Source of the DNA: an uncultured Caulobacterales bacterium
GTDB lineage: Bacteria; Pseudomonadota; Alphaproteobacteria; Caulobacterales; Maricaulaceae
Direction: 5' to 3'
Assembly (NCBI GenBank): GCA_938009235.1
Contig: CALLIK010000004.1
Coordinates: 1-64,000 of the forward strand
Length of the DNA stretch: 64,000 nt
A program made the position numbers and the translations under genes. The notes under the pieces are model-generated. The model was not told the DNA's origin, ran no database searches, and saw only the letters and a list, made by a program, of their open reading frames with translations. How positions within the stretch are numbered: the stretch's first letter is position 1; every line of letters starts with the position of its first letter. Shown here one piece after another: positions 1-64,000 of the stretch.

Positions 1-133
1 TGCGCCGACTCGCCGCGTTTCCAGCGATCCCATATCTCCGAACGCTGCTCTGTTGAATAATATATACGTCGTCTCATCTGCTCACTCCAGTTTAGTAAAA
101 TACTAAAGTGTTGCGACGACCGATTGAAACCGC
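1..133 (-). mobile_element. Partial IS30-family element: transposase N-terminus (minus strand, start codon at 77, truncated by window edge) plus terminal inverted-repeat-like sequence at about 106-133
   Basis: Reverse complement of 1-77 translates MRRRIYYSTEQRSEIWDRWKRGES..., resembling the N-terminus of alphaproteobacterial IS30-type transposases; followed outward by GTGTTGCGACGACCGATTGAAACCGC, which resembles an IS30-family end. Confidence 0.6.
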
Positions 134-352
134 ACCCAAAAACGGCCGCTGGTAATGTTTGGCAATCAGGCAGTAAATTGGGCATTAAAGAGCTCGCTAA
201 AGTCCGCGTTCAATATGCGGGGCCTGCGAAACCGTGAAAGTTCAGAGCTAGGTGAACCTATAATAAACTCTAAGATACAGTAAATATTCAATTAACAGAA
301 TATTATGTCTCAGCTCCCATGTCTTTGTAAAATTATAAGGCTGGAGACAGAG

Positions 353-1213
353 ATGTTTAGATTTACGGCATATTTAAGTTTGGTTGGCGCTGTTGCCCTA
401 ACGGCCTGTTCCGTGGTGCCGGAAAATCTGGCGCAACACTCACAAAACCGCGCGCCTGTTTATAAGCAGCCCGTAAATGCGTCCTATCAGACTTCGCAAA
501 ACAGTGCGGCTGTCTCGGATTGCCGACGACGTGAAACAAACCGCGAGCTGATCGGCGGCGCGGTTGGCGGCTCGGCAGGTGCCTATGCAGGTAAGAAACT
601 CATCGGCGGGACCAAAGGTCTGGTTGCGGGCGCGGCCCTTGGCGGCGTAGTCGGCTACGGCATTGGCGATATTTCGGCGGATTGTTCGCCGCCCACGTCC
701 CCATCCTATTCCCCTACCGCCCAGTCCAACGCGCGCTATCAAAGTGCGCCAACTTATAACGCCACAGCCGCCAATTATGCACCCGTGAGTTGCCCCGTTG
801 GCACAAAGCCCCATTCTGGCGGAAGCTGCCTTTTGGACAACCCGAACCAAAGCCTAGAATCCGAGACATTCACAGGTATCCCAGCGCGGACCATTCAACG
901 GGTTCAAATCCCAGCCCGCTCGGAAAATATAATGAGGGCCTCAGCAGCGCCTGCTACGTCGACTGCCCCGTCAGCCTATAGGAGCACAGAGGTCAAGCGT
1001 CAGTCTAGCCCAGAAAGTTATGGTGAAAGTTATGGTGGAAGTTATGGTGGAAATTCTGCTGGTAACTATCGTGTTGTCACCGGAGATACAGTCTATTCAC
1101 TCGCCCGCCAGCGCTGCGTTCCAGTCTCCGCGATTCAAACCTCCAATGGTTTGGACGCCACTTACGGGATTCAGATTGGGCAGAGCCTAAACTTGCCGAA
1201 CAGTCAGTGTTGA
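353..1213 (+). CDS. Lipoprotein with glycine-zipper segment and C-terminal LysM domain
   Basis: Start at internal ATG 353 (MFRFTAYLSLVGAVALTAC lipobox); GGAVGGSAGAYAGKKLIGG glycine zipper; YRVVTGDTVYSLARQRCVPVSAIQTSNGL...IQIGQSLNLP is LysM-like. Confidence 0.75.
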   Translation: MFRFTAYLSLVGAVALTACSVVPENLAQHSQNRAPVYKQPVNASYQTSQNSAAVSDCRRRETNRELIGGAVGGSAGAYAGKKLIGGTKGLVAGAALGGVVGYGIGDISADCSPPTSPSYSPTAQSNARYQSAPTYNATAANYAPVSCPVGTKPHSGGSCLLDNPNQSLESETFTGIPARTIQRVQIPARSENIMRASAAPATSTAPSAYRSTEVKRQSSPESYGESYGGSYGGNSAGNYRVVTGDTVYSLARQRCVPVSAIQTSNGLDATYGIQIGQSLNLPNSQC

Positions 1214-1329
1214 GCGACGAATAATTAGTAAAAAGAATGAGTTCCTTGTGCGGACGAACTTTTCATATTTTCTTATTTATCATAAGTTTTGAATCACCAA
1301 AAATACTATTCATCAGCTGGCAATATTAT

Positions 1330-3016
1330 ATGGAAATCATTGTGCATAAGAGTTTTAAAGCAAGTCTAAATAAGCCCGGCATTAGAGAAGGTCAGAAGTC
1401 TAAGCCTTTATCAACCCGTCTATTAACAAAGGTGAGCTTTCCACTCGTCTTCATCCTATTAATGGCAGGTCAAGCTCAAGCGCAGGTGCGAGTAATTGAA
1501 AACCCAAGTTTTGAGGATGGCCCGACACCAGGGAATTACTCTATACATTCCGATGCGCTTCACCCTGGATGGATTTCTACGGATGGTACAATGGAAACCT
1601 GGGCTGACGGTTTTCACGTGCGCGACGCACAAGACGGTGATTATCTTATCGAATTAAACCCTAGAAGCCCTATTGGCTTGTATCAAGAAATTTGTTTGAT
1701 TTCTGGTGAAAGCTTGTCTTGGGACCTATATCACGCGGCTCGCGGAACACGCACAAGCGTAGACCAAACGCTTTTATATGAAGTTATCAGTTTGGACGGC
1801 GGCACGACGCATCAGCAATTGTTCTCTAATACTGTATTTCCAATGGGCTCTTCGGCCTCGAACAATGCGCTTAACTTGTGGGATAATGTTACAGGGTCTA
1901 CGACTTATACTGGTCCAACAGGTGTTCAACGTTTGCAATTTAGGTCCACAAACGCGGGCGGAAGCGGGAACTTTCTAGATAATCGGGAACTTTCTAGATA
2001 ATATTCAAATTGATTTGGTGCCTTTTATAAATTTTGATGGTATCAATACGGTTGATTATGAAAACGTGAACGTAAATCTACCTGTCTTAAAAGTCGTGGG
2101 TGTGGTGACGAGTCCTTTGACGGTTACATTTGGTGCGGTGGCTGCAAGTACGGCAGTTGAAGGCGTTGATTATGACTTTGTCACAAAAACAATTACGATT
2201 CCGGCTGGAACTTATGATGGCACCTCTGCGGCGTCCTTGCAGGAAATTCCTCTAGTGATATATGAAGATGGTGATCATACGGAAGCCGATGAAACAATTA
2301 TCATCGAAATGGTATCAGCCCTAGCCGCTGATCCTGCTTTTAATCCTGTTATAGCCAATGATGATTGCACGGTGTCCGCGCAGACTCCGACCATCACCCA
2401 CACGATCTTGAATCAACTTCTTATTGAATCAGTGGTTGAGAGCTTTCCTACTATCGATGGTACAGCAGGTGGTGTAACCACATCAGTTCTTGCAAGTGAT
2501 GAGTTGAACAGCGCGCCTGCTGATCCTGTAGATGTGACGTTAACTGTTGGCGCTTCGGATCCAGAGTTAACGCTTGATCCTGCAACGGGATTCATCACGG
2601 TCGCTCCGGGCACAGCCGGGGGGACTTATACCGTTGAATATACGATCTGCGAAATTGCGAACCCGACAAATTGCTCCACTGTTGTTGAGACTGTCACAGT
2701 TATTCAACCTTCACTTTCAATGACAAAGGTCGCTGATGATACAGGGCCTCACACAGCTGGTGACGTTGTGACTTACACATATACCGTAGTGAATGATGGA
2801 AACACGACTATTCGAGGTGTAGCGATTACAGATACGCATAACGGCTCTGATCCAGCACCTGTACCCGGAAATGAAACGCTTTCAACGGACGCAGCGCCGA
2901 CGGGTGATTCAACCGATGCAGTCGTAGACGGATCGTGGGATGTTCTCGCGCCGGGTGATGTTGTGACATTTACAGGCACATATACGGTCACGCAAACGGA
3001 CGTCGAAAATTTGTAA
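1330..3016 (+). pseudogene. Secreted protein with Calx-beta-like and DUF7507/DUF11-like domains, split into two frames by a 19-bp tandem duplication
   Basis: ORF 1237-2001 (start probably 1330, signal peptide ...FILLMAGQAQA) and ORF 2015-3016 join as ...GSGNFLDNIQIDLVPFINFDG... if one 19-bp copy (1965-1983 or 1984-2002) is removed. Confidence 0.75.
1965..2002. repeat. Perfect 19-bp tandem duplication (CGGGAACTTTCTAGATAAT x2)
   Basis: 1965-1983 and 1984-2002 are identical and directly adjacent. Confidence 0.97.
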
Positions 3017-3027
3017 TAAATAAACGT

Positions 3028-3070
3028 AAGTATCCATTGGCTCATTATGGGCTGATGGATACTTTTTTAA
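3028..3070 (+). terminator. Intrinsic terminator downstream of the split DUF7507 gene
   Basis: AAGTATCCAT (3028-3037) pairs with ATGGATACTT (3055-3064), followed by a T-run. Confidence 0.7.
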
Positions 3071-3320
3071 TTTTAAACTACTACTGATTGCCCAAATTAG
3101 CGGACATAGCTGAGCGTCCTAAACTCGCCTCAAGTAAGCCGCTGAGCTTACGCCTGTTTTGGGAGTGATACTGGCTTTAGGTTTGAATTTTCTAACTCTT
3201 ATTCTATTATCAATATGGGTATTCTCATAGGCCTTTACAGAGGTTTTTGTTTAGAGATTTATTTTGAATTCAGAGTTTTGATAATATTTTTTTGAGGGCG
3301 AGACTCATTGATCATTTGGA

Positions 3321-3554
3321 TTAATTAGACACGTTTTCAACCAACATTACTTTCCACGATGCGAAGCTGGCGACTAAGAACGGCATTAGATATGTCAGGC
3401 AAACTTTCGGCCAGTTCAGCGACGCCCCCTTCATGAGTACGTCGCCTTGATTGATTATATTCAGAACCGTTCCCACGACTATCATGACCGCAATGCTATT
3501 GTAGAGAATTGGCCGCGAGAGGACGCGGCGCAAGGCAGAGAGATGTTTTGACAT
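3321..3554 (-). CDS. nrtS: NrtS-like small nitrate/nitrite transporter
   Basis: 77 aa, two hydrophobic segments; VGTVLNIINQGDVLMKGASLNWPKVCLTYLMPFLVASFAS matches the recalled NrtS pattern GT(I/V)LN(L/I)INQGD...KxxLTYxxPxxVA. Confidence 0.75.
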   Translation of the reverse strand: MSKHLSALRRVLSRPILYNSIAVMIVVGTVLNIINQGDVLMKGASLNWPKVCLTYLMPFLVASFASWKVMLVENVSN

Positions 3555-4759
3555 TATGTTTTGGGGCCAAACGCTTCGGAACGAATTTGGTCTGCGGAAA
3601 CACCCGATGTCAACAAAATGTCTTCCATTGCAGACATAAAGCCTGATGGGCCACAGATGTAGAATTTTGCTGCGAGTATATTACAGCTGCGTTGAATGAG
3701 GTCCACGTCAACAAATCCAGAACTCGTACCTTCAGCTAGGATTTCAGACCTAATATCAGAATAGCGATTATGCGTCGTTAGCCGAGTATGTGATTTTTCA
3801 AGCGCATCAATCTCGCTTTTGAAGGCTTGTGTGTTTGGATTTAAGCAGGCGTGAATGAATGCCACAGGCCGTTTTCGCTCGCTCGCGAGCTCTGTTTTTA
3901 ACATAGCGTAGAGAGGCGTAATGCCTACGCCGCCCGCCAGAAGAACAATCTCATTCGTGTCATCTTGGTCATCCAAAAAGAACTCACCACAAGGCGGACC
4001 GACTTCAATCGTGTCGCCTTGCGTAATCTCCGAATGTAGCAGGTTTGAAGCATGTCCTTTGGTATGGGGACCATCAATGCCATCTTCGCGCTTAACGCTA
4101 ATTCGGAAATGGTCACGGTTGGGGGAGTCCGAAAGACTATAGTTACGCATCGTTGTTGACCCTTCCGCAGTTGGAAGACGGAGAGTGATATATTGGCCTG
4201 GAAGAAAGTCCGGAAGGTCTTTGCCATCTACAGGCGTGAGGTAGAATGACGTGATGACTGAGCTTTCTTCACGTTTTTTGGAGACAGTAAAATCTTTGAA
4301 GCCGCTCCAACCGCCATTGAGTTTCAAATTATCACTTACGATAGCTTCTTCGCGCGTGGCCAGTATATCGGCGAGAAAGTTATAGGCCTCGCCCCATGCC
4401 GTTAAAACGTCATCCGTGGCGGCCTCGCCGAGTACATCGCTTATTGCGCCTAGCAAATTACTTCCGACGATAGGGTAATGTTCGCGTTTCACCATAAGGG
4501 AGACATGCTTTTGAGAAATTAGTTCTACCGCGTTGGTTAAAACCTCTAAATTTTCGATGTTCTTTGCATAGGCGACGATAGCGGCTGCCAATGCTTTTTG
4601 TTGGCGGCCCGCTTTCTGGTTCGCAGGATTAAAGAACGGCATCACCTCTGGGTTATATTCGAACATTCTTTCGTAAAAGCGACTGGTAAGCGTAACGCCG
4701 TGTTCTTCTAAGGCTGGAATTGTGAGCTGTACGGTTGAGATAGTGTGTTCAGAGAGCAT
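3554..4759 (-). CDS. hmp: Flavohemoprotein / nitric oxide dioxygenase
   Basis: Globin N-terminus (TVQLTIPALEEHGVTLTSRFYERMFEYNPEVMPFFN), FAD domain (MRNYSLSDSP), NAD domain (LLAGGVGITPLYAML, FYICGPSGFM). Probable start at internal Met (4759). Confidence 0.95.
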   Translation of the reverse strand: MLSEHTISTVQLTIPALEEHGVTLTSRFYERMFEYNPEVMPFFNPANQKAGRQQKALAAAIVAYAKNIENLEVLTNAVELISQKHVSLMVKREHYPIVGSNLLGAISDVLGEAATDDVLTAWGEAYNFLADILATREEAIVSDNLKLNGGWSGFKDFTVSKKREESSVITSFYLTPVDGKDLPDFLPGQYITLRLPTAEGSTTMRNYSLSDSPNRDHFRISVKREDGIDGPHTKGHASNLLHSEITQGDTIEVGPPCGEFFLDDQDDTNEIVLLAGGVGITPLYAMLKTELASERKRPVAFIHACLNPNTQAFKSEIDALEKSHTRLTTHNRYSDIRSEILAEGTSSGFVDVDLIQRSCNILAAKFYICGPSGFMSAMEDILLTSGVSADQIRSEAFGPKT

Positions 4760-4869
4760 GAAATCTGTCCATAAAATTAGGCATGACGAAACATCACGCC
4801 GTAGATTAAAACGAAGTTTAAGGTGAATGTCGCTCAATTTTCATTGAGCCTATTTTGGGGGTGTTGGGT

Positions 4870-5088
4870 TTAAGTTTTCAGAGTGAAAATTAAGGCGAAA
4901 TATACGACGATTACACTCCAGAATATCATATTGAACATGCTTCGCATGATCCCGCCATCTTGTTCAGGTGTCACGCCAAGCGCGTTGATGAGAACTGTTC
5001 CAGGAAACAGGAAGGCCGCCGCAAGAAATTTGATCATGAATGCGATCTTTTTTAGGCAAGGGGACGCACTAAGTTTCTGGCGGGGCAT
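4870..5088 (-). CDS. Small membrane protein of unknown function, first gene of the hmp-nrtS cluster
   Basis: About 72 aa from MPRQKLSASPC..., two hydrophobic stretches; GGAG ribosome-binding site just upstream of start at 5088; co-directional with hmp. Confidence 0.65.
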   Translation of the reverse strand: MPRQKLSASPCLKKIAFMIKFLAAAFLFPGTVLINALGVTPEQDGGIMRSMFNMIFWSVIVVYFALIFTLKT

Positions 5089-5097
5089 GATATTCTC

Positions 5098-5124
5098 CAT
5101 AGGTGTATTTTATATACACCTATG
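5098..5124. promoter_or_regulatory. NsrR-like operator
   Basis: CATAGGTGTATTTTATATACACCTATG: palindrome with one mismatched pair; 17 of 22 informative positions agree with the recalled NsrR consensus AAGATGYATTTNAAATRCATCTT. Confidence 0.65.
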
Positions 5125-5361
5125 TGGGGTGTCGATTAAAAGCAATATATAATATACACTTTATAGCATTTTTATGAAACCAGCCTTTTAAACTATGTTT
5201 GTGGTTATAATTTCGCGTTTTAGGAAGACCAGACGGCTTTGCTCGCCCAAGACATAGATATGGCTCGGGCGATTTAAATTATGTGAGAGGTGGGTTTTGC
5301 GCGTGGTAGTTTCAGGTGACCGCTCTAGGGCGGTCCCTTTAGGTCAAGCATTTAGCGGTCT

Positions 5362-5751
5362 CTATTTTGAGTTAAGAGACTCTGCGCTGAAATAGACTGG
5401 GATTGGCGAGTTTTTAGTCTCGCTTTTAAACACAAATCGAGTTGGCTCGGTGTGAGTCGCGTTATTCGCCTCAATCTTACGGCCGTAAACTTTTCCAACG
5501 GACATATTCGTTTTTCCAGCCTGAACGGGCACGGCTTTAACGATGCGTTTTGTTCTAGAACGTGTCGTCGTTGCGACAGGCTTTACGAGTTTTGATGTTT
5601 CAATGGATGTAGCTTGGTTGACGGTGGCATTTGACGTAGCAGATTGTGCTGCAGCAACGCTAGGGATTCCGAAACATAGGGCTATAACCGCAATAGACTT
5701 TACAGTTTTATACTTCGACACGTTCTCTCTCCTTTTTCGACAGTGCAACAT
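5362..5751 (-). CDS. Hypothetical secreted protein
   Basis: 129-aa ORF with signal-peptide-like segment (AVIALCFGIPSVAAAQS). Confidence 0.5.
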   Translation of the reverse strand: MLHCRKRRENVSKYKTVKSIAVIALCFGIPSVAAAQSATSNATVNQATSIETSKLVKPVATTTRSRTKRIVKAVPVQAGKTNMSVGKVYGRKIEANNATHTEPTRFVFKSETKNSPIPVYFSAESLNSK

Positions 5752-5959
5752 TTACGCCAAACGCATTGAATGAACCCTGAACGTATTCAAAAACATGGTT
5801 AACGGGCGTTAAGATGCGAGGTTTACGCAGACGTTTAACTGGAAAGAGGTGGGGCCCGTGAGTTCGAAGGCCAAGACAATTTGAAAATAGGTCATAGCCT
5901 ATGCGCAAGGGGCATTTATTTCACGACGGGTATTGGAGGTCTTGAATTAGGCGTTTGGC

Positions 5960-6352
5960 CTAACTTGCAAGCCGCGAGTCTAAATTCCAAACGGTACAGG
6001 CAACCTTTAGAAAGTTGTCTTCAAACGGATGTTTTCGACCATCAGACATGGCGACCTTTAAGAGTGCGATGGTGATGTCTTTCTTGTTTTCGACCGTATT
6101 CAGGCTATGTAATATCCTGGAAACACTACGGTCAAAGAACATCGGGGAGACACGAATGGCGAGGTCATCTTGGTGCTGTATGAACCAATCTTCTGCCATA
6201 TGACGGGTTAGCATAAGCTTAGGGTTTACAATGTCCCTGAGTTCCATAGCGGCGTCTTTGAAGGCTTCGATTTCTTCCTCTAAAACTTTTCCGTCTACCA
6301 AAATCATCATGCAAAGTAATGCGAGTGTATCGTTCCAATGTTGTGATTGCAT
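5960..6352 (-). CDS. TerB-like (tellurite-resistance-fold) protein
   Basis: LLCMMILVDGKVLEEEIEAFKDAA and ITIALLKVAMSDGRKHPFEDNFLKVACTVWNL duplicate the TerB-like D-G-x-x-x-x-x-E pattern. Confidence 0.6.
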   Translation of the reverse strand: MQSQHWNDTLALLCMMILVDGKVLEEEIEAFKDAAMELRDIVNPKLMLTRHMAEDWFIQHQDDLAIRVSPMFFDRSVSRILHSLNTVENKKDITIALLKVAMSDGRKHPFEDNFLKVACTVWNLDSRLAS

Positions 6353-6724
6353 AACGAAATTTCTACTTCAGCCTATGTTCGTATTTTTTATTCTGTGAAC
6401 GCTTCTGGTGAACATTTTCTTAATTCTTGCCTGTTTAAGATATGCGTTGGGCCAATTCAGGGCATGTTTGTTGTCCTCATTAGCGTGCCACAAGCTGTCG
6501 GAATTTACGCCGTCTTGAGGTGGGCGCGAGCCCGCACATTCATAGAATATACGAGTGTGAGTGGTGTGCTATCGACCTTGGTTGTTCTGCCATCCCTCGG
6601 GAATGCGGCTTTATTCGTCGGCACGCCGCTCGCGTTACTCGCGTTGGATTACGGGCATTTCTTGTTTGGATATGCTTTGATTTCGTTCGTCTTATTTATC
6701 ATTGCGCCTAGGTCCGCCAAATAG
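6347..6724 (+). CDS. Hypothetical membrane protein
   Basis: 125-aa ORF with hydrophobic segments; true start uncertain. Confidence 0.4.
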   Translation: MHNEISTSAYVRIFYSVNASGEHFLNSCLFKICVGPIQGMFVVLISVPQAVGIYAVLRWARARTFIEYTSVSGVLSTLVVLPSLGNAALFVGTPLALLALDYGHFLFGYALISFVLFIIAPRSAK

Positions 6725-6774
6725 AGCAGGGCGCTCTCATCCCCAGTGATAGGGATGAGATATATTTGTGTCTC

Positions 6775-8700
6775 TTACTCCGCAAGGATATCGCTGATGC
6801 GGCGTTGCGCGATGGGGTGGTATCCTGCCTTGGCTTTGGCGAAGATGCGGTTGGCCATCTCGGCTTGACCGTTGTCTTTCAATGCGCCGTAAAGACGGTA
6901 GATGAACTTCCCGCGTCCGACGGACATTAGAAATTTCTCGAGTTCTGGCATGGCAGGTTCGTAACCAACCTTGATAGCTTGCATGTACCACGCAAACGCT
7001 GTCTCGGCGTTTTGTGTGCCTGTCAGCTCAAACGCCTCGTCAAGTTGTTCCATGCCTTCTTTCGTAACAGCATTGCCTAGTTTGTCATTCGATAGGGAGC
7101 TTAGAAAATGCAACCATTCATGCGTTGACCAATCGTTCGCATTTTTTTTCAAGTCGGATATATTGCCGTCGCCTGCGGAAAAAGTATTCCATGCAAACTC
7201 TACTTTCTCAAACGCATCGGATTCCGGGGTGCGCGCCGTCGGCGGAAGGCCCGGCCCGTAAACCCACGCATCAAGTTCTGCGCGCGTGAGGGCGTCCAGA
7301 TTATCCTTATGTAAATTCACATGCAGATAGGCAATGAAATCTTCTGTTGTTACGGATTGAAAAGCATTGTCGTTAAACCAAGCCTTGAGGAACGGGTCAA
7401 ATTTCTCGCGTCCAAAACGATCTTCGAGGAAGAACAGAAAATTCGCGCCCTTAATATAAGAGACAAGCGTAAAGGCGTCGTCAGGATGCTCCATGTCATC
7501 AGGTAATTTAAGGTGCGTCAACTCTGGCCGCTTGGCCTCAGATATCGCCCGTTTCAAACCCTCCATATCCAGCGCTTGTTCCATCACCGCTCGGCCTTCG
7601 CCGTAGAGCTCTTCCATGACGCGGTTTTCGACATAACTCGTGAAGCCTTCATTCAACCACGCATCACGCCAATTCGAATTGGTCACAAGATTGCCAGACC
7701 AACTATGCGCTAGCTCATGCGCGACAACATTGGTGAGGGATTTATCGCCCGCAATAAGTGTCGGTGTCATGAAAGACAGACGCGGGTTTTCCATACCGCC
7801 AAAGGGGAAGCTCGGCGGCAGCACGATCAAATCATAACGACCCCAGCGATATGGCCCGTAAAGCTCTGTATTGGCGACCTCCATCATCGGCGTTTCTGCA
7901 AATTCTTTGGCCGCCGCACTCAGGATGTATTCTTCTGCATAGACGCCGATGGTGTCATTGATGGCTTTGAATTTAATATCGCCGACTGCAATCGCGATCA
8001 GATAGCTCGGGATGGGTTGCGGCATAGAGAATTTCCAATTGCCGTCATCGTCTTGCCCGTCTTGGGAGGCACTCATCAGCGGCAGCAAGCCGTCAGGCAC
8101 GCGCAGCGACGCTTCATATGTCAGGCGCACCGCAGGCGTATCTTGAACGGGCAACATTGTCCGCGCATTAATCGCTTGCGCTTGAGAGAACAGATAAGGT
8201 TTCTTCTTACCCGCCGTCTGCGCAGGGGTGAGCCATTGTAGGCCCTCTGCGGTGGGGCTCGTTTCATAGATGATCCGAACATGTTCTGCGTCCGCGCCAA
8301 TGGCGATACTCATGGCGGAGCCTAGAACGGGGTCCGCGTCCGCCAACGTATAGTCTGCGGGCATCCAGCCGTCTTTTGTTTCAAGAGAGACAGCCTTGAT
8401 CAACAGATCTTTGGTGTCGAGCGTCAGGGTCTGCGCGCCTGCGGTGAGGCGTTCAAACCGCAATGTGACTGCGCCGTCGAGAACTTTGCGGTCAAAATTA
8501 ACATCTAAATCCAACGCCGCATGTTTAACGACAACCTCTTGGTAATTGGCGTAAGTGAATTGGTCAGCGGTAAAGAACCGCTCGGCAGGCACCACAGCGC
8601 TCGCCTCGACGGGCGCACTTGATGTATTGGGGGAACATGCGGAGAGGGCAAAGCCCGCGGCTACGCAAAGGGTGAAGGGTATTAAACGCGAATTTGTCAT
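6775..8700 (-). CDS. M1-family metallopeptidase (aminopeptidase / LTA4 hydrolase-like lipoprotein)
   Basis: FGGMENPRLSF, VVAHELAHSWSGNLVTNSNWRDAWLNEGFTSYVE (HExxH-x18-E); lipobox ALSAC. Confidence 0.93.
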   Translation of the reverse strand: MTNSRLIPFTLCVAAGFALSACSPNTSSAPVEASAVVPAERFFTADQFTYANYQEVVVKHAALDLDVNFDRKVLDGAVTLRFERLTAGAQTLTLDTKDLLIKAVSLETKDGWMPADYTLADADPVLGSAMSIAIGADAEHVRIIYETSPTAEGLQWLTPAQTAGKKKPYLFSQAQAINARTMLPVQDTPAVRLTYEASLRVPDGLLPLMSASQDGQDDDGNWKFSMPQPIPSYLIAIAVGDIKFKAINDTIGVYAEEYILSAAAKEFAETPMMEVANTELYGPYRWGRYDLIVLPPSFPFGGMENPRLSFMTPTLIAGDKSLTNVVAHELAHSWSGNLVTNSNWRDAWLNEGFTSYVENRVMEELYGEGRAVMEQALDMEGLKRAISEAKRPELTHLKLPDDMEHPDDAFTLVSYIKGANFLFFLEDRFGREKFDPFLKAWFNDNAFQSVTTEDFIAYLHVNLHKDNLDALTRAELDAWVYGPGLPPTARTPESDAFEKVEFAWNTFSAGDGNISDLKKNANDWSTHEWLHFLSSLSNDKLGNAVTKEGMEQLDEAFELTGTQNAETAFAWYMQAIKVGYEPAMPELEKFLMSVGRGKFIYRLYGALKDNGQAEMANRIFAKAKAGYHPIAQRRISDILAE

Positions 8701-9124
8701 GCTGCGACTCCATTATTTATGGAGGAGCTTAATGGGTTTACGCCGTGTCTCCTAGTGAAGAGTTTTGGAAACGCGTCTAGTGTTTCGGTGAAATGCCAGT
8801 GTTCGCTCAGCCTGATACCGTGAGGCTCTATTTTGATTTCCGCCGAGTGCGGTCTCAGATGGTGTCTTCTTAAGCAGAAAATTGTAAATGCGTTTCCGTA
8901 GGTAACATTGCCCATATTTCATCCCTGTTTTTACATTTCATTAATTCAGAACACATAAGAATATACAATCTTAAGTGCCTAACTCAGTGATGGTTAGGCG
9001 CGAAGGCGCTAGAGACTAAGAAAAATGTTCAAGGTGAGTCTTGGGCATCTTTAGGTCTTACCTGGCGTTCACTTATAATATCTGCTGCCATGCGCAGCGG
9101 AGGACTTTCAGACTGGAGCAGAAT

Positions 9125-11575
9125 ATGCATCAACAAAAATTAGGTCTGTCTCGAGGTTTTAGTTTTAAGAACGGAACCCTCGCGACATCAAGCCCCACCT
9201 CTAAAGGCGGTTTTTTTGGCGATGTACTCGGGTTCAAGAAACGCCTCTTATCTAGGGTCGTCATGCCTTTTGCAGCTGTTGGACTAACGATATCAGCGGC
9301 CTCAACGGCGCAGGCGCAAAATGCGGCAGCGTCCACACTGCCGACATTCACATGTGATGGTTATCCTTATCAAGTTCAAAGCGGTCAGCTTAAGAAGTTT
9401 GACCCGATCACTTTGTCATACTCGAATGTTGGTTCTGATCTTGGTTCGACCAATGGTAATGGCTATAATGTCATTGATAATTACGCCTATGGCACGTGGA
9501 ACAGCCAAAGCTTGCGGCTTATGCGTATTGGCGGTGATGGTAGCGGAGAAATTATCGGGGATAATCCACCTGGAGGTTCGTCCGAAGGCACGATGGATGA
9601 AAGCGGGAATTTCATTCCCATAGACACGTCTAATGTTTATCTTGTTGATGTAGAGGCGACGGCAGTTAACGTTGACAGCGATGGTAGCGGCTACCCTGAC
9701 GTAGTTTACACTACGGTTCCGATCATAGCGGATGTTGCCACAGGGAATAAATATGTTGCGGGTGGCGATATAGCTTGGTTTGAAGACGGCGGCCAAGAAT
9801 ATGTACTTGGTCTTCGCGGTATTAATCCACCTGAATTTAGAGTCATAAACCTGTCGACTGGACAGCTGACCTATACCGAAGGCACTCTTACTGGCGGTAC
9901 TCCGGCAGGGACGAGTTGGGGTGCGATTTGGCGCGATAGTAATGGCCGTATTTTAGCCTTTAACAATAATTCTGGAAATATTTTCGAGGTTACGGATGCT
10001 GTCTCGTCTAATCCGCAGATGTCATTTTTAGTCAACACGCCAAGCTCTGGATCTAACGATGGCTTTAACTGTTCGGCCGCGCCTTTTCCGAACATTCCTC
10101 CGACAGCCGAAGATGATGATTTCTTCATTCCTGCGGCCATTACGTCTACGCTAGATTTGGCAATAGATAATGGCAATGGACCAGATAATGACCCCGAAAA
10201 CCTGCCCCTTACTGTGGCAGCAATCACGTCACCAGCGTCTAATGGCACTGTGACAATCAATACGGGGACGTCCACGGTTGATTATACGCCCAATGTTGGA
10301 TTTTCTGGATTTGATACGTTTGATTATAACATTCAAGACCAAGCTTTAGATACAGCGCCAGCGGTTGTAACCGTGACGATCGGTGATTTTGATATGGGGG
10401 ATGCGCCAGCCACATATGGCTATGCCATTCACGCCGATAACTCTGATGTTTATTTCATTGGGTCCGGTTTTACCTATGATGGCGCTATTCTTAGCTCTGC
10501 CGCTGCTGATACGGATACGGATGATGGGGTTAGCTTACCTGCGGAATTTCTGCGCAACGAAACCGCAAGCATAGTGGTCACGGTTGAGGGCGCTGGTGGA
10601 TATCTTCAAGGCTTTATCGACTGGGATGGCAATGGCGACTTTACGGGCGCCGATGAGCAGATCGCAGTTGACGTCACCGACGGCGGCGCAGGCGATACGG
10701 ACGCGGTTACGGGTACAATCACGATTGATGTTCCAGTGCCTCTAACGGCGACATTGGGCGCGACCTTTACACGCTTCCGTTTCTCTTCAGAGGCTGGCGT
10801 GGATGATCAGAACCTCGCAACGGACGGTGAGGCAGAAGATTACCCTCTGACGATTGAGCTTGAGAAAACAACTGATCTGGTAACCGTTAAAGGTCTGGGA
10901 GTCGGATTGGGCTCCACGGCTTCAACTGGCGATACGACGGGTTATTTGATTACCGTCACCAACAATGGACCCGACGACGCGACCAATGTTAGCCTCACCG
11001 ATGTACTGCCCGCGGGTCTTACAGCAACGGCGTCTAATGGCGCAGTTTCAAGCGGGACATATGATAGCGCAACAGGGGTATGGACAATCTTAGCTCTCGC
11101 AAATGGCGATAGCGAAAGTCTGACGCTTGAAGGGACAATTAATGTCGATCAAGGCGGGCTTACGATTACCAATACCTTGGCGGCTCCGGCAGCCGGTGAT
11201 CAGGTCGATCCAGGTACCGTTGGTGATGATCTTACCGAGGCCGTGACCGTAGAGGAATCTGCGCCGTCCTTATCAATGACGAAAATTGCCGATAATGAAG
11301 GTCCACATATGGCGGGTGATGTTGTGACCTATACATACACGGTTACAAATGATGGAGATCAGGTCGTCGACGATATCGCCATTACAGATACACATAACGG
11401 ATCTGACCCTGCGCCGACGCCTACAAATGAAGCGTTGTTAACTGACACCGCGCCAACGGGCGACTCGACGGATGCGACCCCTGCTGATGGCAATTGGGAT
11501 AGTCTCGCGCCGGGTGATGTGGTGACATTTACAGGCACATATACGGTCACGCAAACGGACGTCGACAATTTGTAA
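9125..11575 (+). CDS. Secreted protein with GEVED, DUF11 and C-terminal DUF7507-like domains
   Basis: Signal peptide ...LTISAASTAQA; FIDWDGNGDFTGADEQ (GEVED); GYLITVTNNGPDDATNVSLTDVLPAGLT (DUF11); SLSMTKIADNEGPHMAGDVVTYTYTVTNDG (DUF7507). Start probably 9125. Confidence 0.8.
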   Translation: MHQQKLGLSRGFSFKNGTLATSSPTSKGGFFGDVLGFKKRLLSRVVMPFAAVGLTISAASTAQAQNAAASTLPTFTCDGYPYQVQSGQLKKFDPITLSYSNVGSDLGSTNGNGYNVIDNYAYGTWNSQSLRLMRIGGDGSGEIIGDNPPGGSSEGTMDESGNFIPIDTSNVYLVDVEATAVNVDSDGSGYPDVVYTTVPIIADVATGNKYVAGGDIAWFEDGGQEYVLGLRGINPPEFRVINLSTGQLTYTEGTLTGGTPAGTSWGAIWRDSNGRILAFNNNSGNIFEVTDAVSSNPQMSFLVNTPSSGSNDGFNCSAAPFPNIPPTAEDDDFFIPAAITSTLDLAIDNGNGPDNDPENLPLTVAAITSPASNGTVTINTGTSTVDYTPNVGFSGFDTFDYNIQDQALDTAPAVVTVTIGDFDMGDAPATYGYAIHADNSDVYFIGSGFTYDGAILSSAAADTDTDDGVSLPAEFLRNETASIVVTVEGAGGYLQGFIDWDGNGDFTGADEQIAVDVTDGGAGDTDAVTGTITIDVPVPLTATLGATFTRFRFSSEAGVDDQNLATDGEAEDYPLTIELEKTTDLVTVKGLGVGLGSTASTGDTTGYLITVTNNGPDDATNVSLTDVLPAGLTATASNGAVSSGTYDSATGVWTILALANGDSESLTLEGTINVDQGGLTITNTLAAPAAGDQVDPGTVGDDLTEAVTVEESAPSLSMTKIADNEGPHMAGDVVTYTYTVTNDGDQVVDDIAITDTHNGSDPAPTPTNEALLTDTAPTGDSTDATPADGNWDSLAPGDVVTFTGTYTVTQTDVDNL

Positions 11576-11585
11576 TATTGACATA

Positions 11586-11621
11586 AAATAAAGTCGATGG
11601 ATTATTCTATCGACTTTATTT
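11586..11621. terminator. Terminator-like hairpin downstream of the DUF7507 gene
   Basis: AAATAAAGTCGAT (11586-11598) / ATCGACTTTATTT (11609-11621), perfect 13-bp stem. Confidence 0.65.
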
Positions 11622-11829
11622 ATTCGCTCTACCTCGTTTCGGCCTCATCTAAGGTGCGGCAATTTTTTGGTCTCTATTGCTCTTGAGCACAGTCGCAAAG
11701 GCCTGTTCGATCTGGGCCTTAATGCGGTCAATGTGTTCGGAGTTTTTGCTTGAAGCACTTTGACATCATTTTGTTTTCACTCAACAGCATCCACATTGTA
11801 TTAGGCGGTAAACAAGGTGGGCCTTTAGT

Positions 11830-13413
11830 TTGGACACGCAAATTATAGAAACTGTTGATCTCTCTAAACAGGGACTGCGCCGCATACGGCGTAACCTCTT
11901 GGAGGCATTTCTGGATGCGTGTAAAACTTATGGCGCTAAGACTAAAATCCTGACGGATGGTGATGGGCGTGTGTTTACTTATGGCGAGCTGCGCCAAGCG
12001 GCCTTTGCGCTGTCATCCCCTTTGCGGCGGCTCACACCGAAGAATAGTAATGTTGGGATTTTACTGCCGACAGGCGCGGGCGCGGTCATTTCATTCTTAG
12101 CGGTCCATGCTGCAGGGCGCACGCCAGCCATGCTCAATTTTTCGGCAGGGGTTAAAAACCTCAAAGCCGCCATTCATACCGCGCCATTGGACACGGTCGT
12201 AACAGCACGGAAATTCATAGAGATCGCTGGCTTGTCCGCATTGATGACAGAGCTTTCCGAGGTCGTAACTGTGATCTATTTGGAAGACCTAAAAGAAGAC
12301 CTTGGCATCAAAGGCAAAATGCGCGCCGCCTTGGGGCCAATATTCCCGCGCTTGTTTGTGGCTTATGATGCCTATGACGACACGGGCGTGATTTTATTTA
12401 CGTCAGGGACCGAGGGCGATCCCAAGGGCGTTGTACTCACGCATGGAAACCTCCTCGCGAATTGTGAGCAAATCGAAGAGCATATTGATCTCGAGCCAAC
12501 GGATATTTTCTTCAACCCCTTGCCGACCTTTCATTGCTACGGCTTGACGGCAGGAACGCTTTGGCCGCTCTTTAGGGGGCATCCTGTTGTTCTTCACCCC
12601 TCGCCATTACAAACGAAGACTATCGCGAAACGGATTTTCAAGACACGTTCAACCGTTTTGTTCGCGACGGACACATTCTTGCAGCAATATATGCGCGCGA
12701 GTGCTGATGGTGGCCTGAACTCGCTCAGGATCGCTGTGTGCGGGGCGGAACGTGTACGCGAGGAAACACGAGCAACAGCCGCGCGGCGCTTCTCCATCGA
12801 AGTTCTAGAAGGTTATGGCGTCACCGAAGGCGCACCAGTACTCGCTGCGAACCAGACGGGCGACATTCGCGCAGGAACAATCGGAAAAATGCTCCCAGGG
12901 ATAGAGGCGAAACTCGAACCTGTTGAAGGGATAGACGACGCGGGCCGTCTTTGGGTGCGGGGTCCAAATATCATGAAGGGCTATATCTCGCCTGATAATC
13001 CAGGGCAGGTCACGCCTTTGGTCGACGGATGGCATGATACGGGCGATGTAGTGTCGGTGGACGCCGATGGGTATTTCATGATCCGTGGGAGGTTGAAGCG
13101 TTTCGCTAAAATTGGCGGTGAGATGGTGTCATTGACCGTTGTTGAAAACTGTGCGGCGGCGCTGTGGCCCGATTACATGCACGCCACAGCGATTGTGCCC
13201 GACCCAAAGCGCGGCGAACAAATCGTCCTTGTGACCGATCACCCTGATCCCAAGCGGCATGAACTTATGACGTGGGCAAAGACACATGGGGTTCCCGAAA
13301 TCGCTGTTCCGAAAAAGATCATTACGACAGAAAAAATCCCCGTCCTTGGGACAGGGAAATTGGATTATATGTCTATTACGCTTCTTGCGAAAGAGGCTTT
13401 GAGGGTTGCTTAG
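11830..13413 (+). CDS. AMP-binding acyl-CoA/acyl-ACP ligase-like enzyme
   Basis: VILFTSGTEGDPKGVVLTHGNL, EGYGVTEGAPVLA, WHDTGDVVSVDADGYFMIRGRLKRFAKIGGEMVSL motifs. Start appears to be TTG after AGGTGG. Confidence 0.88.
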   Translation: MDTQIIETVDLSKQGLRRIRRNLLEAFLDACKTYGAKTKILTDGDGRVFTYGELRQAAFALSSPLRRLTPKNSNVGILLPTGAGAVISFLAVHAAGRTPAMLNFSAGVKNLKAAIHTAPLDTVVTARKFIEIAGLSALMTELSEVVTVIYLEDLKEDLGIKGKMRAALGPIFPRLFVAYDAYDDTGVILFTSGTEGDPKGVVLTHGNLLANCEQIEEHIDLEPTDIFFNPLPTFHCYGLTAGTLWPLFRGHPVVLHPSPLQTKTIAKRIFKTRSTVLFATDTFLQQYMRASADGGLNSLRIAVCGAERVREETRATAARRFSIEVLEGYGVTEGAPVLAANQTGDIRAGTIGKMLPGIEAKLEPVEGIDDAGRLWVRGPNIMKGYISPDNPGQVTPLVDGWHDTGDVVSVDADGYFMIRGRLKRFAKIGGEMVSLTVVENCAAALWPDYMHATAIVPDPKRGEQIVLVTDHPDPKRHELMTWAKTHGVPEIAVPKKIITTEKIPVLGTGKLDYMSITLLAKEALRVA

Positions 13414-14410
13414 ATACTCCTATTCGCTGCTGAGACGATTGGCTGCGGCGATTATTAATATTGATTTGCGACGCGCCGTACAGTTTAGGTCGGAATCCAT
13501 CCATCCAAAAAACTTTACCGAATCCTTGGGCTGTTAACGCTAGGAATTTAATAGATGCAGGGTGCCGCACCAGGCGTAGTCCGAGAAATAAAGACCCGTA
13601 TACGGCAATTTGTGCCAACCCTACCGCCATGTGACGAATGACACCCGGTAATCCATTACGCCCTCGTGCCGCATGGATACGTGTTGGTCCTTGTCCGTAC
13701 CCAAAATTCCGTTTCATGATAAAGCGTGACCTTACCCGTTTTTCTGGCACAATCTCATAGGCAATCGCGCGAGGAGCGTAGCCAATTTTTGTTCCTGTTT
13801 TGCGAAGGTGGTCGAAGAAAATATCATCCTCGCCGCCGCTCTCGTTTAGGTAGGGGTCAAATGGAGGGTTAGGGATTTGACACGTTGATAAATCGACCAA
13901 GCACCCACCTGCACCAAATGTAGTTTGTATTTCTCCTTTTTTACCATTCTCTAGGAGACGGTCATAGAAAGGTGCAAGATAGATATTTTTTGAGTTATCT
14001 GGATCAGGAAAGACAGCTTCAACAGGTCCAAAAACCAGTCCTGTTTGGTGATCCAGAGCCGTATCAACCAACCCATCAACCCAGTCTGCTGTGATTTTCA
14101 TATCATCATCAAGGAATGCAACAAAACGTGTATCGACCTGTGTCATCCCCGCATTGCGGGCATTTGATACGCCAGATTCAGGTTCGTGAATATATTTAAT
14201 AGGGAAGGCTGCTCTATTCGCAAAGTCCTCAACGAAACGCTTTTCCTGCGGGAGAGGATTGTTGTCTACAACACAAATTTTGACATCATGTTTCGTACGT
14301 AAATTCGAATTGACGCTATCCAACACACGACTCAGAGCACTTGAGCGTTGAAACGTCGCGATGATGATCGTGACAGCTTCTTTGTCAGTTTGCGGTGCAA
14401 CTTTTAACAT
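13376..14410 (-). CDS. Family 2 glycosyltransferase
   Basis: VTIIIATFQRSSALSRVLDSV, GVSNARNAGMTQVDTRFVAFLDDDMKITADWV. Confidence 0.88.
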   Translation of the reverse strand: MLKVAPQTDKEAVTIIIATFQRSSALSRVLDSVNSNLRTKHDVKICVVDNNPLPQEKRFVEDFANRAAFPIKYIHEPESGVSNARNAGMTQVDTRFVAFLDDDMKITADWVDGLVDTALDHQTGLVFGPVEAVFPDPDNSKNIYLAPFYDRLLENGKKGEIQTTFGAGGCLVDLSTCQIPNPPFDPYLNESGGEDDIFFDHLRKTGTKIGYAPRAIAYEIVPEKRVRSRFIMKRNFGYGQGPTRIHAARGRNGLPGVIRHMAVGLAQIAVYGSLFLGLRLVRHPASIKFLALTAQGFGKVFWMDGFRPKLYGASQININNRRSQSSQQRIGVSKQPSKPLSQEA

Positions 14411-14627
14411 ACAGGCCTCCAAAACACTAGTTTAGCAAGTGCAATGCCAGTCTTACCAATAACAAGTATTGGTTATCAAAACTCTTCGCAGCTAGATGAA
14501 TTTTTTAGTAAATAGTGAAAAAACGGTATGATGATCCAATCATAAGGCTTTGAAAATGCTAAGGTTAGCTCACAACATGCCTGTTCATTTTGAGTGTGTT
14601 GGTAGTGAATGCATTCCCAAGTTGCGT

Positions 14628-15395
14628 TTAAGCTAAAGCTTCAGACAGTTTTTTGACCAACATTTCATCCGCAACAAGCGTTGGATTTGCAGGTAAGTGC
14701 GCCGCGACACGCTGCATCCACGCTTTGATTACGGGATGTTGCGCGGCACTGAGGGTTTCCTCTAGGCCAAACATATACCCCCAAACGAGTTGCGGGAAGA
14801 CAGCCATGTCCAGCATGGTCGGCTCATCAAACCCGCCCATATAAGGCCCATCGCCAATATGCGCAGCCAATTCCATCGCGATACGGATGTTCATGTCTTT
14901 ATGGCTTTCGGTCAGGTCCATATGTTGACCCATCTCTTGAATGAAAGGCGCAGCGAGTAAAAGATCAGGCCACTTGTTTCGAACGTGTTCAGGCAGGGGC
15001 GTATGCGCACTCAGCAGGGCCGCCAATCGCCACCCACGGAAAGCAAATTGCAGGCTCATTTCGCCGTCGACTGCAAATCTGAAAATACTCATCAGGAATG
15101 TGTCACTGACCCATGCGTCAATCTCTGCTATTTTAGCGGCGTGTTGCGGCGGGCAAAGCGGTTTTACGGGAAAGATTTCATCTAGCCAAAGCCCGAGTTC
15201 TGATGACTCTCTGCGCCACTCACCATCAATCTCTAGGACGGGAACCTGCGCGCCCTTTGTATGGCCAATGGTCGCGCGTGGGTCGAGTGGGTTCACAGGG
15301 ACATGGATGAACTCAATGCCCTTGTAATAGAGAAAACATCCGACCTTGCGAACAAAAGGACTGGTCGTATATCCGTAGAGTTTAATTGTGGTCAT
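14628..15395 (-). CDS. Glutathione S-transferase family protein
   Basis: IKLYGYTTSPFVRKVGCFLYYKGIEFIHVPVNPLDPRA...GAQVPVLEIDG thioredoxin-like N-domain. Confidence 0.8.
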   Translation of the reverse strand: MTTIKLYGYTTSPFVRKVGCFLYYKGIEFIHVPVNPLDPRATIGHTKGAQVPVLEIDGEWRRESSELGLWLDEIFPVKPLCPPQHAAKIAEIDAWVSDTFLMSIFRFAVDGEMSLQFAFRGWRLAALLSAHTPLPEHVRNKWPDLLLAAPFIQEMGQHMDLTESHKDMNIRIAMELAAHIGDGPYMGGFDEPTMLDMAVFPQLVWGYMFGLEETLSAAQHPVIKAWMQRVAAHLPANPTLVADEMLVKKLSEALA

Positions 15396-15400
15396 AAAAA

Positions 15401-16336
15401 TTACTCGGTTAGTTTATCTTTGTGCACAGACCCTTTGCTAACAGAAAAATCTGCAAAATAAGCTCTCTCTTCATCCACGCGCAAGCTGCTCTGGTCTTTA
15501 AGCGATCTATAGATGCCCCATTTAGGCCGGACGAAATCTTCGCGGGATTCGCCACGCCACATATCAATTCCATTTTTCTTAAAATCGATCAAAAGCTCGC
15601 CGGTCTCTACGTCTATGGCTTGGACGATTAACTGGCCTTGATCTTGATAGGTCGTTTGCACAAAAAACTCGACCCACTTGCCTTCAAATAGGGCCATGTC
15701 TTTGCGGACTAATTTTTCAGATTTTAGCCTCTTGCCCTCTGGGGTGAGGCTAGGGGAATGTCGGAGTTGAAATTCGTTGCTGCCGTCACCTTTATCTACA
15801 GCGGTGAACGTTATGACGGGGAATGAGTCGCTGTCTTTCGAGGACGGGCTCTTGCTGAGGTTCTTGGCTTTAAGTTGAAAGAAATGAGTGAAGCTTTTAG
15901 AAAATTCAAAGCCCTTATCTATTTTAAATTTCCAGCGATATTGCATCGTTTCATTTTCATAGCCCTTTAGACCGCGTTCTGATTTGTCATAGGCTTTGAT
16001 CTCATTACGCTGTCTGTCCGTAATGTTGTCCTTATCTCGGTCCTTATCCTCATCGCGGTGGGCGAGGAAAATAAAATGCGGCCCGACAACATCATCTGTG
16101 CCTTCAATAATATGCGGTGTTTTTGGGTGATTGGACTTATATAAGTCGGGAGCCTCTATAGCGCGTTTCCCAAATACATCTCGAATGAGCGTGTAAGCTT
16201 TGTCACCTGTTTTGGGACCATCCGCCGTGAGCACATAGGCGTGGGTCTCTACAAAAGTCTGCGCTGATGCGGGTAAGGCAAGGGCGAAACTGCACAAGAG
16301 GACTGAACTTAACTGAAATGTACGTGATACGGTCAT
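15401..16336 (-). CDS. Secreted polysaccharide lyase-like (heparin-lyase-I-fold) protein
   Basis: Signal peptide; YRWKFKIDKGFEFSKSFTHFFQLKA...KWVEFFVQTTYQD...RPKWGIYRSLKD...VYFADFSVSKG-type beta-jelly-roll pattern. Confidence 0.55.
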   Translation of the reverse strand: MTVSRTFQLSSVLLCSFALALPASAQTFVETHAYVLTADGPKTGDKAYTLIRDVFGKRAIEAPDLYKSNHPKTPHIIEGTDDVVGPHFIFLAHRDEDKDRDKDNITDRQRNEIKAYDKSERGLKGYENETMQYRWKFKIDKGFEFSKSFTHFFQLKAKNLSKSPSSKDSDSFPVITFTAVDKGDGSNEFQLRHSPSLTPEGKRLKSEKLVRKDMALFEGKWVEFFVQTTYQDQGQLIVQAIDVETGELLIDFKKNGIDMWRGESREDFVRPKWGIYRSLKDQSSLRVDEERAYFADFSVSKGSVHKDKLTE

Positions 16337-16517
16337 GACCTGAATAAGCGACGACTCTAGAACTTTGTCAAATGACTTTCACGTCAATGGTTTTTTATAG
16401 CGTCTATTTGCTGGAATTAAAAATTCACTAAGTTGTTATAAAGATAACGGAATTAATCGTTTCTGAACCGCGTGGTGAATTGCAAAGTGGGACATGTAAA
16501 TAAAGGAACTACTAAAT

Positions 16518-16679
16518 ATGTCGAAAAGAAGTTCTAATGAGCCTCATGCTCCACCTAGAAGTGCCGACAATGAACCTGAAGCATTTAGATTTGGCCATAC
16601 GCCTAAAGAGTATAAAAAAGTGGGCCCGTTTAAGAAAATAATATGGCGTATAATTGATGAAATTTCTGCGGCACTTTAA
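16518..16679 (+). CDS. Unlisted small ORF, 53 aa, unknown function
   Basis: AAAGGA 15 nt upstream of ATG; MSKRSSNEPHAPPRSADNEPEAFRFGHTPKEYKKVGPFKKIIWRIIDEISAAL*. Below the ORF-track length cutoff. Confidence 0.45.
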   Translation: MSKRSSNEPHAPPRSADNEPEAFRFGHTPKEYKKVGPFKKIIWRIIDEISAAL

Positions 16680-16720
16680 AAGTGGTTTAAGGTTTTCCAA
16701 ATGAACTTCGAAGAAACGAA

Positions 16721-17185
16721 TTAAACGCTCTCAGTCTTTATCCCTAAGGCTATTTGTTCGAATGCGTCTTGAGACGGGTAGTGTTCAAAATTCATCTCTT
16801 TGTCGCTTTTCCGCAGTTCTTTAAATAACTCTAAGAGTAAGTCTAAGGGGTGAGCCTCTGCGCCGAGTAGCTCGCAATCGAAATCCGTTCCCGCGATGAC
16901 ACCATCACTTTGCATGCCGACACACCAATTTTCTATGAAATCAGAGAGGGGTATTTCGTCGACTTTATGATCAGGCCAATGTTCTTTTGAACAGGCACGC
17001 GCCAATTTTTCATCGGACCAATAACACAAAACGATTTCCGGTTCGCCGGTCTCGGTTTCATAGCTGTTGGAGTCGATGTTTGCGCAGCCTTCGTCATCTT
17101 CTAAAACCCAAACAGTTTCGGTTTTGACGACGTCCGCAATAAATTTACGGTAGGTCACATCTTGATCTATGGTGTTATTTGACAT
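16721..17185 (-). CDS. DUF2750-like protein
   Basis: ETVWVLEDDEGCANI...PEIVLCYWSDEKLARACSKEHWPDHKVDEIPLSDFIENWCVGMQSDGVIAGTDFD matches recalled DUF2750 pattern. Confidence 0.65.
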   Translation of the reverse strand: MSNNTIDQDVTYRKFIADVVKTETVWVLEDDEGCANIDSNSYETETGEPEIVLCYWSDEKLARACSKEHWPDHKVDEIPLSDFIENWCVGMQSDGVIAGTDFDCELLGAEAHPLDLLLELFKELRKSDKEMNFEHYPSQDAFEQIALGIKTESV

Positions 17186-17194
17186 TGGCTTACC

Positions 17195-19429
17195 CTAGCG
17201 CCGCTTGCGTTTATGTTTTGCGCCGCGTGACTTATGTGCGCTGGCGCTACGGTGGTTTCGTTTTGGCGCTTTGCCCTTTTCAGGTTTGCTGATCATTTTA
17301 AACATCAACCCGCCTGTGACTGGCGTAGCTTCTTCAAGCTCGACTGTAACGGCGCGGCCAAAGCGGTAGGTGTCGCCACTTTCTGTCCCGATCAGCGCGC
17401 GTTGTTTTTCGTCAAATTGATAGAACTCATGCCCAAGGCCGCGTGCGATGATCAACCCATCTGCGCCTGTTTCGTCCAAGGTGATGAATAGGCCAAAATT
17501 CGTGACACCCGTTATGCGCGCGCCAAATTCTACGCCAACTCTGTCCGCGAGATAAGCCGCGATATAGCGGTCTTTGGCATCGCGTTCGGCGACCATCGCT
17601 TTGCGTTCTGTCGCGGAAATATGTTCGGCGATTTCTTGCAGGCGGGACGCGCTTTCTTTGTCCATCCCGTCGTCGCCTAACTGGAATGCGTCGATCAATG
17701 AACGATGCACGATCAGATCGGCGTAGCGGCGGATAGGCGATGTGAAATGCGCATAGTCCGTCAAGTTCAGGCCGAAATGCCCGCTCTTATCTGTGCTGTA
17801 AACGGCTTGCGATTGACTCCGCAGGACCGCCATGCCGACAGTTTCCGAGAGGTCTTTTTTCACGGCTTGCGCGAGGAGTTTATTCAGGCGCGTAGTCGTG
17901 GCGCGTTCGCCCATGCTGAAACTCATATCGAGGGCAGGGAGGAAATCTGACAAGCCTTTGAGTTTTTCTCCTGACGGCACATCATGGAAGCGGACTATGG
18001 CGGGCGTTTTTGTCTCCGCGAGGCTTTCCGCCGCGCAGACATTGGCTTGCACCATGAACTCTTCGATCAGCTTATGCGCGTCGAAACGATCACGGACAGT
18101 AATGCCGCTGACTTCGCCGTTCTCGTTAATGTGGACACGGCGTTCAGGCAGTTCAATCGCGAGTGGTGCGCGGGTGTCGCGGCCTTTCTTGAGTGTCGCA
18201 TATGCGGCGTAAATATCTTGCAATATATCGAGGACGGGTTCCGCCGCTTCGCCTGCATTGCCTTCAAACGCCTCTTGGGCCTGCCCATAGGTCAAGCGTG
18301 CGTGGCTGCGCATCATGCCGCGTTTGAACGTATGTTTGCGCTTCATGCCCGTCTTATCGAACACCATGCGAACGGCCATACAGGCGCGGTCTTCATTAGG
18401 GCGCAGTGAGCAAAGATTAGACGACAGCTCATGCGGCAACATCGGGACAACAACATCAGGCAGATAGACAGAATTGCCTCGCTCTCGGGCTTCTACGTCT
18501 AGTGCAGAGCCAGGCGTGACAAAGGCCGATACATCGGCAATCGCAACCCAACACACCCAACCGTCGACATTGTCAGGGTCTTTGTCGAGATGAGCGAAGA
18601 TCGCATCATCAAAGTCTTTGGCGTCAACAGGGTCAATCGTGATGAGCGGTAGGTCGCGCAGATCTTCGCGCGCGCCTTCGATCTTCGGTAGCTTCAGGGC
18701 TTTTGCTTGGTCCGTGACTTCGTCCGGGAAGATAACGCGAATGTCGTTTTCATTCAGGCTGATAAGGGAGGCCGATTTGCCACCTTTGGCCGAACCGATA
18801 ATTTCAGTGATATTCGCAATGCGCAAATCGCCTTGGTTTTTACGGCTGGCTTGGAACCAGACGAGGTCTTGGTCTTCTGCTTCGTCTGGAACGCTCGCAG
18901 GTTTGTAATCGTGACGAACTTTTTTCGAGACAGGTTGAATGCGCCATCCGCGTCCGCCTTTATAGAGCACGCCAAGGTTTGCAGACGGCCCAGAGCCGAG
19001 CTTCTTCATCACGGTCGCAACGGGTTCACCATTGTCGCGGACTTTGATGCGGCACAGGGCGCGGTCGCCGACTTTTAGTGTGTCACGGTTGCTACGGCTG
19101 CCGCGTTTCTTATCGCGGTTGGCCGTGTCAAAAATCAGGAGCTGCGGCGGGTTGCCTTCGCCTTTCCAAGTCTCTGGTTCGCCGATCAGATCACCGTCAT
19201 CAATCTTAGTCGCCTTGATGACCATAACGCCGGGCAGGGCGTCGGATTCGCGATAGGTCTTGCGGCTGGAGATAATGATCGCGCCGTCTTCGACGAGCTG
19301 CCGCAGGAGTTGACGTAACTCACGGCGGTCCTCACCTTTCACACCCATCGCGCGGGCGAGTTTTTTATTGTCGTAAAAGTCAGGACGGGTTTTGATTTCG
19401 TCTAGGATATTGTGGCGCGTAAGTTTCAT
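17195..19429 (-). CDS. rnr: Ribonuclease R
   Basis: LPLITIDPVDAKDFDDAIFA, DVSAFVTPGSALDVEARERGNSVYLPDVVVPMLP, HFTSPIRRYADLIVHRSL, basic C-terminus. Confidence 0.97.
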   Translation of the reverse strand: MKLTRHNILDEIKTRPDFYDNKKLARAMGVKGEDRRELRQLLRQLVEDGAIIISSRKTYRESDALPGVMVIKATKIDDGDLIGEPETWKGEGNPPQLLIFDTANRDKKRGSRSNRDTLKVGDRALCRIKVRDNGEPVATVMKKLGSGPSANLGVLYKGGRGWRIQPVSKKVRHDYKPASVPDEAEDQDLVWFQASRKNQGDLRIANITEIIGSAKGGKSASLISLNENDIRVIFPDEVTDQAKALKLPKIEGAREDLRDLPLITIDPVDAKDFDDAIFAHLDKDPDNVDGWVCWVAIADVSAFVTPGSALDVEARERGNSVYLPDVVVPMLPHELSSNLCSLRPNEDRACMAVRMVFDKTGMKRKHTFKRGMMRSHARLTYGQAQEAFEGNAGEAAEPVLDILQDIYAAYATLKKGRDTRAPLAIELPERRVHINENGEVSGITVRDRFDAHKLIEEFMVQANVCAAESLAETKTPAIVRFHDVPSGEKLKGLSDFLPALDMSFSMGERATTTRLNKLLAQAVKKDLSETVGMAVLRSQSQAVYSTDKSGHFGLNLTDYAHFTSPIRRYADLIVHRSLIDAFQLGDDGMDKESASRLQEIAEHISATERKAMVAERDAKDRYIAAYLADRVGVEFGARITGVTNFGLFITLDETGADGLIIARGLGHEFYQFDEKQRALIGTESGDTYRFGRAVTVELEEATPVTGGLMFKMISKPEKGKAPKRNHRSASAHKSRGAKHKRKRR

Positions 19430-19490
19430 GCTACGGCCATCGGCTTATGCAGGGCAAACGTCAAGTGAGGTGGGATGTAGCGGGTCATAT

Positions 19491-19528
19491 GAAAAAAGGC
19501 GGCGAACAGGGTTTTTCTGTTCACCGCC
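19491..19528 (-). terminator. Intrinsic terminator of topA
   Basis: Minus-strand GGCGGTGAACAG-AAAAACC-CTGTTCGCCGCC-TTTTTT. Confidence 0.85.
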
Positions 19529-19581
19529 TTCTTATTCAAATGCATACGATCACCTTGAAACGGTGATCATCAAAGAGGGGA

Positions 19582-22218
19582 CTATTCGTCCGCCTCTAGG
19601 GTATCCGCCGCAGGTTTTTTAGCCGTAGGCTTTTTCTTAGCAGCGGGTTTCTTTTTAGCCGCAGGTTTCTTCTTTGCGGCTGGCTTCTTTTTCGCTGCTG
19701 GTTTTTTCTTGGCCGCAGCTTTTTTCTTCTTCGGAGCCTTCGCTTCTTTCGCTGCGATATATTCTAGTGCCATTTCGACAGTGACCTCTTGTGGGTCTTG
19801 GCCCTTCGGGATCGTCGCGTTGACTTTTTCGTATTTCACATAGGCGCCATATTTGCCTTCCATAATGGAAAGCGGCTTCTCTGTCTTTGGATGTTTGCCT
19901 AGGTCTTTGACGACCTTGCCGCCGCGTCCACGGCCAGGGTTGGCACGTTTATCCGCAATGCGAGAGACAGCTTCATTCATACCGAGCGTGAACATCTCGT
20001 CAGTTTCTTTGAGGCTTACATAGGTCGTGTTATGTTTGATGTAAGGACCAAAGCGGCCGAGCGCGGTGATGATCTGGTTGCCGTCTTCTGGATGGCTACC
20101 GATTTTACGCGGTAGGTTGATGAGCATGATACCTTTTTCGAGGTCCATGTCGTCGTATGGCCATGTCTTCGGCAGACTTGTGCGCTTTGGTTTTTTCTCC
20201 GTTTCCATTTCCACATAGGGGCCGAAACGACCTGTTTTAAGAACGATATCTTTTTCAGTCTCAGGATGCGGGCCGAGGAGCTTGTCTTCGGCGGTGGAGT
20301 CAGGTGAATCGCTACCGAATGGGCGCGTCATCTTACACTCAGGGTAGTTCGAACAGCCAACGAAGGCACCGAATTTACCGAGCTTGAGAGAGAGCTGACC
20401 TTCTTCGCATTTAGGGCATTTGCGCGGGTCGCTGCCGTCTTCTTTTTCAGGGAAGACGATTGTTTTAAGCGAAACATTGAGCGCGTCTAGGACGTGCGTG
20501 ATGCGCAATTCTTTTGTGCCGTCAATGGTTGCGGAAAACTCGGTCCAGAAATCACCGAGAAGTTTCAACCAATCGAGGTCGCCCGCAGAGACTTTATCGA
20601 GCTGCTCTTCCATGTTGGCCGTGTAGTTATACTGGACATATTTCGTGAAAAACTCTTCCAAGAAAGCTGTCAGAAGGCGGCCTTTATCGGACGGTGTGAA
20701 GCGGCGCTTTTCTAGCTCCACATAACCACGGTCTTGAAGCACTTTGAGGATAGACGCGTAAGTTGATGGACGGCCAATGCCTAGTTCTTCCATACGCTTA
20801 ACGAGGGACGCTTCAGAATAACGCGGCGGTGGTTGCGTGAAATGCTGAACGGCTTCGATGTCTTTTGATGTGAGGGATTGTCCTGCTTCAACAGCCGGCA
20901 GGTCAGTGTCTTTTTCGTCGCCTTCGTCTTTTTTAGCTTGAGTTTCCTCATAGAGCTTCAGGAAACCATCAAAGCGCACGACTTGTCCTGTGGCGCGGAG
21001 GCCGACAGTATTGGCGTTATCTTCAATTGTGATCGTTGTGCGTTCCAACATCGCGGAGGACATTTGCGACGCCATGGCGCGTTTCCAAATCAGCTCATAC
21101 AGCTTCTTCATATCCCCAGACAGGCTGAGGGAAGCGGGCGTGCGGTCAAAACCAGTGGGGCGGATAGCTTCATGGGCCTCCTGCGCATTTTTGGCTTTGG
21201 TCTTATAAACACGATGCTGTTTAGGCAGGTAGCTCTCGCCATATTCGCTTTGGATCGTGGCGCGGCAATCGCTGATGGCTTCGCCAATCATGCTGATACC
21301 ATCGGTACGCATATAGGTAATGAGGCCAGTGGTCTCGCCGCCAATGTCGACACCTTCATAAAGGCGCTGTGCGGTCTGCATGGTTTGCGTCGCCGAGAAG
21401 CCAAGTTTCCGTGAGGCTTCCTGCTGCAACGTCGATGTCATAAATGGCGCGGATGGATTGCGCGTGAGGGGCTTGGCCTCAACCTTTGTGATGGAGAGGT
21501 TCGCGGCGGTCACGGCGGCTTTCGCCTTCATCGCCAAGTCTTCATTGTTCAGTGAGAACTTATCTAGCTTGTCGCCATTTAACGACACGAGGCGCGCAGG
21601 GAAATTCCCTTTGGCGGCTGTCATCACGCCCGCAACAGACCAATATTCACGATTATCGAATTGCTCGATCTCAGTTTCGCGTTCCGTAATCAGCTTAAGC
21701 GCAACGGATTGCACACGGCCCGCAGACCGAGCACCTGGGAGCTTACGCCACAGCACAGGGGAGAGCGTAAAGCCCACAAGATAATCAAGCGCGCGGCGCG
21801 CAAGGTAGGCGTCGACAAGTTCTTGATCAAGTTGACGCGGGTTCGCGATGGCTTCGGTAACAGATTTCTTCGTGATCGCGTTAAAGACGACGCGCTCTAC
21901 GGGTTTGCCTTTGAAGGACTTCTTTTTGGAGAGAACTTCAAGGAGATGCCACGAAATCGCTTCACCTTCGCGATCCGGATCGGTCGCGAGAATGAGTTTG
22001 TCAGCTTTGGCGAGAGCGACATCAATATCTTTGATCCGCTTCTTGGATTGCGTGTCCACGTTCCAGCTCATCGCGAAGTTATTCTCTGGATCAACGGACC
22101 CGTTTTTGGACGGAAGGTCTCGAACATGACCAAAACTCGCGAGGACTTTATAGTCCTTACCGAGGTATTTCTCGATGGTCTTGGCCTTGGCGGGTGACTC
22201 GACGATGACAAGATTCAT
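19582..22218 (-). CDS. topA: DNA topoisomerase I with Lys/Ala/Pro-repeat C-terminal tail
   Basis: MNLVIVESPAKAKTIEKYLGKDY, ATDPDREGEAISWHL, TTGLITYMRTDG, CPKCEEGQLSLKLGKFGAFVGCSNYPEC; tail (AAKKKP)n. Confidence 0.98.
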   Translation of the reverse strand: MNLVIVESPAKAKTIEKYLGKDYKVLASFGHVRDLPSKNGSVDPENNFAMSWNVDTQSKKRIKDIDVALAKADKLILATDPDREGEAISWHLLEVLSKKKSFKGKPVERVVFNAITKKSVTEAIANPRQLDQELVDAYLARRALDYLVGFTLSPVLWRKLPGARSAGRVQSVALKLITERETEIEQFDNREYWSVAGVMTAAKGNFPARLVSLNGDKLDKFSLNNEDLAMKAKAAVTAANLSITKVEAKPLTRNPSAPFMTSTLQQEASRKLGFSATQTMQTAQRLYEGVDIGGETTGLITYMRTDGISMIGEAISDCRATIQSEYGESYLPKQHRVYKTKAKNAQEAHEAIRPTGFDRTPASLSLSGDMKKLYELIWKRAMASQMSSAMLERTTITIEDNANTVGLRATGQVVRFDGFLKLYEETQAKKDEGDEKDTDLPAVEAGQSLTSKDIEAVQHFTQPPPRYSEASLVKRMEELGIGRPSTYASILKVLQDRGYVELEKRRFTPSDKGRLLTAFLEEFFTKYVQYNYTANMEEQLDKVSAGDLDWLKLLGDFWTEFSATIDGTKELRITHVLDALNVSLKTIVFPEKEDGSDPRKCPKCEEGQLSLKLGKFGAFVGCSNYPECKMTRPFGSDSPDSTAEDKLLGPHPETEKDIVLKTGRFGPYVEMETEKKPKRTSLPKTWPYDDMDLEKGIMLINLPRKIGSHPEDGNQIITALGRFGPYIKHNTTYVSLKETDEMFTLGMNEAVSRIADKRANPGRGRGGKVVKDLGKHPKTEKPLSIMEGKYGAYVKYEKVNATIPKGQDPQEVTVEMALEYIAAKEAKAPKKKKAAAKKKPAAKKKPAAKKKPAAKKKPAAKKKPTAKKPAADTLEADE

Positions 22219-22408
22219 TACATACTCTGTATTAGTAGTGAGGCGCGGCATTTGGGCGAGCGACTAAATAATGTCAACAGTGACACACAATTGAGGCATA
22301 TTGAAACCTATCTGCGGTTTAGGCTAGTTTCATATATATAAGGTTCACATTTATTAAGAGTTTATTAGTTTGCGCAACCTTAAAGTGAGTGCAGGAGAGG
22401 GCAAAACT

Positions 22409-22606
22409 ATGGGCATGCAAAGAGAATTAATCGAAGACGTTGTATTCAGCGTAAAGGCAGAGGAAGTGCCATCTGCTTTCGCGACTGAGACGGGTAGCTA
22501 TATTGCTGATCTCTTAGGGGAGCTTCAGATAATATCGAAAATCAGCGGAATGACCGTTCTGTCTGAGGATATACAGGGATTGCTGTCGAAGCATACGCCT
22601 TCATAG
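22409..22606 (+). CDS. Hypothetical small protein
   Basis: 65 aa from MGMQRELIEDVVFSVKAEEVPSAF...; GGAGAGGG upstream; divergently placed between topA and dprA. Confidence 0.45.
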   Translation: MGMQRELIEDVVFSVKAEEVPSAFATETGSYIADLLGELQIISKISGMTVLSEDIQGLLSKHTPS

Positions 22607-22632
22607 TTAAACCAAGGTCTATATTATAGGCT

Positions 22633-23775
22633 TTAGGCTACACTTATACGGCCATCGGGCTCTACATTCGCATGGCCATTCAACTCAATCTCCAAAAGGG
22701 CTGCGGTAACAATCGACACAGGCAGGCCAGACGCGCGGATGATGTCATCCCGCGGAGTTGGCGTTGGGGACAATAGGTCTCTAACCACACCGATGGCTTT
22801 ATCTATGTCCGCTTTTGCACCTGTCGCGTCGAAAGGTGCGCCTTCATAAGGCGTACGAGGCTCTTCGACCCCAAGAGACCGTAGGCTTTCCAATACATTC
22901 ACTACATCTTCAGCGGATTCTATCAGATGTGCGCCTTGACGAATGAGGCGGTTACAGCCTTTCGTTCGTGGGTCGAGGGGTGAACCGGGAGCAGCCATAA
23001 CTTCGCGGTTCTGTTCCAAGGCGTAACGCGCCGTAATCAATGTGCCTGACCGTTCTGCGGCTTCGATCACGACAACGCCGCGTGATAATCCAGAAATGAT
23101 ACGATTGCGGCGCGGGAAATCGCGGGCCGAGGCTCTGTATCCTAACGGGCTCTCGCTGACGATGGCTCCCGTTTTTGCCATTCGAGCGTGAAGTTCTGCA
23201 TTTTCTCGCGGGTAAATATGATCCACACCGCCGCCCAAAACCGCGACGGTTCCAGTCTCTATTGCGCCGTGATGCGCGGCGGAGTCTATCCCGCGCGCAA
23301 GGCCCGAAACAACAGTGTATCCCGCTTGCCCAAGTTCTGTAGCGAGGCCGCCTGCAAAACGTTGCCCTATAGCGGAGGCATTTCGAGACCCGATGATCGC
23401 GACACATGGTTTATGCAAAAGGGACAACTGGCCCATGACGGAAATGACTGGCGGCGCTGGGTCGAGGGCCCGTAAATATTTAGGGTAATCTGGTTCTATG
23501 GCGCAAATCAGACGTACGCCCATGCGGTCCGCATAGTCCATTTCAGCTTCGACTTGTTCCGCGCTTGGAGGACGAATTTCCTTCTTGCGGATCAGCGATG
23601 GGAGCTCGTCTAAGGCCGTTGCCGCATCTCCATAGCGGTTGATGAGGTCGCGAAAGGACACGGGTCCGACATTTTGTGTGCGAATGAGGCGAAGCCAATC
23701 GCGCCGTTCAGTAAAACTAAGCTCGCGGGGCATAGTCGTCTTAGCTCTTTTGACCAATTTTTGTTTCTTCACCAC
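22633..23775 (-). CDS. dprA: DNA-processing protein DprA
   Basis: CVAIIGSRNASAIGQRFAGGLATELGQAGYTVVSGLARGIDSAAHHGAI...SESPLGYRASARDFPRRNRIISGLS. Confidence 0.96.
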   Translation of the reverse strand: MVKKQKLVKRAKTTMPRELSFTERRDWLRLIRTQNVGPVSFRDLINRYGDAATALDELPSLIRKKEIRPPSAEQVEAEMDYADRMGVRLICAIEPDYPKYLRALDPAPPVISVMGQLSLLHKPCVAIIGSRNASAIGQRFAGGLATELGQAGYTVVSGLARGIDSAAHHGAIETGTVAVLGGGVDHIYPRENAELHARMAKTGAIVSESPLGYRASARDFPRRNRIISGLSRGVVVIEAAERSGTLITARYALEQNREVMAAPGSPLDPRTKGCNRLIRQGAHLIESAEDVVNVLESLRSLGVEEPRTPYEGAPFDATGAKADIDKAIGVVRDLLSPTPTPRDDIIRASGLPVSIVTAALLEIELNGHANVEPDGRISVA

Positions 23776-24343
23776 GGCGGAGGCGGTTGATGTTCTCGCG
23801 GTGTCGCCAAAGGATGACCGCCGACATAAATCCAGCCATGACGCCAGCGCCTTGCGGGAAGACTATAACCCCTACGAGGCTTGTGACCACACAGGCGATC
23901 AATGCGCCCAGTGAAGAGTATTTCGTCACAACCGCCGTCATGAGCCAGATGCCCGCCGCGACGAGACCGAGTGGCCAGACGAGGGCGAAGAGACCGCCGA
24001 AGAATGTTGCAACACCTTTGCCGCCCTTAAATCCGAGCCAAACAGGATAACAATGACCGATCAGGGCTGCGGCTGCGGCAATGTAACCAAATGGCAGGCC
24101 AAGCCAGTTTTGAATGAGCCATCCAGTAAGGCCTGCTTTCGCGCCGTCTAAAATGAGGGTCAGTAAAGCAATGTCCTTTCGGCCCGTCCGCAGAACATTC
24201 GTTGCGCCAATGTTGCCTGAGCCAATTTTGCGGATGTCGCCTTGGCCAGTGGCTTTTGCCAAGAGGAGGCCAAATGGAATCGAGCCTGCGAGATACCCAA
24301 TCGCGAGAGCCATGAGCCAATATGTTATTTGTTGCGTTGCCAT
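23741..24343 (-). CDS. plsY: Glycerol-3-phosphate acyltransferase PlsY
   Basis: GYLAGSIPFGLLLAK, IRKIGSGNIGATNVLRTG, GHCYPVWLGFKGGKGVATFFG. Confidence 0.97.
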   Translation of the reverse strand: MATQQITYWLMALAIGYLAGSIPFGLLLAKATGQGDIRKIGSGNIGATNVLRTGRKDIALLTLILDGAKAGLTGWLIQNWLGLPFGYIAAAAALIGHCYPVWLGFKGGKGVATFFGGLFALVWPLGLVAAGIWLMTAVVTKYSSLGALIACVVTSLVGVIVFPQGAGVMAGFMSAVILWRHRENINRLRRGEETKIGQKS

Positions 24344-24403
24344 GCTTTCATGTGCCGCAGCTAGACGCAGCTGTAAAGCAATGTAAGGCGTTTTACGCGG
24401 GGC

Positions 24404-25417
24404 TTATGCGGCCTTCGTAAGCCTTGTGAGTTTGTCTTTGATATCCATCGTTAGCTCTAGGGACCGCAACCGCGCGCTCTGGTCGTGGAAGTTTTTGGCG
24501 ATGATGATTTCGTCAGGTTTCACGAGGTCATTAAAGACAGAGAGGCGTTCGGCGACTGTCTCTACTGTGCCGACGGCGCTGACTTGCAGCATGGATTGGA
24601 TCTGCGCGGCGAGATGGGCGGGGACTTCGTAGTTTTCCACAGGGCGGCGCGCGAGGCCACGTTGATTGGTCATTATGCCAACAAAGGCCTGAACGAGTGT
24701 TGAGAAGTGAAAATGAGCCTCTGCGTCCGTGTCGGCGGCAAAGACATTACACGCCATCATAAAGTAGGGCGCGTCCAAGTGCCGTGAGGGTTTGAAATCA
24801 CGGCGGTATATCTCTGCGGCCTGAAGCAAGTGACTTGGCGCGAAATGCGAGGCGAACGCATAGGGTAGGCCAAGCTGGGCTGCGAGTTGCGCCCCAAATA
24901 GGCTAGAGCCGAGTATCCAGACTGGCACGCCTGTGCCTTCACCAGGGATAGCGCGCACGCCCGATGCTGTCGTGTCCTCAGGCTTGGATAAATAATGGAT
25001 GAGTTCTTGGACGTCATTCGGGAAGCTATTGGCGGCTTGCTCGTAATCTTTACGCAAGGCGCGGATGACGCCCATATCTCCGCCGGGTGCGCGGCCAAGA
25101 CCAAGGTCAATGCGTCCGGGGTGGAGTGTTGCCAAGGTGCCGAATTGTTCAGCAATCAGCAACGGCGCATGATTAGGCAGCATAACGCCGCCAGAGCCTA
25201 AGCGTATCGTTTTCGTCTGAGCAGCAACATGGGCGATCAAAACGGATGTCGCGGAGCTGGCAACACCCGGAATGTTGTGGTGTTCCGCATACCACACGCG
25301 GTTGAAGCCGAGGGCCTCAGCCTTCTGCGCAAGCCCGACGCTGCCCGCAAAGCTGTCTGCGGCTGTACCGCCCTCGACAATTTGGGCGAGATCAAGGATC
25401 GAAAAAGGGACATTCAT
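24404..25417 (-). CDS. LLM-class (luciferase-like) flavin-dependent oxidoreductase
   Basis: [71 protein letters not shown]. Confidence 0.92.
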
Positions 25418-25712
25418 GTCAATTTATTACGGTGGTTGCATGTTGTTTGGCAAGTCACTGTTCGATTCGTCACTTTTAAGAGGAGCTATTTAGCGTTGTT
25501 TCAATGTCACGATTTTGGGCGTGGTCTAATACTATAGTTTCTAATGGTTAGCAGGCAATGATTTGGTCAAATGTAAAAATAATTACACTTTGTTAAGAAA
25601 TGTCAGTTGAAATTCATTTTGGCTGCCCTTAGTCAAAAAAAGATGACGGTGGTAAAGTCAAAACTAATACCTCGTCGCGCTTAACTGAAGGCCTCATTGA
25701 GGTAAGATTCGC

Positions 25713-26114
25713 ATGACTGATGAAATTACGAGTGAGTTAGAAGTTGAGCTTCATGACGTCTTTTATGTCACTCAAGTTACACGGGACACGCCAATTGAAG
25801 CGGTTGTGGGCGCTGACATGGTCCGCATGGATCCAGGTAAAGACTCGCAAACACATCGCCATAATTTCAGCGAAACTGTTTTGTTTTTCTCAAGTGGCAA
25901 GGCGACTGTATTCGTGAATGATGTCCCGCATAGTGTCTGTGCAGGGGACCGCTTGCTGATTGGTAAGGCTGAGTTTCATAGTGTTTCAACACCAGAGGAT
26001 AGTGGATGCGAGTTTTTATCCGTACAAACTCCGCCTATTCTAACGAAGGCATCGGGCTTTAGAGATTTAGAGACACGCGAAGAGGCCGCAGCGAACACGC
26101 AATCTAACGCCTAA
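25713..26114 (+). CDS. Small cupin-domain protein
   Basis: VRMDPGKDSQTHRHNFSETVLFFSSGKATVFVNDVPHSVCAGDRLLIGKAEFHSV. Confidence 0.7.
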   Translation: MTDEITSELEVELHDVFYVTQVTRDTPIEAVVGADMVRMDPGKDSQTHRHNFSETVLFFSSGKATVFVNDVPHSVCAGDRLLIGKAEFHSVSTPEDSGCEFLSVQTPPILTKASGFRDLETREEAAANTQSNA

Positions 26115-26231
26115 TTACTAGGCCAAATGATCGCATATAGACTATTTGTGCTGAGACTCGCTTAAACAATGCTTGTGGTGAAGCGTCTTCATTTCCGTAT
26201 ATTTATTGGAATTAATAAGAGAAGAAAAAAA

Positions 26232-26305
26232 TGGAGGTACCACCCGGAATCGAACCGGGGTACACGGATTTGCAATCCGGTGCGTGACCACTCCGCCATG
26301 GTACC
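26232..26305 (-). tRNA. tRNA-Cys (anticodon GCA), CCA encoded
   Basis: Reverse complement GGTACCATGGCGGAGTGGTCACGCACCGGATTGCAAATCCGTGTACCCCGGTTCGATTCCGGGTGGTACCTCCA; 7-bp acceptor GGTACCA/TGGTACC; anticodon loop TTGCAAA. Confidence 0.96.
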
Positions 26306-26430
26306 TCGAGCGGTGGAAGCGGTGCTATAATCATAAGGTCTGCTGCCCGCAATAGCTGATTGCGGTGTTCGCATACGAAGGTTATAGCGCATCAACAGTT
26401 TACACTTTATATTTCGCGAGTTTTACCTTG

Positions 26431-27084
26431 ATGACTGATTTTTCTGTTGCCCGTGATGCCATGGTCGAGTCCCAAATTCGTACGTCTGATGTCACTGATC
26501 TGGGGCTATTGGCGGCCTTTAGAACGACTCCACGTGAGATTTTTGTACCGACGGCCCGAAAGGCCCTTTCATATTCGGATCGACATATTGAAACGGATGA
26601 AGCGCGAACAATGCTCGCGCCGCGTGATTTGGCGAAAATGATACAAGCTGCCGATGTCAAAACTAGTGATGTTGTTTTAGATATTGGATGTGGCCGCGGC
26701 TATTCGACGGCCATTCTGGCGCAGTTGGCGGAAACTGTAGTTGGGCTTGAAATATCTGAGCGTGCGGTGGCGCTTGCGACTGAATTGCTCGTGGATGCAG
26801 ATGTTTCCAATGCGGCGGTTGTTCAAGGCGATCTGAAATCTGGTGCGGCTGAACATGGCCCTTTCAACGTCATTTTCGTTGGTGCAGCCGTGTCGGCCGC
26901 TCATAAGCAATGGTTCTCGCAAATGGCGAATGGTGGGCGTTTGGTCTGCATCACGCAAAATGGTCCCATGGGACGTGTAAGTGTTTTTACAAAATCTGGT
27001 GATACGATTGGTGAACGCGTCGTCTTTGACGCCAGCGCACCATATTTACCTGGGTTCGAGCCAAAGGCCGAATTTGTATTCTAG
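26431..27084 (+). CDS. Protein-L-isoaspartate O-methyltransferase family protein
   Basis: FSVARDAMVESQIRTSDVTD, VLDIGCGRGYSTAILAQLAETVVGLE. Confidence 0.88.
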   Translation: MTDFSVARDAMVESQIRTSDVTDLGLLAAFRTTPREIFVPTARKALSYSDRHIETDEARTMLAPRDLAKMIQAADVKTSDVVLDIGCGRGYSTAILAQLAETVVGLEISERAVALATELLVDADVSNAAVVQGDLKSGAAEHGPFNVIFVGAAVSAAHKQWFSQMANGGRLVCITQNGPMGRVSVFTKSGDTIGERVVFDASAPYLPGFEPKAEFVF

Positions 27085-27189
27085 CTAGCACTTGCAATTT
27101 TGCATGGCGGTTGGCCTACCATTGGCGGGTTTCGTTTTAGCGCGGTGTCCCTTAGGGAACGACTCTCATTTGACTGACGGGACAACGTT

Positions 27190-28917
27190 GTGACCTTACG
27201 TGCCTTCGCCGCAACAATTTTAACAGCGACAGCGTGCCTGTCTGGTTCAGCCCAAGCCCAAGTTGAGACTGAAGGCCTGCGCGATGCTTTGGTTTCGGTT
27301 TATTCGCAAAACCCACGACTTCTCGCAGAACGTGCCCGCTTGCGCGAAATTGATGAAACTTATGTCCAAGCTCGCGCGCAAGGGCGATTCACTGTCGGTG
27401 GGTCCGCGTCTATCTCTCAAGCGTGGGTCAAGTTTCCAAACGCGAGTGAATTAATTTCAGGCGCAACAGGGGATTTGAGCGTTAGCGGTGCACCCAAAGA
27501 GGCTGGTGTGCAGATCATACAACCGCTCTATCAAGGTGGTCGTGTGCGTGCGCTGAAAAACCAAACCAAATTAGGTGTCTTGGCAGCGAGAGAAAACCTC
27601 CGTGCGCAGGAAAATGCTCTCTTTTTGGCGGCGGCGAATGCCTATGTGGATGTTCGGCGTGATGAAGAGGTTACTCGCATCCGCCGCAATAATGTCTCGG
27701 TTTTGTCCCGTCAGCTAGAGGCTGCTACAGCGCGCTTTGATGTTGGGCAGGGGACACGCACCGATATCGCTCAATCCGAATCACGCGCCGCATTGGCGGA
27801 GGCAGGGCTCGCGCAAGCGGAGGCTCAGCTTACGAGTTCGCGCGCGTCATATGTACGTTTGGTTGGACGTATGCCTAGTTTGCTTAGCGCGCCGCCAAAG
27901 TTCGCAATACCCGCAACGGTATCTGACGCCATTGCCGCGGCTCGTGAGAACAGTCCGCAACTCATAGGGTCTTATTTCAATGAGGCCGCAGGCCGAGCCG
28001 CAATTAATGTTGCCAAGGCATCTGGCCGTCCCACCGTGTCTTTGGCGGGGAGCTTGTCACGTCAACGCGACCAAATTTCAAATATTACAGAGTTCGATAC
28101 GGCTGCGATTACGGCTCAGGTGACAATCCCATTTTATTCGGGGGGCGCTAACCGGTCTCATGTTCGTCAGGCCCAACACGCGAAAACACGTTTGGCCTTT
28201 GAGACGCGTGATGCGGAACTCGCCGTTGATGAGTCCGTGACGAAAATTTGGGCTCAACTTGGCGCGGCGCGCGCAACACTTAAGGCTGTGCGCAGGCAAG
28301 AAGATGCGGCAGAGATTGCGTTTGAAGGCGTGACGTTGGAGCAATCCGTTGGCACACGCGATCAACTGGACGTTTTGAACGCAGAACAAGAGGTGCTGAA
28401 TGCGAAGTTGTCTGTTGTTGAGGCCGAACGAAATGTGAATGCGGCGACCTATAGCTTACTTTCTGTGATAGGTGTTTTTGACGCTGAGGGCATTCGTTTG
28501 TCTGTCGACACCTATGACAAGAGTGCTAATTTTGAACTTGTTCGCTATAAGGGTCTAACCGAAGCGGTTGATACATATGCGCCAGAGTTCACTAAACGCA
28601 TTGGTCGTCAATTGCCCGATTTGGTGTCTGATATCACGGGGTTTACGGAGACACTCTATGTAGACACGCCGCTAAAGACAGGTGTTGAAGGGGCGGGGGC
28701 CTTGGTTGGTTCAGGTGCAAAGGGCGTTACATACGCCATAGATAAAATCACAGGACTAGAGCCTAATACTGACCTTTTACAGGATGTTGACACTTTAGAT
28801 ATCATCATCGAGCCAGTTAAACCTACGTCTAAGCCGCCCTATGACCCGTTAATAGGTGGATCTTTGCATGGCAATGTTGATGAAATTTATATGCCAGCTG
28901 ATTCTCCCGTGGATTGA
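27190..28917 (+). CDS. tolC: TolC-family outer membrane protein
   Basis: Signal peptide; QPLYQGGRVRALKNQTKLGVLAARE, VRRDEEVTRIRRNNVSVLSRQLEAATARFDVGQGTRTDIAQSESRAALAEA. Confidence 0.92.
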   Translation: MTLRAFAATILTATACLSGSAQAQVETEGLRDALVSVYSQNPRLLAERARLREIDETYVQARAQGRFTVGGSASISQAWVKFPNASELISGATGDLSVSGAPKEAGVQIIQPLYQGGRVRALKNQTKLGVLAARENLRAQENALFLAAANAYVDVRRDEEVTRIRRNNVSVLSRQLEAATARFDVGQGTRTDIAQSESRAALAEAGLAQAEAQLTSSRASYVRLVGRMPSLLSAPPKFAIPATVSDAIAAARENSPQLIGSYFNEAAGRAAINVAKASGRPTVSLAGSLSRQRDQISNITEFDTAAITAQVTIPFYSGGANRSHVRQAQHAKTRLAFETRDAELAVDESVTKIWAQLGAARATLKAVRRQEDAAEIAFEGVTLEQSVGTRDQLDVLNAEQEVLNAKLSVVEAERNVNAATYSLLSVIGVFDAEGIRLSVDTYDKSANFELVRYKGLTEAVDTYAPEFTKRIGRQLPDLVSDITGFTETLYVDTPLKTGVEGAGALVGSGAKGVTYAIDKITGLEPNTDLLQDVDTLDIIIEPVKPTSKPPYDPLIGGSLHGNVDEIYMPADSPVD

Positions 28918-29037
28918 ATAGTTCTGCGGGTAGACAAGTGCTAAGCGTTGTTTTAACGTTATTTTTAGAATAGTTAGGCTGTCGGGGGACCGCTTGATTG
29001 ACACATTTGATGTTGAGCTAGTGCAGGAATAAAATTT

Positions 29038-30831
29038 ATGTCTGAACAGACACCAAATTCATCAGAAGATCTCACGGGTTCAGAACCCAGTATGGAAGAC
29101 ATATTAGCGTCTATCCGAAAGATAATTTCAGAAGATCAGCCCTTGGCAATGGGGTCACCTGAAGACATGAAGGTTGAGCCGATAGCAGAGTCTGTTTTCA
29201 CTCCGGCTGACTTGCCCTCTGATTCAATCATGGATTTCGATGAGGCTGATCTTGGCGTAGCTGAGGGCGATAGTGTCGATTTGAACATTGATGATGTTTT
29301 GGCTAGCATTGGTGAAGATGCGGCTGAAGCGCCTGTCGTGGAAGCCTTAGCCCCAGCGGTTTTAGCCCCAGCCGTATTAGCCTCCGCAGTTTTAGCTCCT
29401 GCTGTTTTAGCTACCGAAACTTTGGCTCCCGAATCATTGGCTGTGCCTGATGTATCTATGAATGCAGATGATGATGTTCTGGCGCTCCTAGATGATGACG
29501 ACATGTTGTCTTTTCTTGATGATGATATCGAACTGGCAACGGATGATACGTCCAAAGTTGACCTAGCTGAAGTTTATATGCCTGAGGTGGATTTACCTGT
29601 CGCTGAAACGCATAAAGCCTTAGATGTTGACGTCCCTGACGTGTCCTCTTTTAGTGATACTAGTTTTGATGTTGAAGAAGACGATGAAATGTCGGCCTTG
29701 CTCGAAGATATACTAATGGAGCCAGAAGAGGCCGCTTTGGAAATAACTGAGGTGCCTGCAGAGGCAGCAGCACAAGACATTGAGCCGAACTACACTCCGA
29801 TCACGGAGTCTGTGCGTGTGGAATCAGATGAAGATCTTGATTTAGTTAAGTCCTTGATGGCCGATTTGGCTGATGATCCTGACGCTATGTCTATGGACGA
29901 AGACCTTGATGCTATGCTCACGATTCCAGATATCGAAGAGCCTGCGCTCGAAACGCCAACTCTTGAGGACGTAACCTTTGAAGAGCCTGCTTTTGAAAAT
30001 ATGGGTGATGATCTTGAAGCCCTATTGAACGACATTGATACGCCCGCTCCGGAAGCGGTTGAACCAGAAGCTGTTGAAGAAGATATTCTCGGCGATATTC
30101 TCGATATGACGCTGGAAGATCAATTGCAGGCACAACCTGATGAAATTCTATTAGATGAATTGCTAGGCGATGAGCTACTAGAAGACGAAGGTGTTGCCGA
30201 TACGGTAGTGACGCATGACGACGTCACGGCGTTTGAGGCGGACAATATCTCTGAGAACTCTGAACACAATCTCAGTCCTGATGACGCGCTCTTTGACACT
30301 GTTGGTGTTGCTGACATGGATGATGTCCCAAGCCTATCTGATATAGCCGCCGCAGCTGAAGCTGATGCCGTCGCTGTCGAAATGCTAGACGACGAAGTAA
30401 CGTTTGACCCAATGCTTGCAGCGACAGGCATTGCAGCTACAGGCATTGCGGCAACAGGCTTTGTTGGCTTGGCGGCGACCACCACTGATGAAGATGTGCT
30501 GGAAACTGAAGCTGTTGCACCAACGCCTGAGCCTGTTTTTGAAACACCACCTCACAAAATTATACCCCAGGAGACTTCCATGTCCGTACAAGCCTTGAAT
30601 TCAGACGTAATCCTCGACGAAGTTACAGAATCTGCAACAGCGGGCGCATTCGCTCAGTTGAGCACCGTCGTTGAAGATAAAGCTGTCTTTAATGAGCGTG
30701 GCCCACGTGTCGGTGATTTGGTTCAAGAAGCTCTGCGTCCAATGCTAAAAGAATGGCTCGACGCCAATCTTAAAGGCATTGTTGAGCGCGCCGTAGCAAA
30801 AGAAGTTAAGCGCATCAGTTCAGGCAAATAA
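29038..30831 (+). CDS. popZ: PopZ-like (DUF2497) polar organizing protein with very long acidic linker
   Basis: N-terminal EPSMEDILASIRKIISEDQ and C-terminal GDLVQEALRPMLKEWLDANLKGIVERAVAKEVKRI flank about 500 aa of Asp/Glu/Ala/Pro-rich low complexity; tolC-popZ-valS order as in Caulobacter. Confidence 0.88.
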   Translation: MSEQTPNSSEDLTGSEPSMEDILASIRKIISEDQPLAMGSPEDMKVEPIAESVFTPADLPSDSIMDFDEADLGVAEGDSVDLNIDDVLASIGEDAAEAPVVEALAPAVLAPAVLASAVLAPAVLATETLAPESLAVPDVSMNADDDVLALLDDDDMLSFLDDDIELATDDTSKVDLAEVYMPEVDLPVAETHKALDVDVPDVSSFSDTSFDVEEDDEMSALLEDILMEPEEAALEITEVPAEAAAQDIEPNYTPITESVRVESDEDLDLVKSLMADLADDPDAMSMDEDLDAMLTIPDIEEPALETPTLEDVTFEEPAFENMGDDLEALLNDIDTPAPEAVEPEAVEEDILGDILDMTLEDQLQAQPDEILLDELLGDELLEDEGVADTVVTHDDVTAFEADNISENSEHNLSPDDALFDTVGVADMDDVPSLSDIAAAAEADAVAVEMLDDEVTFDPMLAATGIAATGIAATGFVGLAATTTDEDVLETEAVAPTPEPVFETPPHKIIPQETSMSVQALNSDVILDEVTESATAGAFAQLSTVVEDKAVFNERGPRVGDLVQEALRPMLKEWLDANLKGIVERAVAKEVKRISSGK

Positions 30832-30954
30832 CCTTAGCCTAAGTCGGGCACAGCCCTACTTCACATTGCTAACGGCGTAGTCTAGAACTGTGTCAAGAAA
30901 TTCACCCGTTCCCTCGTTTTGAGGGACGGGTTTTGTGTTAGATAAGATAAGACC

Positions 30955-33900
30955 ATGCTCGACAAGTCATTTGATCCCAAAGAAGCCGAAGCCCGCATTT
31001 ACAAGATGTGGGAAGACAGCGGCGCATTCAAACCGCGCGCAGCGAAACCTACGGACACAAAAGACGACAACTTCTCCATCGTGATACCGCCGCCAAATGT
31101 GACGGGCAGCCTGCATATGGGTCACGCGCTAAACAACACAATCATGGACATCCTGATCCGCTTTAACCGCATGAAGGGCAAAGCCGTGTTATGGCAGCCG
31201 GGTATGGATCACGCGGGTATCGCGACGCAAATGGTCGTCGAGCGCAAACTTGCCGCTGAAGATAAATTCCGCAAGAACATGAGTCGCGAAGATTTCCTCA
31301 ATCACGTTTGGGCGTGGAAAGAGGAAAGCGGCGGCATCATCGAGCAACAACTTCGCCGCCTCGGCAGCTCTTGCGATTGGTCCCGTTCTAAATTCACGCT
31401 CGGTGCATCGCCAAATGCGGACGCAGAAGAGAAAGCCGCGCAGCAGAATATGGGCGATGGCGTCACCAAGGCCTTCGTTGAAATGTACGAAGCAGGCTTG
31501 ATCTATCGCGACAAACGTCTCGTGAACTGGGATCCGCATTTCCAGACCGCGATTTCTGACCTCGAAGTCGAAACCAAAACCGTTGATGGCCATTACTGGC
31601 ATTTGCGCTATCCGCTCGCCGACGGTGTCACATATGAGCATCCGATCACGGATGAAGAGGGCAATGTCACAGGCCATGAAACACGTGGTTATGTTGTTGT
31701 CGCAACTTCGCGGCCAGAGACAATGCTCGGCGATACGGGCGTGGCTGTGCATCCTGATGATGAGCGCTATGCGGCACTGGTTGGGAAAGAGATTATCCTG
31801 CCACTCGTGAACCGCCGTGTTCCGATTATCGCGGATGATTATGCTGACCCAGAGAAGGGGTCAGGCGCGGTAAAGATCACGCCTGCGCATGATTTCAATG
31901 ACTATGAAGTCGGCAAACGGACAGGGCATGAGTTGATCTCCATTCTGGATGATCGCGGGCATATCCTCCCGCTTGATATTATTCCTGAGGAATTTCACGG
32001 CCTATTTAGCGTTAAAGCGCGCAAACTCGTTGTCGCGCAATTTGACGAGGCTGGACTACTTACTGAGACTGAAAAGCTGAAAATCGAACAGCCTGTTGGC
32101 GATCGTTCGGGTGTTGTGATTGAACCAATGCTCACGGACCAATGGTTTGTTGATGCAGAGAAAATGGCTGAACAAGCCATGGCCAAGGTCAATGACGGCT
32201 CGACGAAATTTGTGCCTGAAAACTGGAAGAAGACCTATGATCACTGGATGGCAAATATCCAACCGTGGTGTATTTCCCGTCAGCTCTGGTGGGGACATCA
32301 AATTCCTGCATGGTTGCTAGGAAGCGGTGGTGGAAAAGCTGCGCGATGGACCAATGCTGAGGAGACACAGCAGCATCGTGATGAAGACGCAGAATTTGAA
32401 GTCATTTGGGATAAACTGAGCAACCTACCAGTAGTTACTGCGGATGCAGAGCAAGTTCCTAGTTTATTGCTACCTATTTTGAATAATGTTGATGAGATTG
32501 CATTGGTGGAGACTATTGAGAAAACGGGAGTGCTTGTTGAAGTCAAAGTAAAGACGAAACTAGGTCAAGCCCTACAATTTACATTTCATCAAGATCCAGA
32601 CGTCCTAGACACATGGTTCTCTTCGGGCCTTTGGCCGTTCTCCACGCTCGGTTGGCCTGAGAACACTGAGGAACTTGCGCGCTTCTACCCGACTTCCGTT
32701 CTGGTCACCGCATTCGATATCATCTTCTTCTGGGTGGCGCGGATGATGATGCAGGGTTTGCATTTCATGAAAGACGAAAACGGCGAGGGCATAGTGCCAT
32801 TCGACGACGTCTATATTCATGCGTTGGTCCTTGATGAAGCGGGCAAGAAAATGTCCAAATCCATCGGCAACACGCTTGACCCGCTCGACCTCATCGACGG
32901 CGTCACGAGTGATGTTCTCGTTGAGAAACGCACACGCGGATTGAAGAACCCAGACAAAGCCCCGCAAATCGCTAAGGCGACTCGCAAAGCCTATCCTGAT
33001 GGGTTCGAACCTTACGGCGCAGACGCGCTACGCTTTACCCTCGCGAGCCAAGCTGGACAGGGACGCAATATCCGTCTCTCCGTTGAGCGTATCGCGGGCT
33101 ATCGTAATTTCGGTACGAAGCTCTGGTCTGCGGCCAGTTTCGGCCAGATGAATGGCTGCGCGCCCGTTGCAGGGTTCGACCCATCAACAGCCACGCTACC
33201 CGTCAACAAATGGATCATTTCCGAAACGGCCAAGACCGCCATGGAAATATCGCGCTGTATCGACACCTATCGTTTCAACGACGCGGCAGATGCGGCCTAT
33301 AAATTCACATGGGACACATTTTGTGCGTGGTATTTGGAACTCTCCAAACCGCTGCTGTCTGGTGAAGACGGAACCGAGAAAGACGAAACCCGCGCGACAT
33401 TCGCCTGGGTGCTCGATCAAATCCTGAAGCTGCTCCATCCCTTCATGCCGTTCATCACGGAAGACCTCTGGGCGAAAGTCGCAGAGGGCCGCGATAGCAA
33501 CCTCATCACAGCCGAGTGGCCGACATATGGCGACAAGCTTGTGGACGCGGACGCCGTAGCGGAATTGGAGTGGCTGCAAACGCTCATCACGAATATCCGT
33601 TCGGTTCGCGCCGATATGAATATCCCGCCGTCCAAGAAAGCGCCGCTCTTGTTGTGTGCGGACACGCTGGACCCGCGCCTCGATACATATGCCCCGCAAC
33701 TCTCGCCAATGGCGCGTGTGGAGCATGTTGAGCTTGCGAGCGCAGTGCCAGATAATGCGCTACAAACCGTTGTCGACGGCGTGCAATACGCCATTCCTCT
33801 GGCAGGCCTCATCGATATGGATGCAGAGCGGAAACGTCTCGCGAAAGAGATCGAAAAAGCCCAAAAGGAAATCGAGCAAATCGACCGTAAATTGGGCAAT

Positions 33901-34014
33901 GAAGCCTTCGTCGCCAAAGCCCCTGAAAAGGTCGTCATCTTGCAAAAGGAACGCCGCGCAGGATACGCCGCAGAGGTCGAAACGCTACAGACCGCATTGG
34001 ACGGGTTGGGGTAG
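30955..34014 (+). CDS. valS: Valyl-tRNA synthetase
   Basis: IPPPNVTGSLHMGHALNNT, MPGMDHAGIATQ-like, KMSKSIGNTLDP; C-terminal coiled coil. Confidence 0.99.
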   Translation: MLDKSFDPKEAEARIYKMWEDSGAFKPRAAKPTDTKDDNFSIVIPPPNVTGSLHMGHALNNTIMDILIRFNRMKGKAVLWQPGMDHAGIATQMVVERKLAAEDKFRKNMSREDFLNHVWAWKEESGGIIEQQLRRLGSSCDWSRSKFTLGASPNADAEEKAAQQNMGDGVTKAFVEMYEAGLIYRDKRLVNWDPHFQTAISDLEVETKTVDGHYWHLRYPLADGVTYEHPITDEEGNVTGHETRGYVVVATSRPETMLGDTGVAVHPDDERYAALVGKEIILPLVNRRVPIIADDYADPEKGSGAVKITPAHDFNDYEVGKRTGHELISILDDRGHILPLDIIPEEFHGLFSVKARKLVVAQFDEAGLLTETEKLKIEQPVGDRSGVVIEPMLTDQWFVDAEKMAEQAMAKVNDGSTKFVPENWKKTYDHWMANIQPWCISRQLWWGHQIPAWLLGSGGGKAARWTNAEETQQHRDEDAEFEVIWDKLSNLPVVTADAEQVPSLLLPILNNVDEIALVETIEKTGVLVEVKVKTKLGQALQFTFHQDPDVLDTWFSSGLWPFSTLGWPENTEELARFYPTSVLVTAFDIIFFWVARMMMQGLHFMKDENGEGIVPFDDVYIHALVLDEAGKKMSKSIGNTLDPLDLIDGVTSDVLVEKRTRGLKNPDKAPQIAKATRKAYPDGFEPYGADALRFTLASQAGQGRNIRLSVERIAGYRNFGTKLWSAASFGQMNGCAPVAGFDPSTATLPVNKWIISETAKTAMEISRCIDTYRFNDAADAAYKFTWDTFCAWYLELSKPLLSGEDGTEKDETRATFAWVLDQILKLLHPFMPFITEDLWAKVAEGRDSNLITAEWPTYGDKLVDADAVAELEWLQTLITNIRSVRADMNIPPSKKAPLLLCADTLDPRLDTYAPQLSPMARVEHVELASAVPDNALQTVVDGVQYAIPLAGLIDMDAERKRLAKEIEKAQKEIEQIDRKLGNEAFVAKAPEKVVILQKERRAGYAAEVETLQTALDGLG

Positions 34015-34017
34015 CGA

Positions 34018-34950
34018 TTGCATCAGTTCGACGAACATCACTCCGAGTTCAAAGGGTTCTCAGCCTTTTATCATGCTGAGATTTTGCCCGGTTTGGAGCG
34101 GGATGAACTGTCCCGTCTTGACGCAATCTCAAAGATTAAAAAAAATCTGATAGGCATCGCAGCTGTGACTTTGGCCGCGTTAGCGTTATTCATTTATCAC
34201 TCCAGACCGTTTGTTACCTACATCTTCATCCTTGCTATTGGCGGTATGGGCGCGGCTGGTAGTGCGAAATATGTAATGCGGGATGTCCGCTCTGGCGCAA
34301 AGAAAAATATTGTCGGCAACCTTTGCCGTTTTCTCGGCCTTGCCTTTCAGTCTGAATTGGCGGTTTCGCCGCGTCTGGATCAGTTCATAGAGTTGGGGCT
34401 TGTCACCAAAAAATATGACCGTAGCGAATTTGAAGACCAAATTTCCGGCACAGCGCATGGCGCGAAATTCCTGCTTCACGAAGCGCATTTGGAGCGGCGG
34501 GAAGGCTCAGGGAAAAACAGAAAATGGGTAACCAAATTTCGAGGTCAGCTTTTGGTGATTGAGCTTGATCAAAAATTCCTCGGACAAACCGTTGTCTTGC
34601 GAGACAAAGGGTGGCTGCAACGCAAAAAACGTGGCGATATGAAACGTGTTGGTTTGGTTGATCCGGTGTTTGAAAAGATATTCGAAGCTTACGGGACGGA
34701 CCAGGTCGAAGCGCGTTACCTGCTAACGCCGACTTTTATGCAGCGCCTCGTTGATTTGGAAACATCCGTAGACGGCAAGAAAATCCGATTTGGGTTTGAT
34801 GGCGGGAAACTTCTCATCGCCGTAGAAACTGCCAACCGCTACGAAGCAGGCTCCATGTTCAAACCCCTAATCGAAACGGCGCGCACTCAGAAAATCTTAG
34901 ATGAAGTCGGCGCGATTTATGATGTGATTGATGGAGTGATAAGGCGATGA
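34018..34950 (+). CDS. DUF3137-like membrane protein
   Basis: TTG start; two TM helices near N-terminus; FRGQLLVIELDQKFLGQTVVLRDKG...VDPVFEKIFEAYGTDQVEARYLLTPTFMQRLVDLE matches recalled DUF3137 pattern. Confidence 0.75.
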   Translation: MHQFDEHHSEFKGFSAFYHAEILPGLERDELSRLDAISKIKKNLIGIAAVTLAALALFIYHSRPFVTYIFILAIGGMGAAGSAKYVMRDVRSGAKKNIVGNLCRFLGLAFQSELAVSPRLDQFIELGLVTKKYDRSEFEDQISGTAHGAKFLLHEAHLERREGSGKNRKWVTKFRGQLLVIELDQKFLGQTVVLRDKGWLQRKKRGDMKRVGLVDPVFEKIFEAYGTDQVEARYLLTPTFMQRLVDLETSVDGKKIRFGFDGGKLLIAVETANRYEAGSMFKPLIETARTQKILDEVGAIYDVIDGVIRR

Positions 34951-35774
34951 AACTTAAAGGTATGATTTTGCTTGGCATGTTGCTCCTATGCAGCTGCGCC
35001 CCCGCGTCGTCATCCCCATCGTCTTGGGTTTTGGTAGGGGACTTTGAAAGCGGCGCTCTGCCTCAGGGCTGGACGAATATTGATACGCAGAATGACACCG
35101 ACCCCTTTGTCCCGAACCCGCAGGTTACTGAAATTAGGGCCGAGGCGGGAACTGACAATCACTATCTGCTTCGGAAACCTGCCGCCGAGGGCGTGATTGG
35201 AAACCGAAAGGCGATTAGCTTTGCGCCGCTCCCCACTGCTATTCCTATCGGGGAAACCTATACATTATACAGCCGCATTTTGGTCGAGTATTTCCCGAAC
35301 AACCATTCCTTCGGATTGAGCAATTTGAGCGCGGCTGAAATCCCAGACGCAGGCTATGACGCATTCGAGCCGATGATCCGTATTACGGATAAAGCCGAGT
35401 CTGATGGGACCAAGAATGACGGAACCTTGATGGTTCTCAGCGGCTATAAAACCTATGATAAGATCGTAAATCCGTCGACGGGGCAGACGGCCAATCCGAT
35501 GGACGCTGGGGCTTGGTATGAAATTTGGGCGGTCATAAATAATGACGCCGCAGACGCAGGCGGGCAGAGCTATGATCTCTATGTGCGCGGCGGCGAATTT
35601 GCAGAGCAGCAGAAAGTCTTTAGCGGCGCAGTCTTTCGCATGAACCGCGAAACGCCCCTGACGCATTTCATGGCGATTACGAATACGGGGTCAAAAAAGT
35701 CACCTTACGGAAATGGCGGGGTTGGGTATGATGATATTTATATGTCGCCGGGGCGTGAGTTGTCCTCGCCATAG
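34947..35774 (+). CDS. Lipoprotein with jelly-roll/lectin-like (polysaccharide-lyase-like) domain
   Basis: Lipobox LLLCSCAP; SWVLVGDFESGALPQGWTN...GAWYEIWAVINNDAADAGGQSYDLYVRGG; overlaps upstream stop. Confidence 0.5.
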   Translation: MKLKGMILLGMLLLCSCAPASSSPSSWVLVGDFESGALPQGWTNIDTQNDTDPFVPNPQVTEIRAEAGTDNHYLLRKPAAEGVIGNRKAISFAPLPTAIPIGETYTLYSRILVEYFPNNHSFGLSNLSAAEIPDAGYDAFEPMIRITDKAESDGTKNDGTLMVLSGYKTYDKIVNPSTGQTANPMDAGAWYEIWAVINNDAADAGGQSYDLYVRGGEFAEQQKVFSGAVFRMNRETPLTHFMAITNTGSKKSPYGNGGVGYDDIYMSPGRELSSP

Positions 35775-35822
35775 CTTGACTGAGTGCAGCTCGTCTGAAC
35801 TCTAAAAATATTGGAGAAATAT

Positions 35823-36185
35823 ATGCGAATTATACTCATCATACTCGCGGGTTATTTCTTACTTACGGGGCTCTACATTTGGGTTGCGCCTCATATGTTT
35901 TACGACAACACAGCCGCCTCTCATTGATGGGGCCGTTCAACATGCATTTCATAAGAGATGTTGCTCTCACGTTTTGGTCAGTGGCGGCCCAATGATGTGG
36001 GGCGGAATAGGACTGCGTTGATATGCGGCGCGGCTTGGCCTTTTCTGCACGCATTATATCACTGCATGATTTGGACTCACCGTGGGTTTCCGTTCGACAT
36101 CATTTGGATGACAGATTTAACGGCTGTTATTGTACCAGGATTTCTAGGGTTGGTCGCGAGCTTGAAGATTAAGTTTAACGCCTAA
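35823..36185 (+). pseudogene. Degraded small 4-TM membrane protein gene (two frameshifts)
   Basis: Frame 0: MRIILIILAGYFLLTGLYIWVAPHMFYDNTA...; frame 2 (35918-about 35990): LSLMGPFNMHFIRDVALTFWSVAAQ; frame 0 again: GRNRTALICGAAWPFLHALYHCMIWTHRGFPFDIIWMTDLTAVIVPGFLGLVASLKIKFNA*. Confidence 0.75.
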
Positions 36186-36198
36186 CACTATTGTTATA

Positions 36199-36627
36199 TC
36201 AAACTTTTATTTTCGCATTTGGCGCATCAAGGCCGTCAAATTGCCAATATGTTTTGACGATAGAGATAAGCGTTTCTTCTGTCTTATGAAGCTCTTTATC
36301 GGCAAGGCTAATGTCTTCTAACACGTCGATCACGTCTTGTTTTCTAGGCCAATTGGAAAGACTCAGAATGAGATGTGTTAAGTCTACAGACTTAGGTACG
36401 GTTGACCACGTACGATTTAACTCTTGTTTGTACCCCTCAAACCAGTTCCTTGTTTTTATGCTTGTTAACACCTCACCAGATTGATCTTTGAGATTTAAAT
36501 CTTTTACGCCCTTTACCAAGGCTTCAATTTCCGTTTCTTGTATATGACCATCCGCCAAAATGACTTGAGTGAGGAGGCGTAACAATTTTTGGGTTTCGGC
36601 TGGAATAGGCATAGGGAGTACGCTCAA
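36199..36627 (-). CDS. TerB-like protein, second copy in window
   Basis: LLRLLTQVILADGHIQETEIEALVKGVKDL...VLEDISLADKELHKTEETLISIVKTYWQFDG. Confidence 0.6.
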   Translation of the reverse strand: MSVLPMPIPAETQKLLRLLTQVILADGHIQETEIEALVKGVKDLNLKDQSGEVLTSIKTRNWFEGYKQELNRTWSTVPKSVDLTHLILSLSNWPRKQDVIDVLEDISLADKELHKTEETLISIVKTYWQFDGLDAPNAKIKV

Positions 36628-36774
36628 AGGTAAAGGAGGATTTAAAACCTCTAATGGTAATTACTATAAGTGCAAATCATTAATATTCATCTGTGAAATA
36701 GGCTTAGTGTTGAAATTTAAATTCACATTTATTTCAATGACCTACGGTGACGTTATACTTTTATACTAGAGATG

Positions 36775-36945
36775 CGTCCGCGGTATCAAAAGCTGTGCCA
36801 TTCTAAGGGCGTTCTTTCAGACACGGGACAGGTAGGAGCTCACCTTCTGGTACTGAGAGACGGTGGGGCTGATCATGTCTGGGTGAGACCAGACATGTGG
36901 GGCCTTTTGGAGTGAGAGCCGATCGCCGTGTCTAATGGCATGACT
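36775..36945 (+). ncRNA. Candidate structured ncRNA (6S-like architecture); strand inferred from upstream promoter-like sequence
   Basis: Nested helices: GCCATT 36797-36802/AATGGC 36934-36939; AGACACGG 36819-36826/CCGTGTCT 36926-36933; CTCAC/GTGAG with GG/CC (36835-36843/36912-36920); CATGTCTGG 36874-36882/CCAGACATG 36889-36897; TATACT box near 36757. Confidence 0.45.
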
Positions 36946-37177
36946 TGCGAGGACAAACTGGCCGCTTCATCAAAAACCGTTGCCGCAGTGTATGTGGAGG
37001 GGTCTGACACACCAATCCACGGCCTTTGCGTAAAACAATATTTTCACTCTGGTATTCCATCGCGGGAGCCAGCACTGCGGGCAGTCCTAATTATAGGGAT
37101 ACGCATTTCAGTAGTCGCCCCAAAAGACGGGACGCGGCCGCGAGCGTTTCTGCTTGCAGAAAATGCGTTTGGAAACC

Positions 37178-37975
37178 TTAAAAGTTAAATTCGCCCACCA
37201 CTGGAACATGATCAGAAGGTTTCACGCCTTCGCGCGTCATTTTATGAATCTCAATCCCTGTGGCGCGATCAATGGCTTGCGGGGAGCACAGCAAGTGATC
37301 AATGCGAATGCCTAGGTTATTCTGCCATGCGCCGCCTTGGTAATCCCAAAAGGTGTACTCGCCGTCTTTACCGTTGAATTGGTCGAACATGTCATAGAGG
37401 CCGAGATGCAAGATGGCATGATAGGCATCATGCGTTTCTTGGCGGTAAGCGGCGTCGCCCCGCCATCCAATCGGGTCATGCGTATCGCCCGCGCGCGGGA
37501 TGACGTTATAATCACCTGCGAGCACGAGCGGCTCTTCATGTATCAAGAGCTCGGCAGCATGGGCGCGAAGGCGGTTCATCCAGGCTAGCTTATAGGCATA
37601 TTTGGCCGTTTGTACGCCTTCCTCTTCCACAGGGTTTCCATTGGGTAGATAGATAGAGGCAACACGCACCGCACCGCGATCTGTTGGAATGACGGCTTCG
37701 ATATAACGGGCTTGCTCGTCCGTGTCGTCGCCGGGTAATCCGCGCCGTACATCTTCCATTGGACGTTTTGAGAGGAGGGCAACGCCGTTATAACTCTTCT
37801 GGCCGTAGGTCTCGATGTTGTAGCCAAGGGCTTCGATTTCCAGACGCGGGAAACTGTCGTCCATTGTCTTGATTTCTTGTAAGCATGCGACGTCAGGCTG
37901 TTCGGCCTCTAGCCAAGCCGTCACGGCATGTAGGCGCGCCTTGATTGAGTTCACATTCCATGTAGCGATTTTCAT
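37178..37975 (-). CDS. xth: Exodeoxyribonuclease III
   Basis: MKIATWNVNSIKARLHAVTAWLEAEQPDVACLQEIKT, LAGDYNVIPRAGDTHDP, RIDHLLCSPQA, PSDHVPVVGEF. Confidence 0.97.
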   Translation of the reverse strand: MKIATWNVNSIKARLHAVTAWLEAEQPDVACLQEIKTMDDSFPRLEIEALGYNIETYGQKSYNGVALLSKRPMEDVRRGLPGDDTDEQARYIEAVIPTDRGAVRVASIYLPNGNPVEEEGVQTAKYAYKLAWMNRLRAHAAELLIHEEPLVLAGDYNVIPRAGDTHDPIGWRGDAAYRQETHDAYHAILHLGLYDMFDQFNGKDGEYTFWDYQGGAWQNNLGIRIDHLLCSPQAIDRATGIEIHKMTREGVKPSDHVPVVGEFNF

Positions 37976-37996
37976 AAGGGGTAACTTTCGAATCGC

Positions 37997-38872
37997 TTAG
38001 GTCAGGAAATCTGCGAAGATAGCGAGCGCGATGAGTAAACCGAGGGCAGGCCAGAACCAACGACCAAGGGCAGTTGGCGCACTGGGTGGAGGCATATTGG
38101 ATTCGAACGTCGGTGTGTCTTGGCGCGTAAGCCTCATGCGCCGGTTTAGCCACTCAATTTGGTTAGATTTTTGATAACTCATTTGACTGACTTCATCCCA
38201 GCTCATCGTTTTGAAAAGCGAGGCTGAGAGTGATGGCGAGAGTTTTTGAGGGAGTTTTTCGGGTTGATCAAAATGCGGTGTGTCTTGATCATAGTACCCA
38301 TGAAAGCGGAGGATCGCATTCATCAGTAAATCTTCGAAATCAACGTAGTCATCAATGTCCAACTGTCGCGCTGTCCTGAAAAGTTGGTTCCATTTGTCTC
38401 GGTCGTTGTAGTTATCCGGTGTGTCTAGCAAGTCTTCGATGTCTTTCTGCAAGGCAGGAGCTTGCGGGACATTTGGCTTTGGGGCTGTGTTGAACTGAAC
38501 GGGCGCTTCAAGAGATGGTGTGGGTCCAATGGAATAGCTTGTTGGGCTAGGCTCTACGGGGACGTCAGGAATCATATCGCCATAGGTGAGAGATCTCGTA
38601 TTTAATTCTGGGTCGACAACTTCATTAGGTGACACTTCATCAGTTGAGGCTGGCGCTGCCTCTTGTACAGCTTCCCATTCCGCCTTTTGCGCCGCATGTT
38701 CAAGCATGGCGAGGGCTGTGTCATGTGCGTCCCGTAGGCGCATGAACCCTTCAGGGTCGTCTTCTGGTCGGGTCTGTTTGAGCTGACGAGAATAGGCGCG
38801 CTTGACCTCTTTGCGGTCCTGCGGAGCGGCCTCAAGACCTAAGGTCACGTAATAAGGTTCGTGTTTTGCCAT
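37997..38872 (-). CDS. J-like-domain membrane protein lacking a recognisable HPD motif
   Basis: YYVTLGLEAAPQDRKEVKRAYSRQLKQTRPEDDPEGFMRLRDAHDTAL; C-terminal TM ALGRWFWPALGLLIALAIFADFL; 3 nt from the Hsp70 gene. Confidence 0.75.
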   Translation of the reverse strand: MAKHEPYYVTLGLEAAPQDRKEVKRAYSRQLKQTRPEDDPEGFMRLRDAHDTALAMLEHAAQKAEWEAVQEAAPASTDEVSPNEVVDPELNTRSLTYGDMIPDVPVEPSPTSYSIGPTPSLEAPVQFNTAPKPNVPQAPALQKDIEDLLDTPDNYNDRDKWNQLFRTARQLDIDDYVDFEDLLMNAILRFHGYYDQDTPHFDQPEKLPQKLSPSLSASLFKTMSWDEVSQMSYQKSNQIEWLNRRMRLTRQDTPTFESNMPPPSAPTALGRWFWPALGLLIALAIFADFLT

Positions 38873-38875
38873 GGA

Positions 38876-40576
38876 CTAAAACACGTCCATATTGTCGAGT
38901 TGATCTAGGAAGGCCGTGACGTCGTTTCGGGCGAGTTTAATGTCGGTGTCGTTTTGCTTACTTAGAACTTGCTCGAATTGAACGAGATTATGTTCAATGG
39001 CGGAGCGTACATCGCCGAGGTGGTTTTCATAGGCGGCTTTCAAACGATTGATGATAGCTGCGTTTTCGCCAACGTCGCGTGGATGGATCTTCAATTTATC
39101 CAAGGCTTTTAACCGGGTTTCGATTTCAGCTTGGCTGAGGCTACCAGGATTGCCTTCCAAGATAAGCTGCTTGGTTACGCCTGTTTCGACAACGGTCACG
39201 AGGACCTCTAATACGCCCGAGACATCATAGGTGAAGCGGATGTCAAAATCCTGATGCTTGCCTTTTTCCTTTGGCAACCAAACGGTGATTTCGCCGAGAG
39301 GGACATTGTCCTCAACACGCGGGCTTTCACCTTGATAGACTTGAATGCCGACCTTGTCTTGTCCCGGCCGCGTCGTGGAATTACGAACGACGCGCGAGGC
39401 AGGAATGACAGTATTGCGCTCGATAATGGGTTGGAAATAACCGCCTTCATATTGGTTCGGTCCGACTTCGCGGGAGATCGCTGTGCCAAGTGTGAACGGA
39501 CTAACATCTGTCATGACGATGTCTTCTAACGCTTCATGGCGGTCTAGCAGGCCAGATTGCACGCCTGTTCCGAGCGCGATGACTTCGTCTGGGTCGAGGC
39601 TGTGTTCTGGAAATTTCTTGAGCAAGCGCGTCACCATGGCTCTGATGACGGGCATACGCGTTGCGCCGCCGACGAGGATAATGCGTTCAATGTCTGAACT
39701 CCGAAGTCCCGCATCTGAGATGGCGCGCTGTAGAGGCATGCGCATTCTGGACTGTAATTTTTGCGTTAGCTCTTCAAATTTAGGGCGATCAATCGTGAGT
39801 TCTTTTTCGCGCTTGCCCTGTAGGTATTTGACCGTGACATCAGTTTTTTCTGAGAGAGCAAATTTGGCTTTGTTCGCGAGATCGCGCAGGCGGCCTAAAT
39901 CTGTGGGTTTCATTTTCTCGCGAGTGGTTTCAAGTTGCGCAATGAAGTGATCTTCCACCGCAGTTGTAAAGTCTTCACCGCCCAAGAAGGCATCGCCCGC
40001 GCTGGAGCGCACTTCCATGACGCCATCAAAGATTTCCAAAATTGAGACGTCAAATGTTCCGCCACCTAAATCAATTACGAGGATGGTGTTCTCGTCATCC
40101 TTCGCGGATAGGCCGTAAGCGAGGGCGGCTGCAGTGGGTTCGTTGATCAGGCGTTCGACTTTGAGGCCAGCCATTTTACCCGCAGCGTAAGTTGCCTTGC
40201 GTTGGATGTCGTTGAAATAGGCAGGCACAGAGATAATGGCGCGGTCAACAGTTTCGCCCAAAAAGGCTTCTGCGTCGGCTTTGAGTGAGCGCAGGACGAG
40301 GGCGGAGAGGTCTTCCGCTTTGTACTGCGTCTTGCCTAATGGGTGCTGTTTGGCCGTCCCCATTGCGCGCTTAAATCTCGCCACAGTCTTTTCTGGATGT
40401 GTGATCAAACGGTGTTTCGCGGCTTCGCCCACCAAGACATCACCTTTGTCTGAGAGGCCCACAACAGAAGGGGTCAAAAAGCTCCCTGCGCCATTTGCAA
40501 TCAGTTTCGGGCCTTCATCCGTGAAGACTGAAATAAGAGAGTTGGTCGTGCCGAGGTCAATGCCGACGAGTGCCAT
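38876..40576 (-). CDS. hscC: HscC-type Hsp70 chaperone
   Basis: [41 protein letters not shown]; short C-terminal region [34 protein letters not shown] resembles recalled E. coli HscC. Confidence 0.85.
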
Positions 40577-40783
40577 GAAGATGAGCCTTTGAAGTGATAA
40601 TCCTATGCTTTTCGTCCCGTTTGGTTGGAACGAAGTCAAGGCCGGTCCCTCTAATAGCTGTAAAATTACGTGTAGAATTTTTGAACTACCGTTTTCCAAT
40701 CGTCATTGTGTTGAGGTAGGTCAGTAAGAGGTTTTAGGCATGATGAATGAAGTCATGAACTGGATACAGGCTTATGTCTGACC

Positions 40784-41317
40784 TTAAGACTTGAGAACAC
40801 TATCCGCAGCGGCTTCGAAAACACTATTATCTTTGAGGCTGTCTGAGGCGATTAATGCGCCTGCTAATGTGGCGACACCCGCTTTTGCTCGTGAGGGGGC
40901 GTTTTCAAAGCCTGCGTCTTGATAAGCGTCAGTTAGCCAATTGATATTGCTTTGAAAGAAGTTGGCGACTGAAGAGTTGACGTCTTCGGGAAGGCTGCGG
41001 GCTTCTGCGCCTAAGACCACGCAAAGGCACAGAAGCTCTTGTTCAATAAGCGCGTTGCGATGAAGGTCTATAAAGGCTTCGATTTTTTCAATCGGGTTTG
41101 CCGCGTTTTCTGTCGCGCTATTTAGAGCGGTGCGGAAATTTTCCGAATACCGCTTCACTAGCTCTAAGCCTAGGTCCGCCTTTTTAGGGAAGTGGTAGTG
41201 CAAGCTTGCGCTTTTAATACCGATTTCGCCTGCAATTTCACGAAATGAAACTGCATTATATCCGCGTGCGCGCATGCTGGTTTCAGCGATATCTAAAATG
41301 CGTTCTCGTTGGCTCAT
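40784..41317 (-). CDS. TetR/AcrR-family regulator
   Basis: RERILDIAETSMRARGYNAVSFREIAGEIGIKSASLHYHFPKKADLGLELVKRYSE. Confidence 0.93.
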   Translation of the reverse strand: MSQRERILDIAETSMRARGYNAVSFREIAGEIGIKSASLHYHFPKKADLGLELVKRYSENFRTALNSATENAANPIEKIEAFIDLHRNALIEQELLCLCVVLGAEARSLPEDVNSSVANFFQSNINWLTDAYQDAGFENAPSRAKAGVATLAGALIASDSLKDNSVFEAAADSVLKS

Positions 41318-41357
41318 GATTATTGTTTGACTTAAATTATAGAAGAAAACAAGCTTG

Positions 41358-41373
41358 CCTATCATGTGATAGG
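41358..41373. promoter_or_regulatory. Candidate TetR operator
   Basis: Perfect 16-bp palindrome CCTATCATGTGATAGG in the tetR/cupin intergenic region; overlaps the -35 position of a minus-strand TATAAT box at 41336-41341. Confidence 0.6.
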
Positions 41374-41463
41374 TTGTTATTTGCGTCGGCGTAAATCAGT
41401 TGAATGAAGCTTCTATACGCCAGTATGTTTTAGGCCTGTATTCGAGCCACATAGGAGAGCGAT

Positions 41464-42120
41464 ATGCACTTGAATGCTGACTTTAGTCAACGCGTCGCAA
41501 TCGATACAAATGCGATGGCGTGGGAGAAATCCCCTATGGTAGGTGTAGAGCGCCGAAAGCTTGACCGCATTGGAGACGAAGTTGCACGCGCGACCTCACT
41601 GGTTCGATATGCGCCTGAGTCTTATTTTAGTGAACATACGCATAGTGGGGGCGAAGAGTTCTTCGTTCTTGAGGGCGTCTTCTCTGATGAACATGGCGAC
41701 TATCCAGCCGGTACATATGTCCGCAACCCGATAGGGACAGCGCATACGCCGCATTCCAAAGATGGGTGCGTAATTTTTGTGAAACTTCAGCAATTCGTTG
41801 AAAGTGACACAGAACAGTTTTCAATCAATACGCGTGACGCAAAATTCTCACCTGGGCAAGTGCCTGGCCTGAGTGTTCTGCATCTGCACAGCCATGAAGG
41901 CGAGAGTTGCGCGTTGGTACGTTGGGCACCGGGCACGAAGTTTGCGCCTCATCGTCATTTTGGAGGCGAAGAAATCCTTGTGCTGGAGGGGACTTTCCAA
42001 GACGAAATGGGCGATTACCCCAAAGGGACATGGCTCCGCAGCCCGCATATGTCGCAACATAATCCGTTCAGCGACGAAGGTTGTCTCATCTATGTGAAGA
42101 CGGGGCATCTGCCAGACTGA
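41464..42120 (+). CDS. Tandem ChrR-type cupin protein
   Basis: Two repeats: RYAPESYFSEHTHSGGEEFFVLEGVFSDEHGDYPAGTYVRNPIGTAHTPHSKDGCVIFVKL and RWAPGTKFAPHRHFGGEEILVLEGTFQDEMGDYPKGTWLRSPHMSQHNPFSDEGCLIYVKT. Confidence 0.85.
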   Translation: MHLNADFSQRVAIDTNAMAWEKSPMVGVERRKLDRIGDEVARATSLVRYAPESYFSEHTHSGGEEFFVLEGVFSDEHGDYPAGTYVRNPIGTAHTPHSKDGCVIFVKLQQFVESDTEQFSINTRDAKFSPGQVPGLSVLHLHSHEGESCALVRWAPGTKFAPHRHFGGEEILVLEGTFQDEMGDYPKGTWLRSPHMSQHNPFSDEGCLIYVKTGHLPD

Positions 42121-42213
42121 CCTGATATAGACCGTTAGGGGCAAAACACTTGCAATTTTGGCGCTTTGCCGACATATCGCGCGTCAAATCATCCCTTTAA
42201 AGACGAGCGTAAT

Positions 42214-43872
42214 ATGGCCCGCCAATTTTGCTACCACATGCAAGGTCTGACGAAGAAATTCGGCAATAAGACCATTCTAGATAATGTGCATCTTTCCTTT
42301 TATCCTGATGCCAAAATTGGCCTGATCGGTGTGAACGGTGCAGGTAAGTCGACCTTGATGAAAGTTATGGCTGGCGTCGACACCGAAGTGACAGGTGAGC
42401 ATTGGGCCGCCGAGGGCACAAAGGTCGGTTATCTTCCTCAAGAACCTAAGCTCGATATGGATAAGACGGTTTGGGAAAATGTGATCGAAGGCTGTGAAGA
42501 TAAGCAGATTTTTGACGCCTATAACAAAGTCGCTGTGGATATGGCGACAGAATATACCGACGAGTTGATGGAGAAGATGACGGCTCTGCAAGAGCAAGTC
42601 GACGCGCGCGATGCGTGGGATATCGATTCTAAGATTGAAATGGCGATGCAAGCTTTGCGTTGTGCACCCAAGGAAAGCCCAGTGACATCACTGTCGGGCG
42701 GTGAGTCTCGCCGTGTTGCTCTGTGTCAGTTGCTTCTGTCGAAACCTGATCTTCTTTTGCTCGATGAGCCAACCAACCATTTGGATGCTGAAACTGTCGC
42801 ATGGTTAGAGAGCTATCTCGTCGCGTATAAAGGCGCGATCATTCTGATTACCCATGATCGCTACTTCCTAGACAACATCACAAATTGGACTCTCGAAGTT
42901 GACCGTGGCCGGACCTATCCGCACGAAGGTAACTATTCGTCTTGGTTGGGCGCAAAAGCCAAACGTATGGACCAAGAGGGCCGCGAAGGGGATTCCAAGA
43001 CGAAAGCGCTTAAGCGCGAACTAGAATGGATCCGTTCAAACCCGAAAGCGCGCCAGACGAAATCCAAAGCGCGTATTAGTGCCTATGAAGAGCTACGTAA
43101 TTCTGCAGATACCGAAGTTGTGTCTCATGCTGAAATTCGTATCCCGATGGGTCAGCGCATGGGTAACATCGTTGTTGAAGCTGATAATGTGTCCAAAGGA
43201 TTCGGCGACAAGCTCTTGATTAAGGATTTGTCCTTTAAGCTTCCACGCGGCGGTATTGTAGGCGTAATTGGTCCAAACGGTGCGGGTAAAACCACATTGT
43301 TCAAAATGATCACAGGCGAAGAGCAACCTGATGACGGTACGTTCAAGGTCGGCGAGACTGTTGAACTTGGCTATGTTGACCAAAACCGTGCGGCGCTCGA
43401 CCCTTCCAAGAACATCTGGGAAGCCATTTCCGATGGTCTGGACATCATTGTTATGGGTAAACGCGAAGTTCCATCCCGAGCTTATGTTGGGTCCTTCAAC
43501 TTTAAAGGTACTGATCAACAGAAGAATGTTGGACAGCTTTCGGGCGGTGAGCGTAACCGCGTGAACTTGGCGAAAATGCTAACGAAGCCTGCGAACTTAC
43601 TACTGCTCGATGAGCCAACCAACGATTTGGACCGTGAGACATTGTCGTCCCTCGAAATTGCCTTGGAAAAATTCCCAGGCTGCGCCGTGGTCATCTCGCA
43701 TGATCGCTTCTTCCTCGACCGTGTTGCCACACATATCCTTGCCTATGAAGGTGACAGCCATGTTGAATGGTTCGAAGGTAACTTCGCGGATTACATCGAA
43801 GACAAAAAGCGTCGCCTCGGTCCTGATGCCGACATGCCGAAGAAGCTGAAATTTGTGAAGTTTGATCGCTAA
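42214..43872 (+). CDS. ettA: Energy-dependent translational throttle protein EttA (ABC-F)
   Basis: Two ABC domains (GVNGAGKSTLMK, LSGGESRRVALCQLLLSKPDLLLLDEPTNHLDAETVAWLE; GPNGAGKTTLFK, LSGGERNRVNLAKML). Confidence 0.96.
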   Translation: MARQFCYHMQGLTKKFGNKTILDNVHLSFYPDAKIGLIGVNGAGKSTLMKVMAGVDTEVTGEHWAAEGTKVGYLPQEPKLDMDKTVWENVIEGCEDKQIFDAYNKVAVDMATEYTDELMEKMTALQEQVDARDAWDIDSKIEMAMQALRCAPKESPVTSLSGGESRRVALCQLLLSKPDLLLLDEPTNHLDAETVAWLESYLVAYKGAIILITHDRYFLDNITNWTLEVDRGRTYPHEGNYSSWLGAKAKRMDQEGREGDSKTKALKRELEWIRSNPKARQTKSKARISAYEELRNSADTEVVSHAEIRIPMGQRMGNIVVEADNVSKGFGDKLLIKDLSFKLPRGGIVGVIGPNGAGKTTLFKMITGEEQPDDGTFKVGETVELGYVDQNRAALDPSKNIWEAISDGLDIIVMGKREVPSRAYVGSFNFKGTDQQKNVGQLSGGERNRVNLAKMLTKPANLLLLDEPTNDLDRETLSSLEIALEKFPGCAVVISHDRFFLDRVATHILAYEGDSHVEWFEGNFADYIEDKKRRLGPDADMPKKLKFVKFDR

Positions 43873-43993
43873 TTAATTGAAGACGGGTCGGGTTAATCCG
43901 ACCTTAGGCCGTTTTTGATACAGTCTGAAGCATGGAATTGCTTCAGATACCTAACGAGTACGAAATTAGAGGTACTTGACAAAGAGTAAGCGA

Positions 43994-45913
43994 ATGGCGT
44001 TTCATGACTTTATGAAATACTTTGTGCCGTTAGGTTTTTTGTTCTTAAGCGGCTGCTCTCAAGTGGCTCAAGAGTCCTCTTATCTTACGCCTCCACCTAT
44101 TATTGTAGATCAGTTTGGTTATTTGCCGGCACTCGACAAAATTGCGATTATTAAAGATCCAATAATTGGTTTTGATGCGGGTCAGTCTTTCACACCTAGT
44201 CAGCGCTTTAGCGTCATAGACCAAAAGACGGGTATGTCCGTTTTTACAGGAGAGCCAAAGGCTTGGAATGATGGCGAAGTAGACGATGTATCTGGTGATC
44301 GCGTATGGCGATTTGATTTCTCATCTGTGCGTACGCCTGGACATTATGTCATACGAGATATTGAACAGGGCGTAGATAGTTATGAGTTTGAAGTTTCCAC
44401 TACGGTCTATAAACCTGTTTTAAAGGCTGCCTTTAAGACTCTATATTTACAGCGTGCTGGATTTGAAAAACGTCCACCATTTGTTGACGCAGCCTTTCAA
44501 GATAAAGCCAGTCATTTACGTAAAGGGCAAGACCCTCAAGCGCGCCTCTTTAACAGTATGAACGACAAATCTACGGAACGGGATTTGCGCGGCGGCTGGT
44601 ATGATGCGGGCGATTATAACAAGTACACGAGTTGGACCGCTAATTGTATCATGCAGTTATTGGCCGCTTATTTAGAAAACCCAACAGTTTGGACCGATGA
44701 TTTTGGTATCCCAGAATCCGGCAATGGAACCCCTGACATCTTGGACGAAGTTAAATGGGGTCTAGATTGGCTTGAACGTATGCAGAATGAAGATGGCGCC
44801 ATGCTGTCCGTCATGAGCTTGGCCTCTGCATCGCCGCCGTCTGCTGCAAAGGGATCAAGCAGATATGGCCCACCAAACTCATCTGCAACGATGACTTCAG
44901 CTGGCGCATTCGCTATGGCGGCTAAAGTTTATGGCGAGATAACTGGATTTGGTGTTGACTCGCAGCGGTATACTGACCGTGCAGAAAAAGCTTGGCGTTG
45001 GGTTGAGGTGAATCCGCGTGTTAAATTTTACAATAATGACACCCGAAGTGACTCTGTGGGCCTCGGTGCAGGCCAGCAAGAGGTTGAAGCAGATCGTATG
45101 GCGAAGAAAATGCTGATCTCCGCTATTCATATGTCAGCCTTGAAGCAAGACACTTATTATCACCGCGTGGTTGAAAGTATTTACGCTAAAGTAAAACCAA
45201 TGAACGCGGATACGCCGAATGGATTTGAAGGTAATATGGCCTTTGATATGCTTTATTATGCTGGATTGCCAGCGACTCCCAAAGCGTTCGCCAAGCAAGT
45301 TAAATCTGATTATACCTCCAATGTTTTGAATGCTTATAATGCTTGGCCAGTTATCAAGAACGATAAAGGTGCCTATAGGGCGAAAGTTGATGGATACTGG
45401 TGGGGAAGTAATTCTACAAAAATAAGGCGTGGTGAAGTCTTCACCCAAGCTATTCAAGCGAATGTTGGCGATGCGTCAAAGTTAGACTATCTGAATGCGG
45501 CGGTGGATTATGTGCATTATATTCATGGGGTGAACCCTCTGAATAAAACCTACTTGTCAAATATGGGCGAACTCGGTGCAGAGAATTCAGTCACTGAATT
45601 TTACCACTCATGGTTTGCAGATGGTACAGACTGGGACACAGTTGGAGCGTCTAAATATGGTCCAGCACCTGGTTTCCTCGTAGGAGGGGCTAACGCTGGG
45701 TATGAACGTGATTCTTGCTGCGACAATGTCTGCGGTGGCACGGGGGCAAAAATGTGCAAAATACCCGTTCATTCGCCTCCGAGTGGGCAACCGCCAGCCA
45801 AGTCGTACACTGACTTCAATGAAGGGTGGCCAATCAATAGCTGGGCTGTGACGGAAAGCTCTAACAGATATCAAGTCAACTATATTCGATTGTTGTCTAA
45901 GTTTTCTCGATAG
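43994..45913 (+). CDS. Glycoside hydrolase family 9 (cellulase-like) lipoprotein
   Basis: Lipobox FLSGC; N-terminal Ig-like domain; GGWYDAGDYNKYTSWTA, IHGVNPLNKTYLSNMG, NEGWPINSWAVTESSN. Confidence 0.88.
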   Translation: MAFHDFMKYFVPLGFLFLSGCSQVAQESSYLTPPPIIVDQFGYLPALDKIAIIKDPIIGFDAGQSFTPSQRFSVIDQKTGMSVFTGEPKAWNDGEVDDVSGDRVWRFDFSSVRTPGHYVIRDIEQGVDSYEFEVSTTVYKPVLKAAFKTLYLQRAGFEKRPPFVDAAFQDKASHLRKGQDPQARLFNSMNDKSTERDLRGGWYDAGDYNKYTSWTANCIMQLLAAYLENPTVWTDDFGIPESGNGTPDILDEVKWGLDWLERMQNEDGAMLSVMSLASASPPSAAKGSSRYGPPNSSATMTSAGAFAMAAKVYGEITGFGVDSQRYTDRAEKAWRWVEVNPRVKFYNNDTRSDSVGLGAGQQEVEADRMAKKMLISAIHMSALKQDTYYHRVVESIYAKVKPMNADTPNGFEGNMAFDMLYYAGLPATPKAFAKQVKSDYTSNVLNAYNAWPVIKNDKGAYRAKVDGYWWGSNSTKIRRGEVFTQAIQANVGDASKLDYLNAAVDYVHYIHGVNPLNKTYLSNMGELGAENSVTEFYHSWFADGTDWDTVGASKYGPAPGFLVGGANAGYERDSCCDNVCGGTGAKMCKIPVHSPPSGQPPAKSYTDFNEGWPINSWAVTESSNRYQVNYIRLLSKFSR

Positions 45914-45970
45914 AGGTCATATAAAGATTTTTTTATATACTTTTGTGTGGAGACTGCCTAGAACCGTTTT

Positions 45971-46933
45971 ATGGACGCAATCGCGACATATCTGAAAACA
46001 CTTGGCCATCCTGATCGGTTGCGCATATTGGCTTTGTTGAGCCAAGGCGAGTTGACGGTCAGCGAGTTAGTTCAAATCCTTGAACTGTCTCAGCCGCGAG
46101 TCACGCAATATATTAAATCACTCGAACAGGTAGGCATTGTTGAACGCATGCGCGAAGGTAGCTGGGTTTTCTCGCGCCTGAAACGGGGCCAAGAATCTAA
46201 TTCGACTATTCTTGCCGCAACGCTCGCGGCTTTATCCGATGACAATGAACAACTGGTATCTGACCGCGAGAGTCTGAATAAAGTTAGGGCAGATCGCTCC
46301 CTTCAAGCGGAAGCGTTCTTCGCCTCAGTCGCAAATGATCACGACCAATTAGGTCATGAATATCTCCCGCAAGAAGATATTGAGACTGCGCTACTGGGCC
46401 TTGTGCCTGGGCAGGAATTTTTACGAATGGTGGATTTGGGTACGGGCACTGGCCGCATGTTGAAGCTCTTCGCGCCGCATATCCGCAGCGGTGTTGGCGT
46501 AGATGATAGCGTCGACATGCTACGTGTTGCCCGCCACACATTATCTGATGATGCCTATACGCATATTTCTGTCCAACAGGCAGATTTGCAAGACGCGCCA
46601 TTAAAAGACGGCGCAGCTGACCTTGTCACATTACATCAGGTTCTGCATTTCCTTGAAGAGCCATCACGCGCGGTAAAAGAAGCTGCGCGATTGCTCAGTG
46701 AGGGCGGACACGTGCTTATTACTGATTTTGCGATGCATGATTTCGAAAATTACCGAGATGACTATGCGCATCGACGTCTCGGGTTTAACGACCACGATAT
46801 GCAACAATTTTTATCTGAGAACGGGTTTGAATTGACGAAAGTCCAAACGCTTCCAGCCCCTAATCCGGCAACGCCTGACGTTAAAATCTGGCACGCCATT
46901 AAAACCTCCACAGCGCTTTCAGCGACAGGATAA
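45971..46933 (+). CDS. ArsR-family regulator fused to SAM-dependent methyltransferase
   Basis: LKTLGHPDRLRILALLSQGELTVSELVQILELSQPRVTQYIKSLEQVGIVERMREGSWVFSRL + VDLGTGTGRMLKLFAPHIRSGVGVDDS. Confidence 0.93.
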   Translation: MDAIATYLKTLGHPDRLRILALLSQGELTVSELVQILELSQPRVTQYIKSLEQVGIVERMREGSWVFSRLKRGQESNSTILAATLAALSDDNEQLVSDRESLNKVRADRSLQAEAFFASVANDHDQLGHEYLPQEDIETALLGLVPGQEFLRMVDLGTGTGRMLKLFAPHIRSGVGVDDSVDMLRVARHTLSDDAYTHISVQQADLQDAPLKDGAADLVTLHQVLHFLEEPSRAVKEAARLLSEGGHVLITDFAMHDFENYRDDYAHRRLGFNDHDMQQFLSENGFELTKVQTLPAPNPATPDVKIWHAIKTSTALSATG

Positions 46934-46936
46934 GCT

Positions 46937-47866
46937 ATGAATGCCCGTCTACCTCTTCGTGATCCGAATGCACCCGTTGGCGCCATTGCGCGCGCCTCTG
47001 CAGAATCTCCCGACTTGAAAGTCAGCTTTGAGTTCTTCCCGCCGAAGAACCAGAAGATGGAAGATAAGCTATGGGCCTCCATTGAGAAGCTGGCAATTTT
47101 ATCTCCTGACTTTGTGTCCGTGACATATGGGGCAGGCGGCTCGACACGCGAACGCACGCATCGCACAGTTGCGCGCATGGTAGAGGAAACCAATTTTGCG
47201 CCCGCTGCGCATTTGACCTGTGTTGATGCTTCTCGTGATGAAATAGACGAAGTTGCGCTGGCTTATTGGGATGCAGGTGTACGCCATATTGTTGCGCTAC
47301 GCGGTGACCCGTCTGACGGGATCAGCAAAACCTACAAAGCTCACCCTGACGGTTACGCTTATGCGAATGATCTAACTGAGGGTTTGAAGAAGATTGCTGA
47401 TTTCGAAGTTTCTGTGTCCGCTTATCCAGAACAGCATCCTGAGAGTACAAATTGGTCTGTTGAGATTGATAACCTCAAGCGTAAGATCGATGCAGGGGCC
47501 ACACGAGCGATAACGCAGTTCTTCTTTTCGCCAGATGTTTTTTGGCGGTTCCAAGACCGCGTTTTGGATGCGGGTATAGATATTCCAATCGTGCCGGGCT
47601 TGATGCTGCAACCGAATTTCAAGGGCTTGGCCCGCATGTCTAAAATGTGCGGCGTTTCAGTGCCTGATTGGTATGCAGGATTGTTTGATGGGTTGGATGA
47701 TGATGCTGTGACACGTGATATGCTAACAGCTACTTTGGCGGCTGAATTGACTGCTGAATTGCGAGACCGAGGTGTTGATCACTTCCATCTCTACACATTG
47801 AACCGCGCTGAAATTGCGTCATCTGTTGGCCGTATATTAGGTCTGCATCAACGGCGGAAGGCATAG
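46937..47866 (+). CDS. metF: Methylenetetrahydrofolate reductase
   Basis: KVSFEFFPPKNQKMEDKLWASIEKL, FVSVTYGAGGSTRERTHRTV, ALRGDPSDG, ITQFFFSPDVFWRF. Confidence 0.97.
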   Translation: MNARLPLRDPNAPVGAIARASAESPDLKVSFEFFPPKNQKMEDKLWASIEKLAILSPDFVSVTYGAGGSTRERTHRTVARMVEETNFAPAAHLTCVDASRDEIDEVALAYWDAGVRHIVALRGDPSDGISKTYKAHPDGYAYANDLTEGLKKIADFEVSVSAYPEQHPESTNWSVEIDNLKRKIDAGATRAITQFFFSPDVFWRFQDRVLDAGIDIPIVPGLMLQPNFKGLARMSKMCGVSVPDWYAGLFDGLDDDAVTRDMLTATLAAELTAELRDRGVDHFHLYTLNRAEIASSVGRILGLHQRRKA

Positions 47867-47874
47867 CTAGTCGA

Positions 47875-48378
47875 ATGATGAAAAATCCGAAAAACCTCCT
47901 TATATTTGCCGTCCTTGGCGGTGTCGTTGGCGTGGGTATAGGGTTTGCCGTAACAGTTTTCGGAGCACAAATGGCGCAAGTTAACGCGGATATAGGAATG
48001 AAAACTGCGCCTTTAGCAATGCAAGATGTTCTGCGAGCCCAGCAAGAGGCCTGGAACGCAGGGGATATCGAAGAGTTTATGCAAGGGTATTTGCAGAGTG
48101 ATCAGCTTCGTTTTGCATCAGGTGGTGAGGTCACACTTGGTTGGGATGAAACCTTGAACCGCTATCAAAACCGTTATTCAGATCGCGCTAAGATGGGCAA
48201 GCTACAATTCGATATAAAGTCTGTGAAGGCTATCGGTAACGATGATGGTCTGATTTTTGGAAAATGGACGCTCATCCGTGATGCGGACACGCCCAGTGGT
48301 CTCTTCACGTTACATCTGAAAAAAGGCGATGACGGCTGGAAAGTCGTGTCCGACCACACCAGCTCCGCCTCAAATTAA
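47875..48378 (+). CDS. SnoaL/DUF4440-like (NTF2-fold) protein with N-terminal TM
   Basis: AMQDVLRAQQEAWNAGDIEEFMQGYLQSDQLRFASGGEVTLGWDETLNRYQNRY...GLFTLHLKKGDDGWKVVSDHTS. Confidence 0.8.
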   Translation: MMKNPKNLLIFAVLGGVVGVGIGFAVTVFGAQMAQVNADIGMKTAPLAMQDVLRAQQEAWNAGDIEEFMQGYLQSDQLRFASGGEVTLGWDETLNRYQNRYSDRAKMGKLQFDIKSVKAIGNDDGLIFGKWTLIRDADTPSGLFTLHLKKGDDGWKVVSDHTSSASN

Positions 48379-48380
48379 GC

Positions 48381-49265
48381 CTAAACGCCGATATCGATTT
48401 TGCCGCGTACACAGGCATCATAATCTGATGCAAGTGCGTGGCAAACTTCGCCTACGGTGTAATGGATGCCGTCGATTTCTCGAACGGGCGTAACTTCGGC
48501 AGCGGTCCCGACAACGAAACATTCGTCAAAGTCGGACATTTCAGACGGATCAATGTCGCGCTTGTGAACTGTATAGCCGCGTTTTTCGGCTAGCTTAATT
48601 ACTGTGTCGTGCGTTATGCCTTCCAACAGAATGTCATTCGTAGGCGTGTGCAATTCACCCTCTTTAACGAAGAAGATATGCGCGCCTGTACACTCAGCCA
48701 CGCGGCCTTTGAAATCAAACATCAGGGCGTCATCCCAACCTGTCGCTTGGGCTTTATCCTTGGCTAAGGTACAGATCATATAAAGGCCAGCGGCTTTGGA
48801 TTTACAGGGAGCCGAACGCGGGTCAGGGCGAATCCAGTCAGACACACAAAGGCGAATGCCCTTCATTTTGTCAGAAAAATAGCTGCCCCAATGCCAAGCT
48901 GCGACGCCAAAGTGGATTTGATTGCCCTTAGAGGCTACGCCCATCATGTTGGACCCGCGCCATGCGAATGGGCGAAGATATGCATCCTGCAATCCTGTTT
49001 TCTCAAGTGTATCGAGGCAGGCTTGGTCAATTTCTTCTAATGAGTAAGGGATTTCATATCCCAATAGTTTCGCTGAATTCATCAAACGACGGCTATGGTC
49101 TGTTAGACGGAAAATTTTACCTTCATAGGCGCGGTTGCCTTCAAATACACTAGAGCCGTAGTGGAGTGAATGCGTGAGGACATGAATTTTTGACTCGCGC
49201 CAATCGACAAATTCGCCATCTAGCCAAATATGTCCGTCGCGATCATGATAAGCTTTTTCGATCAT
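48381..49265 (-). CDS. ilvE: Branched-chain amino acid aminotransferase
   Basis: HVLTHSLHYGSSVFEGNRAYEGKIFRL, AYLRPFAWRGS, GITHDTVIKLAEKRGY, EITPVREIDG-like. Confidence 0.93.
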   Translation of the reverse strand: MIEKAYHDRDGHIWLDGEFVDWRESKIHVLTHSLHYGSSVFEGNRAYEGKIFRLTDHSRRLMNSAKLLGYEIPYSLEEIDQACLDTLEKTGLQDAYLRPFAWRGSNMMGVASKGNQIHFGVAAWHWGSYFSDKMKGIRLCVSDWIRPDPRSAPCKSKAAGLYMICTLAKDKAQATGWDDALMFDFKGRVAECTGAHIFFVKEGELHTPTNDILLEGITHDTVIKLAEKRGYTVHKRDIDPSEMSDFDECFVVGTAAEVTPVREIDGIHYTVGEVCHALASDYDACVRGKIDIGV

Positions 49266-49391
49266 GATGTTTCTCTCTTGAATCTAGCAGTGAACTGTAG
49301 GCGTCTTGCCAGCAGGTCGATTACACGTCATTTACAAGGGTAAGCTAGATAATGAAATAAAAAATACGATCAGAATTGGGGCTGAATAGAT

Positions 49392-50090
49392 ATGGGTACG
49401 ACTTATCTTGATCGCGCAGATACGCATGTTCTGATTATTGATGATGATGATCGAATCAGAGACTTACTATCTCGGTATTTGCTTAAGCAAGGTTATCGTA
49501 CGAGTGCCGCCGCAAATGCGGATGAAGCCCGTCAAAAAATGAGTGGTTTAAAATACGACCTTCTCATTATTGATATCATGATGCCTGGAGAAGACGGGCT
49601 CAGTCTCACAAAGTCCTTGCGGGAACATCATGATGTTCCAATCATCCTCCTAACCGCATTAGGTGAGCCTGAGCATCGGATTACGGGTTTACGTTCGGGA
49701 GCTGATGATTATTTGGCTAAACCGTTTGAGCCTGAAGAACTGCTACTTAGAATTGATAATGTATTCCGCCGTACAGGAAAGGCGCAATCGGCTCATAAGG
49801 TTGCGTTTGGCCCGTATGAGTATGATCTAATCAAATGTCTTCTGAGAAAGAACGGTAAGCAAATGAAGCTAACCACGGGGGAGCAAACTTTATTGTCTTT
49901 ATTGGCTGGTCAAGCTGGAGCTGTTGTGTCGCGTTATATTTTATCCGAAAATATTAATGCGCAATCCGAACGGGCAGTGGATGTTCAAATGACGCGCCTT
50001 CGTCGAAAACTTGAAGATGACACGTCCGAGCCACAATATTTGCTAACCGTAAGGGGAGAAGGCTATCGCCTTGTCTCCGACGTGGTGTAG
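49392..50090 (+). CDS. OmpR-family response regulator
   Basis: VLIIDDDDRIRDLLSRYLLKQGY, DLLIIDIMMPGEDGLSLTKSLR, C-terminal winged helix. Confidence 0.95.
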   Translation: MGTTYLDRADTHVLIIDDDDRIRDLLSRYLLKQGYRTSAAANADEARQKMSGLKYDLLIIDIMMPGEDGLSLTKSLREHHDVPIILLTALGEPEHRITGLRSGADDYLAKPFEPEELLLRIDNVFRRTGKAQSAHKVAFGPYEYDLIKCLLRKNGKQMKLTTGEQTLLSLLAGQAGAVVSRYILSENINAQSERAVDVQMTRLRRKLEDDTSEPQYLLTVRGEGYRLVSDVV

Positions 50091-50099
50091 TCTTTAGCT

Positions 50100-51398
50100 G
50101 TGATCTCAATTCGAAATATATTGCCGAAGTCAATTTTTTGGCGAGCTTTTTTGATTATAATTTTGCCAATTGTCGTGATGCAAATGATGGTCGCTTGGTT
50201 CTTTTTCAATGCGCATTGGGCGCGTGTCACTTCTAGCTTGTCTGACTCTGTCGCTGCTGATGTGGCTGTAGCTACTCAGTTGTTTCAGGAAAACCCAACC
50301 GGTGAGTATGCTAAAAAACTTGATGCTCTCTTGCGGCCTGATATGGAACTTTCTGTGGTGTTGCGCCTGAATGATACTCTGCCAACATCCAGAAGAAATT
50401 CATTTTTTTCTAATTTAGACAAGACCTTACGGCAAAGTCTTACAGATGCCGTAGATGTTCCTTTTTGGTTTGATACTACGCGTTATCCAAATCACATCGA
50501 CATTCGTGTTCAAGTGGACGAAGGTGTCCTACGCTTCGTGGCGGCTCGAGAACGGGTGTTCGCACCGACGGGGTATGTTTTCATATTTTGGTTGATTACG
50601 GCGACGGTTGTTCTCTCTTTGATTTCAATTTTGTTCATTCGACGACAATCCGACCCAATCCGAGAATTGGCCGATGCGGCGGCGGCTTTTGGTAAAGGGC
50701 AGGACATTTCTGGGTTTAAGCCGCGTGGGGCATCTGAGGTGCGGTTGGCGGGTCAAAGCTTCCTAAAAATGCGGCATCGCATTCGGCGGCATTTGGAACA
50801 ACGTACGCTCATGCTTGCAGGTGTGTCTCATGATTTGCGGACGCCTCTAACGCGCCTCAAACTGCAATTGGCTATGCAAGAGGATACCGAAGATACACGT
50901 GCGGCAAGGCGCGACGTCGATGAAATGGAGGCCATGTTAACGGGTTATCTAGATTTTGCCCGAGGCATGGGCAAAGAGAAACCATCGCGTATTAGCTTAT
51001 CTGATTTCATTGCCAGCGCTTTGAAGGGAAAGGCTGTTGCGACTGAAGCTTTTGAAGATCGTGAAATTTCTATTCGACCAATGATGTTAAAGCGGTGCTT
51101 AGGGAACCTGATAAATAACGCTTTGAAATATGCAGAAAATTGCTGTGTGTCCGTGACGCAAACGGATAAATTCATCATGATTTTTGTGGATGACGATGGA
51201 CCAGGCATTCCGTCCGGGCAGCGGCAAGCTGTTTTCAAAGCTTTTCAACGCCTTGATGATGCACGTAATCAAAATACCGAGGGCGTTGGATTAGGGTTAT
51301 CAATAGCACAAGATATTGCACAGCTGCATGGCGGCACAATATTGTTGAGTGACAGTGAAATGGGCGGGTTGCGCGCAACTCTAAGATTGCCGCTATGA
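50100..51398 (+). CDS. EnvZ-like sensor histidine kinase
   Basis: HAMP region; LAGVSHDLRTPLTRLKLQLAM; GNLINNALKYAENC; GVGLGLSIAQDIAQLHGG. Confidence 0.95.
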   Translation: MISIRNILPKSIFWRAFLIIILPIVVMQMMVAWFFFNAHWARVTSSLSDSVAADVAVATQLFQENPTGEYAKKLDALLRPDMELSVVLRLNDTLPTSRRNSFFSNLDKTLRQSLTDAVDVPFWFDTTRYPNHIDIRVQVDEGVLRFVAARERVFAPTGYVFIFWLITATVVLSLISILFIRRQSDPIRELADAAAAFGKGQDISGFKPRGASEVRLAGQSFLKMRHRIRRHLEQRTLMLAGVSHDLRTPLTRLKLQLAMQEDTEDTRAARRDVDEMEAMLTGYLDFARGMGKEKPSRISLSDFIASALKGKAVATEAFEDREISIRPMMLKRCLGNLINNALKYAENCCVSVTQTDKFIMIFVDDDGPGIPSGQRQAVFKAFQRLDDARNQNTEGVGLGLSIAQDIAQLHGGTILLSDSEMGGLRATLRLPL

Positions 51399-52208
51399 TT
51401 ATTTGGCGAGTTGTTTTGCGCGTGCAAATGCCGCTCTAACCGCCATTATCAATAGTTTCGATAATCCGACTTCGGACATCAAGACATCAAGGGCAGCTTG
51501 GGTCGTGCCATTCGGAGATGTAACATTACGGCGAAGCGTTGCAGGGCTATCATCTGTGGATTCGAGAAGCTTGGCCGAGCCGATCACCGTTTGACGTGCT
51601 AGTTTTTCAGCGACATCCTGCGGTAAACCTAAATCCTTAGCGCCGGCTTCTAAGGCCTCAACTAAGTGAAACACATAGGCTGGGCCAGACCCCGAAATTG
51701 CTGTGACGGCGTTCAAGGCCATCTCGCTGTCAACAAAGACAACGTCTCCAGCGGACTTCAATAAGTCCTCAGCTTCTTTCAATCTATCAGGTGGAACCTT
51801 TGGATCGGCAAAAATCGCACTAATCCCAGCGCCAATTGCCGCAGGCGTATTCGGCATGACACGCACAATAATTCGTCCGCCAAAGGCTTCGTCTAAGCGC
51901 CGTAAGCTTGTGCCAGCGAGTACGGATACAATCATCGCCTTTGGTGACAACGCTGCACCTAGCGGGGAGCCTATGTCACTAAAGAGTTGGGGTTTAACGG
52001 CCAATAACACGGTTTGAACTGACTTCGGGATATCGACGACGTCAGTGATGTGTTTCGCGCCGCGCTCAATCGCGTAAATAGCGTGCGGACCTGGTGCAGG
52101 ATCTAAAATGACCAATTTTCGGGGCGCGATTAGACCCGATTCTATCCAACCAGAGAGCAGGGCACCGCCCATCTTTCCGGCTCCAACTAATAGATGTGTT
52201 GCAGCCAT
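51399..52208 (-). CDS. proC: Pyrroline-5-carboxylate reductase
   Basis: LLVGAGKMGGALLSGWIESG, VRVMPNTPAAIGAGISAI, ITAISGSGPAYVFHLVEALEAGAKDLGLP. Confidence 0.96.
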   Translation of the reverse strand: MAATHLLVGAGKMGGALLSGWIESGLIAPRKLVILDPAPGPHAIYAIERGAKHITDVVDIPKSVQTVLLAVKPQLFSDIGSPLGAALSPKAMIVSVLAGTSLRRLDEAFGGRIIVRVMPNTPAAIGAGISAIFADPKVPPDRLKEAEDLLKSAGDVVFVDSEMALNAVTAISGSGPAYVFHLVEALEAGAKDLGLPQDVAEKLARQTVIGSAKLLESTDDSPATLRRNVTSPNGTTQAALDVLMSEVGLSKLLIMAVRAAFARAKQLAK

Positions 52209-52741
52209 TAGTGTTGTGCCGCTAGATCAACTAGCGCGCTTGTGAGGGCGTCTTCAGGCGATTTCCCTGCCCATATGACGTATTGGCAAGCGGGATATCC
52301 ACGCTCAGCTGCATCTAAGGCATGGGCTATCATGTCCATGGCTTGTTCCGTCCCAAGCTTGGCTCCCCCTCGGAATGAGGCTGCGTCGCGATAGACCAAG
52401 CCTCTGTTCTTGTCCCAATAATCGAAATGTCCAGAGGCAAGCCTCTCATTGAGGAGGCTCATTAATCTGCAAATGTCGTCTGTTCGTCCGCCAGGCATAC
52501 GCCCTTCAAACAATAGAAAGACCTGAACTTGTTCGGTCGCCGCATTCCAGGTCATTGAGACATTATGCTCACACCAGAGACCAGGCAGGGTTATTTGTAG
52601 CTCATTGATGTCAGCCCGTTCGTGGTCATAGCCTTCTGCCACGCAAATGCGTGTGAACACTTCCAGCGGATTTTGTCGGACACTTAGTGACCCCGCTAGG
52701 TTCGGACTTGGCCGTATATGACGTTGATCAGCGTATGACAT
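52208..52741 (-). CDS. YbjN-domain-like protein
   Basis: LWCEHNVSMTWNAATEQVQVFLLFEGRMPGGRTDDICRLMSLLNERLASGHFDYWDKNRGLVYR; precedes proC as in other alphaproteobacteria. Confidence 0.75.
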   Translation of the reverse strand: MSYADQRHIRPSPNLAGSLSVRQNPLEVFTRICVAEGYDHERADINELQITLPGLWCEHNVSMTWNAATEQVQVFLLFEGRMPGGRTDDICRLMSLLNERLASGHFDYWDKNRGLVYRDAASFRGGAKLGTEQAMDMIAHALDAAERGYPACQYVIWAGKSPEDALTSALVDLAAQH

Positions 52742-52877
52742 GTATTCCCGTGAATCACTTTAACTCTCAGGCATACGCTATGGGCATTCGCGATTCTGGC
52801 AAGGGCCGTGTCTAGTCCTCGTGTTGATAACCGTAAAACGAATGCGTAATCTGTAAACATACGCTGAATATATTAGC

Positions 52878-54152
52878 TCACTGTGGATAAAGTCGTACAG
52901 AGTTGTCGCCTTCTTGGGCTCGAATATCTCCACTTGTATAATAAGTGCGTCCAAAACTGTCGGTTAAAGACACTGTAATGAAGGGAGACGGGGCGTAGGG
53001 GTCAAAGTGTGTGCTGTCTGTCACAAGGCTAAATGGAATACGTGTTTCCATGCCTCGTAAAATGAGGGTTTGTTCGGTTAGCACTGGGTTCTCATTATAT
53101 TGCCCTCTATCCTGTTTAAGCACGATTTTTAACCGAGCGTCGCTAGGGATACCTTTAACGGGCTCAAAACTGGCCACGCCTTTAATCAAGGCTTGCGCCA
53201 TGAGTTCGGGACGTAAGTTCAAGCCGCGTTTCGTATCTTTGCCTTGCTTAATCGCGTCCAAACCTATCTCGTATTCAATATCTGCCCCTGTAAAAATAAC
53301 GGGTGCTCTCATGACAAAAATTTTGCGTCCAAAGGTGTCTGTTATCCAAGTTTTGAAGACGAGAGAGGCGATGTTCTCTCGCTCCCAAAGTCCGCGTTCA
53401 AGATTGAAATCTATTGTATCCACTCTCTGATTGAGAGGGATAAGTTGCTCTGCGGCGAGGGACATCGATAGTCCGCCTGCAGGGGCATCTTCAAGCAGTT
53501 GAATGTGAACATTGGCACCTGCTGGGGCTGTATGATTTTTTGGGAGTATGATTTTTCCGCGTATAGTTCCTTGCGCTGTAAAGTCAGGCGCTTGAAACTC
53601 AGATCGTTTCATTCCTTCAATATCTAATAGCGTGAGAATGACACCTTGGTCCTCTGTGACGGGAACGGGCTGCCTCGCTTGCAAGATGATGTTGCGATTG
53701 GCGTCTCTGACGACGGCGTCGATATAATGGGGGTGCTTGAGGTCAGGCAGAGCTATTTTGAGTTTTGTTTCTTGGGATAAGCCATTGAGGAAGAGTGTTT
53801 TCATTAACACCGGCGTTGGAGAGGAGGTAATTCCGTTCGGACTAGGCTTGGAAATTGAAACCTCCAAAGAGATCTTTTCTGCTACACTAGGTCCGTCATA
53901 TATAATTTTTATAGACAGATTATCTGTCTCAGATTCTAGCTCTGCAGGCGTGAATTGCGGTTCATCTTGACCAAGTATGTTTTGTATGAATTGATCAAGT
54001 GATGGTGCAGGCGCCGTAGATTGAGCCCAAGCTGATCCTGTATTTAGACCTAGTGACACCCAAATGATTGCCGTGATTGTTGTGCATCGCTCCCACATCA
54101 AAGTGGGGTGGCGGTAGAATAAGGCGGAAACGTGGCGGTTAATGATTTTCAA
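52878..54152 (-). CDS. Secreted protein with tandem YbaY/YscW-like domains
   Basis: Signal peptide ...GSAWAQS; IRGKIILPKNHTAPAGANVHIQLLEDAPAGGLSMSLAAEQLIPLNQRVDTIDFNLE resembles YbaY-type domains. Confidence 0.5.
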   Translation of the reverse strand: MKIINRHVSALFYRHPTLMWERCTTITAIIWVSLGLNTGSAWAQSTAPAPSLDQFIQNILGQDEPQFTPAELESETDNLSIKIIYDGPSVAEKISLEVSISKPSPNGITSSPTPVLMKTLFLNGLSQETKLKIALPDLKHPHYIDAVVRDANRNIILQARQPVPVTEDQGVILTLLDIEGMKRSEFQAPDFTAQGTIRGKIILPKNHTAPAGANVHIQLLEDAPAGGLSMSLAAEQLIPLNQRVDTIDFNLERGLWERENIASLVFKTWITDTFGRKIFVMRAPVIFTGADIEYEIGLDAIKQGKDTKRGLNLRPELMAQALIKGVASFEPVKGIPSDARLKIVLKQDRGQYNENPVLTEQTLILRGMETRIPFSLVTDSTHFDPYAPSPFITVSLTDSFGRTYYTSGDIRAQEGDNSVRLYPQ

Positions 54153-54741
54153 CCCATATTGGGTGTTTGATCATAATGTTCTTAAAAAGTTCAGACGCTA
54201 TACAAGCGGTTAGCCACGCTTGTAGATGTGTGACGTCATCTGTTTCAGCCCACCATTCAGGCTCTACAGCTGCAAATTGCCGAACAAATGGAAAGCTGGC
54301 CATATCATTGGGCCCGAGCGTGCCTCCCGATAAAAATGGAGTCTTAGCAAGTCGATCTTCTAGTAAAGACAGAGCCGCTATCGCTTGAACGCGGTGACTT
54401 AAATCTACATCACCTCGTTTGAGAGTGTCATCATAGCGTGACGCGTATTTATAACGATCAAGATGAAATTTGAATGACCCGTCTATAGAGACGACAATGT
54501 TTACGTCGATGTCCACATTCGGCAAGGCCCACTTCATTATGTCTAGGCTTTCGTCTAATACGGTGCCGTCGGATAAAACCAGAATAGGAACTGAGCCTTT
54601 TGGGGACGCGTCGAGCATCGCGGTAGGTTTGTCACGCAGTACAATTTCTCGGTGCTGAAAGACGGTCTCTGCGACATGGAGCGCCATGCGGGCCCTCATC
54701 GCGTAAGGGCATCTCCTGAAGCTGTAGAGGACGTGAGGCAA
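54139..54741 (-). CDS. Glutathione S-transferase family protein
   Basis: VLYSFRRCPYAMRARMALHVAETVFQHREIVLRDKPTAMLDASPKGSVPILVLSDGTVLDESLDIMKW. Confidence 0.88.
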   Translation of the reverse strand: MPHVLYSFRRCPYAMRARMALHVAETVFQHREIVLRDKPTAMLDASPKGSVPILVLSDGTVLDESLDIMKWALPNVDIDVNIVVSIDGSFKFHLDRYKYASRYDDTLKRGDVDLSHRVQAIAALSLLEDRLAKTPFLSGGTLGPNDMASFPFVRQFAAVEPEWWAETDDVTHLQAWLTACIASELFKNIMIKHPIWVENH

Positions 54742-55656
54742 TTATGTGGCCTTACGCCCTATATGGGATTCGCCGCGTTCGCGGGCGAGGGAGATTTGCT
54801 TTTGGCGTTCTGCAAAGGCTGACTTTTGATCTGGTGTCATTTCATCATGGCAGTGATGGCAGGAGACGCCTTTTACATATTGAGCCAAATCTTTATCGGC
54901 CTCCGTAATCGGGCGACGGCAGGCGAAGCATTGATCATAGTCGGACTCTTCCAACCCATGCCCAACAGCGACGCGTTGGTCAAAAACGAAACAATCACCT
55001 TCCCAAAGGCTACTCTCTGTCGGTTGCGTTTCGAGATATTTCAGGATGCCGCCCTTGAGGTGATAAACATCATCGAACCCATTTTCCAACATAAAGGACG
55101 AGGCCTTTTCACATCGAATACCGCCTGTGCAAAACATAGCGACTTTAGGCTTTACGATTTTGTCTCGATTGGCTTCAACCCAAGCGGGGAATTCGCGGAA
55201 CGTATTTGTTTCGGGGTTTACAGCGCCCTTGAAAGTCCCAATTCCAACTTCGTAGTCATTGCGTGTGTCTATCAAAATTGTATTGGGATCCGAGATCAAC
55301 GCATTCCAATCCGCAGGATCGACATATGTGCCAACGGTTGTGTTGGGGTCTACGCCTTCAACACCCATTGTCACGATTTCGCGTTTTAAGCGCACTTTCA
55401 TGCGGTAGAACGGCATCTCTTCTGCGGTGGAATATTTGACGTCCAAATCCGTCAGGCGTTTATCTGCCCGTAGGAATGTGATGACCGAGTCAACTGCGTC
55501 TTTCGGTCCTGCGATTGTACCGTTGAGACCTTCTTGGGCCAATAAAAGCGTGCCTTTGACTCCGACCAAATCACACATGTCCTGCAACGGCGGGCGGAGT
55601 TTGGTATAGTCTGGGAACGACGTGAATTTATATAAGGCTGCGACATGAAAGGTCAT
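54742..55656 (-). CDS. trhO: tRNA uridine 5-oxyacetic-acid pathway hydroxylase, rhodanese-type TrhO (YceA)
   Basis: [82 protein letters not shown], CxxC cluster [12 protein letters not shown]. Confidence 0.95.
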
Positions 55657-55697
55657 GGGCGCGATCTAGGTCCAGAGGGTAGGATCGTCAAGTTGCT

Positions 55698-56165
55698 CTA
55701 GCGGTTCACGGTGACAGGTTGCGGTGCGGTAAGGCTTGAAATGACACTTTGGTAGATCGGATTGCCTTCAAGTTGCTGCATGAAATCATCAGATACGCCT
55801 TGGCGTTTCAATAAGGTTCTCATGGAGTCTTCTATGACCGCGGGGTTATTGCAGGTCTTTGCGACAATTTTAAGATCTCTAATGCCTTGGCCATGCTTTA
55901 GCTCAGCCTCTAGTTTTTTGACTGCAAAGGTCAAACTAATCATTTGCATTAACCCAGGCGTCTTGCCTTGCGCCCGGTCTATAGATGCTGCTGTTAGAGC
56001 CTTTATCGAAGAACTCGCCCGTTTCTCGATGCGCTTAATGGCGCTATCTGCGCGCGGCGCAATCCATTCCGACGTACATACGACCGCAGGGTCTGGTGTC
56101 GAAGCGCAGCCTGCAAGAAGGACAATCGCGGAAAAGACAAAAGGGGCTCGAAGATAAAATTTCAT
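55698..56165 (-). CDS. Hypothetical lipoprotein
   Basis: Lipobox IVLLAGCAS; no recognised domain. Confidence 0.55.
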   Translation of the reverse strand: MKFYLRAPFVFSAIVLLAGCASTPDPAVVCTSEWIAPRADSAIKRIEKRASSSIKALTAASIDRAQGKTPGLMQMISLTFAVKKLEAELKHGQGIRDLKIVAKTCNNPAVIEDSMRTLLKRQGVSDDFMQQLEGNPIYQSVISSLTAPQPVTVNR

Positions 56166-56220
56166 GATTTAAACCTAGAGGACTGCGAAAAGACTAGCAA
56201 GTTCGCTATACGGTTTTAGC

Positions 56221-56967
56221 TTACTCGTTTGCCTCGTCTGTATTTGCGGGTGAGGTATAACCCACATCGAATGGGTGCGCGACGAGCATGGTCCAATAGG
56301 TTGAGTGAGCCGTTGTTGGCTCATAAATGAGAGCGAGGCCAAATTCGCTTACATCATCACGGAGTAAGTTCTCATTGTGGCCAGGCGACTTTTTCCAGCC
56401 GTCAAATACATCAGCCCAATTCATTTGGCCAGTTGCGACATTTTCTGCTGCAATCGAGAAGTAATATCCCTGCCGTTGAATACGGTCGCCAGATACTGAT
56501 CCATCTGTGCCTGTGTGGCTGATGATACCCGCGTTTGCGATATCGCGTGAATGAACCTCTGATGCGCGGTTCAGCCTGTCATTGTAAACCAAAGCCTTTA
56601 GGTCTTTCGACGCGCGATAGGCATTTAAGTCTGCCAGTGCGCGGTCAAAATCTAATGTTTCAGGTGGAGTGCGCGGAAAGGCTGCGTTTTCTCCGAAGCC
56701 ATTATTCAAACGGCAAAGCATTTCAGGTTTCGATGTGTCGGCTTGATAAATAACGCTGCCTCGGCATTTTGGACTATCGGCTTTACAAAGAGCTTCACAG
56801 GCTTCGGTCGAAATAACGGTTTGTATATTGTATGTGCCGTCATCAACTTCGAATTGACCTATGGGCGGCGTAGCAAATGCCACCCCCGCACTGATGAAGC
56901 TGAAGGTTGTGACAACAGCTACGTTGACTGTAGCCCATTTTTTGAAATTCAAGGTACGTTGTTTCAT
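56221..56967 (-). CDS. Secreted protein with N-terminal PAN/Apple-like and C-terminal CAP (SCP/PR1) domain
   Basis: EACEALCKADSPKCRGSVIYQ...CRLNN; LNAYRASKDLKALVYNDRLNRASEVHSRDIANAGIISHTGTDGSVSGDRIQRQGYYFSIAAENVATG...WKKSPGHNENLLRDDVSEFGLALI. Confidence 0.88.
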   Translation of the reverse strand: MKQRTLNFKKWATVNVAVVTTFSFISAGVAFATPPIGQFEVDDGTYNIQTVISTEACEALCKADSPKCRGSVIYQADTSKPEMLCRLNNGFGENAAFPRTPPETLDFDRALADLNAYRASKDLKALVYNDRLNRASEVHSRDIANAGIISHTGTDGSVSGDRIQRQGYYFSIAAENVATGQMNWADVFDGWKKSPGHNENLLRDDVSEFGLALIYEPTTAHSTYWTMLVAHPFDVGYTSPANTDEANE

Positions 56968-57074
56968 GCCGTTAGCTTAGAAATGTTTTTGAATTCGCAA
57001 AGTTACAATAACAGTGAATGTCTAAGGATCGGTACAAATGGGGGTTAATTCTTCGTCAGGTTTTACCCTGATAA

Positions 57075-59045
57075 CTATCCTGCGCTTCCTGCGGCCATAT
57101 CGCGTTCCGCCGTGAAAGCCTCTTCTAGATTCTGATAAAATATCGACAAAGCTTGCGCGCGGGCATTATCAATTGTTGGGTCTGGCGCGGAGAGCGGGAC
57201 GAAAGGCACACCTTTGTGCGCGCCAATCATATAGGCTTTCCAAATATCAACGGGAAGCGATCCTCCCGTGATTTTCAACATCTTACTATTGTCATCATTT
57301 CCAAGCCATACGCCTGTTGTCATCTCGGCTGTGAACCCGATGAACCACCCATCGCGGTAATCTTGTGAGGTGCCAGTTTTCCCGCCTGCTTGACGTTTGC
57401 CAAGACGTGCGCCGTGACCTGTACCTGTGTCGACGACATCGCGTAGCATAGACGTCATTTGTCGCGCATAGGGGACAGGGTAAACACGGCGTCCCGCGAC
57501 TGTACGGCGACGATAGAGCGGCGCGCCCGTCGTGTTCTTAATGTCCGTGATCATATGTGTTGGGCGTAACAAGCCTTCATTGGCGAAGACGGAATAGCCG
57601 CGTGTCATTTCGACGAGTGTGACCTCTGATGACCCCAATGCGATTGAGTATTCAGGTCGTAGTTTACTTTTGACTCCAAACCGTTTCGCGAGGGAGATGA
57701 CTTCTGTCGGGCCGACTTCTGCTGTGACTTGCGCGGCTATTGTATTGATCGAGAGTTTGAGCGCTTCACGAATTGTCATGGGGCCGCGATATCGTCGGGT
57801 GTAATTCTCTGGCGCCCAATCCCCAATTTCTGTTGGTTGATCAATGCGAACTGTTCCAGGTGTAAAACCGTGTTCTAATGCGGTCGCATAAGCAAATGTC
57901 TTAAAGCTTGATCCGGGTTGACGTTTAGCTTGGTGAGCGCGATTGTATTTCGAAGCTTTGTAATCACGCCCGCCGACAAGTGCCAGAACAGCGCCAGTGG
58001 AATTGTCGATGGAGACAAGAGCGCCGTTTCCTACGTTCTTACTTTTACCCGATTTTCTTAAAGCGTTCTCCAACGCAGCTTGCGCAACTTTCTGACGTTT
58101 TGTGTCAATGGTTGTTGTGATGATGAGGTCTTTCTGATCACCGCTTATGAGCGTCGGAGCCTGTTCCGCAACCATGTCGAAAATATAACCAATCAACTTT
58201 TCGTCGATTAACGGGTCAGCATCAGGAACAATGACGGGAGGGTTGTCTAGCGCCTCTTGCTGTTGCGTGATCGAAATCATGTTATTAGCGACCATGCGTT
58301 GCAACACACGTTTAGAACGGGTGAGGGCGCGGTCGTAATGTTCTGTTGGATTATAACGCGATGGGGCTTGGGGCAAACCAGCAAGAAGGGCCGCCTCGGA
58401 GAGCTTTATGTCGCGCGCAGATTTACCAAAATATTTCTGAGAGGCGGCTTCGACACCAAAAACACGTGGACCCATTGGGATGCGATTGATGTAAAGTTCT
58501 AAAATCTCTGGCTTGGACAATAGGGATTCCATATCGCGAGCTAGGATGGCTTCTTGGAATTTCCGACGATAGGACTTCTCTGGCGACAAAACGATGTTTT
58601 TCACGAGCTGCTGCGTGAGTGTAGATCCGCCTTGAGTTTTCTCGCCCGCCCGCGTGTTTTCCAGCAGAGCGCGTAAGATGGCTTTGTTGTCGATGCCTGC
58701 ATGCTCGTAGAAACGCTCGTCTTCAATCGCGAGGAACGCATCACCGACATAGTTTGGCATCTGGCCCAGTTTTAACGGCTCACCAATATAAGGTCCGCGA
58801 TGCCCTATTTGGTTTCCGTCTTTATCCAGCAAGGTCATATTTGGCTGGAGGTTCAACTGCCACATTGTCCGTTTATCAGGTAGGGACGGTAAATCCTTGA
58901 ACAAATAGTAACGTGTCTGGAAATAGGCCAAGGCCGTAACCGCAGACAAAATCGCAAGTGTAATTAGCCAAAAGGTCTGGCGTTTGCGTTTGCGATTATC
59001 ATTCGCCACCAATTCTGGGTTTATGTCAGCACGAAATGTTGGCAT
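57075..59045 (-). CDS. Class A penicillin-binding protein (PBP1A-type)
   Basis: FLAIEDERFYEHAGIDNKAILRALLEN, GGSTLTQQLVKN, RQPGSSFKTFAYATALE, SINTIAAQ, GKTGTSQDYRDGWFIGF. Confidence 0.95.
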   Translation of the reverse strand: MPTFRADINPELVANDNRKRKRQTFWLITLAILSAVTALAYFQTRYYLFKDLPSLPDKRTMWQLNLQPNMTLLDKDGNQIGHRGPYIGEPLKLGQMPNYVGDAFLAIEDERFYEHAGIDNKAILRALLENTRAGEKTQGGSTLTQQLVKNIVLSPEKSYRRKFQEAILARDMESLLSKPEILELYINRIPMGPRVFGVEAASQKYFGKSARDIKLSEAALLAGLPQAPSRYNPTEHYDRALTRSKRVLQRMVANNMISITQQQEALDNPPVIVPDADPLIDEKLIGYIFDMVAEQAPTLISGDQKDLIITTTIDTKRQKVAQAALENALRKSGKSKNVGNGALVSIDNSTGAVLALVGGRDYKASKYNRAHQAKRQPGSSFKTFAYATALEHGFTPGTVRIDQPTEIGDWAPENYTRRYRGPMTIREALKLSINTIAAQVTAEVGPTEVISLAKRFGVKSKLRPEYSIALGSSEVTLVEMTRGYSVFANEGLLRPTHMITDIKNTTGAPLYRRRTVAGRRVYPVPYARQMTSMLRDVVDTGTGHGARLGKRQAGGKTGTSQDYRDGWFIGFTAEMTTGVWLGNDDNSKMLKITGGSLPVDIWKAYMIGAHKGVPFVPLSAPDPTIDNARAQALSIFYQNLEEAFTAERDMAAGSAG

Positions 59046-59074
59046 TCTCTCCTTAGCCCCCTAAAGGACGTCGT

Positions 59075-59551
59075 ATGTCCACGCCCCCCTCTAAATCAGT
59101 TCCGCCCTTTTGGAAAACCAAAACTATGGCAGAAATGAGCCGAGAGGAGTGGGAAAGCCTCTGCGATAGCTGTGGTAAGTGCTGTTGCATACGTTTGGAA
59201 GACGAAGATACAGGTGCAATCTACATTACGGACGTCGCTTGCAAGCTGTTCGACCCGAATACGTGCCGCTGCGGAGACTATGCGAATCGCTCGAAACTCG
59301 TCCCAGATTGCGTGACCTTGACGCCTGTGAATGTCGATCAACTGCATTGGATGCCGCAAACCTGTGGTTATCGCTTGGTTGCGGAAGGCAAAGACTTACC
59401 CGAATATCATCATCTTGTGTCGGGCTCTCGCGACACAATTCATGAAGTTGGCATGAGCGTACAAGACGCGGTCACAAGTGAAATCCTCGTCAAAGAAGAC
59501 GACATCCCAACACGTATCGTGATTTGGCCAGGCGAACCTGATATAAATTAA
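59075..59551 (+). CDS. YcgN-family cysteine-cluster protein
   Basis: LCDSCGKCCCIRLEDEDTGAIYITDVACKLFDPNTCRCGDYANRSKLVPDCVTLTP. Confidence 0.92.
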   Translation: MSTPPSKSVPPFWKTKTMAEMSREEWESLCDSCGKCCCIRLEDEDTGAIYITDVACKLFDPNTCRCGDYANRSKLVPDCVTLTPVNVDQLHWMPQTCGYRLVAEGKDLPEYHHLVSGSRDTIHEVGMSVQDAVTSEILVKEDDIPTRIVIWPGEPDIN

Positions 59552-59594
59552 GGACAGGATAAAACCTGTTCAGAATTCAAGCAAAACTATGCAC

Positions 59595-59615
59595 CCGAAC
59601 CGCATGGCGGTTCGG
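59595..59615. repeat. Perfect hairpin
   Basis: CCGAACCGC-ATG-GCGGTTCGG, 9-bp stem. Confidence 0.9.
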
Positions 59616-59811
59616 CGCTACACTACAATCGACTCACAGTATCGATTGCGGACGTTTCGCGCCTCAGAACCACTTCAGTTCCTGTATCTCTTAGTTGGAA
59701 AAACTCCCAGTTACGGGGTGTTCGCGAGGGTATTTCAAGGCCCGGCGGAACCGGAAAAAATAGTAGTGTTTTCGGCCGCAAAGGGACCCTAGCGATAACG
59801 CCTTTTTCCTC

Positions 59812-60096
59812 GTGCAATTCTGTTAATTCGGAATCAAAAATTGGGCGAAGGTTGCCCAATTTTTGATAACCACACGCTGTGTGTAAACAGAAATGCACAA
59901 ATCGGCCGAGCATAACAGTCGAGGTTACAACAGCTCTCAATCAGCCGCCCAAATCCGCTGACATTACCCAGCATCATCCGACGACAAGCGTTACTTCTCT
60001 CGGATCCGTGCATTTCTGTTTTGCTCAAAGCATATGAGTATCGAAAAATGAGTAAGCTTCACCAAGTTTTCGATACCTCATCAAACAGAATTGCAC
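59812..60096. repeat. 285-bp element of nested perfect inverted repeats with two internal hairpins (MITE-like or structured RNA)
   Basis: GTGCAATTCTGTT 59812-59824 complements AACAGAATTGCAC 60084-60096; AACAGAAATGCAC 59886-59898 complements GTGCATTTCTGTT 60008-60020; hairpins 59833-59867 and 60034-60081. Confidence 0.85.
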
Positions 60097-60342
60097 TTAG
60101 TCAATGTGCACATGACCGCCCGTTGAAAGAAGACAGCCTTAAAATGATACAGCTTTCGAGACTCTGGATCATTCTCTAGTATTTAGGTGTAAGGGCTTGA
60201 AAATAAAGGACGTTAGTTTTTCTAAAGCGGGGATTGTTATTTTTAAACGCCCCTTAAATCATCGAGAACGGGCATTAGCAAGTGTCTTACTTCGGGCGAT
60301 TTTAGGACGCTGATAAACGTCTAGTATGACAATAGCAGTGGA

Positions 60343-60753
60343 CTAAAGCGCGCTTACTTTCGGTTTTTTTACAATTATCCAGCACAGCATTGATGAAATA
60401 AATGTGAAACCTGTTCCCAAAATTAGTTCAATCATAGTTTTAGAAAATAAATTTCCAATTGTGTTTAAAGCAAATAGAAGAACAAAACCCCAAATGATGA
60501 CATCGACTATTTTATTTGATGTATTGTTCTTAATATTTTTTGATTTAAAAAAGAGAACTGTAATAACTATAATATTGATCAATATTGAAATGGTTTCAAA
60601 AACTCTCATTTCATCTAATGAGTTAATTCTACCTGCCCAAACTATTTCGTAAGGGATGATTTCGAATAGTACACATAAATGAAAAACAATAACAATTGAA
60701 AGCAGTCCAATCATCAATTTTGATGAAATTATGTTACTTATCACTTCTATCAC
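60343..60753 (-). CDS. Hypothetical multi-pass membrane protein, AT-rich
   Basis: 136-aa ORF with several hydrophobic helices; markedly AT-rich relative to neighbours. Confidence 0.5.
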   Translation of the reverse strand: MIEVISNIISSKLMIGLLSIVIVFHLCVLFEIIPYEIVWAGRINSLDEMRVFETISILINIIVITVLFFKSKNIKNNTSNKIVDVIIWGFVLLFALNTIGNLFSKTMIELILGTGFTFISSMLCWIIVKKPKVSAL

Positions 60754-60996
60754 TCCAGAAAATTTATTGAACTTTCACACATATTATCAGGCTAAAATAT
60801 AGCACCCTCGCATTCAAGCTGATAAGGATAATCTCAGAGCCCTTCTTTGGGTGTTTTAAGCCTCTCATTCAATATATGCTTCTGCCGCCCTAGCGGACAT
60901 TAGCGGCTATCTTATGTGTGCCTAGTTTCTGACAAATTGTGCTGCGTTCAAGCCACCCCACACACATTGGGGGTGAAGTATTTTTTAGCGTTAAAC

Positions 60997-61569
60997 TTAC
61001 GCCGTCGTGCTTACCTTGCCGCTCCCCTGAAACCCTGTCTTGAAAAACTGAACCATCCGATTTTTCGACGGCTTGCGTGGATCGAGGCTGCCGAACCAGA
61101 GCAGGGCGAAGAGGCCCAGGTTCATGAGGTAAAATGCGGGCATCGAGAACAGAATATAATCCCACTTCTGCATCGAGGTCCATGGTGTGGCAGGTTTCGG
61201 ATCTTCCATTTCAGCCCATACTGGTATGGCGCTAAAAAATCGATCATGTGCGCCAAAAACGTCAGACATAATGTAACCCATGGTGAGGAATCCCCCTAGA
61301 AACATGGAGGCGAGAAAGAACGGCAGGCACAACGCCAATACTCTCTTGCGCCGCCCAATCGTCTTAAACCTTAGGTGCAAAATAACGCCAAAGCCGATGA
61401 TAACCGCGAGCATTTGTATATCGCCTGGTACGAAGCCTACAGGATTCACATCAATGATTTTCGACAATGCTAGATACATCAAGATCGCTCTGGATGTCGC
61501 AGCAAATTGGATGATCACCAATCCCCAGATTAAGAATGCTTTTCTGCTCATGTTGTCCCCTTCGCGCAC
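60997..61569 (-). CDS. Hypothetical membrane protein
   Basis: 190-aa ORF with 4-5 predicted hydrophobic helices. Confidence 0.55.
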   Translation of the reverse strand: MREGDNMSRKAFLIWGLVIIQFAATSRAILMYLALSKIIDVNPVGFVPGDIQMLAVIIGFGVILHLRFKTIGRRKRVLALCLPFFLASMFLGGFLTMGYIMSDVFGAHDRFFSAIPVWAEMEDPKPATPWTSMQKWDYILFSMPAFYLMNLGLFALLWFGSLDPRKPSKNRMVQFFKTGFQGSGKVSTTA

Positions 61570-61671
61570 ATCGCTCAGGTTGTAGTTTAATCTTTATGTC
61601 TTAATTGTAAGTTCATGGCACCATGACCTTAAAAATTGCACTCCGTGCTGAACTCAATTAGTTCTTAATAA

Positions 61672-62157
61672 ATGGGCTTAAATGAAAAAGTAATCCGACA
61701 CTCAAATCTCACTGATTATGTGAAGGCGCGTAATGGTGTGCCTCTTGGTGGACGTGGTTCAATGAGTAACATGTTGTATCGGTCCTTTGGTGCGGCGTCA
61801 TTTGCGGGTTTTTGGCGATATTGGAATCCGATATTCGGATACTATCTTCACAAGTACATTTTTTTACCACTACGACATGTCATGCCACGGTGGATAGCTC
61901 TTGTGCTGACCTTCCTCTTTTGCGGTGCACTTCATGATAGTGTAACTTATATAGTTCGAGGCACGACAGCATTGCTTTTTACAACAATGTTTTTATTTTT
62001 TTCAATCGGTATACTGATGAGCGCTCTAGCTCGCTTCAATATGTCTAAAATGTCGTGGTTCATCAGGGCGATTGTCAATTTTTCCTACGTTGCAACCTGT
62101 ATAACTTTGGCGTTTTACGTGCGCGCAAACGTGCCTTTTTGGCCAAAAATAAATTAA
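61672..62157 (+). CDS. Compact MBOAT-like acyltransferase-related membrane protein
   Basis: SFAGFWRYWNPIFGYYLHKYIFLPLRHVMPRWIALVLTFLFCGALHDSV resembles MBOAT FWRxWHxxxxxYLxxYxxxPL...FxxxGxxHD core. Confidence 0.6.
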   Translation: MGLNEKVIRHSNLTDYVKARNGVPLGGRGSMSNMLYRSFGAASFAGFWRYWNPIFGYYLHKYIFLPLRHVMPRWIALVLTFLFCGALHDSVTYIVRGTTALLFTTMFLFFSIGILMSALARFNMSKMSWFIRAIVNFSYVATCITLAFYVRANVPFWPKIN

Positions 62158-62453
62158 GCTTGAGTGTCCTTCTTTGAGTGGTTTGAGACATCAACCTAGC
62201 GTCTGCTTCTACGGACGAAGCGACCCTTGGTGTTTAGTTTACCACTATGAAATTTGTGGTCAGACGCCCATTGCGGCAGTGCACTTGCAAATCATTCTCA
62301 CTAACCGTCGGTGTTTCAATGATTTAGAGTGAAGGCAGGGGTGTATAAGCCTTACAAAAGCGTCAGATTGTCCGTTGCAATCCACACTTTGCCTCAATAG
62401 GTTCCAAACCAATTGCGGACCTCTCTGAGTCTGCCGTTTTTGTGTGCGAGTTT

Positions 62454-62819
62454 ATGACCGAATTCCTTCTTGGATATCTACCTGTCGTCATCCTTTTCGG
62501 AATAGCGATGGTCCTGTCTCTTCTCTTCCTGTTGGTTCCAACAGTGATTGCACCAAAAGACCCTGATTTTGAGAAGGTTTCGACTTACGAATGTGGCTTT
62601 AACGCCTTTGATGATTCACGGATGAAGTTCGATGTGCGCTTCTATTTGGTCGCGATCCTCTTTATCATCTTCGATATCGAAGTCGCCTTTCTGTTCCCTT
62701 ACGCCGTGTCGCTGGACACGATGACATGGGCTGCATGGCTCGTTGTTATGATTTTCCTTGCTGAGTTGGCCGCTGGGCTTGCCTATGCGTGGAAAATCGG
62801 CGCTCTGGACTGGGAATAG
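62454..62819 (+). CDS. nuoA: NADH-quinone oxidoreductase subunit A
   Basis: [47 protein letters not shown]. Confidence 0.97.
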
Positions 62820-62834
62820 GGTAGGAACGGTAAG

Positions 62835-63386
62835 ATGGTTCTAATCAATCCAAATGGCGATCTCGGAACGCCGGCTTATGATCCAAAACAACATGACGTT
62901 GGCTTTACGGGTCTGTCTGATCAGTTAGCTGACAAAGGCTTTATCACCGCCGCGAGTGACGATCTGATCACATGGGCGCGAACAGGCTCCCTCATGTGGA
63001 TGACCTTCGGTTTGGCCTGTTGCGCCGTTGAAATGATGCAGGCGTCTATGCCGCGTTATGATGTTGAGCGTTTTGGCTTTGCACCGCGTGCGTCCCCTCG
63101 TCAGTCTGACGTGATGATTGTTGCGGGTACATTGACCAATAAAATGGCGCCTGCGTTGCGTAAGGTTTATGATCAAATGCCAAACCCGCGCTACGTTATT
63201 TCTATGGGCAGCTGCGCCAATGGCGGCGGCTATTACCATTACTCCTACGCCGTCGTGCGCGGGTGTGATCGTGTTGTGCCTGTTGATATTTATGTCCCAG
63301 GGTGCCCGCCAACCGCGGAAGCTCTCGTTTACGGTATTTTGCAGCTGCAAAAGAAAATCCGCCGCGAAGGTAACATTGAGCGATAA
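62835..63386 (+). CDS. nuoB: NADH-quinone oxidoreductase subunit B
   Basis: [116 protein letters not shown]. Confidence 0.99.
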
Positions 63387-63982
63387 TGATGGATGATCTC
63401 AAAGACCATATCGAAAGCCAATTGGGCGAGGCGATCAACAGCACTGATGTTGCTTTTGGCGAGCTAACGCTAAATGCGCGCCGCGCAGAAATCCTGACGG
63501 TGCTGACATTCCTGCGCGATGATCCATTGTGTAAGTTTACGCAGCTGATGGATATTGCAGGCGTGGATTACCCAACGCGCGCACGTCGTTTCGATGTTGT
63601 CTATCATATGCTCTCCATGAGCCATAATACGCGTATCCGCATCAAGATAACGACGGATGAAGATGTACCCGTCCTTAGTTCCGCTGCTGTCTTCCCAAAT
63701 GCCGATTGGTATGAGCGCGAAGCCTTTGATATGTATGGTATCTCGTTTGAAAACCATCCTGACCTACGCCGTATCCTCACGGATTATGGCTTCGAGGGCT
63801 ATCCGCTCCGCAAAGATTTCCCGCTCTCCGGCTTTGTCGAAGTGCGTTATGACGAAGGCCGTAAGGCTGTCATCTACGAGCCTGTTAATCTCCCCCAAGA
63901 ATATAGATCTTTTGACTTTATGAACCCATGGGAAGGCGGCAAATACGACCTTCCCGGCGATGAAAAGGCGGACGTGAAATGA
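63386..63982 (+). CDS. nuoC: NADH-quinone oxidoreductase subunit C
   Basis: [81 protein letters not shown]. Confidence 0.98.
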
Positions 63983-64000
63983 AAAACTTAGTACTGACTG
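63979..64000 (+). CDS. Start of next nuo gene (probably nuoD), truncated by window end
   Basis: ATGA overlap with nuoC stop; only MKNLVLT visible; identity from operon order. Confidence 0.5.

Follow-up and report, generated by a model that had tools for sequence, protein, structure and literature searches.

Bacterial genes for structural RNA can carry hairpin inserts. In Salmonella, for example, some copies of the 23S rRNA gene hold inserts of 83 and 99 nt in two helices, and these are excised by RNase III (PMC2672173). Such intervening sequences (IVS) are also found in the 23S rRNA of Coxiella and of Alphaproteobacteria (PMC4990558). Other short palindromes are extragenic, as in the case of the REP/BIME elements, which RAYT (Y1) transposases mobilize. 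The Rickettsia palindromic elements are dispersed short palindromic units with conserved ends, and they are tolerated inside genes. Among the RNAs themselves, GOLLD, OLE and HEARO are hundreds of nucleotides long, have many covarying helices, and are intergenic.

The window analyzed here (the whole stretch of DNA, 64,000 nucleotides) comes from a genome that appears, judging from its sequence, to belong to the marine genus Litorimonas. On its minus strand, a copy of a structured RNA gene at 59662..60169 (508 nt, with the 5' end near 60169 and the 3' end near 59662) is interrupted by two palindromic units. Unit A, an 87-bp insertion of the form GTGCAATT...AAATGCAC, occupies 59812..59898 on the plus strand, and unit B, of 89 bp, lies at 60008..60096 on the minus strand. 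The RNA segment that separates them (59899..60007, minus strand) contains consensus helices 4 to 9. A is located in the single-stranded junction leading from helix 7 to the 3' strand of helix 4, and B in the internal loop leading from helix 3 to the 3' strand of helix 2. One palindromic insertion unit is present here twice, facing opposite ways, in loop or junction positions: A and the reverse-complemented B align as one family once they are oriented by the inner hairpin, and both are absent at their sites in orthologous copies of the RNA.

Like the 23S rRNA IVS of helices 25 and 45, the units are about 80–110 nt long, have complementary ends that form a stem, and occupy two insertion sites in a multicopy structural RNA, each in a fixed helix or loop. 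They are sporadic, in that some copies have them and others do not (PMC2672173, PMC4990558). They differ from IVS in several ways. The host is an unclassified RNA rather than 23S rRNA (a search of the window against Rfam gave no rRNA), one and the same unit faces opposite ways at the two sites, and some of the units are found away from the RNA. Excision by RNase III, which is known for IVS, may apply here by analogy.

The initial annotation had described 59812-60096 as one 285-bp element of nested complementary repeats with internal hairpins. The four 13-mers it listed (59812, 59886, 60008, and 60084) are all present, and complementarity is perfect within both the outer pair (59812/60084) and the inner pair (59886/60008). 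The hairpins also pair as described, with a perfect 14-bp stem in unit A (59833..59867; 59833-59846 with 59854-59867) and, from sequence and helix counts, a 14-bp stem with one bulged G in unit B (60034..60081; 60034-60047 with 60067-60081). The inverted 13-mer repeats of this region exceed chance. Only four inverted 13-mer pairs no more than 300 bp apart occur anywhere in the 64 kb of the window, and this region accounts for three; 20 simulated windows gave a mean of 0.4 and a maximum of 1. On both strands, the predicted fold of the region is also more stable than those of dinucleotide shuffles, by 4.4–4.6 sd.

What does not survive is the single element. Some copies of the host RNA have A alone, some B alone, some the two together, and some none, and this independent coming and going rules out one 285-bp MITE with 13-bp ends. 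The limits 59812-60096 instead mark part of a larger multicopy unit, 59662-60169, with conserved sequence continuing to about 60311. The complementarity of the outer and inner 13-mers is explained by A and B being one unit in opposite orientations. In the same way, the A/T difference matched on both arms, which had been read as a possible sign of selection for pairing, arises because one asymmetric unit was inserted in two orientations. Selection for A–B pairing is excluded, since the complementarity is imperfect in the other two-unit copies (L069 and L082). Of the options once offered for the region, MITE-like insertion and structured noncoding RNA are each partly supported, for different layers. 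The first is right for a short palindromic insertion with inverted-repeat ends and wrong for one symmetric 285-bp element; the second is right for the host sequence that carries A and B and wrong for the 285 bp as one element. Neither a replication or partition site nor a folded single-stranded DNA recombination substrate found support.

BLAST searches brought up many further copies in the same genome, and among the 40 relatives searched the matches fell almost only within the genus. The RNA locus of the window has as its syntenic anchor the gene of a YcgN-family cysteine cluster protein (59075..59551, plus strand). Empty sites, which the initial annotation had suggested looking for, do exist at this locus, where the orthologous copies of three relatives, downstream of the same gene, lack both units (L104 in genome G005, L108 in G010, and L300 in G013). 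Other orthologous loci differ in their units as well; for example, L067 has A and both L084 and L096 have B. Across all aligned copies, the orientation of the unit never varies at site 1, nor does it at site 2. Counted among the retrieved loci rather than over whole genomes, the GTGCAATT...AAATGCAC units come in a short form of 26–29 bp and a long form of 81–89 bp, and nearly all of the long units found are inside the host RNA. Position 6 of the ends is mismatched (A.A, or T.T on the other strand) in 32 distinct units and pairable in 1, and because some of the 32 are related copies, they do not represent 32 independent events. When 22 long units are aligned, compensatory changes are seen in the inner hairpin, and 10 of the 13 outer pairs are invariant.

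Units are also found in other loops of the host RNA, namely, the helix-9 hairpin of L181 and L187 (both in G004) and of the subfamily copy L078, and, in G008, G002, and G012, the segment that separates helices 10 and 11. A few lie outside the RNA (L099, L045, and L182), which means that the RNA is not their sole target. One of these isolated units (L045; G004:C44:6962-6997) is situated just upstream of an ORF that by eye resembles an alcohol dehydrogenase, and it could affect the leader of this adjoining gene.

The host RNA is about 330 nt long without its inserts. An earlier plus-strand model (R1) still detects copies of it, and a minus-strand model (R2) is the better of the two, with a match in the window at 60169-59662 on the minus strand (212.6 bits). 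The plus-strand RNA was dropped, as the mismatches of R1 are A.C where the minus strand has G.U, and the fit to the minus strand is much closer. That strand has 434 G.U pairs compared to 69 A.C mismatches, folds better in 26 of 26 copies, and gives a unit-free consensus fold (26 copies) of −140.7 kcal/mol versus −112.2 for the plus strand. The consensus built from 22 unit-free copies has 81 pairs in 12 helices, with 95.8% of the cells paired; in slid controls, the paired fraction is at most 48%. Double (compensatory) changes occur at 31 of the pairs. None of 500 shuffles reached the observed covariation score, number of paired cells, or number of compensated pairs. The closing helix (columns 19-31 with 340-351) is supported by conservation more than by covariation.

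Judged by Rfam and by the open-access literature searched, the host RNA is apparently an undescribed family. A search of Rfam 15 with the window region and six copy loci, on either strand and at a permissive threshold, returned sub-threshold matches only. A known RNA was rejected as the host, with no Rfam family above its gathering score and no tRNA or tmRNA, and no description of the RNA or the repeat was seen among the papers that the open-access searches listed. By simple ORF calling, the copies are intergenic in all but two of the 59 examined. No protein family was seen to recur beside them apart from shared synteny, and the neighbors show no clear bias in orientation (57 loci with both neighbors called). 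The region preceding the RNA 5' end (about 140 bp; 60170..60311 in the window, minus strand) is partly conserved in both subfamilies of the RNA. This suggests a promoter, and because of this conservation the host is probably an independently transcribed noncoding RNA, whose transcript would start near the AGAGATGCATCC block. The RNA resembles GOLLD, OLE, and HEARO in its hundreds of nucleotides, many covarying helices, and intergenic position. Unlike them, it has no match in Rfam 15 on either strand, has been seen in one bacterial family only, and reaches 15 copies with apparent gene conversion.

The copy in the window is one of about ten. The search with R1 found the RNA in 12 of 18 Litorimonas genomes, with 1–15 copies each (15 in G013), along with weak matches in three sister genera of the same family and none among 288 other Alphaproteobacteria sampled. 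Because R2 is the more sensitive model, the RNA may range more widely than this. R2 recognizes copies in three sister genera (G115, G050, and G130), as well as a divergent subfamily in the window genome (L073-L076, L078, and L079). A 33-base conserved pattern is also present in contigs of L. cladophorae KCTC 23968, a genome with 15 copies, and of uncultured Caulobacterales MAGs; with regard to viral carriage, the pattern has no exact match in IMG/VR. Draft contigs (G005, G010, and G016) often end inside RNA copies, and the copy numbers of draft genomes are therefore lower bounds. Many copies are at orthologous places in several species. Over the whole core, and in a small set of copies, identity is 0.80 between paralogues within a genome, compared to 0.72 between orthologous loci and 0.72 between other pairs from different genomes. 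That paralogues are more alike than orthologues suggests gene conversion. In the block at the RNA 3' end, no such excess likeness of within-genome paralogues is seen.

The explanation preferred here, which is somewhat probable, is that A and B are IVS-like hairpin insertions that have spread among the copies of an undescribed multicopy RNA. In the transcript, the unit would fold out as a self-contained hairpin made of a 13-bp outer stem with one fixed mismatch, followed by the inner hairpin. Such a hairpin would be tolerated, as intervening sequences are in 23S rRNA, because it sits where extra RNA is harmless, and RNase III may, by the same analogy, remove it. Gene conversion would be the main process by which units, and domains of the RNA, are copied from one locus to another, and this would lead to the sporadic presence of units at two fixed sites and in fixed orientation. 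The unit may first have entered by template switching or through a transposase that acted on its ends. Counting against this explanation are the few units that lie outside the RNA and the predicted fold of the window copy, which pairs A with B and not each with itself; when both folds were computed for the plus strand, the one with each unit paired to itself came out weaker than the A–B fold by about 6 kcal/mol.

One could also consider the units to be ordinary palindromic MITEs that prefer DNA hairpin loops and are moved by a putative transposase, with their position in the RNA due to the choice of target and without any function as RNA. This is rather unlikely. The terminal inverted repeats with conserved asymmetric ends (the 32 to 1 count at position 6), the 10 of 13 outer pairs that never vary, and the isolated copies outside the RNA all agree with it, but the one fixed orientation at each of sites 1 and 2 in every aligned copy and the near restriction of long units to the RNA do not. 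A clean target-site duplication, which the initial annotation had proposed as a check, was not seen by eye at sites 1 and 2 or at the isolated copies, and a few loop bases are replaced. The units share their short palindromic form, conserved ends, and dispersal with palindromic MITEs and the Rickettsia elements; in contrast to these, they are concentrated in one RNA family. They are similar to REP/BIME as short extragenic palindromes, but the Y1 transposase domain is absent from all 18 Litorimonas genomes in a search with positive controls.

It is very improbable that A and B belong to the RNA as optional peripheral stems, gained and lost as structural domains. They do extend loops of the RNA, with compensatory changes in the inner hairpin, but an invading sequence is indicated by the finding of one unit at two sites, facing opposite ways, in further loops in other species, and away from the RNA as well. 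About as improbable is a host RNA that is itself mobile, as an orphan guide or retroelement RNA (like the omega RNAs of IscB/TnpB or group II and retron RNAs), since its dispersal at 1–15 copies per genome, strong structure, and intergenic position would suit this, but many copies are at orthologous loci in several species, the TnpB domain is absent in the genus (controls working), the 15-copy genome G013 has no reverse transcriptase, a search without a working positive control found no IscB RRXRR domain, and there is neither an Rfam match nor a recurrent neighboring protein. Y1 transposase, TnpB, and reverse transcriptase, not found in these searches, were thus set aside as drivers of the unit or the RNA.

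The IVS-like explanation of the inserts belongs to a broader picture, on which belief and doubt are evenly balanced. Litorimonas and its relatives would have an undescribed, multicopy family of large RNA with its own conserved promoter, homogenized by gene conversion and with its fold kept by compensatory changes, that hosts IVS-like mobile hairpins, in which one mismatch close to the ends is fixed. For bacteria, it is unusual to find a structured RNA of this size (about 330 nt) that reaches 15 copies in a genome, has no place in Rfam, and is linked to no protein gene. As far as the searches reach, the inserts resemble known kinds (IVS-like hairpins or palindromic MITEs), and it is the host RNA that is the undescribed part. 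It offers a new RNA family to study, with inserts that parallel the hairpin inserts of ribosomal RNA. The natural series of loci with and without inserts allows IVS-like tolerance, excision, and spread to be studied outside rRNA. Also, domains change together within a species while base pairs are kept, which makes the coevolution of paired sites under apparent gene conversion testable.

A wider query shows a mosaic of modules, running from 59590 to about 60311. One of these is a separate, dispersed palindromic repeat at 59590..59661, which abuts the RNA 3' end as a neighbor outside the unit. It is 72 bp long, consists of CCGAACCGCATGGCGGTTCGG plus CAATCGA...TCGATTG, and is present in many Litorimonas genomes. 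Repeats of this type are often right beside the RNA 3' end and sometimes beside a unit (L120).

The second, divergent subfamily of the RNA comprises L073, L074, L075, L076, L078, L079, and L312-L316 (the CCTGTCC.ATGTCCGAAAGAAC type, on the plus-core strand) and has the same conserved upstream region as the first. In G002, G008, G012, and G016, this type is found downstream of ycgN, so the two RNA types can apparently replace one another at a single locus. Beside the RNA copy of G050 lies a long GC-rich palindrome that is nearly perfect, CCACCCGACCACCCA...TGGGTGGTCGGGTGGG (L264:1937-2040), and a similar one flanks L270 in G004. At the ycgN locus of L. cladophorae (L300), the RNA copy is immediately adjoined on its upstream side by an ORF that resembles an IS1595-type transposase, at the point where the conserved upstream sequence stops.
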